40,933 nucleotides of DNA from Methanocorpusculum sp. (GTDB lineage Archaea; Halobacteriota; Methanomicrobia; Methanomicrobiales; Methanocorpusculaceae): assembly GCA_030539655.1 (NCBI GenBank), contig JAUNXT010000003.1, positions 21,183 through 62,115 of the forward strand. The letters are read 5' to 3'. Positions 1 through 40,933 of the stretch are shown piece by piece; position 1 is the stretch's first letter, and each line of letters begins with the position of its first letter. The notes beneath the pieces are model-generated. The model did not search any database, was not told the origin of the DNA, and saw only the letters and a list, made by a program, of their open reading frames with translations. Both the position numbers and the translations under genes were made by a program.

Positions 1-143
1 TGACAGAGTATTGTCTGCATCAGAAGATCGCCACCTGCACCGGAGTCGGAAAGCAGGAGAACTGAAGACCCTGCAGGGATGCCGCCTGAGAGTGCCGAAT
101 CCAGTGCCGGGTTGCCTGTATTTATGCGGATATCCTCATTCAT
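1..143 (-). CDS. KaiC/RadA-like ATPase, 5' part only (runs off the window)
   Basis: Reading leftward from an ATG at 141-143 there are 47 open codons before the window edge. The peptide begins MNEDIRINTGNPALDSALSG and continues with GIPAGSSVLLLSDSGAGGD, then LLMQTIL. This follows the N-terminus of KaiC/RadA-type RecA-fold ATPases, in which a 'GG(I/L)PxGS...GxxGxGKT...Q' pattern forms the P-loop. Here the GKT/S of Walker A is replaced by GGD, so the usual nucleotide-binding lysine is absent. Such proteins in archaea include FlaH/ArlH-like and signal-transduction ATPases; this one cannot be placed more precisely from 47 residues. A TATA-like box at 168-175 sits 25-32 nt before the ATG, fitting a leaderless transcript. 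Family call inferred from pattern only. Confidence 0.6.
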   Translation of the reverse strand, partial: MNEDIRINTGNPALDSALSGGIPAGSSVLLLSDSGAGGDLLMQTILC

Positions 144-167
144 ACTTATTAATTGGAAAAAGGAGGA

Positions 168-175
168 GATATAGA
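168..175 (-). promoter_or_regulatory. TATA box for the KaiC-like gene
   Basis: On the minus strand the box reads TCTATATC, 25-32 nt before the ATG at 143, the spacing expected for an archaeal leaderless transcript. No Shine-Dalgarno sequence precedes the ATG. Confidence 0.4.
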
Positions 176-192
176 TATCTGATACAGGTGTC

Positions 193-1500
193 TCAGATAA
201 CCTGAAGATTCGGGATTCTCATCTTCGGAACGAGTGCACCGGATAAGGATTTTGTCTCTCTGGATATGGTGAGATTACCTTTGAGGATATTAAAGACGTT
301 TCCGGCAAGCATCGCCTTTTTCACCGGCTGTACAAACTCCCTGCCTTCTACCAGATATGCATTGGCTGATTCAACGGAGAATTCCCCGGTTAAGGGATTT
401 GCCGTGTGGGCACCGATGACCTCTTTTACATAGAGACACGGTTTTTCCAGAACATCCTCTTCAGGTGCGGAAATAGTCAGGCAGTGCGGAGATATGATTG
501 TGCTGCCGTTTCCTGTCCGGTGTGCGTGTCCGGTTGAGGCTGTTCCTGCCTGTGCCGCGGTCTTTGCATCATAGAGATAGGACTGAAGCACTCCGTTTCT
601 TATAATTGACAGGTCATGTGTGGGTGTTCCTTCTGTATCAAACCTGCGCCAGGCATCTCCTTCCTTTTTCATCGGGACGTCGGTTATGGAAATATCAGAA
701 GATGCAACTGCAGCCCCAAGCTTTCCCGCGTATACGGATTTTCCGGTCAGCACATTTCTTCCGTTCACTGCTTCGGAGAAAAGTTCCAGTATCAGGGCAT
801 CTGCAGCGTCTTCCGAAAATACCACATCATATTTCTTTGACTCAATGTTTACCCCGTTTCGTGAAGATGAGGCAAGATATGTTGTTTCCTCACCAATCTT
901 TTCCGGATTCAGCCGCGCAGAAAACGGTGATGAATCATAGGAATACCCCGTTGAATCATCGCATATCGCATCCATCCCGAGAGTAATGTCTGAAAACTCC
1001 CGCTCAAGGCAGACGCCGCTTGTGTTAACAAGAACCGAGCGGCCTTTGGAGAGGGTCACAGCTCCTGCTACCGGTCTTGCCTCCGGATATTTTGCAGCTC
1101 CTGCGTTCATCCGTGACAGATATTCTGCTGCGGTATCTGCTGATATCTCAAGGTCCTTATCAATCGGCTGTTCTCCGACTGGTATCTCCTGTTTTTCAGG
1201 AAAACCATTCCATCCGGCAACCGTATCCGAGAGCTTTGCGGAGGCAACGGCAGCCGAGAGTGCCTCATTTAGTTTTGTCACATCAGATGTCGCAGCGATT
1301 CCGATTTTCTTATCTTTGACCACGCGGAAATACACCATTGTCTCCGCATGTTCAAACAGGGACGAGATGTCAGTCCCCCTCTGTTCCAGTGTCAGATCCT
1401 TAAATGATGCCGTATAGATTTCCACCTCATCGGCAAGTCTTCCTCCTTTGGAAAGCAGGGCATCCAGGTCAATGTTTACGGTTTTCATGGTGTCAGGCAT
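193..1500 (-). CDS. tldE: TldE/PmbA-family protein (metalloprotease partner subunit)
   Basis: A 435-residue protein with TldD/PmbA-family features, such as the segment FDTEGTPTHDLSIIRNGVLQ and the C-terminal NPLTGEFS stretch. It has no HExxxH motif, as expected for the TldE (PmbA) half of the TldD-TldE heterodimer. In bacteria the pair cleaves unfolded or modified peptides (microcin B17 leader, CcdA antitoxin) and the TldD subunit carries the metal site. The archaeal substrate is unknown. It directly follows the tldD homologue on the same strand, and its ATG overlaps the end of that gene by 8 nt, so the two are surely co-transcribed and translationally coupled. Length is usual for the family. 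Confidence 0.9.
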   Translation of the reverse strand: MPDTMKTVNIDLDALLSKGGRLADEVEIYTASFKDLTLEQRGTDISSLFEHAETMVYFRVVKDKKIGIAATSDVTKLNEALSAAVASAKLSDTVAGWNGFPEKQEIPVGEQPIDKDLEISADTAAEYLSRMNAGAAKYPEARPVAGAVTLSKGRSVLVNTSGVCLEREFSDITLGMDAICDDSTGYSYDSSPFSARLNPEKIGEETTYLASSSRNGVNIESKKYDVVFSEDAADALILELFSEAVNGRNVLTGKSVYAGKLGAAVASSDISITDVPMKKEGDAWRRFDTEGTPTHDLSIIRNGVLQSYLYDAKTAAQAGTASTGHAHRTGNGSTIISPHCLTISAPEEDVLEKPCLYVKEVIGAHTANPLTGEFSVESANAYLVEGREFVQPVKKAMLAGNVFNILKGNLTISRETKSLSGALVPKMRIPNLQVI

Positions 1501-2830
1501 TTCCGGCGCCTCCTACGGTAGCTTCAGTCAGATATACGTGCGGTGCTCCGTCGGAGACCGGAACGTTCTGTCCTTTTCCGCACATCCCTGAAGACATACG
1601 GCGCTCTCTGCCGCATAACGAGATGTTGTGGAGAACTGAGAGTATATCTCCTGAAAGCGAGACGTCGCGGAGCATCTGCGTTGTCTCCCCATTTTCAATC
1701 ATATATCCGTACTTTGCGTTAAACTGGAATACGCCGCGTCCCGGGTCAACCTGGCCTCCGCGTGATCCGATTAACAGAATCCCGTTTCTGCAGGTTTCGA
1801 GGATCTCTTCATAGGAGGCATCGCCTTCTTTGATGTAGGTGTTGCTCATCCGGACAAGCGGCTGCATCCCGGGTTCTGCCCGCGCGTGTCCGGCTTCCCC
1901 GCTTTCGAGACCCACTGCCGCGAGCGTCTCACGTGAATGCATAAATTTGTTTACCACACCCTGTTTAATCAGTTCGCACGGTCCCGCAGCGATTCCTTCA
2001 GCATCGAACGGTTCGTACCCGTATCCGTGCATCGACGGGTCGTCGATGATGGTTACAAGTTTTGAACCGACCTGTTCTCCGCGCCTGGGGCCTAAGACTG
2101 ACACTCCGTCGCGCACCTGATCTCCTTCCGATGCATGTCCTACTGCCTCGTGTGCAAACACTCCGCCGATTGCTGGGTCAAGGACCGCAGGCATTTTTCC
2201 TCCGGGGACTGCCTTGGCACTCAGGAGGTCAAGCGCGGTTTTTGCACAGGACTCCGCTTTTCCGATGAAATCAGTTATCCTAAGGGGCCCTACGACCGCG
2301 TCCTGCTCATAATTCATCTGCATATCACATTCATTTGTTGCAACAGCAGTTACCGTATAGAGCGTTCTGCAGACCGAGGCCTGTGCCTCATATCCGTTTG
2401 CATCCTCAAAAAAAACATCCTGATACTGCTCTGCATACCGTGCAGTTGTCGCAGCAATTCCAGGAAGTTGTGCCGCGCGTTCCAAGGTTAGCAGCTCATC
2501 GGTTTTTTCTTCAAGCGGCCGCTCTGCCTGTTCCCTCGCGGAGGCATTCCATGAATGAGGGGTGCCGTACGGGACGTCAGCCACATCTGCTTTGACTGTG
2601 GGGAACGATGCCAGTTTCGCCGCGCGTTCGACTGCCGCACGTTTTGCCTTCTCATCGTCTATATCAAAGGGTGAGACGCAGGCGTATCCCCATCCGGTCT
2701 TTCCAAGGACACGGATGAGGGCTTTTTTGCTGTATGAGGAGCCTGCATTTTCCACTGCGCCGTTTTCAGTCTGGATGGAAACGGTGTGTCCGTTTACCAG
2801 ACGAATGTCATAGTAGCGTATGGTATCCAT
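1493..2830 (-). CDS. tldD: TldD-family zinc metalloprotease subunit
   Basis: About 445 residues from the ATG at 2830; a TTG seven codons upstream at 2851 is an alternative start. The HExxxH zinc-binding motif is intact as HEAVGH near residue 227, followed by a Gly-rich TldD core (ASEGDQVRDGVSVLG) and a C-terminal segment (SRGGQVDPGRGVFQF) typical of the family. With the following TldE-like subunit it should form a cytoplasmic heterodimeric protease that degrades small or unstructured peptides. A TATATAAT stretch lies only 5-12 nt before ATG 2830, too close to serve as that start's TATA box, so the true start and promoter remain uncertain. Confidence 0.92.
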   Translation of the reverse strand: MDTIRYYDIRLVNGHTVSIQTENGAVENAGSSYSKKALIRVLGKTGWGYACVSPFDIDDEKAKRAAVERAAKLASFPTVKADVADVPYGTPHSWNASAREQAERPLEEKTDELLTLERAAQLPGIAATTARYAEQYQDVFFEDANGYEAQASVCRTLYTVTAVATNECDMQMNYEQDAVVGPLRITDFIGKAESCAKTALDLLSAKAVPGGKMPAVLDPAIGGVFAHEAVGHASEGDQVRDGVSVLGPRRGEQVGSKLVTIIDDPSMHGYGYEPFDAEGIAAGPCELIKQGVVNKFMHSRETLAAVGLESGEAGHARAEPGMQPLVRMSNTYIKEGDASYEEILETCRNGILLIGSRGGQVDPGRGVFQFNAKYGYMIENGETTQMLRDVSLSGDILSVLHNISLCGRERRMSSGMCGKGQNVPVSDGAPHVYLTEATVGGAGNA

Positions 2831-2953
2831 AGGTATTATATACGTCCGCAAACCAAAAAGAGCTTCCTAATCATTGGGGCTGCAGGAACCGGTGTGGATG
2901 TTTTTCGTTTAACAGTTGCTGTAGAACTGTGTTTGGAAGGAAAACATACTTAA

Positions 2954-2963
2954 CTATTTATAG
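2954..2963 (+). promoter_or_regulatory. TATA box for the PRC-barrel gene
   Basis: CTATTTATAG lies 27-36 nt upstream of the ATG at 2990, implying a transcript with little or no leader. No Shine-Dalgarno sequence is present. Confidence 0.5.
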
Positions 2964-2989
2964 GTAGATGTTCATAATTAATAGATATA

Positions 2990-3241
2990 ATGCAGAGCGA
3001 ACAGTTTGTCCACAATATCCGCAGAAAGCGTGTCATGAGTACCGATGGAAAAATCATCGGACAGATTAAAAATATCACCTTCGATGCAGCAACCGGGCAG
3101 TTACTGCGTCTTGTTATCCGTCCGGATGCATCCTTTGACACAACCGGTTTCAGAGTTGAGAATGAAGCAATTACGATTCCATTTGAAGCAGTAAAGGATA
3201 TCACTGATTTTATCGTTGTTGACCGTTATATGCTGCATTAA
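2990..3241 (+). CDS. PRC-barrel domain protein
   Basis: An 83-residue single-domain protein. The pattern VMSTDGKIIGQIKNITFDAATGQ is the classic PRC-barrel opening (strand, G.xIG.v.d...D), followed by LLRLVIRP and a final strand with IPFEAVKDITDFIVVD. PRC-barrels occur in RimM and the photosynthetic reaction-centre H subunit and bind RNA or protein partners. Stand-alone versions are common in methanogens with no assigned role. It is transcribed divergently from tldD with its own promoter. A second PRC-barrel gene lies at 17071-17340. Confidence 0.85.
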   Translation: MQSEQFVHNIRRKRVMSTDGKIIGQIKNITFDAATGQLLRLVIRPDASFDTTGFRVENEAITIPFEAVKDITDFIVVDRYMLH

Positions 3242-3323
3242 CCAATCAGCACTTTTTTCCGGAATTATTCAGTTTGGCAGATTGTTCTGCTGTCATAAGA
3301 AGAGTGGAACATGCTGCTCTCTC

Positions 3324-3339
3324 CGAAAACCTTAATATC
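3324..3339 (+). promoter_or_regulatory. BRE/TATA promoter for the 60-aa gene
   Basis: CGAAAAC followed by CTTAATATC lies 23-38 nt before ATG 3362, a BRE plus TATA arrangement for a leaderless start. This spacing favours ATG 3362 over the in-frame ATG at 3311. Confidence 0.45.
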
Positions 3340-3361
3340 ATATCCTTCTTATATAGTAGTA

Positions 3362-3544
3362 ATGGTAAAACGGATTGCAGAAATAGAAGCAGAACTGGAA
3401 TTTGTCGCAGACGTTGAAGGAAAGAAAGACTGCCTCATGTCGCAGCAGGGGGAACTCTGGTTTAACATTGATGTTCCGAAAGGACATGGACTTAAGGCAG
3501 GAAACAGAGTTCGCGTCATTGTAGAGACTATAGACACACAGTAA
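3362..3544 (+). CDS. Small conserved-type protein of unknown function (60 aa)
   Basis: I do not recognise this gene. From ATG 3362 it encodes 60 acidic, soluble residues, starting MVKRIAEIEAELEFVADVEG. The second half reads as alternating beta strands (GELWFNIDVPKGHGLKAGNR, then VRVIVETID), resembling a small beta-barrel of the OB/TRAM or SH3 kind. That is an impression from strand pattern only. The stop is 14 nt before the next ATG, so it is probably the first gene of an operon with the membrane-anchored protein and possibly adenine deaminase. Confidence 0.6.
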   Translation: MVKRIAEIEAELEFVADVEGKKDCLMSQQGELWFNIDVPKGHGLKAGNRVRVIVETIDTQ

Positions 3545-3558
3545 ATCTGATTCAAATC

Positions 3559-3990
3559 ATGAAAGACTTAACTTCGCGAAAACCAACGGTTTCACTTTCG
3601 AATGCATCTCCCAGGACCATCATAATCGGCTTTCTGATTCTCCTGTTAATTGGTCTTGTTATTATCATGATTCTTTTTGCAGGAGGGGCCTCAATGGATG
3701 CGGACGATACCGTGTACATTGACGGATCTTTGAAAACAATCGTTAATTATGGAGATGATGCACCGCAGGACTACTGGGTACAGTACAAAATTTTCCGTGA
3801 AGACGGCATTTTGTCCCGCGAGCAGGTCGGGGATCTTTATTCGTATATAATGACATTCAAGAAAGGACCGAATGTTACCGAATACAAGGTCCCGCTCAAA
3901 AAAGGAGAATATCAGATATTTATCTACATCTCAACAGTGGAGGAAAATCCGAAACGGGTGACTGCCTTTATCCGTTCAATAACTATCTAA
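3559..3990 (+). CDS. Membrane-anchored protein of unknown function
   Basis: This 143-residue protein has one strong transmembrane helix at about residues 20-43 (TIIIGFLILLLIGLVIIMIL), preceded by a basic, serine-rich cytoplasmic tail. The rest, about 100 residues, should lie outside the membrane. It looks beta-rich, with YWVQYKIFREDG, YKVPLKKGEYQIFIYIS and VTAFIRSI, like an immunoglobulin-type domain. No family could be named. A 15-bp tandem duplication spans its stop codon, so the ending I-T-I-stop is repeated in frame (T-I-T-I-stop). It sits between the 60-aa gene and adenine deaminase on the same strand. Confidence 0.65.
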   Translation: MKDLTSRKPTVSLSNASPRTIIIGFLILLLIGLVIIMILFAGGASMDADDTVYIDGSLKTIVNYGDDAPQDYWVQYKIFREDGILSREQVGDLYSYIMTFKKGPNVTEYKVPLKKGEYQIFIYISTVEENPKRVTAFIRSITI

Positions 3991-4007
3991 ACAATAACTA
4001 TCTAAAC
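3978..4007 (+). repeat. 15-bp tandem duplication across a stop codon
   Basis: AATAACTATCTAAAC occurs twice head to tail (3978-3992 and 3993-4007). Because the unit is a multiple of three, the stop codon and preceding I-T-I codons are repeated in the same frame, giving a back-up stop 15 nt downstream. It lies just before the ribosome-binding site of the adenine deaminase gene. Confidence 0.9.
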
Positions 4008-4018
4008 AGGTGACTTTC

Positions 4019-5620
4019 ATGCAAGTATTTGACAACGCTAATTTATTTAACCCAGCAGATGGCTCATGGGAGCTCTTATCTTTTTCCGTGGAAGATGGTA
4101 AAGTAGCACTCATCGGTCCATCCGAGTCTATTCCCGGGGAAAACCGCACAGATCTCAGAGGCAAGCGGGTAGTTCCCGGATTAATTGACTGCCATGTCCA
4201 CATCGAAAGTTCACTTCTAATTCCGCGTGAATTCGGGAGTCTGATTCTCTCTCACGGTGTCACAACCGCAGTCTGTGACCCGCATGAAATCGCAAATGTG
4301 GCTGGGACTGCAGGAATTGACTTTATGCTCGAGGATGCAGATGCATCCCCTGCCGATTTATTCTTCATGATTCCATCCTGTGTGCCGGCAACACCTCTTG
4401 AAACAGGGGGGGCTGCAGTTACCGCTGAAGACATGAAAAAGTATGTCGGTCATCCCCGTGTCTTAGGCCTTGGGGAGATGATGAATGTTCCGGGTGTTCT
4501 CAATAAAGACCCGGAAGTGCTCGCCAAGCTTTCGCTTTTCAGACACATCGACGGTCATGCCCCGCAGGTTACAGGAGAGGCCCTATGCAGGTACTGTTCG
4601 TATGGAATCTCAACAGATCATGAGTGTGTTTCTGCAGATGAGGTACGGGAAAAGGTCAAACGCGGCATGCGCATTCTGCTGCGCGAAGGAGATGCTGCAA
4701 AAAATGTTGCCGCATTAACACCTGCGGTTACTGCTGAGACAGCATCAAGGTTTGCATTTGCAACCGATGACCGCCATGCCGACTCACTCTTGGAGGATGG
4801 ATCGATTGATAACTGCATCCGTCAGGCAATGAAGGCAGGAATGTCCCTTGAGACCGCACTGCGGCTTGCAACACTTTCTGCTGCAGACATTATGGGCTTA
4901 TCAGACCGCGGTCTCATCGCTCCGGGAAGAATTGCCGATTTCTGCGTGCTCGCAGACAGCGGAGAGTTTTGTGTAACCGAAGTGTACAAAAACGGCATTA
5001 AGTTTGTGAGCCGCCATACTGATGCACATTGTTCGGATATTGCGTTTCCACCGTTTATCATCCCCTCGCTTTCAAAAGAGGATCTGAAACTTCCGGACGG
5101 AAATCTAAAGACCATCGAAGTATTTCCGGGAGAGCTGATATCAGGTGCTGTTCCCAGAACAAAAGATGCGGAGGGTGTTAATAAAGTAATATGTATAGAC
5201 CGGTATCGCGGTAAAAAATTCGGGGTTGCCCAGGTTTTGGGCCTCGGTCTCCGGAAAGGGGCTGTTGCATCATCCATCGGGCATGATGCACATAACATTA
5301 TCGCAGCAGGAGCGGATGATGACGACCTGCTTTCTGCAGTCTCCGCCGTTTCCCAGGCAGAAGGCGGGATGGTGGTCTGCATAGATGGAAAGGTAACGCT
5401 TCTCCCGCTTCCGGCAGGAGGTCTGATGACTTCTGAACCGTATAGGGAGGTCTGTAAAAAACTGCGTGCACTAAACATTGAGTCGGAAAAAACAGGAGCA
5501 GTCAGCCATGTGTTTATCCAGCTGAGTTTCCTCGGACTTACGGTAATTCCTCATCTTAAGATTACGCCGCGCGGTCTTTTTGACGGAGATGCCTTTACGG
5601 ACACCGGAATTCTGTGGTGA
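4019..5620 (+). CDS. ade: Adenine deaminase
   Basis: About 533 residues from ATG 4019; a GTG at 4010 is possible, but GGTGA at 4009-4013 is well placed as a Shine-Dalgarno for ATG 4019. It belongs to the amidohydrolase superfamily: the first metal ligands are in GLIDCHVHIESS (His about 59 and 61), followed by TTAVCDPHEIANVAG, GLGEMMNVPGV, DGHAPQV, STDHECV and FATDDRH, all in the order seen in Ade proteins. The C-terminal region (about 390-533) is the extra domain of adenine deaminases. The enzyme converts adenine to hypoxanthine and ammonia in purine salvage and acts in the cytoplasm. It is slightly shorter than many bacterial homologues. It may be co-transcribed with the two small genes upstream. 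Confidence 0.93.
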   Translation: MQVFDNANLFNPADGSWELLSFSVEDGKVALIGPSESIPGENRTDLRGKRVVPGLIDCHVHIESSLLIPREFGSLILSHGVTTAVCDPHEIANVAGTAGIDFMLEDADASPADLFFMIPSCVPATPLETGGAAVTAEDMKKYVGHPRVLGLGEMMNVPGVLNKDPEVLAKLSLFRHIDGHAPQVTGEALCRYCSYGISTDHECVSADEVREKVKRGMRILLREGDAAKNVAALTPAVTAETASRFAFATDDRHADSLLEDGSIDNCIRQAMKAGMSLETALRLATLSAADIMGLSDRGLIAPGRIADFCVLADSGEFCVTEVYKNGIKFVSRHTDAHCSDIAFPPFIIPSLSKEDLKLPDGNLKTIEVFPGELISGAVPRTKDAEGVNKVICIDRYRGKKFGVAQVLGLGLRKGAVASSIGHDAHNIIAAGADDDDLLSAVSAVSQAEGGMVVCIDGKVTLLPLPAGGLMTSEPYREVCKKLRALNIESEKTGAVSHVFIQLSFLGLTVIPHLKITPRGLFDGDAFTDTGILW

Positions 5621-5622
5621 GA

Positions 5623-5631
5623 AACTATATC
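5623..5631 (+). promoter_or_regulatory. TATA box upstream of the secreted protein and carrier-protein cluster
   Basis: AACTATATC lies 26-34 nt before ATG 5657. It is the only good TATA candidate before the run of five genes ending at 9265 and may drive all of them. Confidence 0.5.
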
Positions 5632-5656
5632 TAATTCAAAAACAAACAATTATAAA

Positions 5657-6220
5657 ATGAAAGGCAAAGTGATTATCTGCATTCTGCTTGTGCTGGTACT
5701 CTTTAGCATCCCTGTGGCAGCAGATGCGGAATCTTCACTCTCATTTCCGGAAGAGAGTTCTGCAGTTGACGGAGAGGGTTCGGAGATTCCGCTTATTGAA
5801 AGCCCTGTGATGCTGAACGGAGAAAACAATTACGGGTATCTGCATGTTAATTCCGTTCAGATTAATCTGAAAAATACTGATGCAGATATCATTGTATCCT
5901 ATGATATTGATCCGTTTATGTCTTTTCTGGTCTCAATATTCGGGACAGAGGATTTGAAAAAGCGTGTTCTTGGTGTTCTTCAGTATCCGGATGTAGGATA
6001 TACCAATCAGGTGATTACTTTCCAGTATCTCGATGTAAAACGTGCAGTTCTTCACATCACAAATGCGGCTCTTGACAATCAGGATAACTCGTACTGGTAT
6101 CGGGCACACACCTTTGGCTGTACTATTCCGAATCTCTACTTCCTTATCTCTGATTCGGATGTCAGAAGTTTCACCAATGTGAAGGAAATGAGCAGAGGAA
6201 TAGGATACTTCAAATCCTGA
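5657..6220 (+). CDS. Secreted protein of unknown function
   Basis: This 187-residue protein begins with a clear Sec signal peptide (MKGKVIICILLVLVLFSIPV, with AADA following as a likely cleavage site near residue 24). The mature part starts with an acidic, low-complexity stretch and then about 120 residues of predicted beta structure (GYLHVNSVQINLKNTDADII), followed by the segment FGTEDLKKRVLGVLQYPD. I do not recognise the family. The stop is 23 nt before the phosphopantetheinyl transferase start, so it may share a transcript with the carrier-protein cluster. A functional connection is inference only. Confidence 0.75.
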   Translation: MKGKVIICILLVLVLFSIPVAADAESSLSFPEESSAVDGEGSEIPLIESPVMLNGENNYGYLHVNSVQINLKNTDADIIVSYDIDPFMSFLVSIFGTEDLKKRVLGVLQYPDVGYTNQVITFQYLDVKRAVLHITNAALDNQDNSYWYRAHTFGCTIPNLYFLISDSDVRSFTNVKEMSRGIGYFKS

Positions 6221-6243
6221 TTTTTTAAGAGAGGTGTCTGTTT

Positions 6244-6627
6244 ATGAGAATATTTACCGGTTGCGATATTGTGCGTACCGGAAGATTCACGTCGCACCTT
6301 GATGATAAACGGTTTCTTGACCGCTGTTTTACTGAAGCAGAACAGGCGTACTGTTTCGAAAAGGCAAGTCCGGAAGAACATTTTGTAGCACGGTTCGCCG
6401 GAAAGGAAACAGTACTGAAAGCATTTTCAGGGAGTGGCATCCGGTACCCGATAGGGTCTGTTGAGATTTTGAATAAACCGTCCGGAAGACCAATTGTGCG
6501 GATTTCAAACGATGAAGCAGTTCCAGACGGTTTTTGTATTGAAGTGAGCCTCAGCCATGAGGATGAGTATGCCGCAGCATCTTCTGTGGTCTGTTTTTCA
6601 GACGATAAATCATCCCGTAACATATGA
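6244..6627 (+). CDS. AcpS-type 4'-phosphopantetheinyl transferase
   Basis: 127 residues, the usual AcpS length. The family motifs are present: GCDIV (6-10, with metal-binding Asp8), FTEAE (29-33), HFVARFAGKETVLKAF (46-61, with the catalytic RFAGKE) and a late SLSHEDEYA. AcpS moves the phosphopantetheine arm of coenzyme A onto a serine of a carrier protein. Its substrate is most likely the ACP encoded at 9029-9265. A GAGGTG Shine-Dalgarno lies at 6231-6236. The stop overlaps the next ATG by 4 nt (ATGA). Most archaea lack fatty-acid ACPs, so a dedicated AcpS beside a carrier protein suggests a bacterial-type acquired module. Confidence 0.9.
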   Translation: MRIFTGCDIVRTGRFTSHLDDKRFLDRCFTEAEQAYCFEKASPEEHFVARFAGKETVLKAFSGSGIRYPIGSVEILNKPSGRPIVRISNDEAVPDGFCIEVSLSHEDEYAAASSVVCFSDDKSSRNI

Positions 6628-8132
6628 CGAAAAATATTACCGAATGGCTTGACAAAACGGCGGCGCGTTTTCCGGAGGGACTTGCACTCCATGATGAACA
6701 GGAAGAACTGACGTACCAGGAGTACCGGATAAAAGCATTAGGAATTGCCCGTTCCATAATTGAAAAAAATATCCGGCACGAACCGGTAATTGTTTATCTG
6801 GAAAAAGGAGTGAATATCCCCGTTTCCTTTTTTGGTATCGCATACAGTGGAAACTTTTATTCACCAGTAGATACTGCGCTTCCAAAGGCGAGAGTTTCCG
6901 TGATGCTTTCTGTTCTGCAGCCGAAACTTGCGATAACCCGCCGCAGTTTATCCTGGGTGCTTGATGATGCAGGATATAGAGGAGAGCGACTTTTCATCGA
7001 GGATATCTGTCCGGCTGAAGATGATGAGGCAGTAGTGGCTTCCGTTCTCTCAGGGGCCGGCGGTGAGGACCTGCTCTACGTTTTGTTCACCTCCGGGTCA
7101 ACCGGTATCCCGAAGGGGGTGTCTATTACGCACCGTTCGGTTATCAACTATATTGAGTGGGCAGACAGTGTTTTTTCCTTCACCGAACGTGATTCATTCG
7201 GAAATCAGGCGCCGTTTTATTTCGATAATTCGATTCTTGATATCTACTGTGCGGCAAAATCAGGTGCAACTCTCTATATCATCCCGAAACATCTCTTTGC
7301 CCAGCCGGTGCCTCTCCTTTCGTATCTGAAGGAACACAGGATTACAACGATTTTCTGGGTGCCCTCAGCTCTGATTGTCCCTGCAAAACTGCATGCTTTC
7401 CGGAATGTTGACCTGACATCGTGCCTGAAGCGCGTTCTTTTCTGCGGGGAGGTGATGCCTGCGCGGCAGCTGTCTCTCTGGAGGGCCTACCTCCCCGATG
7501 TCTGCTATGCAAATCTATACGGTCCCACAGAGATTACCGATGCATGTGCGTATTATATCATTGACCGCGAGTTTGCTGATTATGAGCCGGTTCCGATTGG
7601 AAAACCAATCCGGGGGGTTGAGATGTATCTTATCACTGAAGAAGATGGTAAAATCCGCCGTGTATCCAAAGGAGCGTCTGGGGAAATCTGTGTTGCAGGT
7701 GTCTGTCTTTCTCCTGGGTATTATCAGAACCCGGAGAAAACACGCGAGGTCTTTGTTCCAAATCCCTTCGGCTCCGGACTTATGTATAAAACAGGGGATA
7801 TCGGAAGGTACAATGCACGCGGAGAACTTGAGTATCTTTCCCGGAAGGACTTCCAGATAAAGCATCTGGGACACCGGATTGAACTTGGAGAAATAGAAAC
7901 TGCTGCAGATTCAGTCGCGGGAGTCAGCCGCTCGTGCGCGCTCTATGATGCGGTGCGGCATAAGATCGTACTTTTTGCGGAAACCGGTATTAGTTCGTCA
8001 TTCATCGAAGAATCTCTCGCACATCTGCTCCCGGCTTACATGATGCCAAGCAAAATCATTATCATGGATGAGATACCTATTAACTGTAACGGAAAGATTG
8101 ACCGCACTCTGCTTCAGGAGTATATCACATGA
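6624..8132 (+). CDS. Stand-alone amino-acid adenylation enzyme (DltA-like, NRPS A-domain)
   Basis: 502 residues, a complete A domain without attached partners. Core motifs are intact: FTSGSTGIPKG (155-165), FYFDNSILDIY (198-208), NLYGPTE (297-303), YKTGDIGR (388-395), the A8 hinge LGHRIELGEIE (415-425) and the catalytic lysine K491 in NCNGKID. Asp201 is the residue that normally binds the substrate alpha-amino group, so the substrate is likely an amino acid. By manual alignment the pocket reads D201, N202, L205, W245, L272, C274, L298, D306, A307, K491. C274 in LFCGEV matches the cysteine of DltA linked to D-alanine selectivity. It should activate an amino acid with ATP and load it on the ACP three genes on. 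It overlaps both neighbours by 4 nt (ATGA). DltB and DltD partners are absent. Confidence 0.9.
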   Translation: MTKNITEWLDKTAARFPEGLALHDEQEELTYQEYRIKALGIARSIIEKNIRHEPVIVYLEKGVNIPVSFFGIAYSGNFYSPVDTALPKARVSVMLSVLQPKLAITRRSLSWVLDDAGYRGERLFIEDICPAEDDEAVVASVLSGAGGEDLLYVLFTSGSTGIPKGVSITHRSVINYIEWADSVFSFTERDSFGNQAPFYFDNSILDIYCAAKSGATLYIIPKHLFAQPVPLLSYLKEHRITTIFWVPSALIVPAKLHAFRNVDLTSCLKRVLFCGEVMPARQLSLWRAYLPDVCYANLYGPTEITDACAYYIIDREFADYEPVPIGKPIRGVEMYLITEEDGKIRRVSKGASGEICVAGVCLSPGYYQNPEKTREVFVPNPFGSGLMYKTGDIGRYNARGELEYLSRKDFQIKHLGHRIELGEIETAADSVAGVSRSCALYDAVRHKIVLFAETGISSSFIEESLAHLLPAYMMPSKIIIMDEIPINCNGKIDRTLLQEYIT

Positions 8133-8983
8133 AAGGAATATTTGAACACATTGTTGTAATCGGCTACGGTAAGATTACAGGAGAGGTCCTCTCCTTTGTT
8201 AACGCACAGAAAGAAAAGTACGGCTATCAGATGGAGTTCATCGAGTATGAGATTCATCCGGTAAGCATCACCCATAAAATCTGCACTGATGAGGGAATAC
8301 CCTACGCGCAGATTCCGGAGAAGGCAAAGGTTACCGAAAAACTGCTTTCAATCCCAGAAAAGACGCTTATTATCAGTGCAAGCAACAACTATCTGTTCCC
8401 TGCAGAGGTTGTAAATAAGGATAATATTACCGTTATCAACTTCCACAACGCACTTCTCCCGAAGTTTCCGGGACGCAATGCACCGTCATGGGCGATGTTT
8501 GAAGGGGAGACCGAGGCTGGTATCACTTGGCACTATGTAACGCCCGGTGTTGACGACGGAGCAATTATTGTTCAGAAACGGACGCAGATAACACCCGATA
8601 TGAAAGCATACGAGCTTGCGGGTATTCTGATGAATATCGCGTTTGAAGGATTCTGCGAGAGCTTTGATGGTGTTGTTACCGGAACCGCTCCGGTTGTTCA
8701 TCAGGTGTTTCCGCCGAACCGGAAGATTTATCTTTCAAAGATGGTCCCGAATGACGGGGTTTTCAGCCTTGACGACAGCCCGGAGGACATCTACCGGCTT
8801 CTGCGTTCAACTGATTACGGGCTGAATGCTATCTTCCCGCACATGAAGACAAATTACCAGGGAAAGGATATTGAAATCACCCGCTATCGGAAAATATCCG
8901 CAGATAAGAAGGAAGATGACGGCTCATTGTATCTTCCGCTTAAAGACGGGTCTTTCCTTAAGTTAAAATACAAGGAATTATAA
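8129..8983 (+). CDS. Formyltransferase of the Fmt/ArnA/sugar N-formyltransferase family
   Basis: 284 residues. The catalytic formyltransferase core is clear: VINFHNALLPKFPGRNAP (102-119), with Asn104 and His106 equal to the catalytic N and H of Fmt, and GITWHYVTPGVDDGAII (131-147), with Asp142 equal to the catalytic Asp. A C-terminal region (about 205-284, containing DGVFSLDDSPEDIYRLLRST) resembles the Fmt_C/ArnA C-terminal part. The family moves a formyl group from 10-formyl-tetrahydrofolate (or a pterin analogue) to an amine. Archaea do not formylate initiator tRNA, so a role as true Fmt is unlikely. Linked between an adenylation enzyme and an ACP, it may formylate a carrier-bound amino acid, as the F domain of LgrA does. 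An amino-sugar substrate is the alternative. Confidence 0.88.
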   Translation: MKGIFEHIVVIGYGKITGEVLSFVNAQKEKYGYQMEFIEYEIHPVSITHKICTDEGIPYAQIPEKAKVTEKLLSIPEKTLIISASNNYLFPAEVVNKDNITVINFHNALLPKFPGRNAPSWAMFEGETEAGITWHYVTPGVDDGAIIVQKRTQITPDMKAYELAGILMNIAFEGFCESFDGVVTGTAPVVHQVFPPNRKIYLSKMVPNDGVFSLDDSPEDIYRLLRSTDYGLNAIFPHMKTNYQGKDIEITRYRKISADKKEDDGSLYLPLKDGSFLKLKYKEL

Positions 8984-9028
8984 AGAGATAAGCAGTATCA
9001 CCCGAATCATCGGATACAGGGGTTGTTT

Positions 9029-9265
9029 ATGAGTACTGAAGAGAGAATCCTTAAGGTCCTCGAAGGAATTAATGAGAAGATTCTCACCTACAGCGGTGAG
9101 AATATGATGGAAGATGGAACGCTCGACTCCTTTGAGCTGATTGAGATTGTAAGCCAGCTTGAAGAGGAGTTTGATATTGAAATCGATGCGGAGTATGCGG
9201 TTATCGAAAACTTCGCAAATAAGGAGACTATCATTTCCCTGATGAAAAAACTCCTGAAAGAATAA
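9029..9265 (+). CDS. Acyl/peptidyl carrier protein
   Basis: 78 acidic residues of the ACP/PCP fold. The attachment serine is S34 in EDGTLDSFELIEIV, followed by SQLEEEFDIEID and a C-terminal helix (ETIISLMKKL). This start was chosen because ATG 9029 follows GGGGTTG and gives a family-length protein. The gap after the formyltransferase gene is 45 nt. It should be modified by the AcpS at 6244-6627 and charged by the adenylation enzyme at 6624-8132. Its LDSFELIEI context resembles DltC and stand-alone PCPs more than fatty-acid ACPs (usually DSL), which agrees with the genomic context. Confidence 0.9.
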   Translation: MSTEERILKVLEGINEKILTYSGENMMEDGTLDSFELIEIVSQLEEEFDIEIDAEYAVIENFANKETIISLMKKLLKE

Positions 9266-9266
9266 T

Positions 9267-9278
9267 TTCTTTTTTTTG
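9267..9278 (+). terminator. T-rich terminator after the ACP gene
   Basis: A run TTTCTTTTTTTG starts right after the ACP stop codon. Archaeal terminators are oligo-T tracts without a required hairpin. This one separates the carrier-protein cluster from glyS. Confidence 0.5.
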
Positions 9279-9342
9279 GATTACTGTATTTTGCTGTGAA
9301 TTAAGAGCTGTTGCGGATTTTATTCGGACAGCATCATCCGGA

Positions 9343-9352
9343 TAATATAATA
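9343..9352 (+). promoter_or_regulatory. TATA box for glyS
   Basis: TAATATAATA lies 28-37 nt before ATG 9380. It supports that ATG, rather than the upstream in-frame TTG at 9311, as the translation start. Confidence 0.55.
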
Positions 9353-9379
9353 TCTATCCCAACCAATAATTACACACAA

Positions 9380-11104
9380 ATGTCAGAAACAGAAGATACT
9401 TACGATAAAGTCACCGAACTTGCCAGAAGAAGAGGATTTGTCTGGCCCTCCTCTGAAATCTACGGCTCGGTTGCAGGATTCATCGACTATGGGCCCCTTG
9501 GCGCCATGCTCAAGCGCCGCATCGAAAACATCTGGCGCAGATTCTATGTCGTCCAGGAAGGATACTATGAAATCGAATGCCCCACGGTCGGCATCGAACC
9601 AATCTACGTGGCATCTGGACACGTCGGCGGATTCTCCGACAAAATGTTCCAGTGCCCGCACTGTAATGAATACCTCCGTGCAGACCATGTTGCAGAAGCA
9701 TTCGGCATTCCGCATGCGGGAACCATGTCCAAAGAGGAACTCCGCGAGGTATTAAAAGACAAGGAATGCCCTGCCTGCGGTAAAGTCTTAGGAGACCTCG
9801 ACGTCTTCGACTTCAACCTGATGTTTACCACCTCAATCGGACCCGGAGGACAGAGAAAAGGATACCTCCGTCCCGAGACCGCACAGGGAATGTTCGTTGA
9901 CTTCCCGCGGCTTCTTAGATTCTATCGTGACCACCTCCCGTTTGGTGCTGTTCAGATTGGAAAATCCTACCGTAATGAAATTTCCCCGCGTCAGGGAATG
10001 ATACGCCTTCGTGAATTCACGCAGGCAGAAGCAGAAATCTTCGTCCATCCGGATGAAAAGAACCATCCGCAGTTCTCCCGCTACGCAGACTATTCCATGC
10101 CTCTCTGCGGCATCGCACAGCAGGAAAAAGACGAGCCTGCCATTGTCAGAACCATGCGTCAGGCAGTTGATGAAGGAATCATAGCAAACGAATATGTCGC
10201 CTACTATGTGGCGATGACCCACGATATCTTAACAACCGTCGGATTCAATCCGGAAAAAATCAGATTCAGACAGCACATGCCTGACGAACGTGCACACTAT
10301 GCAACAGACTGCTGGGATGCAGAGGCCTACTCGGACCGCTTTGGCTGGGTTGAAATCGTCGGAATCGCAGACAGAACAAACTATGACTTAAAGGCGCACT
10401 CCCGTGTATCCGGTCAGAAAAACACTGTTTTCGTTCAGTATGCCGAACCGAGAAAGGAGCACAGAAAAGCCGTAATCCCCAACTTCGGAAAGTTAGGTCC
10501 GGTATTCCGCGGAAAAGCAAAGGCAGTTGCTGAAGCAATGGCAAATGCAGAACCTGCTGCAGACGGTATTCACCTAACCATTGACGGTGAGGAAATACAC
10601 GTAACCCCGGAGATGTACACGGTAAAGGATGAAATGGAAGATGTCTTCGGCGAAGAGGTCATGCCGCACGTCATCGAACCGTCCTATGGAATTGACCGCA
10701 TCTGCTACATGGTACTGGAGCATGCCTGGCATGAGGATGTTGCAGATGGAGAGCCGAGAACTGTTATGCGGTTTAAATCGGTCGTTGCTCCGGTGCAGGC
10801 CGCGGTTTTACCGCTGATGGCGCGTGATGGACTTGACACTGCTGCAAGGGAAATCGTATCTGCCCTCCAGAATGAAGGAATCCAGACCGAATACGATGAC
10901 GCAGGAGCAATCGGAAGACGCTACCGGAGACAGGACGAGATTGGAACACCATTCTGTATCACCGTGGACTATGACACAAAAGAGGATGCATCAGTCACCG
11001 TTCGTGACCGTGACTCCATGAAACAGGTGCGTATCCCCATAGCAGATGTTATCACGAAGCTTCCGCTTCTCTTAAACGGACGGCTCGCATTCGACACCCT
11101 GTAA
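9380..11104 (+). CDS. glyS: Glycyl-tRNA synthetase (archaeal/eukaryotic alpha2 type)
   Basis: 574 residues from ATG 9380. Class II features are clear: RRRGFVWPSSEIYGSVAGFIDYGPLG near the N-terminus, a zinc-ribbon-like insert (CPHCNEYL ... CPACGKVL), motif 2 in SYRNEISPRQGMIRLREFTQAEAE, motif 3 in EPSYGIDRI, and a C-terminal anticodon-binding domain (VVAPVQAAVLPL ... YDDAGAIGRRYRRQDEIGTPFCI). It charges tRNA-Gly. It is the homodimeric form typical of archaea and eukaryotes, not the bacterial alpha2beta2 enzyme. The hef gene follows 24 nt later on the same strand. Confidence 0.96.
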   Translation: MSETEDTYDKVTELARRRGFVWPSSEIYGSVAGFIDYGPLGAMLKRRIENIWRRFYVVQEGYYEIECPTVGIEPIYVASGHVGGFSDKMFQCPHCNEYLRADHVAEAFGIPHAGTMSKEELREVLKDKECPACGKVLGDLDVFDFNLMFTTSIGPGGQRKGYLRPETAQGMFVDFPRLLRFYRDHLPFGAVQIGKSYRNEISPRQGMIRLREFTQAEAEIFVHPDEKNHPQFSRYADYSMPLCGIAQQEKDEPAIVRTMRQAVDEGIIANEYVAYYVAMTHDILTTVGFNPEKIRFRQHMPDERAHYATDCWDAEAYSDRFGWVEIVGIADRTNYDLKAHSRVSGQKNTVFVQYAEPRKEHRKAVIPNFGKLGPVFRGKAKAVAEAMANAEPAADGIHLTIDGEEIHVTPEMYTVKDEMEDVFGEEVMPHVIEPSYGIDRICYMVLEHAWHEDVADGEPRTVMRFKSVVAPVQAAVLPLMARDGLDTAAREIVSALQNEGIQTEYDDAGAIGRRYRRQDEIGTPFCITVDYDTKEDASVTVRDRDSMKQVRIPIADVITKLPLLLNGRLAFDTL

Positions 11105-11128
11105 ATATCTGAATAATCACAAAAATCC

Positions 11129-13435
11129 ATGCCGTACATAAGCCGCAGTCACATCCCGGAAAACACCATCGAAGAGCGTGCATATCAGGCAGCAATCGCA
11201 GAACATGCTGAATCCGGAAATACCCTCGCTGTGCTTCCGACCGGAATGGGAAAGACTGCGGTCGCTCTCCTGCTCGCCGCAAAACGTCTTGACAGCGGAA
11301 AAATCCTGATGCTTGCCCCGACAAAACCGCTTGTAGAGCAGCATCACAGATATTTTTCACAAAATCTCCTTTTAGATGAAGGAGATGTGGTCATGATAAC
11401 CGGGGAAACAAAGCCGGAAAAACGTGTCCAGCTTTTTACCTCCTCTAGGTTCTGTGTGGCAACACCTGAGGCTGTCAAAAACGACCTCATCGCCGAACGG
11501 TACAATCTAAACGACGTCTCTCTTTTAATCGTGGACGAATGCCATCATGCATCCGGGAACTATGCCTATGTTTTCATAGCAAAACGCTACAATGAAACGG
11601 CAGAAAATCCGCTTCTTCTCGGCATGACTGCATCTCCCGGGTCAGACAGTGAACATGTCGCGGAGATTTGCAGCAACCTGTCGATTCAGATTGTGGAAAG
11701 CAGAACCGAAGACGATCCAGATGTACGGCCGTACGTCCATGAACGTGAGCTGACCTATGTAACCCTTGAGCTTCCCGAAGAGCTCTGGCTTGCGGTTTCT
11801 GTTTTAAACAGCATGATTGAGGACCGCATCAGTCAGCTCCGGGCGCTGAATTATCGTGTGCCGCAGCGGACGGCTCTTTCCATGAAAGCATTAAACGGCG
11901 TGCTTGCGCAGATTCAGATGCGAATGCAGCAGAGGGACAGCACTGCCTATACGGCAGTATCTGTGCATGCGGAGCTGATGAAGCTCAGACACGGAGTAAC
12001 CGTTGCCGAATCCCAGGGCTCGACCGCACTTAAAACATACCTGCTGCGGCTGCAAAATGAAGCCGCAGGCGGCGGGAGTAAAGCCTCAAAACGCATTGTT
12101 TCTGATTCACGATTCCTGAGGATTCTGGCGATGACTGAAGAGTGGACCACAGAGATTCACCCTAAGGCCGCAGCGGTTGTCCGTGCTGTCCGGGAACAGC
12201 TGCTTGAGTCGCCCGATGCAAAAATCATTGTGTTTGTCTCCTTCCGTGACAGCGTACAGATGATTACAGACTACCTGAATGCTGCAGGAATCGCTGCACA
12301 GCGGTTTGTCGGGCAGGCATCCCGCGATTCGGAAAAGGGTTTGTCGCAGAAACAGCAGATTGAAACAATCCGGAAGTTCCGCGAAGGTGAGTACCCTGTC
12401 CTTGTGGCAACATCAGTAGGTGAAGAAGGGCTGGATATTCCGGCCACTGACCTTGTGATATTCTACGAGGCAGTCCCATCAGAGGTCCGGAGTATCCAAC
12501 GAAAGGGAAGAACCGGCAGGAACTCTTCAGGTAAGATTCTTGTATTCATCACCAAAGGCACTGCTGATGAAACATATCGCTGGGTAAGCGATGCAAGGGA
12601 GAAAAAGATGCTTAAAGGTGTTTCCGTGATGAAGTCCGGTGTTGTCCCGACAGCTGCTCAGGCACCGCAGATTCTATCGGAAATTCCTGCAGCAGGAAGC
12701 GCATCCTATGGTCTTCCTGAAAAAAGCGGGCAGATGACCCTGGCAGACGCGGTAATTGAAGCTGCCCGTGAAGAAGAAGAGGCGCGGCCTCATGTTGTTA
12801 TTGATAACCGTGAGATGTCATCCAAGGTAGCCGAGGTGTTAAGCAGTCTCGGGGCGCGCATCACCCTGATGCATATGGATGCCGGCGACTATGCTGCAGG
12901 AAGCAGAATTGTCATTGAACGAAAGACGGTACAGGATTTTGCCGATACTCTGGTTGACCGTGATCTCTTCGGTCAGATGAAAAAACTCGCAGATTCCGCA
13001 CTGCGTCCGGTTCTGATAATCGAAGGCGGCGGGATATCAGACCTTTACGGCGCCAGAAATATCCATCCGAATGCCGTCAGAAATACGCTTGCCTCCATCG
13101 CGGCTGACTATGATATATCCATTTTATTCACCAAAGATGCAGAAGAGACCGCGCAGATGATTTATGCATTTGCACGGCGTGAGACGGGTGAGCCGCATCC
13201 GGAGCGTTCAAAGCATAAAGCAAAGAATGCCCGCTCGGAAAATGATGCAGTGCTTTATATTCTGACCTCGTTCCCGGATGTGGGGCCAAAAGCGGCACGT
13301 CTTCTTTTGGGGAGGTTCGGTTCACTCAAAGGGATAATGTCTGCGACAAAGGAAGAACTGATGTCGGTAAAAGGTGTCGGAGAAAAAACTGCATCCTCGA
13401 TTTGTGCCGCATTTGAACACACCTGGCATGAGTGA
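11129..13435 (+). CDS. hef: Hef-type helicase/XPF-family nuclease
   Basis: 768 residues, full length for euryarchaeal Hef. The N-terminal superfamily 2 helicase has Walker A LPTGMGKT (36-43), the DECHH box at 136-140, GMTASPGS (motif III), and motif VI in QRKGRTGRNSSG. The C-terminal half is an ERCC4/XPF nuclease with the catalytic ERKTVQDFADTL (E597-R598-K599), followed by tandem helix-hairpin-helix motifs (SFPDVGPKAARLLLGRFGSL and VKGVGEKTAS). Hef unwinds and cleaves stalled replication forks and is related to FANCM and XPF. All catalytic residues appear intact. The end converges on the RNase P RNA gene. Confidence 0.96.
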   Translation: MPYISRSHIPENTIEERAYQAAIAEHAESGNTLAVLPTGMGKTAVALLLAAKRLDSGKILMLAPTKPLVEQHHRYFSQNLLLDEGDVVMITGETKPEKRVQLFTSSRFCVATPEAVKNDLIAERYNLNDVSLLIVDECHHASGNYAYVFIAKRYNETAENPLLLGMTASPGSDSEHVAEICSNLSIQIVESRTEDDPDVRPYVHERELTYVTLELPEELWLAVSVLNSMIEDRISQLRALNYRVPQRTALSMKALNGVLAQIQMRMQQRDSTAYTAVSVHAELMKLRHGVTVAESQGSTALKTYLLRLQNEAAGGGSKASKRIVSDSRFLRILAMTEEWTTEIHPKAAAVVRAVREQLLESPDAKIIVFVSFRDSVQMITDYLNAAGIAAQRFVGQASRDSEKGLSQKQQIETIRKFREGEYPVLVATSVGEEGLDIPATDLVIFYEAVPSEVRSIQRKGRTGRNSSGKILVFITKGTADETYRWVSDAREKKMLKGVSVMKSGVVPTAAQAPQILSEIPAAGSASYGLPEKSGQMTLADAVIEAAREEEEARPHVVIDNREMSSKVAEVLSSLGARITLMHMDAGDYAAGSRIVIERKTVQDFADTLVDRDLFGQMKKLADSALRPVLIIEGGGISDLYGARNIHPNAVRNTLASIAADYDISILFTKDAEETAQMIYAFARRETGEPHPERSKHKAKNARSENDAVLYILTSFPDVGPKAARLLLGRFGSLKGIMSATKEELMSVKGVGEKTASSICAAFEHTWHE

Positions 13436-13460
13436 GGGAGTTTAGTCTCGCTGTAACCGG

Positions 13461-13479
13461 AATTCAAGAAAAGAAGAAT
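13461..13479 (-). terminator. T-rich 3' end of the RNase P RNA gene
   Basis: On the minus strand, pyrimidine-rich sequence (TTCTTCTTTTCTTG) directly follows the P1 3' strand and fits an archaeal oligo-T terminator. Confidence 0.45.
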
Positions 13480-13782
13480 TGCGTGAGTCGGAGTGATAAG
13501 CCTCCTTCTGTTTTAGCGGTATTTGGCTTAGCGTTGTACCCGGGTATTGATCAGGCGGTCTTTTAACCCTGTTTCAACTTTCGCCCGCAGAGATTCGCCG
13601 TTCCATCGCATACCGGTTTCAGCGTTCTGCATTTCTGCGTCATTACTCCGCCGGATGCGTATCGTTTCTGTTCCAGAGCTGTGACTCTCGCCACCCGTAC
13701 TTGCGTACGGCTGCGTGCCTGAAGGCGGGAGGACTTTCCTCAGTGATTATTCACCGTAAACCGCGTGCTCCCTCTCACACAT
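13480..13782 (-). ncRNA. rnpB: RNase P RNA (archaeal type A)
   Basis: The roughly 400-bp gap between hef and the aldo/keto reductase contains the conserved RNase P RNA elements on the minus strand, in order: CTGAGGAAAGTCC (about 13732-13744), ACAGAAACG (about 13665-13673), and near the 3' end ACAGAAGGAGGCTTAT. The ends can pair as helix P1: GUGAG with CUCAC and GGAG with CUCC. The RNA is the catalytic part of RNase P, which matures tRNA 5' ends. Ends are estimated from P1 and are good to a few nucleotides. A TATA box at 13801-13810 fits a start near 13780. Confidence 0.93.
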
Positions 13783-13800
13783 CTATATTATTCGTCGCCT

Positions 13801-13810
13801 GATTATTAAT
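13801..13810 (-). promoter_or_regulatory. TATA box for rnpB
   Basis: ATTAATAATC on the minus strand is centred about 25 nt before the predicted RNA 5' end. A second A/T stretch at 13784-13793 is too close to P1 to direct this start. Confidence 0.4.
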
Positions 13811-13839
13811 TGTTTAAGTTTTCTCCGGCAGAGAGTGCT

Positions 13840-14985
13840 TTATCCAAAGACTCTTCTCGCACGTTTCATCATCCCGATAACAGATACCCGGAAGGGGCAT
13901 TGTGTCTCACACCGTCCGCACTCGATACAGTCATCCGCATTCGCAGACAGTGCCTCATAATGCCCGCGCACAGATTCCGGTACATTCTCTGCTGCTAACG
14001 CCATGTCAGTTAGTTTTGCTACAAGTGGGATATTGATGTGCGAAGAACAGGGAAGACAGTGGCTGCAGTACATACAGCTCCCGGTAATTCTGACTTTGGT
14101 ATAGGATGATAATATCGATGCATAATCTTTTTCTTCCGGCAAAGCAGACAGTGCCGAAGTTGCTGTATTTACTTCTTCTGGAGTGCTGAGCCCTGGAAGA
14201 ACCGAGATGACGCCGGGACGCTCCAGGCAGTACGATATACATGCTGCAGGGGTTAAGGCACATCCAAACGGAGATTTTGCAGCATCAAGAAGACTCCCTG
14301 CCGCGAACGGTTTCATAACAACAATTCCGACACCCAGCGATTCACATGCGGCATAGAGGTCGCGGCGCGCAGAATCCGGCCGGCAGGTCTCTTTTGAAAA
14401 TGCGGCAAACTCCATCTGTTTGTAGATATCAGTCTCCGCATCCTCCATGTCGTATGCAGGATTGATGGAAAACATCAGAATGTCAATCAGACCAGACTCC
14501 GCGGCATGAAGTGCTGTTACAGGATTATGTGAACTCATGCCAAGATAGCGGATAACTCCTTTTTCTTTCAACTCGAGCGCATATCTGATAATCTCTGATT
14601 CAAAGACCGCTGCATAGTCTTCCTCTGTATCAACATAATGAAGCATTCCGACATCGACATAGTCAGTCTGCAGGCGGGTCAGGAGGTCGGAAAATGAGGA
14701 TTTTATCTGCTCTATATCGCGTGTTCTTTTGTACTGGCCGTCCTCGAACACTGTACAGAGATGTCCCTGAATCATCATCTTTTCGCGTCTTCCGGCTAGA
14801 GCATACCCGATGTTCGATCTCACCTCCGGGTCAGGCATAAAGATATCTATGTAATTCATTCCGGAAGAAATTGCGGCATCAATAACAGATTTTACCTCTT
14901 CTCTGCTTTTCCCGGAAAGCCATTCCCCGCCGAGACCTACAGCACTGATATCATGCGGCACCCGCCCGCATCTTCGATATTCCAT
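13840..14985 (-). CDS. Aldo/keto reductase with C-terminal ferredoxin-like Fe-S domain
   Basis: 381 residues. The N-terminal TIM barrel is aldo/keto-reductase-like: MEYRRCGRVPHDISAVGLGG, NYIDIFMPDPEVRSNIGYAL, a DYVDVGMLHYVDT segment and GVIRYLGMSSHNP. The C-terminus carries a cysteine cluster CMYCSHCLPC and then CIECGRCETQCPF, a 4Fe-4S ferredoxin-type site. This architecture is common in methanogens and clostridia, and the substrate is unknown. A Shine-Dalgarno AGGAGAG lies just before ATG 14985, unlike the leaderless neighbours. The 3' end faces the rnpB promoter. Confidence 0.9.
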   Translation of the reverse strand: MEYRRCGRVPHDISAVGLGGEWLSGKSREEVKSVIDAAISSGMNYIDIFMPDPEVRSNIGYALAGRREKMMIQGHLCTVFEDGQYKRTRDIEQIKSSFSDLLTRLQTDYVDVGMLHYVDTEEDYAAVFESEIIRYALELKEKGVIRYLGMSSHNPVTALHAAESGLIDILMFSINPAYDMEDAETDIYKQMEFAAFSKETCRPDSARRDLYAACESLGVGIVVMKPFAAGSLLDAAKSPFGCALTPAACISYCLERPGVISVLPGLSTPEEVNTATSALSALPEEKDYASILSSYTKVRITGSCMYCSHCLPCSSHINIPLVAKLTDMALAAENVPESVRGHYEALSANADDCIECGRCETQCPFRVSVIGMMKRARRVFG

Positions 14986-15054
14986 GAATTCTCTCCTCTA
15001 ATTGCAGATATGTTGGATGTACAGGGATTTATGTATCTTCATTGTAATCCGGTG

Positions 15055-15089
15055 AAAAAAAGGAAATATAAGAAAGAGAATAAATGAGT
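15055..15089 (-). terminator. T-rich region after the DUF373 gene
   Basis: Minus-strand sequence just after the stop is T-rich and ends in a run of seven T (TTTCCTTTTTTTC), fitting an archaeal terminator between this gene and the aldo/keto reductase promoter region. Confidence 0.4.
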
Positions 15090-16274
15090 TTAGAATTTAA
15101 TTTTACGGTACAACGGTTTTCCGCTCTTTGCATGTTCTTCAATCTCTGCTTCAAGCGCTTTCCTTTTTACCATCCATTCGTTGATTTTTTTCTGAACCAT
15201 CGGCCGTGTATAAATGCCGACAAACGCGATGAGAAGACCTGCTGCTATGAGGATAATAAATGCAACAATCCCCTGCATTGTTGTAAGCGGGAATGGCTCC
15301 TTCGGGACAACTGTAAGGAAGAACAGAACAGCCCCCTCAAGAATTAATCCGACAGAAAGGGTAAAGAAAGGAACAACATAGACACGGTACAGCCCGCTTA
15401 TGTTATTCTGGACTGTATCAAGGACTTTTCCTCCTGCAGCAACCAGGGCACCTCCGATAAACCAGAGCATTCCGCCGTAACAGAATGTGAATATGTTGTA
15501 GAGGAGCGAAGCATTTCCGGCATTCGGATAATTAACAACGATGCTTGTCAAACCTGAGATAATACCGATTATACACAATACTAACGCTGCTATGTAGGCA
15601 ATAGCTGCGAATCTGCCGCGTTTGATGGATTGTCCGAGATTCTTAAAGAAGGCAATGAGTTTGTCATCAAGGTCAAATCCTTTGATAAGAAGAATGAGGC
15701 CGAGAATCCCGACAACAACGAGGAGGGCAGAAACACCAGGCATAAAGAGCGCAACGATTGCCCAGATTACCAGCAGGAATCCCAGCGGGACTAAGACTCT
15801 TTTTGCAAACTTCTGATCTTTGAAGAGTTTTTTAATAATGTAGAACGTACCCTCAATATTTGGAAGCTGTTTTATGGTAACCCGTACAATTCCAACAACC
15901 TTAAGCTGGGACTGGATAATCGGAAGTACATACTCGTCCTCTGCACCGTCTGAGATTAAAATACACTCAGACACTCCCGTCTTTTCAATGACCTCCTCTA
16001 AGAGCTTTGCAATTCTCCTGTCCCCCTCAAGCATATTCAGGTGGTTTCCGGAGATTACCGCAATCTCTGCAGAGTTTCCCCGTGCAATTTCCTCGTCGTA
16101 CGTCTTTATCGCCTGGAAGATGGCATTTGTATCTGAATCTTCAGGGTCTGCTATGCCGAGTTTCTGTGCGGCCTCAAGACAGGCTTCTCTTCCAATGACC
16201 GGCGTATCCACTTTTGCTTTGTACCCTACATCATCGTCTCTGTCTACCGAGAGGATAAGTGTGTCTGCGGTCAT
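15090..16274 (-). CDS. DUF373-family integral membrane protein
   Basis: 394 residues. The first 130 or so are soluble, starting TADTLILSVDRDDDVGYKAK with DTPVIGREACLEAA and SDTNAIFQAIKTYDEE. This aspartate-rich pattern is characteristic of the archaeal DUF373 family. About six or seven transmembrane helices follow (for example VLVPLGFLLVIWAIVALFMP and FAAIAYIAALVLCIIGIISG), and a basic lysine-rich tail ends the protein. The function of DUF373 is not established; the acidic N-terminal motif could bind metal or a nucleotide, but this is a guess. It is widespread in euryarchaea, usually as a single gene. Confidence 0.85.
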   Translation of the reverse strand: MTADTLILSVDRDDDVGYKAKVDTPVIGREACLEAAQKLGIADPEDSDTNAIFQAIKTYDEEIARGNSAEIAVISGNHLNMLEGDRRIAKLLEEVIEKTGVSECILISDGAEDEYVLPIIQSQLKVVGIVRVTIKQLPNIEGTFYIIKKLFKDQKFAKRVLVPLGFLLVIWAIVALFMPGVSALLVVVGILGLILLIKGFDLDDKLIAFFKNLGQSIKRGRFAAIAYIAALVLCIIGIISGLTSIVVNYPNAGNASLLYNIFTFCYGGMLWFIGGALVAAGGKVLDTVQNNISGLYRVYVVPFFTLSVGLILEGAVLFFLTVVPKEPFPLTTMQGIVAFIILIAAGLLIAFVGIYTRPMVQKKINEWMVKRKALEAEIEEHAKSGKPLYRKIKF

Positions 16275-16317
16275 TTATCTCGTCCTGTTTGTTTATATTC
16301 TATTTGTTTTTTCTGGA

Positions 16318-17067
16318 TTATATACATGTGGGAGGAACTGTTATCTTTGAGAAAACCCAGTTTGTCCCCTCTTCTGTCTTAAAAAGCGGGAGATTCCGGT
16401 CAATTACCACGGTATTTCTTACAACCTGCACAGCTTCTCCTGTCAGCGGATTGTATCCTTCCTTTGTTTCGGCTCCACGATAAAGAGCAATTCCGCGTCG
16501 TTCCCAAACCGGTGTTTTTGCAAGATTAATTCCATTTGAAAAAGCAAGTTCATGCAGTTTTTCCGCATTCAGACCATTGAGTTTTTTCTGTGCAGCGGCT
16601 GCGGACATTCCTGATTCTGTCAGTATTTTCTGACAATAGCCGTTTATGTGGTTTCTCCATGCTTCTGCCTGACGCCATGCGAGGTATGCGGGAAACTGTG
16701 CTTCGGAAACTGGGATGATTCGCGCATCGAATGCAAGCGGGGAAGCAGATGATGCTTCCATGGTGAATGCAGATGATGCAAAACCGGCAGAGACTGATAC
16801 AAGTTTTTCAACTCTGCAGTCAAAAACCGGTTTTGTGATAAACAGACTAATCTCATCCGAAAATGTGTAGATAAAGTCAGGAGAAAGCCCTGATTTGCTG
16901 AAAAGCAGTTCTGCCGTCTCTACGAACAGGTTTGAAAATTTTTCATCGAACGGTTTGAGATAGTCTGCCGATACGGTATGAAATGACCTTCCATCAAGCC
17001 GGATAACAAACGGCATGGTGGTGGTAAGACGGGAGAAAATCTCCCTGTCTTTCATTTCGGTGTACAA
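16318..17067 (-). CDS. thg1: tRNA-His guanylyltransferase (Thg1 family)
   Basis: About 249 residues from a TTG at 17067, or 245 from ATG 17055. GGAG ends 8 nt before the TTG, an ideal Shine-Dalgarno spacing, so the TTG is plausible. Thg1 motifs are clear: PFVIRLDGRSFHT (palm metal-binding Asp), DFIYTFSDEISLFI (second carboxylates) and AYLAWRQAEAWRNHINGYCQ. Thg1-type enzymes add nucleotides in the 3'-5' direction to tRNA 5' ends, giving G-1 of tRNA-His or repairing damaged tRNAs in archaeal Thg1-like proteins. The start is 3 nt after the PRC-barrel gene stop, indicating co-transcription. Confidence 0.92.
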   Translation of the reverse strand: MYTEMKDREIFSRLTTTMPFVIRLDGRSFHTVSADYLKPFDEKFSNLFVETAELLFSKSGLSPDFIYTFSDEISLFITKPVFDCRVEKLVSVSAGFASSAFTMEASSASPLAFDARIIPVSEAQFPAYLAWRQAEAWRNHINGYCQKILTESGMSAAAAQKKLNGLNAEKLHELAFSNGINLAKTPVWERRGIALYRGAETKEGYNPLTGEAVQVVRNTVVIDRNLPLFKTEEGTNWVFSKITVPPTCI

Positions 17068-17070
17068 AAA

Positions 17071-17340
17071 TCAGTCTCCGAAGACAACTTCCTGTTTGAA
17101 CATCTGCGGAAGGTGGCGGACAATGACGATGTCATCGACTGCCTTTACGATACGGTACGGCAGGATAAGCCCCGTAAAATTTTTAGTGTCGATAACTTTT
17201 TTGTTAATATCATTGAGGGCAAGCCCGCTTACTTTTTTATTGGTTACGTCGAGTATGACATCTTCGACCTTTCCGATATAAACCGCCTGCTCTGAATAGA
17301 CATGCATGTCGAAGAGTTCGGATATCTGTTTGTTAGGCAT
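17071..17340 (-). CDS. PRC-barrel domain protein
   Basis: 89 residues. VYSEQAVYIGKVEDVILDVTNKKVSGLAL matches the PRC-barrel start, and GLILPYRIVKAVDDIVIVRH the final strand. This version differs clearly from the one at 2990-3241. It lies immediately upstream of thg1 (3 nt gap), which hints at RNA-related function, as for the PRC domain of the ribosome maturation factor RimM. That link is inference. A strong TATA box (17362-17375) precedes ATG 17340. Confidence 0.85.
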   Translation of the reverse strand: MPNKQISELFDMHVYSEQAVYIGKVEDVILDVTNKKVSGLALNDINKKVIDTKNFTGLILPYRIVKAVDDIVIVRHLPQMFKQEVVFGD

Positions 17341-17361
17341 ATAATTTAGTTTTTATTTTCG

Positions 17362-17375
17362 TAATATATATTAAT
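17362..17375 (-). promoter_or_regulatory. TATA box for the PRC-thg1 pair
   Basis: TTAATATATATTAC on the minus strand lies 22-35 nt before ATG 17340, a near-consensus archaeal promoter for a leaderless or short-leader transcript. Confidence 0.55.
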
Positions 17376-17460
17376 TCCGTTCCGGTCTCCCGGGGTTGGC
17401 CCTGTGAATGAAATCTGAAATATGAGCAGATAAATAAAATCTGATAAAAATTATAAAAAA

Positions 17461-18027
17461 TTATGAGAAGAATATGCCGTCTTCTTTTATCTCATGCGCG
17501 GAGAGGATACTTTTTTTCAGATCAATTGCGGCTTCTTTCAGCGGAACGCAGAACAGGAATTTCGGGGAGTCGGCAAATCCGTGAAGTCCGATGATAATAT
17601 AGATATCTGTCGACTCTTCTTCTGCGAATTTTACCAGTTTATCATAGGTTTCCTGTGTGGTCCACGGAAGATACGGTTCACCGTCTTCTCCGATAAACAT
17701 CTGGCTTCTGTAGCAGGTCACTGCATCATATCGTCTCTGTGTGCTGTTTGCAAGAATTATGAGATTGGGGGTTCCCGGTTCTCTAACATCGCGCACCGCG
17801 CATGAGTACGCGCCCCCAAGACGTTTTTCAACATATGCGGCAAATACAGCCTGAAGTTCCGGGTTTGTATCGTCTGGGACATCATTTGGTCCGGGATACC
17901 AGATTCCTATTGCGCGCTCAACAGTTCCAAGTATCTGTCCTTTAGAGAATGCCTGTTTAAACCGCTCTGCCCTGCTGGAGGTACGCAGTTTTTTTATGGA
18001 TTCTGGTGTTTGTTCTTCTTCTGACAC
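17461..18027 (-). CDS. Unknown protein linked to glutamine synthetase
   Basis: 188 residues from a GTG at 18027, only 2 nt after the glnA stop, so it is almost certainly co-transcribed with glnA. I do not recognise the family. It is soluble, with a charged N-terminus (SEEEQTPESIKKLRTSSRAE) and a mixed alpha/beta body: IGIWYPGPNDVPDD, TPNLIILANSTQRRYDAVTCY, ESTDIYIIIGLHGFADS and KFLFCVPLKEA. No catalytic motif, metal site or DNA-binding motif could be identified. Possible roles linked to nitrogen assimilation follow from position only. Confidence 0.75.
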   Translation of the reverse strand: MSEEEQTPESIKKLRTSSRAERFKQAFSKGQILGTVERAIGIWYPGPNDVPDDTNPELQAVFAAYVEKRLGGAYSCAVRDVREPGTPNLIILANSTQRRYDAVTCYRSQMFIGEDGEPYLPWTTQETYDKLVKFAEEESTDIYIIIGLHGFADSPKFLFCVPLKEAAIDLKKSILSAHEIKEDGIFFS

Positions 18028-18029
18028 GA

Positions 18030-19532
18030 TTATGCGATGTGGATGTATTCGTTTACCAGTGCTGCAAATTTCTTATCGTCGCCTAAGATTTTATCGGAAA
18101 GTCCCTTGTCCTTGTAAGCTTTCAGTTTTTCAATCTGGGCGTCGATGACGCCAGCAGGGAAGATGTCATTCTTTTCGAACAGCTCACGCTTTTTATCCAG
18201 GACTTCTGCCGATTCAAAGCAGCAGGTCGGAAGCTGGTTTAAGGTTTTGAGGAAGTTTACATATTCTTTGTCGAAGATGTTTCCTGAGGCATAGAGTTTG
18301 TCTGCGACTTCAAGTGCATCAGGCATTTCAAGTCCGTGCATTGCTCCGGCGATTAATGCAGCCACAGTTTCATAGAGCTGCGCTGAGCCGTCTGCTACGC
18401 GGTACTCAAAGGTCTGCTTGGACATCTTATCTGTCTTTCTCTTAAGTCCGAAGTTTGCCTCGGCTGCCATATCGTTTGATGCATTCCATCCAAGCGGGAC
18501 ACGGACAACCACCGAGCGGTTTCTATCTCCCCAGCAGATGTAAGTGGGTGCCTCCTGGTGGGGCACGAGACGCAGATATGATGTCGGAATGGTGTTTCCG
18601 AATGCGGTTACGGCGTCCCCTACATCGAGGATTCCTGCTATCATGCGCTTTGCAGTATCGGACAATACACCGTCTTTGACCATGAGGTTTTTCCCATTCT
18701 TCTCAGCAAGCATATGGAAGTGCATCCCGGACCCTGCTTTTCCGACGGTGATTTTCGGTGCAAAGGAAACCGTTACTCCATACTGAGCGCCGAGGTTTCG
18801 AAGAATCCATTTTGCTAAGATAATCTCTTCAACGGCAAGGACCGGAGATACGGGAAGGAACTCGATTTCATGCTGTTCGTAGTATTTTCCGTCTTTGGTG
18901 AAGCATCCGACTTCTGAGTGTCCGTATTTGATTTTACCTCCGGCTTTTGCTATCATCTGCATGGCCTCAACGCGCATATCCTCAAATTTGCAGAATGGTG
19001 CTGATTCGTGGTATCCTTTCTGGTCGCATCCAGGATAGAACTCTTCTTCATCACAGATGACATAGTACTCGAGTTCTCCCAATGTCTTGAACTCCATGCC
19101 GGTATTTTTCTTGAATGCCTGTACTGCCTGAGACAAGATGTACTCAGGTGCGGATGCCAGCGGTTTTCCTGTATTGTCATAGTATGAACAGAGCAGGTCA
19201 AGCGTGGGAATTTCCGCAAACGGGTCAATGAATGCAGTAGCGTAGCGCGGGATAACGTAGAGGTCGGAACTCCCTGCCTCAATGAATGGGAAGATGTTGC
19301 TTCCGTCGACACGTTCTCCGTCGGAAAGAATTGTTTCAAGGTACTCTTTCGAGGAGATTACGAAGTTTAATGTCTTTAATTTCCCGTCTGCTGCCGCATA
19401 ATGGAAGTTGACAAAGCGGATTCCGTTGTCTTCACAGAAGCGGACGATGTCGTCTTTGGTGAAGAACTCCGGAGCCTTTTTCAGATACTGAACCAAATCG
19501 TTCGGGTTCATTAAAATCTCGGCGTCATTCAT
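18030..19532 (-). CDS. glnA: Glutamine synthetase (GS I-like, divergent)
   Basis: About 500 residues from ATG 19532; an upstream in-frame ATG at 19577 lies before the TATA box and is unlikely. Active-site motifs are present: LGELEYYV (metal-binding Glu), YEQHEIEFLP, GKAGSGMHFHMLAEKNGKNL (ATP/metal site), TSYLRLVPHQEAP and WGDRNRSVVVRVPLG. Typical archaeal GS I has about 440 residues, and the extra length here is in the C-terminal third, where VADKLYASGNIFDKEYVNFL replaces the usual ending. It makes glutamine from glutamate, ammonia and ATP. No adenylylation-site sequence was recognised. It leads an operon with the unknown gene at 17461-18027. Confidence 0.87.
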   Translation of the reverse strand: MNDAEILMNPNDLVQYLKKAPEFFTKDDIVRFCEDNGIRFVNFHYAAADGKLKTLNFVISSKEYLETILSDGERVDGSNIFPFIEAGSSDLYVIPRYATAFIDPFAEIPTLDLLCSYYDNTGKPLASAPEYILSQAVQAFKKNTGMEFKTLGELEYYVICDEEEFYPGCDQKGYHESAPFCKFEDMRVEAMQMIAKAGGKIKYGHSEVGCFTKDGKYYEQHEIEFLPVSPVLAVEEIILAKWILRNLGAQYGVTVSFAPKITVGKAGSGMHFHMLAEKNGKNLMVKDGVLSDTAKRMIAGILDVGDAVTAFGNTIPTSYLRLVPHQEAPTYICWGDRNRSVVVRVPLGWNASNDMAAEANFGLKRKTDKMSKQTFEYRVADGSAQLYETVAALIAGAMHGLEMPDALEVADKLYASGNIFDKEYVNFLKTLNQLPTCCFESAEVLDKKRELFEKNDIFPAGVIDAQIEKLKAYKDKGLSDKILGDDKKFAALVNEYIHIA

Positions 19533-19551
19533 ATTATGAATATTATTTGTG

Positions 19552-19565
19552 CTAATAAGATAAAA
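19552..19565 (-). promoter_or_regulatory. TATA box for glnA
   Basis: TTTTATCTTATTAG on the minus strand lies 20-33 nt before ATG 19532, supporting that start. No clear GGAA-N6-TTCC NrpR operator was found next to it. Confidence 0.4.
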
Positions 19566-19716
19566 CCTCTGCGGCATGATATTTCGACTGGAGTTTTGGA
19601 GGTCAGTTCCGCAGCTGGATAGGTGGTCTGTTTTCCTAGCAGTGTCTGCTCATAAATAAATTAAAAACCGTAATTTAGACGAAAAAAAGAGAGCTTTAAT
19701 CCCCGGCCTATTGTCT

Positions 19717-19761
19717 ATGTACACATGGGGCCGCATACTCTCCATCAAAAGAAGGAAGTAA
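19717..19761 (+). CDS. Possible 14-aa leaderless ORF in the glnA upstream gap
   Basis: MYTWGRILSIKRRK, a basic 14-residue peptide on the plus strand. Upstream, CGAAAAAAAG and CTTTAATC resemble BRE and TATA about 20-40 nt before the ATG. Downstream, CTTTTTGTCTTTTCC looks like a terminator. It lies between divergent glnA and the convergent end of the lipid operon. It could equally be a short non-coding transcript or chance. Confidence 0.15.
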   Translation: MYTWGRILSIKRRK

Positions 19762-19801
19762 TCTTTTTGTCTTTTCCGGCAGCAGCTTTAAATGTAGTGT
19801 T

Positions 19802-20449
19802 TTACTCTTTCTTTCCTTCTCTTTTGAGATCACGGACGCCCATTACAAACCGCTGAATTGCAGTGATATGTCCGAGAACACCGTAGATTATCAGGAGCCA
19901 TCCGAGGAAAGAAAGCCCCAGGAATACCGGGTCTGGGTAGATGAACTCGGCAACTCCAAGCACAATCAGCAGAATCAGCCGGTCAGCTCTTCCTAAAACA
20001 CCGCCGTAGTTTCGTTTCAGCCCGACTGCCTGTGCCTGTGTTCCCATGTAGGAGGAAAGCAGAACCCCGGTGATGGCAAAAATACCAATGACCCATGCCG
20101 GAACGGGGCAGGTCCATGCATTTGTCCCCATAATGCCCCAGACGAGGATACCAATAATAATCGCGCAGTCTGCATAACGGTCAAAGACATGGTCAAGGTA
20201 ATCTCCAATAGGGTTTGCCTTGTTCATGTAGCGTGCCAACGCGCCGTCCAGAACATCAAAGACTGCATTTAGCAAAACAAGGATAACGCCAAGAAGCGGT
20301 TTTCCAAATGCAAAAGCCACGCCTGCGCCGAACGCGCAGAATAACGACACGATTGTCCATCCGTTCGGAGTGACGGGAAGATGGGAGAAGAATTTTGCGA
20401 CAGGGGTTAATATCCACTGGATTTTCGGGCGAAGGGATTCAAGACTCAT
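19802..20449 (-). CDS. CDP-alcohol phosphatidyltransferase, probably archaetidylinositol-phosphate synthase-like
   Basis: 215 residues, a polytopic membrane enzyme with about six helices. The complete CDP-OH-P catalytic signature D65-x2-D68-G69-x2-A72-R73-x8-G82-x3-D86-x3-D90 is visible in FDVLDGALARYMNKANPIGD and the following YLDHVFDRYAD. The enzyme joins a CDP-activated diether lipid to a polar alcohol. The N-terminal context (SHLPVTPNGWTIVSLFCAF) is most like archaetidylinositol-phosphate synthases, but headgroup specificity cannot be fixed by reading. Its ATG overlaps the stop of the kinase gene by 4 nt. It ends the three-gene operon that starts with the acyltransferase at 22165. Confidence 0.88.
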   Translation of the reverse strand: MSLESLRPKIQWILTPVAKFFSHLPVTPNGWTIVSLFCAFGAGVAFAFGKPLLGVILVLLNAVFDVLDGALARYMNKANPIGDYLDHVFDRYADCAIIIGILVWGIMGTNAWTCPVPAWVIGIFAITGVLLSSYMGTQAQAVGLKRNYGGVLGRADRLILLIVLGVAEFIYPDPVFLGLSFLGWLLIIYGVLGHITAIQRFVMGVRDLKREGKKE

Positions 20450-20955
20450 AGATTCATCACATATTCAGACCAGTCAATTGAGCCGAAGGCCGCCGGAAGT
20501 TTTCCTTCGGTAAATGCTAAAATCAGGTCTGCAGTTTTTTCAGCATCTATATTTGTTGTATCTATCTCAAATAGTTGTTCAGGCTTATATGCATTAACAG
20601 CCTCAATCAGGATAACGTCAAGTGCTTCGGCTTCGGCGTTTTCCCGAATTTTTTCAGAGGAGTAGCCGCGGCTGTTCAGGCGCTCTTTCAGTACATCGGG
20701 TCTGCACCGGAGAATAATCAGTTTATCGCAGGGAAGGTAATGCGCAAGCATACCTTCCGCAAATCCGTCTATGCCGGATTTTATAACTGAATCTGCCCAT
20801 GCATCGGTGTCAATAATGTCCGAGTCGTCTTCATTTCCAATAACAAACGGAGAAACCGTTGTTTTCAGATCAAGGACCCGAATACCTCGTTTTCGAAGCG
20901 TTTCTGCAACGGTGGTTTTCCCCGAGCCCGGTGTACCTGTAATTCCTGTCAGCAT
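20446..20955 (-). CDS. Fap7/hCINAP-type adenylate kinase family protein
   Basis: 169 residues. The P-loop GTPGSGKT spans 7-14, followed by RGIRVLDLKTTV. Later DKLIILRCRPDVLKERLNSRGYS is the lid/arginine region of the archaeal putative adenylate kinase family related to Fap7. Fap7 has ATPase and AMP-kinase activity and acts in small-subunit rRNA maturation, where it binds Rps14 (uS11). The start lies 1 nt after the acyltransferase stop, and the end overlaps the CDP-alcohol phosphatidyltransferase by 4 nt. The lipid-operon placement probably reflects transcriptional packing and not a shared pathway. Confidence 0.88.
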   Translation of the reverse strand: MLTGITGTPGSGKTTVAETLRKRGIRVLDLKTTVSPFVIGNEDDSDIIDTDAWADSVIKSGIDGFAEGMLAHYLPCDKLIILRCRPDVLKERLNSRGYSSEKIRENAEAEALDVILIEAVNAYKPEQLFEIDTTNIDAEKTADLILAFTEGKLPAAFGSIDWSEYVMNL

Positions 20956-20956
20956 A

Positions 20957-22165
20957 TCAGTAATACTCTTTTCCGATTAGGAACCGGTACAGCACCATGT
21001 ATTTGAACGCGGAGCGCGGAAATTCCGATTCAACTTCATAGTAGGTTCCATCCTTCAGTGAGAAGAGAATCTTCATCTGCAGCGAAAAAGCAAATCCAGC
21101 GATGTCACTGAACGGGAATACAAATGTCTTTTCAGGGGAGTGAAACTCGAATCTGTCTTTGTAAATCCCGAATGTTCCTTTTCCCATGCAGTCAACACTT
21201 TTAAGTGCGCCGATTTTGTTTAATATCTGACAATCATCTGATTCAACCGGTTTGTCATCGGGATAGGTGAGGAACTCTGGGACTTTGCTCTTCAGATAGT
21301 CACGCTGCCAGTGGTCCCAGGATGCGATGTTGTCAATAATCAGCTCTCCACCGTCAACCGGTTCAAAAAGCCCGTATTCATTAAATCTGACTGTGTATCC
21401 GCATTCACAGGAGAGTTTGTCGTCTTTGCTGGTCAGTTTTCCTAAAGTGTGGCACTTCGGGCAGACGTAAAGGGTTGTTTCAAGATTTTCTGCGAGGACA
21501 GGACCGATGTACGGTGTCGGGTTTTTCTTCTGGTCCTCAAAGGTGTTGACATACATATCTTCATTGATAATCTTGTTGATTTCGTCAACATTCATCTTTT
21601 GCAGTTCTTCCGCACGGTATTCGCGGACGAACTCCCCCCACATCTTTCCTTTTCGGGGATGCTTACCCCAGCGGGGTCTGCGCAGGTATCCTCCGTGAAT
21701 CCGGTATGTTACAAGTCCTGCACCAAGAGCAGCACATTCTTTGACCAGTTTCCCGGTTGCAGGTGAGATAAAGGCTGATTCTCCGTTGATTGAACGAGTA
21801 CCTTCCGGACTCATCCACACATTTCCTCCTGCTTTTAAGACCTCTTTCATCTCTGCAATCATGTCATCTGCAGGAGCTCCTTTCTTTCTGATGACAAGAC
21901 CGTCAAGGCAGAGGACAAAGCGGCGCAGAAATTTGTTTCTGAATAAATGTTCTCCTGCGACGAAGTACATCTGTTTTTTTAAGGGAATCCCTACCAGCAG
22001 AAAATCCCAGAGGGTTGTGTGGTTTGATATGGCAAGGTAGGGTGTGTGTGTCTTCGGTACTTTGTCCCAAGTATAATGCAGTCCGAACCGTACATATGGT
22101 CTGGCAAAGAAGACAACAACTGCATATGTTATCCTATACCATCTGATAAGAGCACGTGATACCAT
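20957..22165 (-). CDS. PlsC-like acyltransferase with a cysteine-rich extension
   Basis: 402 residues. The PlsC/AGPAT acyltransferase motifs are intact: H49-TTLW-D54 (HX4D) in AISNHTTLWDFLLVG, the FVAGEHLFRN segment, and PEGTRS (120-125). An N-terminal hydrophobic stretch suggests membrane association. After about residue 215 comes a region with C235-x2-C238 and C253-x-C255 (YVCPKCHTLGKL ... LSCECGYTV), probably a zinc ribbon, then about 145 residues of unknown type ending FKYMVLYRFLIG. Bacterial PlsC acylates lysophosphatidate. Archaeal lipids are ether-linked, so the acceptor here is unknown. It is the first gene of the operon with the kinase and the CDP-alcohol phosphatidyltransferase. Confidence 0.85.
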   Translation of the reverse strand: MVSRALIRWYRITYAVVVFFARPYVRFGLHYTWDKVPKTHTPYLAISNHTTLWDFLLVGIPLKKQMYFVAGEHLFRNKFLRRFVLCLDGLVIRKKGAPADDMIAEMKEVLKAGGNVWMSPEGTRSINGESAFISPATGKLVKECAALGAGLVTYRIHGGYLRRPRWGKHPRKGKMWGEFVREYRAEELQKMNVDEINKIINEDMYVNTFEDQKKNPTPYIGPVLAENLETTLYVCPKCHTLGKLTSKDDKLSCECGYTVRFNEYGLFEPVDGGELIIDNIASWDHWQRDYLKSKVPEFLTYPDDKPVESDDCQILNKIGALKSVDCMGKGTFGIYKDRFEFHSPEKTFVFPFSDIAGFAFSLQMKILFSLKDGTYYEVESEFPRSAFKYMVLYRFLIGKEYY

Positions 22166-22294
22166 GATATATTATTTTATTTGTTGCAAAGGGAGATAAA
22201 GATAGAGGGAATGAGCAGGGAGACTATGAGTCACATTATATTCTAATCTAAATATTGAGTATAAACTCCCAAAATCGCTCGCAAAACACAAAAG

Positions 22295-22368
22295 CGGGCC
22301 CGGAGGGATTTGAACCCCCGACGTTCGGATTAAGAGTCCGACGCTATGCCTGACTAAGCCACGGGCCC
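22295..22368 (-). tRNA. tRNA-Lys (anticodon CTT)
   Basis: A 74-nt cloverleaf on the minus strand. The acceptor stem GGGCCCG pairs with CGGGCCC and the discriminator is G. The anticodon loop CTCTTAA (anticodon CTT) is closed by CGGA/TCCG, and the T arm is GGGGGTTCAAATCCCTC. CCA is not encoded and no intron is present. A TATA-like AGTATAAATAC lies upstream near 22402-22412, and T-rich sequence follows the 3' end. Confidence 0.96.
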
Positions 22369-22450
22369 AGTTAAAATTTGACATTACATGTATGTCTCTT
22401 ATGTATTTATACTTTATCAAACGTCTTCCCCCATCTCAGTCATAAGAAGG

Positions 22451-22461
22451 TCTTTTATACC
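22451..22461 (+). promoter_or_regulatory. TATA box for the RCK/DHH gene
   Basis: TCTTTTATACC lies 23-33 nt before ATG 22484. It supports this start over the in-frame ATG at 22388 and implies a leaderless transcript. Confidence 0.5.
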
Positions 22462-22483
22462 TCAACATATCAAACACGTAAGT

Positions 22484-24088
22484 ATGACGAAAAAGAAAGC
22501 GGAAACCAAGCAGGGTACTATCCTCCCCCCTCCCGAAGAAGTGGAAGAAACGGTTAAGGTTAATAAACCTGTGAAGACACCCGCTGTGAAACCAACTGAA
22601 CATCCGGTCGAACCGTCCAATAAAAAAATAAAATACATAATATTCGGCTGTGGAAGCCTTGGCTACAACATCCTCGAAGAACTCCACGAAGATGATGAAA
22701 ATGTTCTTCTCATCGATATAGACGAAAAACGTCTGCAGGATCTTCGTGACCATAGACACCAGGTGATGGCAGGAGATATGCTCTCAGATGCTCTCTACAT
22801 GAAAATTCCGGAGCCGGAGGCTGCATTTGTTGTATCCACAAGTAAGGAGGCAAACCTTTCCGCGGTGGTGCACCTGCACAATAAATTCCCGCAGTGTAAC
22901 ATCGTTGCACGCTCGATAGATCCGTTTTCAACAGAGGAACTGGCGGATAACGGAGCGGATGTTGTACTCTACCCCCAGACTGTCTTTGCCCGTTCTGCAT
23001 TAAATCACATGGAGGTTTTGCGGGCAACAAGAAGTGCACAAAAGCTTCATAACCTGCTTAGTTCATGGGAAGGAACCCTTGGAATAATTACCCATAAAAA
23101 TCCGGATCCCGATGCAATCTCCTCTGCTATGGCATTAGCTGCAATCACAGAGGATGCCACTGCAGGAAAACTTAAATGCAGGATTCTCTATGAAGGAAAC
23201 GTCGGTCATCAGGAAAACCGTGCATTCGTAAATCTTTTTGAAATCAAAATGGAACGACTCACGCCGGAAATTCTGGCTGAGTGCAGCCATCTGGCGCTTG
23301 TTGACTGCGGAGGCCCCGGAATAAACAATGATCTTCCGGAAGATACTCCGGTTGACATCATTATTGATCACCACAGTCAGGAGGGAGTGGCACGTAAGAT
23401 AACTCCGGCATTTGTTGACATAAGAGAAGAGGCAGGAGCAACAGCATCGGTTCTTTCACAGTACATACAGGAACTCTACATCACAATAGACACCAAGGTC
23501 GCAACCGCACTCTTTTACGGAATACGTTCTGATACAAAAGATTTCCAGAGAAATATTTATCCGCAGGATATGCATAATGCCGCATATCTGCTTCCCTTTA
23601 CCGACAAAGCACTTCTGGAACTGGTCATGACACCATCTATATCAAAGGAAACACTTGACATAATGGGAAGAGCTATTCAGAACAGTGTCATAAAACAGGG
23701 ATATCTTGGCTCCAACGTAGGTTACATACGAAACCGTGACGCTCTTCCGCAGGCAGCGGAGATGCTCCTTAATCTTGAGGGGGTGAATACAGCATTTGTG
23801 TATGGTATCACTGATACTGCCATCGTCTGTTCGGGAAGAAACCGCGATGTAAGGCTGCATCTGGGTGATGTGATGAAAGAAGCCTTCTCTTCAATCCCCG
23901 GAGCATCGGCAGGAGGTCATGCAACAATGGCCGCACTCTCCATCCCTCTCTCCACATTTACCCTCGCAAAAGACAAAGAAAAACTGCTTGACATGGTTGT
24001 CGATCCGATTATGAAAAACTTAATAAGACTTCTCGGTCTGACAAAAGATGAGGAAGAGAACGAGCCGCAGAAAGAGATTCGTGCATGA
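22484..24088 (+). CDS. RCK-N/DHH-DHHA1 phosphoesterase
   Basis: 534 residues. After a charged N-terminal tail, residues about 48-170 form an RCK (TrkA-N) Rossmann domain with YIIFGCGSLGYNILEEL and LLIDIDEKRLQDL. Next is a DHH phosphoesterase with NPDPDAIS (about 206-213), LALVDCGGPG and IIIDHHSQ (about 292-299), then a DHHA1 domain with GASAGGHATMAAL (about 473-485). This fusion is common in euryarchaea. DHH-DHHA1 enzymes cleave small oligonucleotides or cyclic dinucleotides such as c-di-AMP and pApA. That is worth noting because a diadenylate cyclase is encoded at 34896-35708, but the substrate is unproven. The stop overlaps the mptE start by 4 nt. Confidence 0.9.
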   Translation: MTKKKAETKQGTILPPPEEVEETVKVNKPVKTPAVKPTEHPVEPSNKKIKYIIFGCGSLGYNILEELHEDDENVLLIDIDEKRLQDLRDHRHQVMAGDMLSDALYMKIPEPEAAFVVSTSKEANLSAVVHLHNKFPQCNIVARSIDPFSTEELADNGADVVLYPQTVFARSALNHMEVLRATRSAQKLHNLLSSWEGTLGIITHKNPDPDAISSAMALAAITEDATAGKLKCRILYEGNVGHQENRAFVNLFEIKMERLTPEILAECSHLALVDCGGPGINNDLPEDTPVDIIIDHHSQEGVARKITPAFVDIREEAGATASVLSQYIQELYITIDTKVATALFYGIRSDTKDFQRNIYPQDMHNAAYLLPFTDKALLELVMTPSISKETLDIMGRAIQNSVIKQGYLGSNVGYIRNRDALPQAAEMLLNLEGVNTAFVYGITDTAIVCSGRNRDVRLHLGDVMKEAFSSIPGASAGGHATMAALSIPLSTFTLAKDKEKLLDMVVDPIMKNLIRLLGLTKDEEENEPQKEIRA

Positions 24089-24714
24089 AGTTTGATGTCT
24101 GGGAGCCGTATTATACCAGAATCCTGGACTACTTCGGATTTTCACGTGAGGATGATGAGCGTGCAGCAGAGCTTCTTTCCACTCTCTTAACGCGTGATGA
24201 TTTCCCCCTCCTGAAAGAACGCATCGCAGGAAAACATATTGTTGTTGCAGGAAATGCCCCGTGTTTGGCAGGTGAGGCAGAAGGAACTGAGTTTACCGGA
24301 TACACCGTAATCGCAGCAGATGCCGCAGCACGGACACTTGCAAACTGTGGAATCACTCCGGATATCATTTTTACCGATCTGGATGGATTAGATGATGATG
24401 TGCTGGAGATGAACAAAAAAGGGACCCTCATCGCAGTCCATGCACATGGAGACAACATTCCACTTCTCAAATCATGGGTGCCTAAAATAAAAGGTCCTGT
24501 CATTGGAACGACACAGTCTGCCCCGTTCAAAAATATCTATAATTTTGGAGGATTCTCGGATGGAGACCGCTGTGTATTTGCTGCATATGAGTTAGGAGCG
24601 GCAGATGTTTGTCTGATTGGGTTTGATCTTGATGACAAATTGGTTGATCCGGTAAAACATGGAAAACTGCAGATTGCCAGAAAACTTCTGCATCTCGCAG
24701 GCCATGATATCTGA
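24085..24714 (+). CDS. mptE: 6-hydroxymethyl-7,8-dihydropterin pyrophosphokinase (MptE)
   Basis: 209 residues of the DUF115/MptE family, with AGKHIVVAGNAPCLAGEAEG, VIAADAAARTLANCGITPDI and IFTDLDGLDDDV (the Asp-rich catalytic loop), LIAVHAHGDN, GTTQSAPF, GGFSDGDRCVFAAYELGA and LIGFDLDD. MptE activates the pterin for condensation in tetrahydromethanopterin synthesis. It is the archaeal replacement for bacterial FolK and marks this genome as a methanogen or close relative. The gene is coupled to its neighbours: 4-nt overlap upstream and 11-nt overlap with the radical SAM gene downstream. Confidence 0.92.
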   Translation: MKFDVWEPYYTRILDYFGFSREDDERAAELLSTLLTRDDFPLLKERIAGKHIVVAGNAPCLAGEAEGTEFTGYTVIAADAAARTLANCGITPDIIFTDLDGLDDDVLEMNKKGTLIAVHAHGDNIPLLKSWVPKIKGPVIGTTQSAPFKNIYNFGGFSDGDRCVFAAYELGAADVCLIGFDLDDKLVDPVKHGKLQIARKLLHLAGHDI

Positions 24715-26356
24715 TACAGTCATCATCGACGGATATGTGGATGAACCAGCATGTCTTGGAGTTCCTCCCTACATATCCCCATATATCAGAACAGTTGCCG
24801 GAGTTTTAAAAACCGCGGGGAAAAACCCTGCATATTTTACCATTGACCAGTTGCGAAAAGACCCGTTTACAACCGCAAAGCTGAGAAATGCATCTCTTAT
24901 AGTTATGGTTGCAGGAACTACTGTTCCCGGAAAATATTTGGCGGGAACTCCTGCAGCACTTACTGAAATACAGCAGCTTGGAGCATCATTTTCCGGCAAA
25001 ACAACAGCATTTCTCGGAGGCCCTGTTTCATTTGGATACTCAGATCAGGGAGGGAAAAAGGCTGAAACAGTCACATCAGCAGGATGGACCGGAGTCCTTG
25101 AGGGAGATCCTGCGGCGGCTCTTTCCTTCTGGCTTTCAGGCGGGGAGGCAAAAGGAATGCTTTCATACAGCGACTATGATACTTTTACAAAAGCAGGTGC
25201 CGACATTATCCGACAACATCCCTTTTATCCGAATGTCATGCTTGAACTTGAAACGGCAAAAGGGTGTTCACGCAGTATTACAGGCGGCTGCGCTTTTTGT
25301 ACCGAGCCGTTTTACGGACTTCCAAGGCACCGGGAACTTTCTGGAATCTTTTCTGAGGTAGAGGCGCTCTATCGAGCAGGTGCACGCCATTTCCGTCTTG
25401 GAAGACAACCTGACCTGTTAACATACGGTGTATCCGGTGCGGAGTTTCCAAAACCGGATGCTGACAAACTGCGGAAACTATTTTCCGGCATCCGGGATGC
25501 AGCACCGGAATTAAAGACACTTCACATCGATAACGTAAATCCCGGAACGATTGCCCATCATGAAGATGCCTCCCGTGAGGCTCTGTGTGCTGTAATTGAA
25601 GGACATACAGCAGGCGATACTGCGGCATTTGGTGTGGAATCCGCAGATCCTGCAGTAATAGCGGCCAACAATCTGAAGGGCACAGCAGATGAGATATTCC
25701 GTGCAGTTGAAATTGTCAATGAGGTGGGAGCCGTCCGCAGACACGGTATCCCTGAGCTTCTTCCTGGTCTGAATTTTATCACAGGACTTGCCGGGGAAAC
25801 GCCTGAGACATTTACAATAAACAGAGCGTTTCTACAACGCATTGCCGATGCAGGGCTTCTTGTCAGAAGAGTCAACATCAGACAGTTGATGCCTTTTGAA
25901 GGGACAAGGGCATATACAAACAATACAATCGGAAAACATGATAAGGAGTTTCATGCATTCAAAAATGAGGTCAGAGAGAAGTTTGATGTCCCCATGCTGG
26001 AGAGGGTATTTCCCGTCGGCACTGTCTTTGAAGATGTTTTAATAGAGTTTTCCGGTCCTGTTTCGTTCGGAAGACAGATGGGAACATACCCGGTTCTCAT
26101 CGGCATTCCGGAAAAACTGCCTGTCGGTGCTGTTGTAAGAGCAGCAGTTGTATCTTATGGTGCACGCTCCCTTACAGCACTGACCTATCCGATTAGAATT
26201 AACCATCTCCCAATCTCCGCTTTGAAATGGATTCCGGGGATTTCAGCCAAAGCGGCTGCAAAGGTTGTTTCCAAAATGCCGTTTAAAAATGAAGGTGAGT
26301 TTTGCAGGGCAGTACCGTCTGCAAAGGATATAGCATCACTCCTGGATTTTTCCTAA
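24704..26356 (+). CDS. Radical SAM protein with C-terminal helix-hairpin-helix
   Basis: 550 residues from ATG 24704, which overlaps mptE by 11 nt. The N-terminal 170 residues resemble the B12-binding/receiver-like part of class B radical SAM proteins. The Fe-S cysteines are C188, C196 and C199 in KGCSRSITGGCAFCTEPFYG, a C-x7-C-x2-C spacing rather than the canonical C-x3-C-x2-C. The TIM-barrel core follows (FRLGRQPDLL, LHIDNVNPGTIAHHED, GVESADPAVIAANN, LLPGLNFITGLAGET). Near the C-terminus, LKWIPGISAKAAAKVVSKMP is a helix-hairpin-helix, suggesting nucleic-acid binding. The methanogen families with this layout have no established role known to me. Confidence 0.85.
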   Translation: MISDTVIIDGYVDEPACLGVPPYISPYIRTVAGVLKTAGKNPAYFTIDQLRKDPFTTAKLRNASLIVMVAGTTVPGKYLAGTPAALTEIQQLGASFSGKTTAFLGGPVSFGYSDQGGKKAETVTSAGWTGVLEGDPAAALSFWLSGGEAKGMLSYSDYDTFTKAGADIIRQHPFYPNVMLELETAKGCSRSITGGCAFCTEPFYGLPRHRELSGIFSEVEALYRAGARHFRLGRQPDLLTYGVSGAEFPKPDADKLRKLFSGIRDAAPELKTLHIDNVNPGTIAHHEDASREALCAVIEGHTAGDTAAFGVESADPAVIAANNLKGTADEIFRAVEIVNEVGAVRRHGIPELLPGLNFITGLAGETPETFTINRAFLQRIADAGLLVRRVNIRQLMPFEGTRAYTNNTIGKHDKEFHAFKNEVREKFDVPMLERVFPVGTVFEDVLIEFSGPVSFGRQMGTYPVLIGIPEKLPVGAVVRAAVVSYGARSLTALTYPIRINHLPISALKWIPGISAKAAAKVVSKMPFKNEGEFCRAVPSAKDIASLLDFS

Positions 26357-26395
26357 TCTCTATGGTGCGGTTATTTTCCGGTGGCCTGTGTATTT

Positions 26396-27436
26396 TCATT
26401 CAAATGATGAAAGGCGCATCTGATGCGTTTTTTCAAGTGACAGATACGGGAGTGCCCGCCTGAGAACAACACCGCAGCGTTTCAGGGCTGCAGTTGTTCT
26501 GATATTTCCTGTTTTTCGTTCGAATATGATTCTGTTAGCAGTAACAACCCCGATTCCAGGAACTCTCAGCAATTCATCAAAGGTCGCTTCTGCAGGGTTT
26601 ACCTGAGGAAGTGTTTTTGCGAGAAGAAGTTTCGGGTCGGTGTTTATCAGCATTCCGTCATCATCGAAAACAGGTGCTGTTTCCTTTCTGGAATATCCAT
26701 ACAAACGCAGCAGCGCGTCGACCTGATACCAGCGGTTTGCACGCCATAACGGGGTATTTTCATGTGATTCGAGCGGAGTATGCGAAAGTGCACTGAATGC
26801 TGAATAATAGATGCGTGCCGGACGGTATTTTTCGTAACTGGTCATAACAGTCTGGAAAATATCTGCATCTGTTTCATCCGCAGCTCCCACTACAAACTGT
26901 GTGGAGTGTTTATGCGGCATAATATCCGCAAGCCATTTGTGGCGGGTTAACAGATCGGATTTAAAATTCTTTACCGTGGCAAGTTCGGCTAAATGTGAGG
27001 CATCCGGTGCTTCAAGATTTATGCTCAGGCGTGTTGCATAACGAGCGAGTTCTTCGATATCCGAGCGTTCCGCACCCGGGAGAACTTTGAGATGCAGGTA
27101 TCCGGTAAATCCTGCTTTACGGACAAGCCGCGCAGTTTCAGTAATCCGCTCCATTCCCAAATCAGTGTCACCTCTGGGAATTCCGGTACTTAGCAGCAGC
27201 CCGCCTACTCTTCCCTGACGATGCAGTTCAAGAAAACCATGGGCCGCTTCTTCCGGGGTGAACCTTATCCCTTTATGCTTTGTGCAGATTTCACAGTAAG
27301 CACAGTCAAATGAACACGTCCCTTCAAGAAGGAGTTTAAGAATTGTACATTGTGATGAAGAGTGCCCGCTTCTTCCGGTCTGGTCAAAAAACGGGGACTT
27401 TACTGCCCGTTCTATCTTCTGCGTAAGTTCTGACAT
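26396..27436 (-). CDS. Radical SAM protein of the putative DNA modification/repair type
   Basis: 346 residues. The radical SAM motif is canonical, C41-x3-C45-x2-C48 in GTCSFDCAYCEIC, with an extra Cys51. The core contains GGLLLSTGIPRGDTDLGMER, GYLHLKVLPGAERSDIEELA and LSINLEAPD. The C-terminus has a helix-hairpin-helix (DELLRVPGIGVVTANRII), as in the family named putative DNA modification/repair radical SAM protein. In other genomes that family is often next to a uracil-DNA-glycosylase-like gene, but none is adjacent here. The TATA box GATATAAACA (27457-27466, plus strand) lies 21-30 nt before the ATG. Confidence 0.87.
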   Translation of the reverse strand: MSELTQKIERAVKSPFFDQTGRSGHSSSQCTILKLLLEGTCSFDCAYCEICTKHKGIRFTPEEAAHGFLELHRQGRVGGLLLSTGIPRGDTDLGMERITETARLVRKAGFTGYLHLKVLPGAERSDIEELARYATRLSINLEAPDASHLAELATVKNFKSDLLTRHKWLADIMPHKHSTQFVVGAADETDADIFQTVMTSYEKYRPARIYYSAFSALSHTPLESHENTPLWRANRWYQVDALLRLYGYSRKETAPVFDDDGMLINTDPKLLLAKTLPQVNPAEATFDELLRVPGIGVVTANRIIFERKTGNIRTTAALKRCGVVLRRALPYLSLEKTHQMRLSSFE

Positions 27437-27456
27437 GTTTTACTCCGCGACTCCCT

Positions 27457-27466
27457 GATATAAACA
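27457..27466 (-). promoter_or_regulatory. TATA box for the radical SAM repair gene
   Basis: TGTTTATATC on the minus strand, 21-30 nt before ATG 27436. A short hairpin-forming CGGG/CCCG pair lies just upstream of it. Confidence 0.4.
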
Positions 27467-27513
27467 GACGGGCAACTTCCCGTAAATGGTAAGTTCTCCC
27501 GTTTCACATCTCC

Positions 27514-27639
27514 TTATGCGTGTGCCGATTCAGCTGCCATGAATGAAAGTACAATATTCTCGTGTTGTTCGGCTGAGAGTACGTCTTGTCTGATAAGGTT
27601 TACCAGAGATTCTGTTCTTCTGAGATTGAATATTTCCAT
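27514..27639 (-). CDS. Possible 41-aa protein
   Basis: An intact reading frame with ATG at 27639 and TAA at 27514-27516, starting MEIFNLRRTESLVNLIRQDV and ending FMAAESAHA. It is amphipathic and predicted helical. It follows the 69-aa gene on the same strand after a 69-nt gap; GAAGAG precedes the ATG as a weak Shine-Dalgarno. I do not recognise it. Support is limited to codon-like composition and position in an otherwise empty gap. Confidence 0.35.
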   Translation of the reverse strand: MEIFNLRRTESLVNLIRQDVLSAEQHENIVLSFMAAESAHA

Positions 27640-27708
27640 AATTTTTCTCTTCAGGATTGTTGTTCTGTTTTCGATTGGTTTTTAGATGTTTACTTTTTTA
27701 TGCTGTAA

Positions 27709-27918
27709 TCAGCAGATGATGTATGTATCCTTCCTGACATGTGACTTGGGTGTGGATAGAACGGTTCCGGTGTACATACACACTTTGGAGAGCTGGTTTC
27801 TTCTTATGACAGACGGATATGCTGCTGCACGTTCTGCAATAGATGCAAGGGCAGCAGATACATTTTTTTCTGCAAACTCGGACTCGACTAATTTTACAAC
27901 TTCATTAATGTAGGTCAT
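27709..27918 (-). CDS. Small unknown protein (69 aa)
   Basis: It begins MTYINEVVKLVESEFAEKNV, continues SAALASIAERAAAYPSVIRR, and ends with a basic tail containing two cysteines. The first 40 residues look like two amphipathic helices. A strong TATA element (27949-27961) lies upstream, so the gene is probably transcribed. No family recognised. It is one of two small frames in the 27437-28126 gap. Confidence 0.45.
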   Translation of the reverse strand: MTYINEVVKLVESEFAEKNVSAALASIAERAAAYPSVIRRNQLSKVCMYTGTVLSTPKSHVRKDTYIIC

Positions 27919-27948
27919 AGTTGTTCTGAATACTAACTCAACTCCTGG

Positions 27949-27961
27949 ATATATAAATACC
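27949..27961 (-). promoter_or_regulatory. TATA box for the 69-aa gene
   Basis: GGTATTTATATAT on the minus strand, 31-43 nt before ATG 27918, near consensus for archaeal promoters. Confidence 0.5.
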
Positions 27962-28126
27962 TGACCGCGCGGTGCGAAAGTGTCTCCTTTTCGGCATGGA
28001 AATAAAAATTAATTTAATATTTTAACTTTGTTTCAAAAACTGGGTTTATTTTAGCCTTATATCCACTTCCGCGAATTTCATAACACATATTTAAATATAA
28101 TTATATTACATCCAAAAACCAGACCA
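27962..28126. other. AT-rich intergenic stretch with no recognised gene
   Basis: About 165 bp downstream of the MutY-like gene. It is very AT-rich from about 28003 (TTAATTTAATATTTTAAC and ATATTTAAATATAATTATAT). It may contain the terminator of the minus-strand gene, but no RNA or coding feature could be supported. Confidence 0.4.
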
Positions 28127-29011
28127 TTATCCATCTTTGCTGTCCCGGTCTTTTATCCTGTACACACCTTCGGCGTCACAGACGAAAAATCCCTCTTTTT
28201 TCATCGCCTCAAGAGTTTTTTTCACTGCATCCTCTCTTCCTCCTAAAGCAGCGGCAACGGATGCTGCATCTCCTTTCTTTACTTCAAGCATCTTTTTTAA
28301 TACGTTTCCGCGAAGCTGACGGTTTGATCCTTCGAATGTGGACTGTTTCACATACTGTCTGCTTTTCCGGTTGGGATTCTCTATACTCTGTTTCATGGCA
28401 GACCCGAGATCCATCAGTGCCCAGTACCATTCACGCGGATTTTCCGGAAGAGCAGCTTTTACAAGCGGGAATATTTCAGAATCATCAACCTCACTTTGTC
28501 CGCGGAAAAAGCAGTGAATAAATATCCTTCTGATGTTTGTTTCAATGAACACTACCGGCTGATTAAAGGCAAATGCTGCAATTGAACAGGAGGTGGCAGG
28601 ACCAAGGCCCGGGAGTTTTATCAGTTCATCCGGTGTCTTTGGAAAAACACCGTTGTATTCGTTTACGATGATTCTGCATAATTTCTGAAGGGATAATGCG
28701 CGTCTGTTGTACCCCATTCCCTGCCACGCGGAAAGAACATCCGCTTCAGATGCATGTGCCAGTGTTTCTGCCGTCGGAAAAAGTCTGATAAACTTCGGAT
28801 AGACTGTTTCAACACGTGAGACCTGTGTCTGCTGAAGCATAATCTCTGAGACGGTAATAAGATAGGGATCCTCGGTGTGACGCCATTCCATATCATGTCT
28901 TCCAAAATCACGATAATACGAAAACACAAACTCCCGGAACTGCAGCAGTACTGTATCGCTGACGTATCCGTTTTTTACCTGTGCTGAAAAATCAGGGAGG
29001 GAAAGTGTCAT
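28127..29011 (-). CDS. MutY-like HhH-GPD DNA glycosylase lacking the Fe-S cluster
   Basis: 294 residues. HhH-GPD features: catalytic Glu56 in TVSEIMLQQTQVSRVE, the QGMGYNRRAL segment, and the hairpin LPGLGPATSCSIAAFAF (133-149). The residue corresponding to the MutY catalytic Asp is Glu157, in VVFIETNIRR. After MDLGSAMKQS, where MutY and endonuclease III carry four Fe-S cysteines, there are none. The C-terminal 70 residues look like a small winged-helix (VAAALGGREDAVKKTLEAMK) instead of the NUDIX-like domain of MutY. It probably removes a mismatched or damaged base, but adenine specificity is not certain. It is 14 nt downstream of the PhoU-like gene on the same strand. Confidence 0.82.
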   Translation of the reverse strand: MTLSLPDFSAQVKNGYVSDTVLLQFREFVFSYYRDFGRHDMEWRHTEDPYLITVSEIMLQQTQVSRVETVYPKFIRLFPTAETLAHASEADVLSAWQGMGYNRRALSLQKLCRIIVNEYNGVFPKTPDELIKLPGLGPATSCSIAAFAFNQPVVFIETNIRRIFIHCFFRGQSEVDDSEIFPLVKAALPENPREWYWALMDLGSAMKQSIENPNRKSRQYVKQSTFEGSNRQLRGNVLKKMLEVKKGDAASVAAALGGREDAVKKTLEAMKKEGFFVCDAEGVYRIKDRDSKDG

Positions 29012-29025
29012 GAGAGCTTTCCCTT

Positions 29026-30039
29026 TTAGCAGAGCGGATCGTCTGCTACAAGTTTGTTTATCAGAATCTCGGCAATATCAATGCTGTACTCTCCGATTCT
29101 GTGAATACTCTGAACAATCTGAGTAATTGCAACAGTTTCATCCGCCTTCATTTTTCCTATCATCTCGCTGACAGAATGAAGCAGCGTTTCCAGAGATGCC
29201 GCCTCATCAATGATATTGTTTGCTCCGGAGATGCTTCCTGAATATATTTCCTGAACAACAGTATTGAAAATCTGGAGAACACGTTCTCCTGTTTTTGTGA
29301 GGCGGAGAATGAGGGACTCATCAATGTCGTTGTCAAGCAGTACAAGAACCGACTCTGCTATCATGACTGCATGGTCTCCAATCCGCTCCATGATACGCGA
29401 TATCTGATAGTATGTCGAAGCCTCTCTTGGAGTAATCTCCATTTTAAGAGCAAGCGAGGGGTTATCTGTTATGAGTGAGAACTGGCGGTGAATCAGCCAG
29501 TGAAGTCTGTCAACGTCCGTATCTCTTGATGCAACCTCCTCTGCGAGTTCGCGGTTTCCCTGTTCAAGAGCGGAGAGCGCATCTTCATGCATGGATTTAA
29601 CAATGACATACATCCGTCGGATGGTGTTTCCAAACGGCATTTCCGCCGGATTTAAAATATCCTTTAATAGTATGATATTGTCTGTCTCATCCGCAACCTC
29701 CTGACCGATGGTCATCTGGGTAAAGTTTCTGACAACCTGTCTGACTTTTGGAGATATTCTGACTGCCGATGTTATTTTAATGATAGTAAATCCGCTGATA
29801 TATGCACCAATGAGGGAACGGAGCAGAGCATCCAGGTCATAGTAGTTTTTCAGGGAGAATTCTTTTACCTTTGCCGCATTGTCATAATGGATGTTCGGTG
29901 TTATAAGAAGTGTGCCGTCCGGACGTGAGACGACACCAATCGGGTCATTTTTCTTTATGCCAAGTTCGCGTACCCAGTTTTTCGGAAGAGAGAGGACGTA
30001 GGAAGAACCTCCTGTCATCTGAATCTTTCTGATATCCAT
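29026..30039 (-). CDS. AbrB-PhoU domain regulator
   Basis: 337 residues. The N-terminal 50 form an AbrB/SpoVT-type DNA-binding domain (IRKIQMTGGSSYVLSLPKNW, ELGIKKNDPIGVV). Two PhoU helical domains follow: about 110-195 (MPFGNTIRRMYVIVKSMHED, DTDVDRLHWLIHRQF) and about 205-330 (YYQISRIMERIGDHAVMIAE). PhoU proteins control phosphate transport and sense metal-phosphate state. The AbrB fusion is common in archaea and suggests direct transcriptional control. No pst transporter genes lie in the window. Confidence 0.9.
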   Translation of the reverse strand: MDIRKIQMTGGSSYVLSLPKNWVRELGIKKNDPIGVVSRPDGTLLITPNIHYDNAAKVKEFSLKNYYDLDALLRSLIGAYISGFTIIKITSAVRISPKVRQVVRNFTQMTIGQEVADETDNIILLKDILNPAEMPFGNTIRRMYVIVKSMHEDALSALEQGNRELAEEVASRDTDVDRLHWLIHRQFSLITDNPSLALKMEITPREASTYYQISRIMERIGDHAVMIAESVLVLLDNDIDESLILRLTKTGERVLQIFNTVVQEIYSGSISGANNIIDEAASLETLLHSVSEMIGKMKADETVAITQIVQSIHRIGEYSIDIAEILINKLVADDPLC

Positions 30040-30055
30040 GATATAGATATTAGAG

Positions 30056-30070
30056 ATTTATATATAAAAA
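30056..30070 (-). promoter_or_regulatory. TATA box for the AbrB-PhoU gene
   Basis: TTTTTATATATAAAT on the minus strand, 17-31 nt before ATG 30039. It lies in the divergent promoter region shared with korD. Confidence 0.45.
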
Positions 30071-30175
30071 CTATTGAGATTTATAGAGTGTGGCGAAAAT
30101 TAAAAGAGCGGTATAAATGCATGGTCATACCTTCGCCCGGATTCGGAAAAAATCCTCACTAAAAGAAAATCCTTT

Positions 30176-30189
30176 TACATATATAAAAT
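30176..30189 (+). promoter_or_regulatory. TATA box for the kor-suc-dacZ operon
   Basis: TACATATATAAAAT lies 24-37 nt before ATG 30213, and this is the only strong promoter seen before the seven-gene run to 35708. Confidence 0.55.
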
Positions 30190-30212
30190 CCATAATATAA
30201 GCAGTATTAATA

Positions 30213-30485
30213 ATGAAACTCGTAATTAATGAATTGCGGTGCAAAGGCTGTAACCTCTGCCTCACGGTTTGCCCTTACAAAATCTTTACCGAAGGGAAAA
30301 AACCAGGGGTGCGCGGTTATGTTATGCCTGTCCTCGACCGGCCGGAGCGCTGTACCAACTGCCGCCTGCAAAAACTTTATCAGCGCCAGCTCTGCGGAAT
30401 GTGCCAGACAATCTGCCCGGACCAGGCGATTTCATGGGTTGAGGAAAAACCGTTTGAACTGAAAAAAGTGGAGATAGAATACTAA
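30213..30485 (+). CDS. korD: 2-oxoglutarate:ferredoxin oxidoreductase, delta (ferredoxin) subunit
   Basis: 90 residues with two 4Fe-4S sites. The first is normal: C10-x2-C13-x2-C16-x3-C20-P. The second is unusual, with C47-TN-C50 followed by ten residues and then C61-x2-C64-x3-C68-P, so the leading cysteine is separated from the rest by an insertion. It passes electrons between ferredoxin and the catalytic subunits. The subunit assignment follows from its place directly before korA (1-nt overlap, TAATG). Confidence 0.88.
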   Translation: MKLVINELRCKGCNLCLTVCPYKIFTEGKKPGVRGYVMPVLDRPERCTNCRLQKLYQRQLCGMCQTICPDQAISWVEEKPFELKKVEIEY

Positions 30486-31624
30486 TGACAGGACGTGAAT
30501 TTTATAACGGAAATACCGCCTGTGCAGAAGGGGCTCTCGCAGCAGGCTGTAGGTTCTTTGCAGGATATCCTATAACCCCGTCTACAGAGATTGCCGAACG
30601 GATGGCACTGCGGCTTCCAAAAGTCGGCGGAACCTTCATCCAGATGGAAGATGAACTGGGAAGTATGGCTGCCGTTATCGGAGCTTCATGGGCAGGTGCA
30701 CGTTCAATGACCGCAACATCCGGCCCCGGATTTTCCCTGATGCAGGAAAACATAGGTTATGCGGTTATGACCGAAACGCCATGTGTTGTGGTAAATGTAC
30801 AGCGCGGAGGACCTTCGACCGGACAGCCTACGATGGCAGCACAGGGAGATATGCTGCAGTCACGTTACGGCTCCCACGGAGATTACAGCATAATTGCCCT
30901 GTCTCCTTCCTCGGTGCAGGAGATGTATGAGTTAACGGTCCGCGCATTCAACCTTGCGGACCGGTTCAGAACACCGGTGTTTTTAATGGCGGATGAAACC
31001 ATCGGACACATGCGGGAAAAAATATCAATCCCTGAATCTGTGGAAATAATCCCGCGCTGTGAACTTGAAAACGGCTCTGAGCCCTGTGTTCCGGATGAAA
31101 ACGGAATCCCCGGGTTTGCCACCTTCGGATGCGGACATAATGTTCACATCACAGGACTTACTCACAATGAAAAAGGATATCCGGCAACCGATTCAGCGGA
31201 ACTGCACGAAGCGCTCGTACGGCGGCAGGTCGATAAGATTGAAAAGCACCGGAAAGAGATTGAGGATGTTGATATTGTAAATCCCGATGCAAAAATCGTC
31301 TTTATCTCCTACGGGGCACCAACAAGAACCGTGCGGCAGCTCAACTATGAAGAGGAAAATATCTTCGGACATCTTAATATCCGCTCGGTCTGGCCGTTCC
31401 CCTCTGATGCTCTCTCAGCATTTCCCGAAGCTGAGGTCTTTATCATCCCTGAAATGAATCTGGGACAGATTGCAAAAGAGGTTCGGCAGTACACCAATAT
31501 CCCGATTGTAACCGTTGCAAAACTCGGAGGAGCACTTCATACCGCAGATGAACTTCGTCACGCGGTCTCTGCTGCAAAAGATGCGGTAAAATCAGGAAAA
31601 CCGGTAACGGAGGTGCGCTTATGA
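30485..31624 (+). CDS. korA: 2-oxoglutarate:ferredoxin oxidoreductase, alpha subunit
   Basis: 379 residues. N-terminal pyrimidine-binding domain: GNTACAEGALAAGCRFFAGY, PITPSTEIAE, FIQMEDELGSMAAVIGASWA, TSGPGFSLMQENIGYAVMTE and VVVNVQRGGPSTGQPT, all highly typical of KorA/PorA. The C-terminal domain II (VFISYGAPTRTV, VWPFP) follows. With KorB it converts succinyl-CoA, CO2 and reduced ferredoxin to 2-oxoglutarate, the direction used by methanogens for glutamate synthesis. The stop overlaps the korB start by 4 nt. KorA rather than PorA or VorA is supported by the adjacent sucCD. Confidence 0.93.
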   Translation: MTGREFYNGNTACAEGALAAGCRFFAGYPITPSTEIAERMALRLPKVGGTFIQMEDELGSMAAVIGASWAGARSMTATSGPGFSLMQENIGYAVMTETPCVVVNVQRGGPSTGQPTMAAQGDMLQSRYGSHGDYSIIALSPSSVQEMYELTVRAFNLADRFRTPVFLMADETIGHMREKISIPESVEIIPRCELENGSEPCVPDENGIPGFATFGCGHNVHITGLTHNEKGYPATDSAELHEALVRRQVDKIEKHRKEIEDVDIVNPDAKIVFISYGAPTRTVRQLNYEEENIFGHLNIRSVWPFPSDALSAFPEAEVFIIPEMNLGQIAKEVRQYTNIPIVTVAKLGGALHTADELRHAVSAAKDAVKSGKPVTEVRL

Positions 31625-32415
31625 CGCTGGAAAACTGGTACCGGCAGGACCGGCTTCCGCATATTTACTGTGCGGGCTGCGGAAACGGAACAATCATCAA
31701 CTGTACGCTTCGTGCCGCGGAGTCACTCGGACTGACCCTTGAAAATACCACCTTTGTATCAGGAATCGGCTGTTCTTCGCGTGCCGGAGGATATACCGCG
31801 GCAGACTCCCTGCATACAACACACGGCAGAGCCCTTGCCTTTGCAACGGGTGTGAAGCTCGTAAAACCAAAACAGCATGTCATTGTCTTTACCGGAGACG
31901 GTGACTGTTCTGCAATCGGCGGAAATCATTTTATTCACGCCTGCAGAAGAAACATCGATTTGACGGTTATCTGTATTAACAATAACATCTATGGAATGAC
32001 CGGAGGTCAGGGAAGTCCGTGTACGCCGAAAGGGGCCATAACAACAACGACCCCCTATGGTATGCAGGAACAGCCGTTTGACCTCTGCAGTCTTGCGACT
32101 GCCGCCGGAGCAAACTATGTTGCCCGCTGGACCGCGTATCATGTAAAACAGTTAACTGCGGCAATAAAAACCGGTCTTGAAACACCCGGTCTTTCCTTCA
32201 TCGAAGCCTATGCACAGTGCCCCACCGCATTTGGTGCGAAAAACAAGATGAAACAGGTTTCACAGATGGTAGAACTGATGCGTGACAATGCGGTCCTGAA
32301 ACCCAGGGCAGATGAGGATGCAGCGCGCGGGATTCCCCTGGCACCTGGTAAATTTGTCGTCGGTGAGTTTGTCAGAAGAAACAACCCGCCGCTTGGCTGT
32401 GAGGTGAAGCAATGA
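31621..32415 (+). CDS. korB: 2-oxoglutarate:ferredoxin oxidoreductase, beta (TPP-binding) subunit
   Basis: 264 residues. The TPP/Fe-S region is clear: HIYCAGCGNGTIINCTLRAA, SGIGCSSRAGGY, THGRALAFATGVKL, then the TPP-magnesium motif GDGDCSAIGGNHFIHACRRN and NNNIYGMTGGQGSPCTPKG. It binds thiamine diphosphate and forms the catalytic core with KorA. Overlaps of 4 nt with both korA and korC indicate strict co-translation. Confidence 0.94.
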   Translation: MTLENWYRQDRLPHIYCAGCGNGTIINCTLRAAESLGLTLENTTFVSGIGCSSRAGGYTAADSLHTTHGRALAFATGVKLVKPKQHVIVFTGDGDCSAIGGNHFIHACRRNIDLTVICINNNIYGMTGGQGSPCTPKGAITTTTPYGMQEQPFDLCSLATAAGANYVARWTAYHVKQLTAAIKTGLETPGLSFIEAYAQCPTAFGAKNKMKQVSQMVELMRDNAVLKPRADEDAARGIPLAPGKFVVGEFVRRNNPPLGCEVKQ

Positions 32416-32945
32416 GACACGAAATCCGCTTTTCAGGTCTTGGCGGTCAGGGTATTATCACCGCAGCAGTGATTCTGGGGCGCGCTGCCGCCTTGTATAC
32501 GGATAGTTTTGTTGTCCAGACCCAAAGCTACGGTCCTGAAGCACGCGGCGGGGCTTCCGCATCGGCTGTTATCATCTCCGATGAGCCGATATACTACCCG
32601 AAGGTCATGAACCCGAAACTCTATGTTATCATGTCTGAAGCGGCCTTCCAGAAGTACGGGCGTGATGCACCATCCGATGCAGTCATGTTAATCGACCCCG
32701 GGTATGTCAGAAGCAGACCCTCGTGCCGCTGTATAGAGGTCCCTGCCACAAGTGCCGCGAAAGAACAGCTTGGAAAACCGGTGTTTGCGAATGTCATAAT
32801 GCTTGGAGGCCTTCTGGAGGCGGCAGATATCATATCATATGAGGCACTGGAACATGCGGTTCTTGACAGCGTGCCCAAAGGAACCGAAGAGAAGAACAAA
32901 ACCGCTCTTTCCATCGGGCGTGAAATTGTGAGGAGACAGTTATGA
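32412..32945 (+). CDS. korC: 2-oxoglutarate:ferredoxin oxidoreductase, gamma subunit
   Basis: 177 residues of the POR/KOR gamma family: RFSGLGGQGIITAAVILGRA, QTQSYGPEARGGASASAVII, KLYVIMSEAAFQKYG and MLGGLLEAADII. It is the CoA-binding-side subunit of the complex. It overlaps korB and sucC by 4 nt each. Confidence 0.93.
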   Translation: MRHEIRFSGLGGQGIITAAVILGRAAALYTDSFVVQTQSYGPEARGGASASAVIISDEPIYYPKVMNPKLYVIMSEAAFQKYGRDAPSDAVMLIDPGYVRSRPSCRCIEVPATSAAKEQLGKPVFANVIMLGGLLEAADIISYEALEHAVLDSVPKGTEEKNKTALSIGREIVRRQL

Positions 32946-34027
32946 AATTCAGAGAATATGAAGCAAAACAGATATTCCGCGAAGCAGGAATACCAACCCC
33001 GAAAAGTGTACTGATTACCAAACCCGAAGAGGCAAAAACTGCACTGCCTGTCGTGGCCGAGAAAGTCGTCTTAAAGGCACAGGTTGATGTAGGAGGCCGC
33101 GGAAAAGCAGGTGGTATCCTTCCCGCTGACGCTTCAAACATTGACACCGTCGCAAAAGAGCTCTTCGGGAGAACCATCAAAGGACTTTCTGTGGAAAAAG
33201 TCCTTGTCGAGGAAGCTGTCTCCATCACTCATGAGTATTATCTTGGGATTACCATCGACCGTGCGAAGAAGCGTCCGGTAATCATCTTTTCAGAAGAGGG
33301 CGGTGTCGAGATTGAGACCCTTGCAAAAGAGCGGCCGGAAGCGCTTCGGAGAGTCTATGTTGACCCGTCGTTTACTGAACTTCCGGATTTCATTGTAAGA
33401 AACGTGGTAGGAACTGCTCCAAAAGAGATTGGAACAGTCGTCAGAAAACTCTATGCAGTATTCCGGACGAAGGATGCAGTACTTGCAGAGATTAATCCGC
33501 TTGTCGCATCCCCTGCAGGAATTCTTGCGGCAGACGGGAAAATCATCATCGATGACAATGCCCTCTCTCGTCAGGGAATCGCGGAAAACCGTGACTTAAC
33601 CGAGCGGGAGAAAGAGGCGGAAAAACATGGTTTCTCCTACGTGGAACTCGAAGGAGAAATCGGTGTCATCGGAAATGGAGCGGGGCTTACCATGGCCACC
33701 CTTGATATCATTTCCCACTACAACGGGCGCGCCGCAAACTTCCTTGATGTGGGAGGCGGAGCAGATGCAGAGCGTGTGTGCCATGCGGTAAAACTGGTAT
33801 CTTCCATGCCCGGGGTTAAGGTTATTGTAGTAAACCTTCTCGGAGGAATCACCCGCTGTGATGAGGTTGCAAAAGGAATCATAAACGCCGCAGTCTCTCA
33901 GGAGATAATTGTCCGCATCGCAGGAACCAATGAAGCGGAAGGAGCAAAACTCCTTGCAAAACACAACTATAAGATGCTTAAGACTATGGATGAAGCAATC
34001 CGTGCAGCAGTGGAGGTGTGCAAATGA
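32942..34027 (+). CDS. sucC: Succinyl-CoA synthetase beta subunit (ADP-forming type)
   Basis: 361 residues. ATP-grasp start MKFREYEAKQIFREAGIPTP, then VVLKAQVDVGGRGKAGGI (nucleotide binding), LGITIDRAKKRPVIIFSEEG, LAEINPLVAS (magnesium site), and the C-terminal ligase/flavodoxin-like domain NGAGLTMATLDIISHYNG, ANFLDVGGGA, VNLLGGITRCDEVAKGII. With SucD it activates succinate to succinyl-CoA using ATP, feeding KorABCD. The shared operon matches the reductive branch of the TCA pathway. 4-nt overlaps on both sides. Confidence 0.95.
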   Translation: MKFREYEAKQIFREAGIPTPKSVLITKPEEAKTALPVVAEKVVLKAQVDVGGRGKAGGILPADASNIDTVAKELFGRTIKGLSVEKVLVEEAVSITHEYYLGITIDRAKKRPVIIFSEEGGVEIETLAKERPEALRRVYVDPSFTELPDFIVRNVVGTAPKEIGTVVRKLYAVFRTKDAVLAEINPLVASPAGILAADGKIIIDDNALSRQGIAENRDLTEREKEAEKHGFSYVELEGEIGVIGNGAGLTMATLDIISHYNGRAANFLDVGGGADAERVCHAVKLVSSMPGVKVIVVNLLGGITRCDEVAKGIINAAVSQEIIVRIAGTNEAEGAKLLAKHNYKMLKTMDEAIRAAVEVCK

Positions 34028-34899
34028 TTTACGCAGATAAAAACACCGGTGTTCTCGTTCAGGGGGCAACCGGTTCACAGGGACGTTTCCATATTAACCT
34101 GATGAATGAATATGCAAAAGCTGTCGGAGGACGTGGGGTTGTGGCAGGTGTGACCCCCGGAAAAGGAGGCCAGGATGTCTTCGGAGTACCGGTTTACAAC
34201 TCGGTTTCCGATGCCTGTGCAAAACATGATATCGGGGCAACCGTAATCTTTGTGCCGGGAAGTGTCTGCGGAGACTCTATCATGGAAGCAGCAGACGCGG
34301 GAATTCCTACTATTGTTACCATCACCGAGCACATTCCGGTGCATGATGTGATGCGGGCTGTTTCATACGCTGAAAAATGCGGCTCAAAGGTTATCGGCCC
34401 GAACTGTCCCGGAATGATGATTCCTGATGAATGCAAACTTGGCATCATCCCTGCAAATCTCTGCAAAAAAGGAGACATCGGGGTTGTGTCCCGCAGCGGA
34501 ACACTCACCTATCAGGTGATTTCAGAGCTCTCGGACGCCGGGCTTGGTCAGTCCGGAATTGTCGGAATCGGCGGGGATGCTGTGATTGGCCAGACGTTTT
34601 CCAATGTGATTGATACCTTCCATGAGGATGGAAGAACAAAAGCTGTGGTGTTAATCGGAGAGGTCGGAGGTAATCTGGAGATTGAAGGTGCAAAGCGTGC
34701 CCGGGCGTTAGGGCTTCCGGTCGCCGCATATATTGCTGGAATCTCAGCCCCGAAAGAAAAGAGAATGGGGCATGCAGGTGCTATCATTGAAGGAGGCGAA
34801 GGAGATGCCGCATCAAAGATTGAAGCCCTGCGTGCTCTTGGAGTTCCAACCGCCACCAGACCATCGGAACTTCCGGAATTAATCAGAAGGTGCATATGA
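34024..34899 (+). CDS. sucD: Succinyl-CoA synthetase alpha subunit
   Basis: 291 residues from ATG 34024, which overlaps sucC. The CoA-binding Rossmann domain reads VLVQGATGSQGRFHINLMNE and FVPGSVCGDSIMEAADAGIP. The segments IGPNCPGMMIPDECKLGI and VVSRSGTLTYQVISELSDAG are typical. The phosphohistidine is His250 in KRMGHAGAIIEGG. It forms the heteromeric ligase with SucC. The stop overlaps the dacZ start by 4 nt. Confidence 0.95.
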   Translation: MIYADKNTGVLVQGATGSQGRFHINLMNEYAKAVGGRGVVAGVTPGKGGQDVFGVPVYNSVSDACAKHDIGATVIFVPGSVCGDSIMEAADAGIPTIVTITEHIPVHDVMRAVSYAEKCGSKVIGPNCPGMMIPDECKLGIIPANLCKKGDIGVVSRSGTLTYQVISELSDAGLGQSGIVGIGGDAVIGQTFSNVIDTFHEDGRTKAVVLIGEVGGNLEIEGAKRARALGLPVAAYIAGISAPKEKRMGHAGAIIEGGEGDAASKIEALRALGVPTATRPSELPELIRRCI

Positions 34900-35708
34900 C
34901 TCCGGATGAAAAAAACAGGACACTGCTTACATCAGCTGACAAACTTGCTCAGGATGTAAATGCACTGGCAATTATATCATTTATTCCGGCGGAATCCGGT
35001 ATGGAGTTGAAAACTCCGGTGATAAATGTATTGGAAGTCCATCCTGAACTTAAGCATGACACCTCCATGCTTTCACTTTTGGAGTACTGCTCGAATCATG
35101 TCATCGATGCCGTGGTTCAATATAGAATTATGACACAGACCGACAGCGGAAAAATTGTTGCCGTTTTCCCATATGCAATTCTGGTCTATGATATTGATAC
35201 GACAAAGGATGAATTCTCTGCAGAATCGTTTGCAAATCTGGCAAATCCTGAGGTTGTCCATTCTGTACTTTCGCTCGCCCTTGAAATTTCCCGCGAAGGA
35301 CGCGAAGGCCGTCCGGTAGGGACTGCATTTATAATCGGAGATATCAATGAGCTGAAACGGTGGTCTCACCAGGGAGTACTAAACCCCTATGAAGGACATC
35401 CGGAAGAGGTCAGGGATGTGTTAATACGTGAGAACTGGGAGAGTGTTAAAGAGTTTTCCCAGCTTGACGGTGTGTTTTTAATCGGAAAGACCGGAATTAT
35501 CGAAGCTGCAGGACGTTATCTGGATGCAGACGGACGCGATGTGAAACTCCAGAGCGGTCTTGGAGGACGTCATCTTGCAGCTGCGGCAATTACCAAAGTC
35601 ACTCCTGCGATAGGTGTTGTTGTATCAGAATCAGGTGGTAAAATCAGGGTATTTGCCGGCGGGGAGCTTGTTGCACACCTCAGAACTGATATCAGACTGA
35701 TGATGTAA
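34896..35708 (+). CDS. dacZ: DacZ-type diadenylate cyclase (c-di-AMP synthase)
   Basis: 270 residues. The C-terminal part is a DisA_N/DAC domain: LDGVFLIGKTGIIEAAGRYL (DG at about 191-192), SGLGGRHLAAAAITKVTPAI (R225-H226-L227) and GVVVSESGGKIRVFAGGELV. The segment SREGREGRPVGTAFIIGD (about 131-148) is typical of archaeal DacZ. DAC enzymes join two ATP into c-di-AMP, a messenger tied to osmotic and potassium control. Canonical motifs are DGA and RHR; here they read DGV and RHL, so activity should be tested. The N-terminal 125 residues are the archaeal DacZ-specific domain. It overlaps sucD by 4 nt. Confidence 0.83.
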   Translation: MTPDEKNRTLLTSADKLAQDVNALAIISFIPAESGMELKTPVINVLEVHPELKHDTSMLSLLEYCSNHVIDAVVQYRIMTQTDSGKIVAVFPYAILVYDIDTTKDEFSAESFANLANPEVVHSVLSLALEISREGREGRPVGTAFIIGDINELKRWSHQGVLNPYEGHPEEVRDVLIRENWESVKEFSQLDGVFLIGKTGIIEAAGRYLDADGRDVKLQSGLGGRHLAAAAITKVTPAIGVVVSESGGKIRVFAGGELVAHLRTDIRLMM

Positions 35709-35745
35709 CCTGTTTTTTATTTTTGAATGGAATTTTTCTTTTTTC
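35709..35745 (+). terminator. T-rich terminator at the end of the kor-suc-dacZ operon
   Basis: TGTTTTTTATTTTTG and TTTTTCTTTTTTCTG form successive oligo-T tracts right after the dacZ stop, in the short gap before the convergent DUF368 gene. Confidence 0.5.
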
Positions 35746-35753
35746 TGAAATGG

Positions 35754-36650
35754 TTATGTTTTGATTCCCCTTCGCTCAATGTACATTTTCAGTGCCTGCA
35801 GACCAAGCATAACGGCTGCTCCGATTGCAAAAAACATCCAGTTAAACGTAGAAAAAGTCACCATCTCCTGCGGGACGGAGAGTGTCTCAGGGCCCTTTAC
35901 AATCGCATAAAGGGATCCGATTAAGAGACCAAGTATTAAGTATATTGTCTGTGAACGGAACTGCTCAAAACAGGCTCTGATAACCTTTGTACAAAGTGCA
36001 AGCCCGACGAGAGTTCCTGCGGCAAAAATAAGCAGTGCCGGAAGATACGAGAAATCAAGATGAAGCACTGCACTAACTCCGGTTATCAGCGGAATATACA
36101 GCCCGAATATCAGAAGAAGCGTTGACCCGGAAATCCCCGGAAGTACCATAACCGAGACTGCGAGTATCGCCGCAATAAAAATCAGAACCGCAAGGGGAAA
36201 GCTCAGAGCAGAAATATCTCCGACATCGATAAAACCCCGCAGATGCACGAGAAGCGGAACGATGCAAAGACCTGCTGCCGTAAATACCAGCCAGTAGAGT
36301 TTTCCTTTCAGAGCCGCCCGTTCCTCCCGGATAACAATTGGAATTGCAAACAGTGTTAAACCTAAAAACAGCGAACTTAACGCATAGATGTTTGCTTCGA
36401 ATACCTTTGAGAGAACAATGGCACAGACTGCAAATCCGAAAACCCATCCCAGTCCGAGTTTTATGAGAAACGGCAGGGCTGCCTTTTTCTTCTGCATCGG
36501 GCCTAAGAGGAAGTCATTTACCGAGGAGACGAACTTTTCATAGAACCCGAGAATAAATGCGACTGTCCCGCCGGAAACCCCTGGCACACTGTCTGCAGCT
36601 GCCATGAATATTCCGCGCAGAACATCTTTTGCTGTTGTAAATACACTCAT
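35754..36650 (-). CDS. DUF368 membrane protein (putative polyprenyl-phosphate transporter)
   Basis: 298 residues, about eight or more transmembrane helices. The N-terminus GIFMAAADSVPGVSGGTVAF is the DUF368 signature, and a second related loop (VMVLPGISGSTLLLIFGLY) appears in the second half, giving an internal repeat (PGVSGG and PGISGS). In bacteria, DUF368 proteins (PopT) recycle undecaprenyl phosphate across the membrane. An archaeal homologue may handle dolichyl phosphate; this is inference. It lies 29 nt after arcS on the same strand. Confidence 0.9.
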   Translation of the reverse strand: MSVFTTAKDVLRGIFMAAADSVPGVSGGTVAFILGFYEKFVSSVNDFLLGPMQKKKAALPFLIKLGLGWVFGFAVCAIVLSKVFEANIYALSSLFLGLTLFAIPIVIREERAALKGKLYWLVFTAAGLCIVPLLVHLRGFIDVGDISALSFPLAVLIFIAAILAVSVMVLPGISGSTLLLIFGLYIPLITGVSAVLHLDFSYLPALLIFAAGTLVGLALCTKVIRACFEQFRSQTIYLILGLLIGSLYAIVKGPETLSVPQEMVTFSTFNWMFFAIGAAVMLGLQALKMYIERRGIKT

Positions 36651-36679
36651 TGTCCGCTCAGTCTGTATTCATTGCACAC

Positions 36680-38305
36680 TCATTTACGTGTCTTTCTAAC
36701 CTTCACTGCAACCCCGCGGTTTGATGCAAGCATCTCTTCCGCGCTCATCACGGCCTTTCCGGTTGCCGCATAGTTTTCCCCGGTAACAAACACCTCGTCC
36801 CCTTCACGAATGCGCGGGTCACACTCTGCGACACCGGGGGCAAGAATGTCTCCCTGCGGCACAAATCCAGGGGATATTTTAATCCGGTATCCGGTAATTC
36901 TCTCCCATCCTTCATGTGTAGGCCGGACGAGGCCTGTTGACGGGTCTGTTGTAAACAGCTGCTGTTTCTTTAAAAGAACCTTCACCTGTGGATATCTTCC
37001 TTTAACAATCAGACCTTTTGTATCCACATCCTCTCCGAACTGCCAGAGAAGTGTTCCGTGAATAAAATCATTCCTGACCTTTCTGCAGCCTTCAAGCGTT
37101 GCATTGAGGGCACGAAGCGACTCCTGCGAAAGCGGCCGCTCATCATTACACGTACATTCAAGGGAGAGACCGAGACGTTTTGCGGCTTCAAGAACCACTT
37201 CTTTTGCACCCCCGTCAAGGTGGCAGATAATCCGCTCATACCGGTGTGCATCGAGATATGCAGACACACGCTCAACAAGAATGCGCTGTTCCTCGGCATC
37301 CCAGAATCCGGTGACAGGCACGTCATAGTGTCCCGCAGGATAGACAAGTTCCAGTTCTCTTGGCACAATACCGAGAGGGGAGGTGACAATTACCTCGTGC
37401 GCCCTGCTGTCCACGACTTTTACAAACATCTGATGTGAGCGGGAAAGTGAGTACGGTTTTCTCGATGCGCACGGCAAAAGGACACAGACGTCATTTCTTG
37501 GCGGATGATAACGTGAGATGAGCCGCTCTTCAAAGAAATCAATCTCTCGGCGGTTGATTGACTCTCCTGCATTTGCCATAAACCGCGAACTTCTGACAAC
37601 CGGAAGAACGGCATCGAAGGTCGGAATCCGGTCGATTCTCCGGAGAAGCTCTACCTGCGGGGCATGCAGTCTGCAGCGCATCTCAACAAATTCGCGCAGC
37701 TGCCCGCGTTCGAGCCAGAGCCCCGCAAGCGAAATCTCCCGTTCAAGAGCGAGCCGGTTGTGGAGCTTCAGGTTATGTGTCTTACAGCCCTCACAGCAGC
37801 AGATGTTCTTCTCCATCCACGAAGCGTCAAATTCCCCTTCGGGCAGGAGAAACCTGCCCTGAACCGATGCAAGGTCGACTGCGGTATAGTCGAAGAGGTC
37901 AAATCCGCAGTAGACAAGCATTGCGGCATTTGAGGGAAGTGCAGATGCCGGGGCGTACCGTGCGGCATCAGGGCGAATTTTCGGGTATATCTGCTCCAGA
38001 GTTTCAAGGAACCGTTTTGAGTCATCTAAAACAGTGTTCCAGTTTGAAAACAGATACACACCTGCGTTCCGGTCCGGTGTTACCCCGGGATGAACCGCCG
38101 CAGGTTCGGATTCACGGGCAAAGTACTTTTCCGCATCCGATGCGGGAGCAGAGAGCGGAAGGTTGGTCAGTTTCCGGTTTAGCAGTTCCGGAAAAAGTTC
38201 TTCTGCCTCGCAGACTGCCGGTGTATGAATCATCTGTTCCGGGTTTACCCTGAGATTTCCGGTTCGTGCCAGAAAATCATGTTTTCTGACGTCAAACTGC
38301 ATCAT
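36680..38305 (-). CDS. arcS: Archaeosine synthase ArcS (TGT-like with PUA)
   Basis: 541 residues. The N-terminal half is TGT-like but without the catalytic site, with a cysteine cluster CCCEGCKTHNLKLHNRLALE. The ArcS-specific motif LLPCASRKPYSLSRSH lies in the middle, with ICHLDGGAKEVVLEAAKRLG after it. The C-terminal 85 residues form a PUA domain (PTHEGWERITGYRIKI, GDEVFVTGENYAATGKAVMS) that binds tRNA. ArcS adds lysine to preQ0 at position 15 of tRNA, and the radical SAM partner RaSEA finishes archaeosine. No RaSEA is evident in the window. It overlaps tgtA by 4 nt, so consecutive pathway steps are adjacent. Confidence 0.93.
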   Translation of the reverse strand: MMQFDVRKHDFLARTGNLRVNPEQMIHTPAVCEAEELFPELLNRKLTNLPLSAPASDAEKYFARESEPAAVHPGVTPDRNAGVYLFSNWNTVLDDSKRFLETLEQIYPKIRPDAARYAPASALPSNAAMLVYCGFDLFDYTAVDLASVQGRFLLPEGEFDASWMEKNICCCEGCKTHNLKLHNRLALEREISLAGLWLERGQLREFVEMRCRLHAPQVELLRRIDRIPTFDAVLPVVRSSRFMANAGESINRREIDFFEERLISRYHPPRNDVCVLLPCASRKPYSLSRSHQMFVKVVDSRAHEVIVTSPLGIVPRELELVYPAGHYDVPVTGFWDAEEQRILVERVSAYLDAHRYERIICHLDGGAKEVVLEAAKRLGLSLECTCNDERPLSQESLRALNATLEGCRKVRNDFIHGTLLWQFGEDVDTKGLIVKGRYPQVKVLLKKQQLFTTDPSTGLVRPTHEGWERITGYRIKISPGFVPQGDILAPGVAECDPRIREGDEVFVTGENYAATGKAVMSAEEMLASNRGVAVKVRKTRK

Positions 38306-39747
38306 ATGAAAACATCAGCCTCCGGGAACTCACGGCGGAAGGTTTCTGCCCACCGTGCTGTTGTGGAAATTGTAACATGCGTCTGCGGGTTTTCCGCAAG
38401 GAGCATTTTAAGCCCTTTGATACCGTATGCAACCATCTCCTCATCCCAGGTCGGGACCTCCGCAGGGCCTGCCGGCCAGGTTTCCGCGAGTTCATACGGG
38501 ATTGGTCCAAACGGCGGCTTAAACTCCGCGACCTCTGCAAAGCGTGACGGAACAGGCCCTCCTGCGGCAATTAACACATCGGAGGAAAGTTCAATCCGGG
38601 AAACCATTTCATGATAGCGGGAAACCTCCGGGCGAAGACATGATTCGGAGCCGCGATAGAAGAATCTTCGCTTGCTGGAACAGTCAAACTTTGCAATTTC
38701 CGGCATCCGTTCAAGGAACCTGCGGTACCCGTCGAGCAGTTTCGGATGTGCCCTGCAGCGTTCGTCAACCAGTTCAAAGAGCGTACCCTCTGCAATTGCA
38801 GCACGGACACGGGAAATTTCTGCAAGGGTTACCGCAAGATTGTGCTGTGCTAACAGTTTCTGCCGGTCCGGGGACTTTTTCAGCTCCTCTGCAGTGTGGC
38901 TTCTGCAGACCGGACATGCACAGGGAAGCTCGGTCATTTCATCGAGATGGAGTGTTCCGGAAGGCGTAATATAGCGCCCGTCTTTTGCATAGAGGGCATA
39001 AGCTGCAGAATCAAAAACATCGCAGCCGCAGGCAGCAGCAAGTGCAAACATTGATGGATGTCCGGCACCGAACAAATGCACACACGCTCCGGGCGAGAGA
39101 CCCTTTTTGGCATCAATAATGACATCCACGAGTTCACGATAGCGGTATGCTTCCATCAGAGGAACAACTGCCCCTATGGGGCAGTAGGTATAGCCAAGCT
39201 CTGCAGCGCGTTCTCCTGCTTTTCTGCGGAGGTCTCCGAACACGGCACCCTGAACGGGGCACGCAAGCGGGGCATCCTCTCCGAATATCCGCTTAGCCTC
39301 TCTCATCCGCTCCCACGTGATATCCATCTGGGAGATAACATCCTCTCTTGGTTCATCGGGAAGCGTCGGGATATCCAGCGGAACCCAGATATCACTTCCA
39401 ATCTTTTTCTGAAACCCGAGCGTCTCCTCATTTGTGATATCGACGCTTCCGTAAACCATCATCTGAAAAGAGCCGGAATCCGTCATGATAAGCCCGTCGA
39501 AACCGAGCACATCATGAAGACCGCGTGTTTCCGCCTGTTCCCTGAACTCTTTACTCTTCGAGAAAATATAGGCGTTGGTAATAATTCCTTCAACGCCCAT
39601 CTTCTTCATTTCAGCAGGAGGGATTATCTGAAGGTGCGGATTTACCACCGGCAGCAGTGCCGGTGTTTTTATCTGGCGGTCGCCTGCTTTCAGTTTTCCG
39701 ATTCTCCCTGCGATATCTTTGTGTAGTATCTCAAATGTTACTGCCAT
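38302..39747 (-). CDS. tgtA: Archaeal tRNA-guanine transglycosylase
   Basis: 481 residues. TGT motifs: LLPVVNPHLQIIPPAEM, the catalytic GLIMTDSGSFQMMVYG (Asp90), LDIPTLPDEPRED, GAVVPLMEAYRYRELVDVI, LFGAGHPSMFALAAACGCDV, and the zinc site CACPVCRSHT. The enzyme swaps guanine-15 of tRNA for preQ0. The C-terminus after about 390 is the archaeal C-terminal extension; the usual PUA domain is missing here and is supplied by ArcS. GGAG sits 7 nt before ATG 39747, inside the overlapping end of the AMMECR1 gene. Confidence 0.95.
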   Translation of the reverse strand: MAVTFEILHKDIAGRIGKLKAGDRQIKTPALLPVVNPHLQIIPPAEMKKMGVEGIITNAYIFSKSKEFREQAETRGLHDVLGFDGLIMTDSGSFQMMVYGSVDITNEETLGFQKKIGSDIWVPLDIPTLPDEPREDVISQMDITWERMREAKRIFGEDAPLACPVQGAVFGDLRRKAGERAAELGYTYCPIGAVVPLMEAYRYRELVDVIIDAKKGLSPGACVHLFGAGHPSMFALAAACGCDVFDSAAYALYAKDGRYITPSGTLHLDEMTELPCACPVCRSHTAEELKKSPDRQKLLAQHNLAVTLAEISRVRAAIAEGTLFELVDERCRAHPKLLDGYRRFLERMPEIAKFDCSSKRRFFYRGSESCLRPEVSRYHEMVSRIELSSDVLIAAGGPVPSRFAEVAEFKPPFGPIPYELAETWPAGPAEVPTWDEEMVAYGIKGLKMLLAENPQTHVTISTTARWAETFRREFPEADVFI

Positions 39748-40310
39748 GGATGAACTCCTCTGAATATTTGTCCCTCAAACACTGATATGGTACATGAATC
39801 TTTTTGCCATTCATTTTTTGGAAGACCTGCTTTGATACAGGTCTGGTCCAGAAACTCTGCAGGATCCCATCCCCAGTCTGACGCCACCTGCGGAAGAAGC
39901 AGACCGTGCATACCATGCGATTCCGCAATCAGCCCGTGTTTTCCAATCTCAATCACAGAGGGGCGAAGATTTGCGGGAACGGTCAGTTTTTCCGGCAGCG
40001 AAAGCACTGTTACCTCGATATCAAGAAACGGAAGCTCCTCTTCCTGCACCGGATAAAACCGCGGATCAGCAAGGGCTGCCTGATATGCCGCATCCTTTAA
40101 GGCAGCTTTCAGCGGAAGTACCGGATAGGGATAGCCGATACAGCCTCTAAGGTCTCCGTTTTCTGTAAGAGTTACAAATACCCCCCGGGGTTCTGAAAAA
40201 CTCTCCGGAAACACAATGTTTTGTACATTCTTTCCGGCAACCGCCCCGGATATAAAGGATACTGCCGCGGATACTGCAGTCTCCCCGTCTGTTTCGGATA
40301 AAAGATTCAT
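39738..40310 (-). CDS. AMMECR1-domain protein
   Basis: 190 residues from ATG 40310 (the frame is open further upstream, but that would overlap tbp). The family hallmark GDLRGCIGYPYPVLPL is present, with AALADPRFYPVQEEELPFLD and IEVTVLSLPEKL, then GKHGLIAESHGMHGLLLPQV and EFLDQTCIKAGLP. AMMECR1 proteins are widespread in archaea and eukaryotes and have no proven biochemical function. It starts 10 nt after tbp ends and overlaps tgtA by 10 nt. Confidence 0.9.
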   Translation of the reverse strand: MNLLSETDGETAVSAAVSFISGAVAGKNVQNIVFPESFSEPRGVFVTLTENGDLRGCIGYPYPVLPLKAALKDAAYQAALADPRFYPVQEEELPFLDIEVTVLSLPEKLTVPANLRPSVIEIGKHGLIAESHGMHGLLLPQVASDWGWDPAEFLDQTCIKAGLPKNEWQKDSCTISVFEGQIFRGVHPWQ

Positions 40311-40320
40311 TGAAAAAAAG

Positions 40321-40884
40321 TTATTTTTGGTCTTCAAGGATGTCTTTAATGCCTTCCTCAAGAACTTCAAGTCCCTTTCTGACATCATCCAGGCTCTTTC
40401 CTCCGGTCAGGATAATTTTACCTGATGAGAACAGAAGGGCTACAATCTTCGGATCCTTAATGCGGTAAACGAGGCCGGGGAACTGCTCTGGTTCGTATTC
40501 GATTGCTTCAAGAGAGAGGCGGGCAACGATTCTGTTTAAGTTGATGAACTGTCCGATATCGTACGAGCAGACAATGTTTGTTACTGCAACCTGCGGTTCT
40601 TTTAAGAGTTTGACACCTGCGTCCTTTAAAGAACTCAGGACCTTTTCAAGACCGGTTTCAAGAGCCTGTTCGTTTCTGATTCCCGTAAGTACAACTTTTC
40701 CGGAAGAGAAGATAAGAGAGGCCATGCGCGGCTCATCGATTCTGTACACTGCACCGGGGAAACGTTTGGTATTAAGTTCGCATCCCTCGATTTTGCTGGA
40801 TATTTCTGCGAGATTGATATCCTTTGCAATGATACCTGATGCAACGATATTTTCAATCTTGAGAGTTGGGTATTTTTTAACCAT
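40321..40884 (-). CDS. tbp: TATA-box-binding protein
   Basis: 187 residues, two direct repeats of the TBP saddle: IENIVASGIIAKDINLAEIS with FPGAVYRIDEPRMASLIFSS, GKVVLTGI, then VTNIVCSYDIGQFINLNRIV with FPGLVYRIKDPKIVALLFSS, GKIILTGGKS. An acidic C-terminal tail ends the protein. It nucleates archaeal transcription by binding the TATA box with TFB. It heads a likely operon tbp-AMMECR1-tgtA-arcS-DUF368. Confidence 0.97.
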   Translation of the reverse strand: MVKKYPTLKIENIVASGIIAKDINLAEISSKIEGCELNTKRFPGAVYRIDEPRMASLIFSSGKVVLTGIRNEQALETGLEKVLSSLKDAGVKLLKEPQVAVTNIVCSYDIGQFINLNRIVARLSLEAIEYEPEQFPGLVYRIKDPKIVALLFSSGKIILTGGKSLDDVRKGLEVLEEGIKDILEDQK

Positions 40885-40907
40885 CCTTATTTAATTGGCT
40901 ACATCTC

Positions 40908-40922
40908 ATAATAATACTTTTT
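40908..40922 (-). promoter_or_regulatory. TATA box for tbp
   Basis: AAAAAGTATTATTAT on the minus strand, 24-38 nt before ATG 40884. The window ends 11 nt beyond it. Confidence 0.45.
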
Positions 40923-40933
40923 ATCAGACGCAG

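Follow-up and report, generated by a model that had tools for sequence, protein, structure and literature searches.

A putative stand-alone formylation-adenylation-thiolation gene set in a gut relative of Methanocorpusculum

Gene content, distribution and selection

The window analyzed here, a stretch of 40,933 nucleotides, comes from a gut relative of Methanocorpusculum whose genome of 1.20 Mb is 77% complete. An ORF check of the window places four genes on its forward strand, encoding an AcpS-type phosphopantetheinyl transferase, an adenylation protein (A), a formyltransferase (FT) and a carrier protein (ACP) (Table 1). Their families, as originally predicted, are confirmed by Pfam and NCBIfam models, and the proposed 4-nt overlaps among the first three genes are present as ATGA at positions 6624-6627 (AcpS/A) and 8129-8132 (A/FT). 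A gap of ~45 nt separates FT from ACP, for which ATG 9029 is the best reading of the start, with TTG 9023 as the alternative. The ORF at 5657-6220 was considered as a further member and dropped: it is carried by 24 of 25 genomes of the genus and adjoins ade across Methanocorpusculum, and both are ancestral genus genes outside the set.

Table 1. Genes and flanking signals of the four-gene set (window positions)
Feature	Position	Strand	Basis
Ribosome-binding-like sequence AGAGGTG before acpS	6230..6236	+	Read from sequence
AcpS-type phosphopantetheinyl transferase, 127 aa	6244..6627	+	Motifs GCDIVRTGRF, ARFAGKE; matches above cut-off to PF01648 and TIGR00556
Free-standing amino-acid adenylation protein A, 502 aa	6624..8132	+	TIGR01733 over cut-off; DltA model not
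Formyltransferase FT, 284 aa	8129..8983	+	PF00551; triad N104-H106-D142; tree; alignment
Carrier protein ACP, 78 aa from ATG 9029	9029..9265	+	PF00550; attachment Ser in GTLDSFELIEIV
T-run right after ACP stop, likely archaeal terminator	9270..9277	+	Read from sequence

Three of the 25 genus genomes carry the FT gene, and the same three carry the A gene (the host, G000, and two relatives, G010 and G026); the other 22 lack the set. G010 holds the whole set on one contig, in the same order and context as the window. In G026 the set is split over two contigs, one of which has ade, the upstream ORF and acpS at its end, while the other starts inside A, continues through FT and ACP, and has a right flank that differs from the window; across this break, the gene order probably matches. 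Between G000 and G010, dN/dS is 0.095 for A, 0.020 for FT, 0.045 for ACP and 0.34 for AcpS. Purifying selection is clear for A, FT and ACP and weaker for AcpS. Because the order recurs in two other genomes of the genus and dN/dS is low, the set is more than a chance assemblage. GC content and tetranucleotide use do not distinguish it from the rest of the window, and composition gives no foreign mark.

Beyond the genus, a search with FT at E<=1e-20 found the host genome as the sole match in a sample of 394 genomes of the phylum. An FT profile scan of genome contigs, built on a three-sequence alignment with narrow patterns, returned only the two genus relatives and one PurN, and a scan of viral contigs gave no match. 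Literature searches turned up no paper that describes this cluster, and none on NRPS genes in Methanocorpusculum.

Carrier protein, its transferase and the adenylation protein

AcpS matches PF01648 (E 1.3e-14) and scores 59.7 bits on TIGR00556, over the cut-off of 45.35. ACP passes PF00550 barely, at 20.9 bits against a cut-off of 20.8, and its LDSF motif agrees with the predicted carrier with an attachment serine. Each is the sole such sequence found by tblastn in the host genome (1.20 Mb, nearly all of the assembly).

A scores 217 bits on PF00501 and 328.6 bits on the amino-acid adenylation model TIGR01733 (cut-off 317.4), and it reaches 287 bits on the DltA equivalog TIGR01734, whose cut-off is 559.85. 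By these models A is an amino-acid adenylation protein and not DltA. The core motifs are intact (TSGSTGIPKG, NLYGPTE, YKTGD and NGKIDR), and the pocket code keeps Asp235, as in amino-acid-activating domains. The code itself, D-N-L-F-L-C-L-D-A-K (DNLFLCLDAK), is identical in G010, agrees with G026 at the three positions covered, and fits no standard specificity known to us. Its extraction was checked by recovery of DVWHLSLIDK and DILQLGLIWK in NRPS rows, which we take to be the codes for Ser and Gly, respectively.

The best relatives of A are free-standing proteins from Bacteroidota (42% identity, 409 bits) and Paenibacillus (35.5%), with which it forms a clade (SH-aLRT 99). A conserved cassette of SDR, A, GNAT, ACP, KASIII and MBL (metallo-beta-lactamase-fold) genes is present in both lineages, on a Paenibacillus cellulosilyticus plasmid and in the Bacteroidota genome G716 (L114:6301-12307 and L126:5026-11184), and each of the six proteins is homologous to its counterpart in the other copy. 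The GNAT gene of each copy is flanked by A and ACP, the slot taken by FT in the archaeal set, and the ACP of the Paenibacillus cassette is 37% identical to the archaeal one. The Bacteroidota copy sits among genes that we named by eye, unscored, as sugar aminotransferase, sugar acetyltransferase, initiating sugar-phosphate transferase and glycosyltransferase. None of the cassette proteins GNAT, KASIII, SDR and MBL has a tblastn match (E<=1e-4) in the 77% complete host genome. The A-ACP pair looks bacterial and related to the A-GNAT-ACP cassette, FT having taken the place of GNAT, and the four-gene set is apparently of bacterial origin. The original prediction had named a lack of clustering beyond this genome as grounds for its rejection; clustering does extend to other genomes of the genus and, with rearrangement, to bacteria.

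Phylogenetic placement of the formyltransferase

FT scores 70.6 bits on PF00551 (cut-off 26.1). The catalytic triad that the first reading of the sequence described as intact is invariant in alignment even with distant relatives, and FT has the SWA and TWH motifs common to NRPS F-type proteins. It falls far under the PurN and ArnA equivalogs (57.9 against 777 on the ArnA model) and scores 29 against 238 on the dTDP-4-amino-4,6-dideoxyglucose formyltransferase model, a result that leaves sugar subtypes without a model as possible matches.

Among plasmid records, a search with FT at E<=1e-14 gave 30 matches, nearly all in or beside NRPS or adenylation genes, as judged from annotation or from tblastn of fetched loci. 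They include F-A starters of Bradyrhizobium, Rhizobium, Mesorhizobium and Paraburkholderia, NRPS proteins of the MupA/Atu3671 type, a Mycobacterium formyltransferase upstream of an NRPS gene, and, in Agrobacterium, a formyltransferase whose gene immediately follows AMP-binding and ACP genes of its own. The latter belongs to a cluster on Agrobacterium salinitolerans pAtCFBP5507a (L113:15754-25945) that also encodes a condensation protein, MaoC, a glycosyltransferase, a MATE transporter and an acyl-CoA dehydrogenase, and that likely makes a formylated natural product. In 396 Bacteroidota genomes (E<=1e-13), the 22 matches are mostly Fmt, with one NRPS F domain, and none lies beside an A or ACP gene of this kind.

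A 42-row tree places FT in one group with NRPS F domains and the Agrobacterium formyltransferase (support 93/85), and the same grouping, with rhizobial and Bacteroidota F domains, appears at 97/96 once ArnA is added and long odd branches are dropped. Topology tests reject a placement of FT with Fmt (p-AU 0.0038) and do not reject one with PurN (p-AU 0.18) or on the sugar/ArnA/Fmt side (p-AU 0.22). Most of the reference set was chosen among the top matches of FT itself, and so the trees lend moderate support to FT belonging with NRPS F domains. FT is not specially close to LgrA, with which the original prediction compared the set: in a pairwise PDB search ArnA scores higher (46 against 33.5 bits), and the rhizobial F type has no close representative among solved structures. 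An AlphaFold model of FT from a three-row alignment (pLDDT 46) was too poor for use.

Proposed function and comparison with known systems

With moderate confidence, we read the set as a stand-alone formylation-adenylation-thiolation (F-A-T) module that would yield an N-formyl-aminoacyl-S-ACP for transfer to an acceptor. AcpS would place phosphopantetheine on the ACP serine, and A would adenylate an alpha-amino acid and load holo-ACP, two steps that follow from family membership. FT would then formylate the amine of the amino acid on the carrier, with 10-formyl-tetrahydrofolate as donor and N-formyl-aminoacyl-S-ACP as product; this step follows from the kinship of FT and from gene order. A further enzyme might pass the N-formyl-aminoacyl group to an acceptor, for example an amino sugar or amine. 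What we say of the amino acid, of its carrier-bound form as the FT substrate and of the transfer step is inference.

Three features support the reading as a split F-A-T module: FT is related to NRPS F domains, which act on the loaded amino acid (reviewed in PMC8949500); on the Agrobacterium plasmid, A, ACP and FT are encoded by separate, adjoining genes; and the homologous bacterial A-GNAT-ACP cassette has an acyltransferase in the FT slot. The formyl donor should be made, since formate-tetrahydrofolate ligase and PurH are present in the host genome by tblastn. These methanogens carry the genes for both enzymes (L035:2836-4503 and 4601-6094, also L225 and L235), and in G026 they adjoin the FT set. 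Against the reading stand the non-standard pocket code, the higher score of ArnA than LgrA, the p-AU of 0.22 for placement on the sugar side, and the failure to find partner enzymes in a genome that is 77% complete. Two points, a special closeness of FT to LgrA and a premise of the original prediction about archaeal tRNA discussed below, do not stand.

No acceptor, releasing or condensing enzyme adjoins the set, and DltB/DltD-type partners are absent among its neighbors in the window, as first described. Genome-wide, a Pfam search gave no condensation-domain match and tblastn gave no homologue of the Agrobacterium condensation protein (genome 77% complete). The relative G010, Candidatus Methanocorpusculum equi, has an NRPS fragment with the domain order C-A-T-C on a short contig (L046; G010:C47, 3949 bases). 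The tetranucleotide composition of this contig is slightly outside the range of window chunks, and the fragment may belong with the set as a partner or may result from misbinning.

As to the acceptor, a glycan is plausible by analogy. The idea of a surface sugar gains indirect support because the closest homologue of A lies in a Bacteroidota glycan locus and because an N-formyl-L-alanyl group has been reported on the O2 polysaccharide of Vibrio anguillarum (PMC10059132). That same glycan locus also suits an unlikely alternative, in which the set serves two neighboring decorations: A and ACP would give a plain aminoacyl group, and FT would formylate an amino sugar or small amine, like ArnA and the sugar N-formyltransferases. 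The best PDB matches of FT, ArnA and a GDP-perosamine-type formyltransferase, fit this alternative, as does its unrejected placement with sugar enzymes, but FT groups with NRPS F domains and has their TWH and SWA motifs, its gene shares 4 nt with that of A, and none of the adjacent genes is a sugar gene.

It is more doubtful that FT acts like the hydroxyornithine formyltransferases, with a free amino acid or a side-chain amine as its substrate and with loading by A either preceding or following formylation. Free-standing enzymes of that type are reported near NRPS genes (PMC8949500), and the Asp at pocket position 330 of A could face a basic side chain; however, hydroxylase and siderophore genes are absent near the set, and the nearest kin of FT are the N-terminal F domains of F-A NRPSs. 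Quite improbable is a remnant of a larger pathway, with no present product and with its other genes lost or in the missing quarter of the genome. The lack of partner genes in the incomplete host genome, together with the separate 3.9-kb NRPS contig of G010, would agree with such decay, but low dN/dS and an order conserved in three genomes speak against it.

The last alternative touches on translation, for which the original prediction excluded FT on the premise that archaea do not formylate initiator tRNA. Initiator formylation is described as absent from Archaea, whose recognition elements, including the 1-72 mismatch, are missing (reviewed in PMC9976931). The premise is unsafe here: the genus has a bacterial-type fmt and two def genes. 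In the host, a bacterial-type def-fmt pair with a 4-nt overlap lies between archaeal genes (G000:C63; L048:10755-11276 for def and 11273-12202 for fmt), scoring 142 against 104 on TIGR00079 and 289 against 201.5 on TIGR00460, and a second def gene is on the reverse strand at L208:9015-9500. The pair recurs in nearly all Methanocorpusculum genomes that we looked at. Among 286 genomes of the phylum, all six of the genus have two deformylases, and one deformylase is found in 3 of the 280 others. The host initiator tRNA has A1-U72 and keeps A73, G2-C71, C3-G70 and G4-C69, and initiator tRNA formylation possibly occurs in this archaeal genus; we found no paper on its fmt or deformylases. The conclusion that FT is not for translation holds nonetheless, because FT fails the Fmt model (62.8 bits against 201.5) and a separate Fmt is present. 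That FT is a second methionyl-tRNA formyltransferase with coincidental neighbors, as the fmt-def pair of the genus might suggest, is rejected on this score, on the separate Fmt and on the tree test (p 0.0038), and we consider it highly improbable. The presence of fmt and def leaves the reading of FT unchanged.

To our knowledge, formylation of a carrier-bound amino acid has been described solely for NRPS initiation modules. We suggest, tentatively, that discrete archaeal enzymes make an N-formyl-aminoacyl thioester for a surface glycan or small signal, with an NRPS-lineage FT in the slot of the A-GNAT-ACP cassette, as a discrete counterpart of fused F-A-T modules. If so, such a pared-down set of separate proteins, found in an archaeon with AcpS alongside, would offer a tractable test of how a formyltransferase recognizes the aminoacyl-carrier and would bear on the origin of fused F-A-T modules. 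It would also suggest that a gut methanogen makes a formylated compound or surface decoration that has yet to be described.

Several known systems share parts of this arrangement. The bacterial cassette resembles it in A (35-41% identical), in ACP (28-37%) and in having an acyltransferase gene between the two, but contains a GNAT rather than a formyltransferase, and the archaeal set lacks KASIII, SDR and MBL. DltA-DltC, the D-alanine ligase and its carrier, also pairs a free-standing A with a discrete ACP, whereas the archaeal A misses the DltA model by far and the set includes FT and has no DltB/DltD neighbor. The F-A NRPS starters of Bradyrhizobium, Rhizobium, Mesorhizobium and one Bacteroidota NRPS are the nearest kin of FT by search and tree and share TWH/SWA; unlike FT, to which they are ~30% identical, they are fused to A with NRPS modules behind. 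The Agrobacterium salinitolerans trio likewise consists of free-standing AMP-binding protein, ACP and formyltransferase genes side by side, but its A is of another subfamily (28.7%), its order is A-ACP-FT, and a condensation protein, acyl-CoA dehydrogenase and transporter are nearby. Finally, the initiation module of the linear gramicidin synthetase LgrA combines the same three activities, with the same formyl donor and carrier-bound substrate expected. A canonical F-A-T module holds them in one chain that feeds a condensation domain, whereas the archaeal set comprises three separate proteins from separate ORFs, accompanied by an adjacent AcpS and by no condensation domain that we could find.
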